Shown here piece after piece: positions 1-5,331 of a DNA stretch of 5,331 nt. The stretch is from Nitrososphaerota archaeon. GTDB lineage: Archaea > Thermoproteota > Nitrososphaeria > Nitrososphaerales > UBA183. The notes beneath the pieces are model-generated. The model was not told the origin of the DNA and searched no databases. It saw only the letters and a program-made list of their open reading frames with translations. Each line of letters opens with the position of its first letter. Position 1 is the stretch's first letter. The translations under genes were made by a program, and so were the position numbers. Where the stretch lies: assembly GCA_027886925.1 (NCBI GenBank), contig JAPCJN010000090.1, positions 3,601-8,931 of the forward strand. The letters are read 5' to 3'.

Positions 1-219
1 TTTTCGAGGGTCGACATCTCCAGTTTCGGGCGTCATGCCGCCTATTTGGTTTTCCGCCCCCCCGGCGGAGCCGAATCTAGGGTTCCCAAGTCTTAATAGG
101 GTGCAGAATCCGCTTGAACATCAAGGTCTTATTACGCGGTAAACAACGGATTTCTTTGGAAGGCTGACGAGCATCTCAACCACATAGCGAAGGTAAGGTA
201 TCAGCACGGTGACGAGCTG

Positions 220-345
220 ATGGACCTGCCGGGCGTGACCGGGATAGGGATAGGAAAGGACCACATCATCTTGTACGTGTCGAGCGACGAGGTCGAGGTT
301 CCCAAGATGATGGAAGACGTGAAGATAATCAAAGTGCGCAAGTAG
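220..345 (+). CDS. Small GVGIG-type protein, N-terminus uncertain
   Basis: The 41 residues from ATG 220 contain LPGVTGIGIGKD, then a strand (HIILYV), a short linker with VPK, and a last strand (VKIIKVR). This resembles small alpha/beta proteins or domains with a PGVxGVGxG hairpin known in archaea and bacteria; their function is unknown to me. ATG 220 has a good ribosome site, GGTGA at 208-212, seven bases upstream. However, the frame is open back to 118 and the codons just before ATG 220 read as the helix that normally precedes this motif (HLNHIAKVRYQHGDEL). The domain therefore probably starts further upstream, where I see no ATG, GTG or TTG in this frame. A TTG at 156 in another frame would join if one G at 162-163 were removed, and a TATA-like CTTATTA lies about 25 bases before it. 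Either the gene is N-terminally damaged, or only the short form is made. Confidence 0.5.
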   Translation: MDLPGVTGIGIGKDHIILYVSSDEVEVPKMMEDVKIIKVRK

Positions 346-651
346 CGATCGAGTCTCTTTCTACCTCCCAGAGCGTCATTTCCAGTCGCCTGCTCTTCCG
401 AATCGCCTCAGCCGTCGTCTTAGGCTTCGCCCGAAGGCTCTGCTCGCCAGTCTGATCCGGCCGACGAACCACGTCGTCGTAGTGCCTCACGTCGAGGCAG
501 ACACGAATACTCTCCGAAATCGAGAGGCGATAGTGGTCGCCGCAGCGAGCGACTTTGGATTTCTCGGCTGATAGCGAGCCAAGGATGCCACGAGCGGAGG
601 CGCAATGAACCCTTATGCAAGGCAGAAAACTCTCGCAGGCGAAGCATCAAG
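346..651. other. Gene-poor gap with clustered small hairpins
   Basis: No convincing gene is present here. Open frames on both strands exist but have low-complexity Arg/Ser-rich translations without credible starts. The stretch holds several small inverted repeats: CTTC/GAAG at 425-436, TGCCTC/GAGGCA with a five-base loop at 483-499, CTCTC/GAGAG in the 510s-520s, and GTCGC/GCGAC at 536-553. A pyrimidine-rich run just after the stop at 345 (TCTCTTTCT) could end transcription of the preceding gene. One copy of the intergenic repeat lies at 585-620. A structured non-coding RNA is possible, but I recognise no known family. Confidence 0.4.
585..620 (+). repeat. Intergenic repeat, copy 1 (YA flank)
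   Basis: This copy reads ATGCCACGAGCGGAGG, then CGCAATGAACCC and TTATGCA. It is the reverse complement of the core seen at 1978-2015 and 4001-4032. GGAGG at 596-600 lies four bases before ATG 605, which opens a 17-codon frame (MNPYARQKTLAGEASSH, stop 656-658). A second overlapping mini-frame from ATG 585 reads MPRAEAQ and stops at the TGA that overlaps ATG 605. Its outer flank, TTATGCA next to AACCC, is shared only with the copy at 4001-4032. Confidence 0.8.
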
Positions 652-951
652 TCATTGAGAGACGGGCAAAAGTCCCCAGAACTCTCTAAGCTCGGTCAAC
701 TTGTCGTGGTTCAGCTTCTCGAGGAAGTTCTTGAGGTCTTTCTCGGGACCCCTCCGCTTGAACAAACTGCGCTTTGCCCGACTCTCGGCATAGGCGCCCG
801 TCCACCGCCCCAGGAACTCAACCTCGTTTCCCGTCAGCCACCGCCACCTCCAACTCATTATCCGGCTGGCAAGCCCATCGTCCCCGGATCGACCGAGAAA
901 CGCCTTGAGCACCGCTTCCTTCAGATTCCCGTCTTGGTCTTGAGCCGACAT
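652..951 (-). CDS. Hypothetical 99-residue basic Trp-rich protein
   Basis: I do not recognise this protein. It is 99 residues from ATG 951 to TGA 652-654, with balanced charged and hydrophobic residues typical of a soluble helical protein. Residues 8-20 and 70-92 look helical. Trp is unusually frequent: W34, W36 and W38 form an alternating WRWRW motif, followed by W50 and W92. The middle (58-71) is strongly basic. There is no signal peptide or membrane segment. The start has only a weak purine-rich stretch upstream (AAGGCGAGATC), and no clear TATA box lies at the usual distance. The opposite strand also has a long open frame, but its translation is Pro-rich and of low quality, so the minus strand is preferred. 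DNA or RNA binding would fit the composition, but this is only a guess. Confidence 0.6.
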   Translation of the reverse strand: MSAQDQDGNLKEAVLKAFLGRSGDDGLASRIMSWRWRWLTGNEVEFLGRWTGAYAESRAKRSLFKRRGPEKDLKNFLEKLNHDKLTELREFWGLLPVSQ

Positions 952-1122
952 TGAGATCTCGCCTTGTCATGTCAAGAGATCTCGTCTGCTCCCGCTTCAA
1001 TTCGATCTCGCTTGACTTCATGCCTCCGCACGAACTTAAGGAAGCGCTGACGATAATAAGCATGCATGGTGGCGGAATGCTCAGCCCGTCGTGCATTACC
1101 CGTACCTGAACAGGTGGATAAA

Positions 1123-1150
1123 ATGCCGCGCGGCGGAGGCGCGATGAACA
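1123..1150 (+). repeat. Intergenic repeat, copy 2 (divergent)
   Basis: This copy reads ATGCCGCGCGGCGGAGG then CGCGATGAAC, matching the core in the same orientation as copy 1. The CCC after ATGAA is replaced by CAAGG, so the mini-frame from ATG 1144 reads MNKAAGLSRR and lacks Pro at codon 3. A purine-rich AGGTGG lies a few bases before ATG 1123. The core can pair GCGC with GCGC around the GGAGG loop. Confidence 0.7.
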
Positions 1151-1212
1151 AGGCGGCCGGCCTTTCGCGCAGGTGATCGCATGGTCTGACTAGATACCTC
1201 GGTCCTGGCGGC

Positions 1213-1232
1213 CTTGGTCCGCAAAGACCAAG
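1213..1232. terminator. Perfect 7-bp hairpin downstream of nitroreductase
   Basis: CTTGGTC (1213-1219) pairs perfectly with GACCAAG (1226-1232) around a six-base loop CGCAAA. It lies about 57 bases after the nitroreductase stop codon. There is no U-run after it on the minus strand, so an intrinsic terminator is uncertain; a processing or mRNA-stabilising hairpin, or chance, is also possible. Confidence 0.3.
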
Positions 1233-1288
1233 TCGCGATTATGAGAAGCGATGCTTATGCTTCGGGGGCGCGAAGGTCTCTGGGATGA

Positions 1289-1801
1289 TCACAGCTTGCT
1301 GATCGACTCGCCGTACTTCTCGTGGAACGCAATCTGGTCCAACGGGAGCCTGTTCTTCTTGCCGATAGGCTTCTTCGCAGGGTAACCGAAACCGAGCACC
1401 GCGACGAGTGCCATCTCGCTCGGCGCGTTGATCAACGCCCTCATCTTGGACTCGTCATAACCGGTGTAGTTTCGCGAGGCGATTCCCTTCGCCCAAGCGG
1501 CCAGCTGCATGTGCGTGATGGCCTTCGCGGCGTCGAACTTGCCGAACCGGTCATTGGGGTCGGTCAGGACGACGATCGCAAAATCCGCTCCGGCTATCCA
1601 CCGCCCCGTGGTGCTGATCTCGGCGAGTTTTTGCAGGTCACCAGGCTGGTCCATAAGCACAAAACGCCAGTGCTGCCAGTTCATCGCGCTCGGAGCCAAC
1701 CTGCCCGACTCCAGAATCTCACGTTTGATTTCGGCCGGGACGTGACGCTTGTCGAACTCCTTCGTTTCGAGCCTCGTCTTGATTGCCTCGAAGACTTCCA
1801 T
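1289..1801 (-). CDS. Nitroreductase family protein, FMN-dependent
   Basis: This 170-residue protein belongs to the nitroreductase-like FMN oxidoreductases, which reduce nitro-aromatics, quinones or similar acceptors with NAD(P)H, usually as cytoplasmic homodimers. The true substrate is unknown. Landmarks are an N-terminal helix with the FMN-phosphate region R10 to F16, the family signature APSAMNWQHWRF (36-47), an aspartate-rich central part, LAAWAKGI (100-107), and the C-terminal GFGYPAKK (137-144) and HEKYG (160-164). The usual RRSxR segment is replaced by RLETKEF, keeping R10 but changing Ser to Glu and Arg to Lys; a related TRxEVREF form is familiar to me from archaeal members. The frame continues upstream to an ATG at 1897, but family alignment begins at MEVFEAIK. 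A TATA-like box centred 25 bases before ATG 1801 also fits a leaderless transcript, so 1801 is chosen. Confidence 0.9.
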   Translation of the reverse strand: MEVFEAIKTRLETKEFDKRHVPAEIKREILESGRLAPSAMNWQHWRFVLMDQPGDLQKLAEISTTGRWIAGADFAIVVLTDPNDRFGKFDAAKAITHMQLAAWAKGIASRNYTGYDESKMRALINAPSEMALVAVLGFGYPAKKPIGKKNRLPLDQIAFHEKYGESISKL

Positions 1802-1820
1802 GCCGTTTAGACGATTTCCA

Positions 1821-1830
1821 TCTATATCAA
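1821..1830 (-). promoter_or_regulatory. TATA-like box for leaderless nitroreductase mRNA
   Basis: On the minus strand this reads TTGATATAGA. Its centre is about 25 bases from the A of ATG 1801, the archaeal spacing between TATA box and transcription start, so the transcript probably begins at or very near the start codon. No Shine-Dalgarno motif precedes ATG 1801, which agrees with this. Confidence 0.5.
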
Positions 1831-1977
1831 TCAATAGCTTTGGCAGATGACTGAGTCGCCTCGGCTGAGCCCAAGTAGCGCTACCTAAGTTCAGCATTTA
1901 CGCGGGTCAACGTGGATGAATCGCGAATCGAAATTCGATGAGTTCCGCTACGCGTTGTCAAAATGAAGTAATGGGGC

Positions 1978-2015
1978 TTTCGCCGCACACAGGGTTCATT
2001 GCGCCTCCGCCGGGG
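1978..2015 (-). repeat. Intergenic repeat, copy 3 (VCGE flank)
   Basis: On the shown strand this reads TTTCGCCGCACACAGGG then TTCATTGCGCCTCCGCC and GGGGC. On the minus strand GGAGG is followed by CGCA and ATG 1999, opening a 13-codon frame MNPVCGESPITSF that stops at 1958-1960. GCCTC can pair with GGGGC around a four-base loop. It lies 60 bases downstream of the VOC gene and 177 bases upstream of the nitroreductase start. Confidence 0.85.
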
Positions 2016-2075
2016 CTCTCGCACGGACTGCCCAGTAAAGATTCGGCGGGCGTTCGATGACCAAGGGTGGGAGCG

Positions 2076-2522
2076 CTAATAGGCCTCGGGAATCGAATCG
2101 GCTATTGGCTCTGGTTGGTCATATAGCTCTAGCCAGAGTCCGTCAGGATCTTTTACGTATCGCACGTGAAATGAATCCGAAAAGGCCTGGTGTCTTACTT
2201 CTTGAAGAGGTTCGATTAGGTCGACGTGCCCTGCTCCAGCGCTCTCAAGCCGGTTTACAGTCTCCGCTAAGTTGTCCACCCTGAAGGAGATGTGATCGAG
2301 CCCTTCTCCTGGAACGTATGAAGAAGCATAGACGGAATCGGCTGGATACCAGTTTAACTCGAGCTTCGATCCCGACTTTGGATCCTTGAGCAGCACGAAC
2401 ACGCCACCCCCGTTTTTGGTATTGTCACCTCTGGCCATCTCCTTCAACCCGAACAACATTGTGTAGAACTCGAGTGATTTTGCCAGATTTGTGACTCTTA
2501 TGCCGAAGTAGCTGAGATACAT
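2076..2522 (-). CDS. VOC / glyoxalase I-like metalloenzyme
   Basis: This 148-residue protein has the vicinal-oxygen-chelate fold: two beta-alpha-beta-beta-beta modules that form a metal-binding cup. Module 1 has GIRVTNLAKSLEFYTMLFGL (7-26) and ends KLELNWYP, where E55 is a metal ligand. Module 2 begins GLDHISFRVDN, with ligand H77, and ends KDPDGLWLELYDQ, with ligand E132. The first ligand, a His near residue 5 in glyoxalase I, is Tyr here (Y5). Three of four ligands therefore remain, and lactoylglutathione lyase activity cannot be assumed; methylmalonyl-CoA epimerase-like, dioxygenase or binding roles are also possible. LELNWYP is especially like glyoxalase I. ATG 2522 is chosen because a strong GGAGG lies just upstream and the family begins here. 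The frame extends further up through the repeat at 2555-2594 to ATG 2576. The preceding gene ends 71 bases upstream, so co-transcription is possible. Confidence 0.88.
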   Translation of the reverse strand: MYLSYFGIRVTNLAKSLEFYTMLFGLKEMARGDNTKNGGGVFVLLKDPKSGSKLELNWYPADSVYASSYVPGEGLDHISFRVDNLAETVNRLESAGAGHVDLIEPLQEVRHQAFSDSFHVRYVKDPDGLWLELYDQPEPIADSIPEAY

Positions 2523-2554
2523 GGAACCTCCAATCGAGCCTTCGTGAGAAAAAC

Positions 2555-2594
2555 TTTCGCCACACACAGGGTTCATCGCGCCTCCCCGGGGCAT
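2555..2594 (-). repeat. Intergenic repeat, copy 4 (VCGE flank), abuts stop codon
   Basis: The shown strand reads TTTCGCCACACACAGGG then TTCATCGCGCCTCC and CCGGGGCAT. On the minus strand the copy begins within the TGA stop (2594-2596) of the anchored-protein gene. Its GGAGG precedes ATG 2576, which opens MNPVCGES and runs in frame into the VOC gene 18 codons later. One base of the core is missing relative to copy 3 (CTCCCC instead of CTCCGCC). The hairpin can still form, GCCTC with GGGGC. An A5 run at 2549-2553, T5 on the minus strand, follows and might act as an archaeal terminator. Confidence 0.85.
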
Positions 2595-3124
2595 CAGGTG
2601 ACGGGGAACTGTTCGTTGAATTGGGCGAAGTTCCAAGTCTCTCTTGCGATCAGCCATGAAGAGCCGGCATGCTCGTACACAACCTGCGCTACTATCATCC
2701 CATTTACCTGACCAACTACTGAGCTGTATCCCTGAAAGCCGAGCGTCGAGTTGACCACTGAGACGTTGCCTTTGACTTCGATCGATTGGCTCTCGGCTGA
2801 CACGGAGAAATTGATGAATTTGCCTATGAAGCTCCCCAGCGCGATACCGATGTTGTTCGAGCCTGAGAAGTTTCCCGTCCCCGCGACCTCGATTCCGGTC
2901 CATTCGATCGTCGCATTTGCCTCGTACTCGCTCGCGAGTGCTGATGCGTAATGGCCGCTAAATGGCAGGAGCAGGAGATGATCGGCATAAGCGTTGGCGA
3001 CTTGCTCATTTGGATTCGACGTCGTTACGGTCGCAGTGACGGTCTTTGTGCTGAGAAGGCCGCTGCCCACGAGTGACTGCGAGACGAGCAAGACTACAAG
3101 CATGAGGGCGGTGCCAGAAGCCAC
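2594..3124 (-). CDS. Membrane-anchored NTF2/SnoaL-like protein, frameshifted N-terminus
   Basis: The intact frame from GTG 3124 gives 176 residues. Residues 1-20 are a hydrophobic anchor or signal segment (ALMLVVLLVSQSLVGSG), then a Ser/Thr-rich linker, then a domain from about 42 to 172 that looks NTF2/SnoaL-like and ends in the typical WLIARETWNFAQF. Five N-x-S/T sequons (NAT, NFS, NFS, NVS, NST) support an extracellular, possibly glycosylated, domain. Ligand and role are unknown. The GTG start is poor. Removing one base from the C5 run at 3159-3163 would join the frame to ATG 3167, giving MRGTASRRTRDGIL ahead of the present start: a basic N-terminus before the hydrophobic segment, with GAGG at 3176-3179 as ribosome site and a TATA-like box further up. 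The real protein is thus probably 190 residues. Confidence 0.75.
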   Translation of the reverse strand: MASGTALMLVVLLVSQSLVGSGLLSTKTVTATVTTSNPNEQVANAYADHLLLLPFSGHYASALASEYEANATIEWTGIEVAGTGNFSGSNNIGIALGSFIGKFINFSVSAESQSIEVKGNVSVVNSTLGFQGYSSVVGQVNGMIVAQVVYEHAGSSWLIARETWNFAQFNEQFPVT

Positions 3125-3158
3125 CAGGATGCCGTCTCTCGTCCTTCGCGATGCTGTT

Positions 3159-3167
3159 CCCCCGCAT
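3159..3167 (-). other. Frame break in C5/G5 run; likely true start ATG 3167
   Basis: On the minus strand ATGCGGGGGAACAGC reads out of frame with the anchored-protein gene. With four G instead of five, ATG 3167 leads directly into the gene. GAGG sits eight bases upstream of this ATG. Sequencing error, true mutation or slippage cannot be told apart from sequence alone. Confidence 0.6.
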
Positions 3168-3191
3168 GCGTTGTTCCTCGTAACTCAATTT

Positions 3192-3213
3192 GCGGAGGCG
3201 TGATATTTACCCG
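3192..3213 (+). repeat. Possible degenerate repeat copy
   Basis: GCGGAGGCGTGATATTTACCC resembles the core GCGGAGGCGCAATGAACCC with a small insertion and lost ATG. It overlaps the TATA-like box of the anchored-protein gene. The match is short, so chance is quite possible. Confidence 0.3.
3202..3209 (-). promoter_or_regulatory. TATA-like box for anchored-protein gene
   Basis: The minus strand reads TAAATATC. Its centre is about 38 bases from ATG 3167, predicting a start near 3180 and a very short leader that still carries GAGG. The spacing resembles that of other TATA-like boxes in this window. Confidence 0.45.
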
Positions 3214-3246
3214 TTCAGCAGAAGGACTGTTCGGCGCAGAAAGTGA

Positions 3247-3287
3247 TTTCGCCGTGCACGGGGTTCATTTCGCCTCCGCCGGCGCAT
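3247..3287 (-). repeat. Intergenic repeat, copy 5 (V-H-GE flank)
   Basis: The shown strand reads TTTCGCCGTGCACGGGG then TTCATTTCGCCTCCGCC and GGCGCAT. On the minus strand GGAGG precedes ATG 3268, which opens MNPVHGEITFCAEQSFC and stops at 3215-3217. The flanking CGCC and GGCG can pair around the CTCC loop region. It lies 25 bases downstream of the stop of the gene at 3312-3620 and upstream of the anchored-protein gene. Confidence 0.85.
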
Positions 3288-3311
3288 TTCTCATTCACAC
3301 GCTTTGGGCTA

Positions 3312-3620
3312 TTAGAGTTCCAAGCTGATTCGTGCGAGGTAGGCGTAATGCTCCTTCTTCTCGGGGGCGTGCGGTCGCTCGTCCAGTCTGCTACCCGCCG
3401 GTTGAGACGTTTCCAGCTTGTCAGATTTGAGATGCGCTTGGAACTCTGGGCCGGTCAGCTCAAAGGATTGAATGACCTTGTTGTTCGTTGCGTCGACTAT
3501 CTCGACGCCGGATATCGGGTGGAAGCCCCTAGCCTCGAGCGGTTGCATCCTGTCCCACATCTCCTTTACCGCGTCCCGGATTGTCATCCCCCTGCCGTCA
3601 ATGTTAATCGTCTCGGGCAT
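3312..3620 (-). CDS. Hypothetical 102-residue protein
   Basis: I do not recognise a family. From ATG 3620 the protein starts with a strand (ETINIDG), then a clear amphipathic helix TIRDAVKEMWDRMQPLEARG (13-32). Strands GVEIVDATNNKVIQSFEL follow at about 38-55, with a helix PEFQAHLKSDK after them. The tail from about 70 is Pro/charged and probably disordered before a final hydrophobic end (YLARISLEL). No signal peptide or membrane segment is visible, so it is probably cytoplasmic. A TATA-like TTAAGTA lies about 33 bases upstream, giving a nearly leaderless transcript, and no strong ribosome site precedes the ATG. It is followed by a repeat copy 25 bases after the stop. Opposite-strand frames here are shadows with poor composition. 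Confidence 0.7.
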   Translation of the reverse strand: MPETINIDGRGMTIRDAVKEMWDRMQPLEARGFHPISGVEIVDATNNKVIQSFELTGPEFQAHLKSDKLETSQPAGSRLDERPHAPEKKEHYAYLARISLEL

Positions 3621-3649
3621 CGCGCCTGGAAACGGTGGACCTGGGCTGC

Positions 3650-3656
3650 TACTTAA
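3650..3656 (-). promoter_or_regulatory. TATA-like box for the 102-residue gene
   Basis: The minus strand reads TTAAGTA, with the centre about 33 bases from ATG 3620. Transcription would start near 3627 and leave a leader of under ten bases. Confidence 0.35.
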
Positions 3657-3718
3657 CCTTGAGATGTGACGAATACTCGGGCTCTGACAGCTCTCTTGGT
3701 TAGTACGACCCGGTTCAA

Positions 3719-3913
3719 CTATGAGACCACTCGCGTCTTCGTTTCACTCCATTCCTCATACTCTCCGCGAGCGAACTCCTTCCTTCCCTCCTCTATGGCC
3801 TTGATCTCCACTTTCGTCGGTCGGACCTCTTGAATGAGCATGGCCTTGATTTCTTCCAAGTCGCGTCTGATAATTCTCATTTCATCTTGAATCTGCTTCA
3901 TGTCGCTCTTCAA
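3719..3913 (-). CDS. Small antitoxin-like protein without visible toxin partner
   Basis: This protein is 64 residues from TTG 3913, or 60 from the in-frame ATG 3901. Residues 1-27 form a coiled-coil helix with heptad-spaced Met/Ile/Leu (MKQIQDEMRIIRRDLEEIKA). After a PT turn comes KAIEEGRKEFARGEYEEW, very like the C-terminal toxin-binding part of small archaeal antitoxin-like (RelB/VapB-type) proteins. Such proteins normally neutralise an adjacent RelE- or PIN-type toxin and repress their own operon. Here only about 98 bases separate its stop from the next gene, too few for a toxin, so it is an orphan or pairs with a toxin elsewhere. It is divergent from vapBC. TTG is preferred slightly because a TTATAA box lies about 40 bases upstream, but ATG 3901 is also credible. 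Confidence 0.7.
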   Translation of the reverse strand: MKSDMKQIQDEMRIIRRDLEEIKAMLIQEVRPTKVEIKAIEEGRKEFARGEYEEWSETKTRVVS

Positions 3914-3950
3914 TTTTCCCGACCCTTAGGCAGAGTCAGCTAAATCCATC

Positions 3951-3956
3951 TTATAA
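3951..3956 (-). promoter_or_regulatory. TATA-like box for the antitoxin-like gene
   Basis: TTATAA within an A/T-rich stretch (TTATAACATA) lies about 40 bases before TTG 3913 and 52 before ATG 3901. It is the only A/T-rich patch in the gap that faces this gene. Confidence 0.4.
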
Positions 3957-4000
3957 CATAACATGTGGGTTTCGGGTTAATCAGGAAGGTCGGTGGCCAT

Positions 4001-4032
4001 GCATAAGGGTTCATTGCTCGTCCGCCGGTCAT
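4001..4032 (-). repeat. Intergenic repeat, copy 6 (YA flank)
   Basis: The shown strand reads GCATAAGGGTTCATTGC then TCGTCCGCCGGTCAT. It shares GCATAAGGGTTCATTGC exactly with the complement of copy 1, while the GGAGG half is mutated to GGACGAG. On the minus strand ATG 4014 opens a 24-codon frame beginning MNPYAWPPTFLINPK and stopping at 3940-3942. It lies in the divergent gap between the antitoxin-like gene and vapB. Confidence 0.8.
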
Positions 4033-4173
4033 TTCGTTCATCTTGAAAGCCATGGACATCAAGGTTGCGATGTCGATTAAAGGCGAACCTGATTCGATTA
4101 GCGATGGAGAGCGAAGGGGAGAATCGCGCTCGAGGCATTGCCCGGAACGCTTCTGAAGGCCGTCCAGGAAGAG

Positions 4174-4179
4174 TTATAG
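4174..4179 (+). promoter_or_regulatory. TATA-like box for vapBC
   Basis: TTATAG in GAGTTATAGG lies about 36 bases before the proposed vapB start TTG 4212, the same spacing as for other genes here. Transcription would begin near 4201. Confidence 0.45.
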
Positions 4180-4185
4180 GAACCC

Positions 4186-4204
4186 ACACACAGATACACA
4201 CAGA
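4186..4204 (+). promoter_or_regulatory. Candidate vapBC operator: direct repeat of ACACACAGA
   Basis: ACACACAGA occurs at 4186-4194 and again at 4196-4204, a ten-base period that puts both copies on the same DNA face. The pair lies between the TATA-like box and the vapB start, over the predicted transcription start. VapB-type antitoxins usually repress their own operon, so this is a reasonable autoregulatory site, though it could be a simple CA-rich coincidence. Confidence 0.4.
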
Positions 4205-4211
4205 GATTTCC

Positions 4212-4445
4212 TTGGGTACGAAGAACATAGCCATCTCAGACGAGGCTTACCAGAGGCTGAAGGCTCTCAAAAAACCGGGGGAGAGCTTTACAGAATTGAT
4301 AGAGAGGATGACGCGGAGCAGGGGGATCCTCGAACTGTCAGGCATTCTCTCCAATCAGGAAGCGTCGCGCGTGAGCCAAGTGGTCAGGGAGACTAGAAGA
4401 GAGAGTTCGAAGCGCCTCCACCGCACGATCGAAAGGCTGGGCTGA
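4212..4445 (+). CDS. vapB: VapB antitoxin, DUF217-like
   Basis: From TTG 4212 the protein is 77 residues. It starts MGTKNIAISDEAYQRLKALK, then KPGESFTELIERM, then LELSGIL, the typical order of archaeal DUF217-type VapB antitoxins. The N-terminal part is a ribbon-helix-helix-like DNA-binding and dimerisation region, and the basic helical tail (50-76) should wrap the VapC active site. The frame continues upstream to ATG 4065, but those codons give no recognisable sequence and cross a TATA-like box and the CA-rich repeat, so TTG 4212 is preferred. A weak GAGAT lies just before it. Its TGA stop overlaps the proposed vapC start by two bases, showing tight translational coupling. Its expected role is to neutralise VapC and autorepress. 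Confidence 0.85.
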   Translation: MGTKNIAISDEAYQRLKALKKPGESFTELIERMTRSRGILELSGILSNQEASRVSQVVRETRRESSKRLHRTIERLG

Positions 4446-4843
4446 GACTCCTGCTTGCAGACACAGCCTTCCTCATCGACGTCATGAAAGCTGACGAGAA
4501 AGCCCTCGCGAAGGCCAAGGAACTAGAGGCCGACTCGATCCCAGTCCTCGTTGGAGCTCCGACGATATTCGAGCTGTATGTCGGCGTCGGGTTGAGCGTG
4601 AGGTCTTCCGAGGAGAAGGAGAGGGTCCTGGAAGTGTTGAGGTCTCTCACCCACCTTCCTCTCGACCAGCAGTCGGCGACGAGGGCTGGTCTGGTCTACG
4701 CACATCGGTCAAGGGAAGGCGTGGAGATGGACCCTGAGGACGCGATGATCGCGGGCATAGCCTTGGAGAACCACGAGACCCTGTTGACACGCAACAGGAG
4801 GCATTTCTCGGGCATCCCCGAGTTGAAGCTCGAAGGCTATTAG
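4442..4843 (+). CDS. vapC: VapC toxin, PIN-domain ribonuclease
   Basis: From CTG 4442 the protein is 133 residues, the normal VapC size. PIN-domain landmarks are LLLADTAFLID with catalytic D7, APTIFELYVG with E44, MDPEDAMIAGIAL with D100, and LLTRNRRHF with N118 near the fourth metal-ligand position. These residues bind Mg2+ or Mn2+ for RNA cleavage; the RNA target is unknown. The first in-frame ATG is 4484, but starting there removes the first strand and D7, so the toxin would be inactive. Upstream, no ATG, GTG or TTG exists before an in-frame stop at 4394-4396. CTG 4442 overlaps the vapB stop as CTGA, exactly where toxin genes usually have ATGA. Either CTG is the start, or an A-to-C change has crippled translation. 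The C-terminus (IPELKLEGY) is complete. Confidence 0.85.
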   Translation: MRLLLADTAFLIDVMKADEKALAKAKELEADSIPVLVGAPTIFELYVGVGLSVRSSEEKERVLEVLRSLTHLPLDQQSATRAGLVYAHRSREGVEMDPEDAMIAGIALENHETLLTRNRRHFSGIPELKLEGY

Positions 4844-4884
4844 ATTTTCGGCAGTCCGGCGAAGCTCAATGAGAATCGGATTGG

Positions 4885-4918
4885 GCCGTGTACAGGGTTG
4901 CGCCTCAGTCCGGGGCAC
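4885..4918 (-). repeat. Intergenic repeat, copy 7 (degenerate)
   Basis: The shown strand reads GCCGTGTACAGGGTT, then GCGCCTCAGTCCGGGGCAC. Relative to copies 3 to 5 it has lost the CAT between GGGTT and GCGCC, so the mini-frame start is gone, and CTCCGCC is changed to CTCAGTCC. The outer flank CCGTGTACAGGG is closest to copies 3 and 5. It lies 41 bases after the vapC stop. Confidence 0.65.
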
Positions 4919-4951
4919 GTCGCTTGAATACGGGCTCAGACAGAAAAGGCC

Positions 4952-5311
4952 TCAGGCGACGGAAAGATAGGGTAGCCGGCGCTCCGTTTTTCCATCTTTC
5001 ACGACAATCGATAGCTCTCCGTTGATTCTGCCCTGCTTCCTCATCTCGTCAAGGTACGCCCGTATGACCGTCGCAGACCCGCTTGCTATCTTCCTTGCGA
5101 CCTTCAAATCCCCAGCGCTTTCCAAGTGTCCTCGTCAACTCCTAATTCCCTGCCAAGTTCTTTAAGGCTTGCCCTGGCGATCCTAGAATCGGGGAACTGA
5201 TAACAGACCCTCTTCGAGCGTCTTTTCCACGCCAAGGTGAGGGATGACCGTGCCAGCCTCGTCAACGATTCGAATGTCTACCAAGCGCGATCGTGTGTAT
5301 TCCAGCCGCAA
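4952..5311 (-). pseudogene. Unknown ~119-residue protein gene with two compensating frameshifts
   Basis: Three minus-strand stretches join into one protein-like sequence. The first, from TTG 5311, reads LVDIRIVDEAGTVIPHLG and continues to LEEGLLSVP. The second reads DSRIARASLKELGRELGVD and continues to TWKALG. The third reads DLKVARKIASGSATVIRAY, then LDEMRKQGRINGELS, ending at stop 4952-4954. The first break is healed by removing one base from GGGG at 5191-5194, and the second by adding one base at CCCC 5110-5113, so the net frame is unchanged. The fused product has strands in the first third and helices later; SGSATVIRAYLDEMRKQGRI resembles a helix-turn-helix plus the helix after it, so a DNA-binding role is possible but unproven. 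I do not recognise the family. The frame has a stop just upstream of 5311, so the gene seems to start within the window, from TTG 5311 or TTG 5284. Confidence 0.5.
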
Positions 5312-5331
5312 AGCCGATTAAAGCACCCATA

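Follow-up and report, generated by a model that had tools for sequence, protein, structure and literature searches.

Repeats derived from a pre-23S rRNA processing stem are putative recombination sites of gene-cassette arrays in soil Nitrososphaeria

A repeat family in the gaps between small genes

The window studied here is a stretch of 5,331 nucleotides from contig JAPCJN010000090.1 of a Nitrososphaerota archaeon, in which short, similar sequences recur between genes. A rescan of both strands with the 20-mer core GGGTTCATTGCGCCTCCGCC recovers six copies of the core or its complement with 0–3 mismatches, located on the minus strand at 593–612 and 1132–1151 and on the plus strand at 1992–2011, 2569–2588, 3261–3280 and 4007–4026; 200 dinucleotide shuffles of the window give a chance expectation of 0.000 matches at this level. 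A sequence-only reading of the window had described at least seven copies, far denser than chance, with two in one orientation and the next five in the other. That description stands, the seventh member being a copy with a deletion. The same reading placed all copies in gene gaps, which is correct for the plausible genes delimited by open reading frames (ORFs) and Pfam matches, some copies being crossed by longer, spurious ORFs. An Rfam scan of the window yielded no match.

The copies are called sites c1 to c7 and are oriented by their rRNA sense, after the origin described below. Site c1 (593–623, sense +) joins the core AGCGGAGGCGCAATGAACCC to the arm TTATGCAAGGC, with one mismatch to the 20-mer and a profile score of 30.3 bits; in c2 (1131–1151, sense +) the right arm is decayed (GATGAACAA), and the copy has three mismatches and 15.2 bits. 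The remaining sites have sense −. Among them, c3 (1982–2016) has a perfect core at 1992–2011 with the arm TGTGTGCGGCGAAAG (zero mismatches, 36.2 bits), and c4 (2559–2594) has three mismatches and scores 24.9 bits. Site c5 (3251–3315; core 3261–3280, one mismatch, 34.4 bits over 3251–3290) carries on its upstream side roughly 33 nucleotides that by eye resemble the 23S rRNA 3′ end. Site c6 (3996–4029, arm TTATGCATGGCC) has two mismatches and 30.6 bits, and the degenerate c7 (approximately 4885–4918) lacks four right-arm bases and reaches 6.7 bits. Site counts use a 14-bit profile cut-off, below which c7 falls, and thus the later counts include six window copies.

Between c1 and c2 lies a gene for a 99-amino-acid protein (652–951, minus strand), which opposes the site sense and matches no Pfam family. 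A nitroreductase gene (1289–1846, minus strand; PF00881, E = 1.5e-16) occupies the place between c2 and c3 where the two site orientations meet. The c3–c4 interval holds a glyoxalase/VOC family gene (2076–2519, minus strand; PF00903, E = 3e-14), a homologue of which (36% identity) sits between two sites of array G002:C108. The 176-amino-acid product of the c4–c5 gene (2594–3124, minus strand) has no Pfam family, but it has homologues (27–40% identity) that are flanked by sites in G001:C22 and G001:C107 and are also present on array contig G014:C57. Two ORFs without Pfam families, encoding 102 and 64 amino acids (3312–3620 and 3719–3913, both minus strand), make up the c5–c6 unit, and the former protein has an 85% identical counterpart in array G001:C51. 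Homologues in that same array, at 74% and 72% identity, also match the plus-strand genes between c6 and c7, which encode a VapB-type antitoxin (4191–4445; PF02697, E = 3.6e-17) and a VapC-type PIN toxin (4484–4843; PF01850, E = 1.3e-09).

Origin of the site in pre-23S rRNA

Judged by sequence and predicted pairing, the repeat core is the 3′ strand of the bulge-helix-bulge (BHB) stem of pre-23S rRNA, directly after mature 23S rRNA. The longest copies of the site are genuine 23S rRNA 3′ ends (RF02540), and a 23S leader with the sequence GCC[A/G]TGCATAGGGTTCGCGCAAGCATCCGCC was found in seven genomes. In the four genomes that were folded, the predicted pairing of leader and site strand has an energy of −46 to −59 kcal/mol, the leader and 23S end of G001 having been taken from different contigs. 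For G007, the textbook BHB pairing (helix-bulge-4 bp helix-bulge-helix) scores −57.1 kcal/mol compared with a minimum of −57.2 kcal/mol.

An archaeal pre-23S BHB processing stem is described in PMC7714728, and the site corresponds to its 3′ strand, with an outer helix, an AAT bulge, a GCGC helix and an inner helix. Unlike that stem, only one strand is found in the arrays, and therefore an array site cannot form a BHB in cis. Indeed, the leader (partner) strand, allowing up to three mismatches, has two matches in 62 array loci, both of which are real rRNA leaders. The sequence-only reading had drawn a GCCTC/GGGGC hairpin, which is not the natural fold; the strand that pairs with the site is located upstream of 23S. 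The GGGGCAT frequently seen after the core is a piece of 23S-like sequence adjoining it. The suggestion of an RNA processing signal in the same reading, by contrast, names the literal source of the sequence, which is the 3′ half of the 23S BHB stem.

Upstream of the core, homology to 23S rRNA breaks off at many positions and extends for up to 176 nucleotides. Among 241 sites it reaches at least 15, 30 and 60 nucleotides in 105, 53 and 10 cases, compared with 3.5, 0 and 0 for shuffled upstream sequence, and 23 sites carry 23S-derived flanks of 45 nucleotides or more. A pattern built from array-free trailers occurs exactly once in 6 of the 15 relatives that it matches.

One-way arrays anchored at 23S rRNA genes

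Allowing up to three mismatches, the repeat has 224 matches in 15 related genomes, compared with two for the reversed pattern, and called genes contain only 5 of 170 sites, whereas coding density predicts about 135. As the earlier proposal of a dedicated intergenic family implied, the count in relatives is not near random and copies are not equally frequent inside genes. In soil Nitrososphaeria the repeat recurs between genes, and a total of 252 sites were located in 61 of 63 sequences, loci that were chosen because they hold matches, so that site density is not an unbiased estimate. Of neighbouring site pairs, 176 of 178 are co-oriented. Sites are spaced at a median of 956 bp (quartiles 644–1509 bp) with genes between them, which agrees with the earlier judgement that this is not a CRISPR array. 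Most units combine one site with one or two small genes, and the cassette genes point both ways (120 with the site sense and 97 against it, counts that are approximate as genes were called with our own hexamer script). The single viral-contig match (L078), inside an ORF of a phage-like contig, was rejected as a chance match, and 8 of 77 genome-contig matches were bacterial and were treated likewise.

Further sites follow 10 of 11 23S rRNA 3′ ends, with 36 in the same orientation and none in the opposite one. Three of these ends hold only 143–181 bases before the contig end; among the eight that have 327 or more bases on the 23S side, seven have further sites (17 sites). One 23S end (G004) is without an array, and several arrays (G009:C44 and the second array in G026) do not adjoin an assembled 23S gene. 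Array anchoring may account for the breaks that several of these assemblies show within or next to 23S.

Two-arm sites at cassette boundaries

Mismatches to the site consensus group in two arms that vary independently on either side of an almost constant GGCGC, which is the least variable part (0.02–0.06). Across 240 sites, mismatches correlate on average at 0.172 inside the left arm and 0.140 inside the right arm, compared with −0.070 between arms, the negative value being caused in part by the selection of sites on total score. Within-arm correlations in 1000 column shuffles are at most 0.035 (left) and 0.051 (right). Similar values (0.171, 0.124 and −0.068) were obtained for the 212 sites that are left when those with an identical 15-nucleotide flank are removed.

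Sequence similarities between loci tend to stop at these sites. Specifically, similarities outside rRNA have 231 ends, of which 65 are no more than 60 bp away from a site, whereas 500 shifted controls give a mean of 14.6 and a maximum of 31. Cassette orientation relative to the site is kept in 46 of 54 DNA similarities and inconsistent in 8, and homologous cassette genes compared as proteins keep it in only 28 of 43 pairs.

Exchange and re-ordering at sites are seen by genome comparison only, and some of the breaks, being located at short repeats in assemblies of short reads, could be misassemblies. G003 and G006, which are 98% identical where compared, have a common right-hand cassette preceded by wholly different left-hand sequence, and in G040 two copies of one cassette (97%) are alike as far as GGCGCAA and diverge after it. 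Site c5 of the window and G001:C51 have the upstream cassette in common and different cassettes downstream. Two neighbouring cassettes of G016:C119 are separated by 8.5 kb in G001:C51, where their order is reversed, and the first cassette after 23S in G008 recurs elsewhere behind a different left half. The cargo, judged from a scan of 148 of the 160 listed genes, is diverse, with many toxin–antitoxin, GNAT and methyltransferase genes, few defence matches by PADLOC (18 families) and no gene family of more than five members among 210 cassette genes.

Search for a recombinase

None of 24 genomes has an integron integrase (TIGR02249) over cut-off (best 60.9 bits versus 265), and the weak matches (E ≤ 0.001) in 12 of the 24 are paralleled in 14 of 14 control genomes. 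Paired attC boxes (RYYYAAC/GTTRRRY) occur at 4 of 247 sites, with a random control mean of 0.75. On these two results, an attC/IntI integron was rejected as a candidate.

No recombinase family among those searched is common to all hosts. PF00589 has no match in G003, G005, G006, G013 and G026, although G003 and G006 differ at a junction; PF16795 (0 of 24 genomes) and the serine resolvases of PF00239 (10 of 24) are of no help. Tyrosine recombinases were found at 37 places in 15 genomes, seven of them no more than 5 kb from a site where the contig permitted a look. Six of these seven lie upstream of a site within 4.6 kb and are co-directed with it, including three in one clade. Tyrosine recombinases next to sites occur in G001:C86, G002:C2, G002:C114 and G014:C25. 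However, 8 of the 11 members of this clade have no site nearby, and none of 23 further integrase places in nine genomes, compared by eye, is within 5 kb of a listed pattern match; thus, we name no enzyme. The 25 commonest of 148 Pfam families in cassette genes include no recombinase family.

A model of cassette exchange and its rivals

We consider it probable that the repeats serve as recombination sites in integron-like arrays of gene cassettes, which recombine at a host rRNA maturation signal. The earlier suggestion of a protein-binding site would survive in this more specific form, as the probable role of the site in arrays. A putative site-specific recombinase would exchange DNA strands in the GGCGC centre, which lies between the left arm CCCGGCGGAG and a right arm of approximately (A)TGAACCCT. 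In this way cassettes would be gained, lost and rearranged in a head-to-tail series. Arrays are anchored chiefly at the 3′ end of the 23S gene, which would be their attI-like end. An insertion at this point may be harmless and leave rRNA processing intact, because the crossover would fall downstream of mature 23S, with the incoming right arm (TGAACCCTTATGCATGGC) rebuilding the strand that pairs with the 23S leader. Cassettes themselves may be born when a gene is fused to a 5′-truncated 23S end.

Alternatively, separate mobile elements or satellites might have inserted at the 23S trailer (attB), using an integrase of their own or that of a helper. Each unit would then be what is left of one such element and its site an att scar, with no cassette shuffling system. 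Tandem integration at one site is on record for archaeal elements in PMC6563490, and the six co-directed recombinases upstream of sites, three of one clade, also fit. Yet the units (median 956 bp, mostly one or two genes) are too small for integrase-bearing elements, and the cassette genes contain neither a family of more than five members nor, among the 25 commonest of 148 Pfam families, a recombinase family, although integrases could have been lost earlier. The swapped order and the independence of the two arms favour repeated exchange over one-way scars, and we regard such accretion as rather unlikely. A 5′-truncated pre-23S 3′ end, or a BHB-spliced product, might also have been reverse transcribed and inserted, with a splicing endonuclease cut setting the junction. 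The many upstream end points of 23S homology are what 5′-truncated retrocopies would give, and the junction zone GGCGCAA coincides with what we take to be the BHB cut. This RNA-coupled route is nevertheless very unlikely, given that cassette genes lie on both strands, that the BHB leader strand is absent from cassettes (the two matches in 62 loci being true leaders) and that DNA exchange directly accounts for shared left or right halves. LINE/SINE-like retroposition, the first idea from 23S homology, was set aside as the main reading in view of one-way arrays with genes on both strands.

Ordinary homologous recombination between rRNA-fragment repeats could shuffle the region with no dedicated recombinase, as the lack of a searched family common to all hosts and the longer 23S-derived flanks of some sites (23 of 241 at 45 nucleotides or more) would allow. 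We judge this highly improbable: the common core is only about 20 nucleotides long with an almost invariant 5-nucleotide centre, its arms decay independently, and one co-oriented site in most array gene gaps is left unexplained. Scarcely credible is the REP-like or MITE-like element of the sequence-only reading, a dispersed repeat that favours gene gaps and forms arrays by local amplification only. An intergenic location and many diverged copies suit such a repeat, but 176 of 178 neighbouring pairs run one way, arrays are anchored at 23S, and sites mark the ends of exchangeable cassettes. No terminal inverted repeats were seen by eye in the site rows.

Relation to known systems and implications

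Among known systems, integrons are the principal one for accumulating single genes at a dedicated site, and their cargo is diverse with many toxin–antitoxin genes, as in the present arrays. How integron cassettes arise is, to our knowledge, an open question. Chromosomal integrons (superintegrons) and archaeal integrons, as portrayed in Ghaly et al. 2022 (PMC9668308), share with these loci long one-way arrays in which every small cassette has one recombination site, genome-specific site variants, cassette re-ordering and clusters without a nearby recombinase, as in CALINs. The two differ in that IntI over cut-off is missing from the 24 genomes and attC box pairs occur at only 4 of 247 sites. 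Furthermore, a short rRNA-derived core replaces the folded attC, the 23S gene 3′ end replaces attI beside intI, and genes occupy both strands (120 with and 97 against the site sense) whereas typical integrons carry promoterless genes that run in one direction from Pc.

Tandem integrated elements at tRNA genes and in Thaumarchaeota, as described in PMC6563490, likewise use the 3′ end of a conserved RNA gene as attachment site, accumulate head to tail and restore the gene after insertion. The present units differ in their size of about 1 kb, their mostly one or two genes, their 23S rRNA target and the dozens of sites in the richest genomes; the words ‘23S’ and ‘rRNA’ occur zero times in the main text of that paper. 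Our literature search found no published description of such arrays and, as the earlier reading had stated, no named archaeal counterpart.

A bolder proposal, which we put forward tentatively and consider doubtful, is that soil Nitrososphaeria have a second, independently evolved gene-capture platform that uses the 23S maturation signal as its recombination site. Cassettes would be born by the fusion described above, perhaps via an RNA step at the BHB cut, and right arms would be selected to complete the host pre-rRNA stem. A non-homologous, rRNA-anchored equivalent of integrons in uncultured archaea would demonstrate that gene-capture arrays have at least two evolutionary origins, and the system would tie gene acquisition to rRNA maturation. 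The 23S ends of graded length beside captured genes would give a visible record of cassette birth, and the model predicts where accessory genes accumulate in Gagatemarchaeaceae and their relatives.

A repeat shared by archaeal genomes

The sequence-only reading had proposed that the window holds a dispersed intergenic repeat family of at least seven copies, and these seven are real. Six lie within three mismatches of GGGTTCATTGCGCCTCCGCC on either strand, for which 200 dinucleotide shuffles give an expectation of 0.000, and the seventh carries a four-base deletion. Genes separating the copies include, by Pfam, a nitroreductase, a glyoxalase-type protein and a VapBC toxin-antitoxin pair. An Rfam scan of the window produced no match.

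A single search of the GTDB species genomes for GGGTTCATYGCGCCTCCGC returned 77 stretches, of which 69 belong to archaeal MAGs labelled Thaumarchaeota, Nitrososphaerota, Nitrososphaerales, Candidatus Gagatemarchaeum stordalenia or plain 'archaeon'; the eight bacterial stretches were set aside as chance matches. In 15 of the archaeal genomes the pattern is matched 224 times when up to three mismatches are allowed, and the reversed pattern 2 times. Among the 61 relatives of genome G001 (itself counted in the 61), 35 are matched, with at least four matches in 20 and one or two in 15, as counted from the results table.

The repeat is a copy of part of a 23S rRNA processing stem

When extended, the longest copies run into the 3′ end of 23S rRNA, as confirmed by Rfam (RF02540). 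In genomes G007 and G002, for which the entire 23S gene is assembled, the core begins directly after the Rfam 23S match ends, and it can be paired with the stretch immediately 5′ of the 23S start. The G007 pairing, drawn by hand, is GCCATGCATAGGGTTC-GCGC-AAG-CATCCGCCGGGGAT against ATTCCCCGGCGGAG-GCGC-AAT-GAACCCTTATGCATGGC. This leader–trailer pairing has the form of a bulge-helix-bulge (BHB), the motif described in PMC7714728 as the archaeal pre-rRNA processing signal. In folds computed for four genomes, the leader and trailer strands form a single long stem with mid-stem bulges (−46 to −59 kcal/mol). At the stem centre the program's minimum moves a few pairs from the textbook form, the two scoring −57.2 and −57.1, respectively, for G007. 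The same leader strand is present in the leaders of seven genomes.

The copies (hereafter sites) differ in a continuous manner in how much 23S homology they carry 5′ of the core: of 241 sites, 105 have 15 nt or more, 53 have 30 nt or more and 10 have 60 nt or more, with a longest run of 176 nt, whereas ten shuffles of the upstream sequence gave 3.5, 0 and 0. At L130:7267-7475 (contig G009:C88), a fragment of roughly 200 nt from the 23S 3′ end, together with its site, lies mid-contig (127 kb) and has no 23S body beside it; it is possibly a newborn cassette. The Rfam 23S match is about 4.0–4.1 kb long, against a 2,987-position model, in two other stretches (L123:1-5836 and L141:1334-7058), and the 16S of L123 is longer by about 0.8 kb, with an ORF at 516-1244; the extra length in these rRNA genes is likely to represent rRNA introns.

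Sites are arranged in co-oriented arrays

Mapping of 31 array segments yielded 170 sites at 14 bits or more. With array genes called by our own script, 5 of these sites fall within called genes, compared with about 135 expected at a coding fraction of 0.79. The unit length has a median of 956 bp (quartiles 644 and 1,509 bp); one gene is present in 64 of 128 units and two in 39. Of the genes, 120 have the same direction as the site sense and 97 the opposite direction. In a larger set of 252 sites, with at least one in 61 of 63 sequences, 176 of 178 neighbouring pairs less than 4 kb apart are co-oriented; the stretches were chosen for holding matches, so site density is a biased estimate; orientation is unaffected by this choice. 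The richest pieces carry 12–17 sites across roughly 17–18 kb (contigs G001:C107, G001:C51, G002:C108 and G002:C9).

The two pairs that are not co-oriented are window copies c2/c3 and one pair in stretch L189. At 1131-2016 of the window, orientation flips from c2 to c3 around the nitroreductase gene, reflecting either two facing arrays or an inversion; the similar facing pair in L189 lies at 7361 (+) and 11092 (−). By eye, the approximately 60 nt located 3′ of many sites are similar within a genome and unlike between genomes, and include a terminator-like T run. The pattern is GGCGAATGCCC..GCATTTTT...TAGCGGAGC in G001 arrays L109, L110, L112 and L113, and GGCACTTGCC.TTTTTACGGC in G002.

Further sites lie downstream of 10 of 11 assembled 23S 3′ ends in the stretch examined (the exception is G004), 36 of them in the 23S-trailer orientation and 0 in the opposite one. 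For eight of these ends the contig continues for 327 bases or more on the 23S side, and seven of the eight are followed by further sites (17 sites). In G001:C101, G011:C4 and G014:C57 the contig ends after just 143–181 bases on that side, and therefore these three may be long truncated copies. A 1.70-Mb contig of G026 breaks inside the 23S, so that the contig ends with the leader and starts with the 23S 3′ end followed by the array. Because the array of G009:C44 and a second G026 array have no adjoining assembled 23S, the 23S gene is the main array position, and others exist.

Cassettes behave as mobile units

We compared contigs through 104 alignments of at least 200 bp, after dropping those containing rRNA. 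Leaving aside ends at most 30 bp from the edge of a stretch, 231 alignment ends lie in array territory, and 65 of them are no more than 60 bp from a site centre, compared with a mean of 14.6 and a maximum of 31 in 500 shifted controls. The cassette has the same orientation to the site in 46 DNA alignments and a different one in 8, with weaker agreement at the protein level (28 of 43 pairs). Only three alignments cross a site, all between G003 and G006 (98% identical).

Individual junctions display the same behaviour. Contigs G003:C110 and G006:C123 have a common right-hand cassette and unrelated left-hand sequence, one left side being a 5′-truncated 23S end. Two copies of one cassette in G040 match as far as GGCGG-GGCGCAA and are divergent beyond it, and the first cassette after the 23S in G008 recurs (83% identical) behind a different left half, with identity beginning at GGAGGCGC. 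A cassette pair adjacent in G016:C119 is 8.5 kb apart and swapped in order in G001:C51 (88% and 83% identical), and at window copy c5 the upstream cassette also occurs in G001:C51 (87%), with a different one downstream. Misassembly at short repeats may account for single junction cases; the junction pattern recurs across several independent assemblies. These comparisons of sequence suggest that cassettes move as units.

The architecture of the site was examined by scoring mismatches to CCCGGCGGAGGCGCAATGAACCCT in 240 array sites, excluding the 23S itself. Mismatches co-occur inside a left block, CCCGGCGGAG (one position weakly linked), and inside a right block of about TGAACCCT, with no co-occurrence between the blocks in this set, and the centre GGCGC is least variable (0.02–0.06). 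The mean mismatch correlation is 0.172 within the left block, 0.140 within the right block and −0.070 across the two, a negative cross-block value that is inflated by site selection on total score, which should not produce positive blocks; the largest values from 1,000 column shuffles were 0.035 and 0.051. Removal of sites sharing an identical 15-nt flank left 212 sites and values of 0.171, 0.124 and −0.068. Two recombinase-bound half-sites flanking a crossover region would give such a two-block pattern, and the switch point in cassette junctions falls in the same central stretch.

Candidate recombinases and cargo

IntI (TIGR02249) was found in 0 of 24 genomes at cut-off, with weak matches in 12 of the 24 and in 14 of 14 controls, and attC boxes flank 4 of 247 sites (control 0.75). 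PF16795 is likewise found in 0 of 24 genomes, and PF00239 in 10 of 24. PF00589 is matched in 11 of 15 genomes of one set and 8 of 9 of another, with none in G003, G005, G006, G013 or G026. Six of 37 PF00589 places lie within 4.6 kb upstream of, and co-directed with, a site (one more is opposite), and three of the six, members of one clade of 11, have a C-terminal cysteine tail that appears zinc ribbon-like by eye. Plasmid- or virus-borne enzymes, or incomplete MAGs, may explain this patchy presence. Genome G026, which lacks a PF00589 match, has a serine-resolvase-type gene (207-aa frame) at G026:C1:1026769-1027149, approximately 1.7 kb away from its second array. Three integrase-bearing contigs have in common a two-gene block beside sites (L136:872-2994, L138:12-2141 and L135:6127-7452; 74–81% DNA identity).

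A Pfam scan covered 148 of 160 listed cassette genes, leaving out 12. Among the 25 most frequent of 148 Pfam families, the commonest are methyltransferase and PIN (6 each), GNAT and MazE (5 each) and ParE (4), followed by HicA, YoeB-like and Fic (3 each); of 210 cassette genes, only 58 belong to multi-member families. This cargo resembles that of chromosomal integrons.

Archaeal integrons use IntI and attC, according to PMC9668308, in which the word 'rRNA' is absent, and the main text of PMC6563490, on integrated elements in Thaumarchaeota, has neither '23S' nor 'rRNA'. The Gagatemarchaeaceae genome paper does not contain 'integron', 'integrase', 'repeat' or 'mobile genetic' (PMC10640624). Cassette arrays at 23S are not described among the open-access literature matches listed, a scope outside which fall most subscription papers and all bioRxiv preprints.

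Possible tolerance and probable origin of arrays at the 23S gene

Insertion at the 23S could be tolerated in that the crossover would fall 3′ of the mature 23S (Rfam-placed end). The left side (inner helix) would remain with the 23S gene, and the right arm, required to pair with the leader, would be supplied by the incoming cassette. Where the leader carries A in genomes with sites, the opposite base is T in 20 of 22 readable arms (14:1 in G002 and 6:1 in G007). Where it carries G, with which T and C can both pair, C is present in 5 of 6 readable sites in G003 and 6 of 7 in G026; G001 has 21 T, 7 C and 2 G, and G021 has 1 C and 1 A. These counts leave out unreadable arms (31 of 46 in G002, 19 of 49 in G001, 3 of 10 in G007, 5 of 11 in G003, 4 of 11 in G026 and 7 of 9 in G021). 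Across 62 array loci the leader strand was found only at the two true leaders, and so no cassette with a complete BHB was identified.

Trailers of more distant relatives are related, yet different. A pattern built from them matched 6 of 15 such genomes, exactly once each, and gave no match in the remaining nine. Because this trailer pattern is single-copy in the six matched relatives, the ancestral form is most likely the rRNA signal, with the arrays derived from it.
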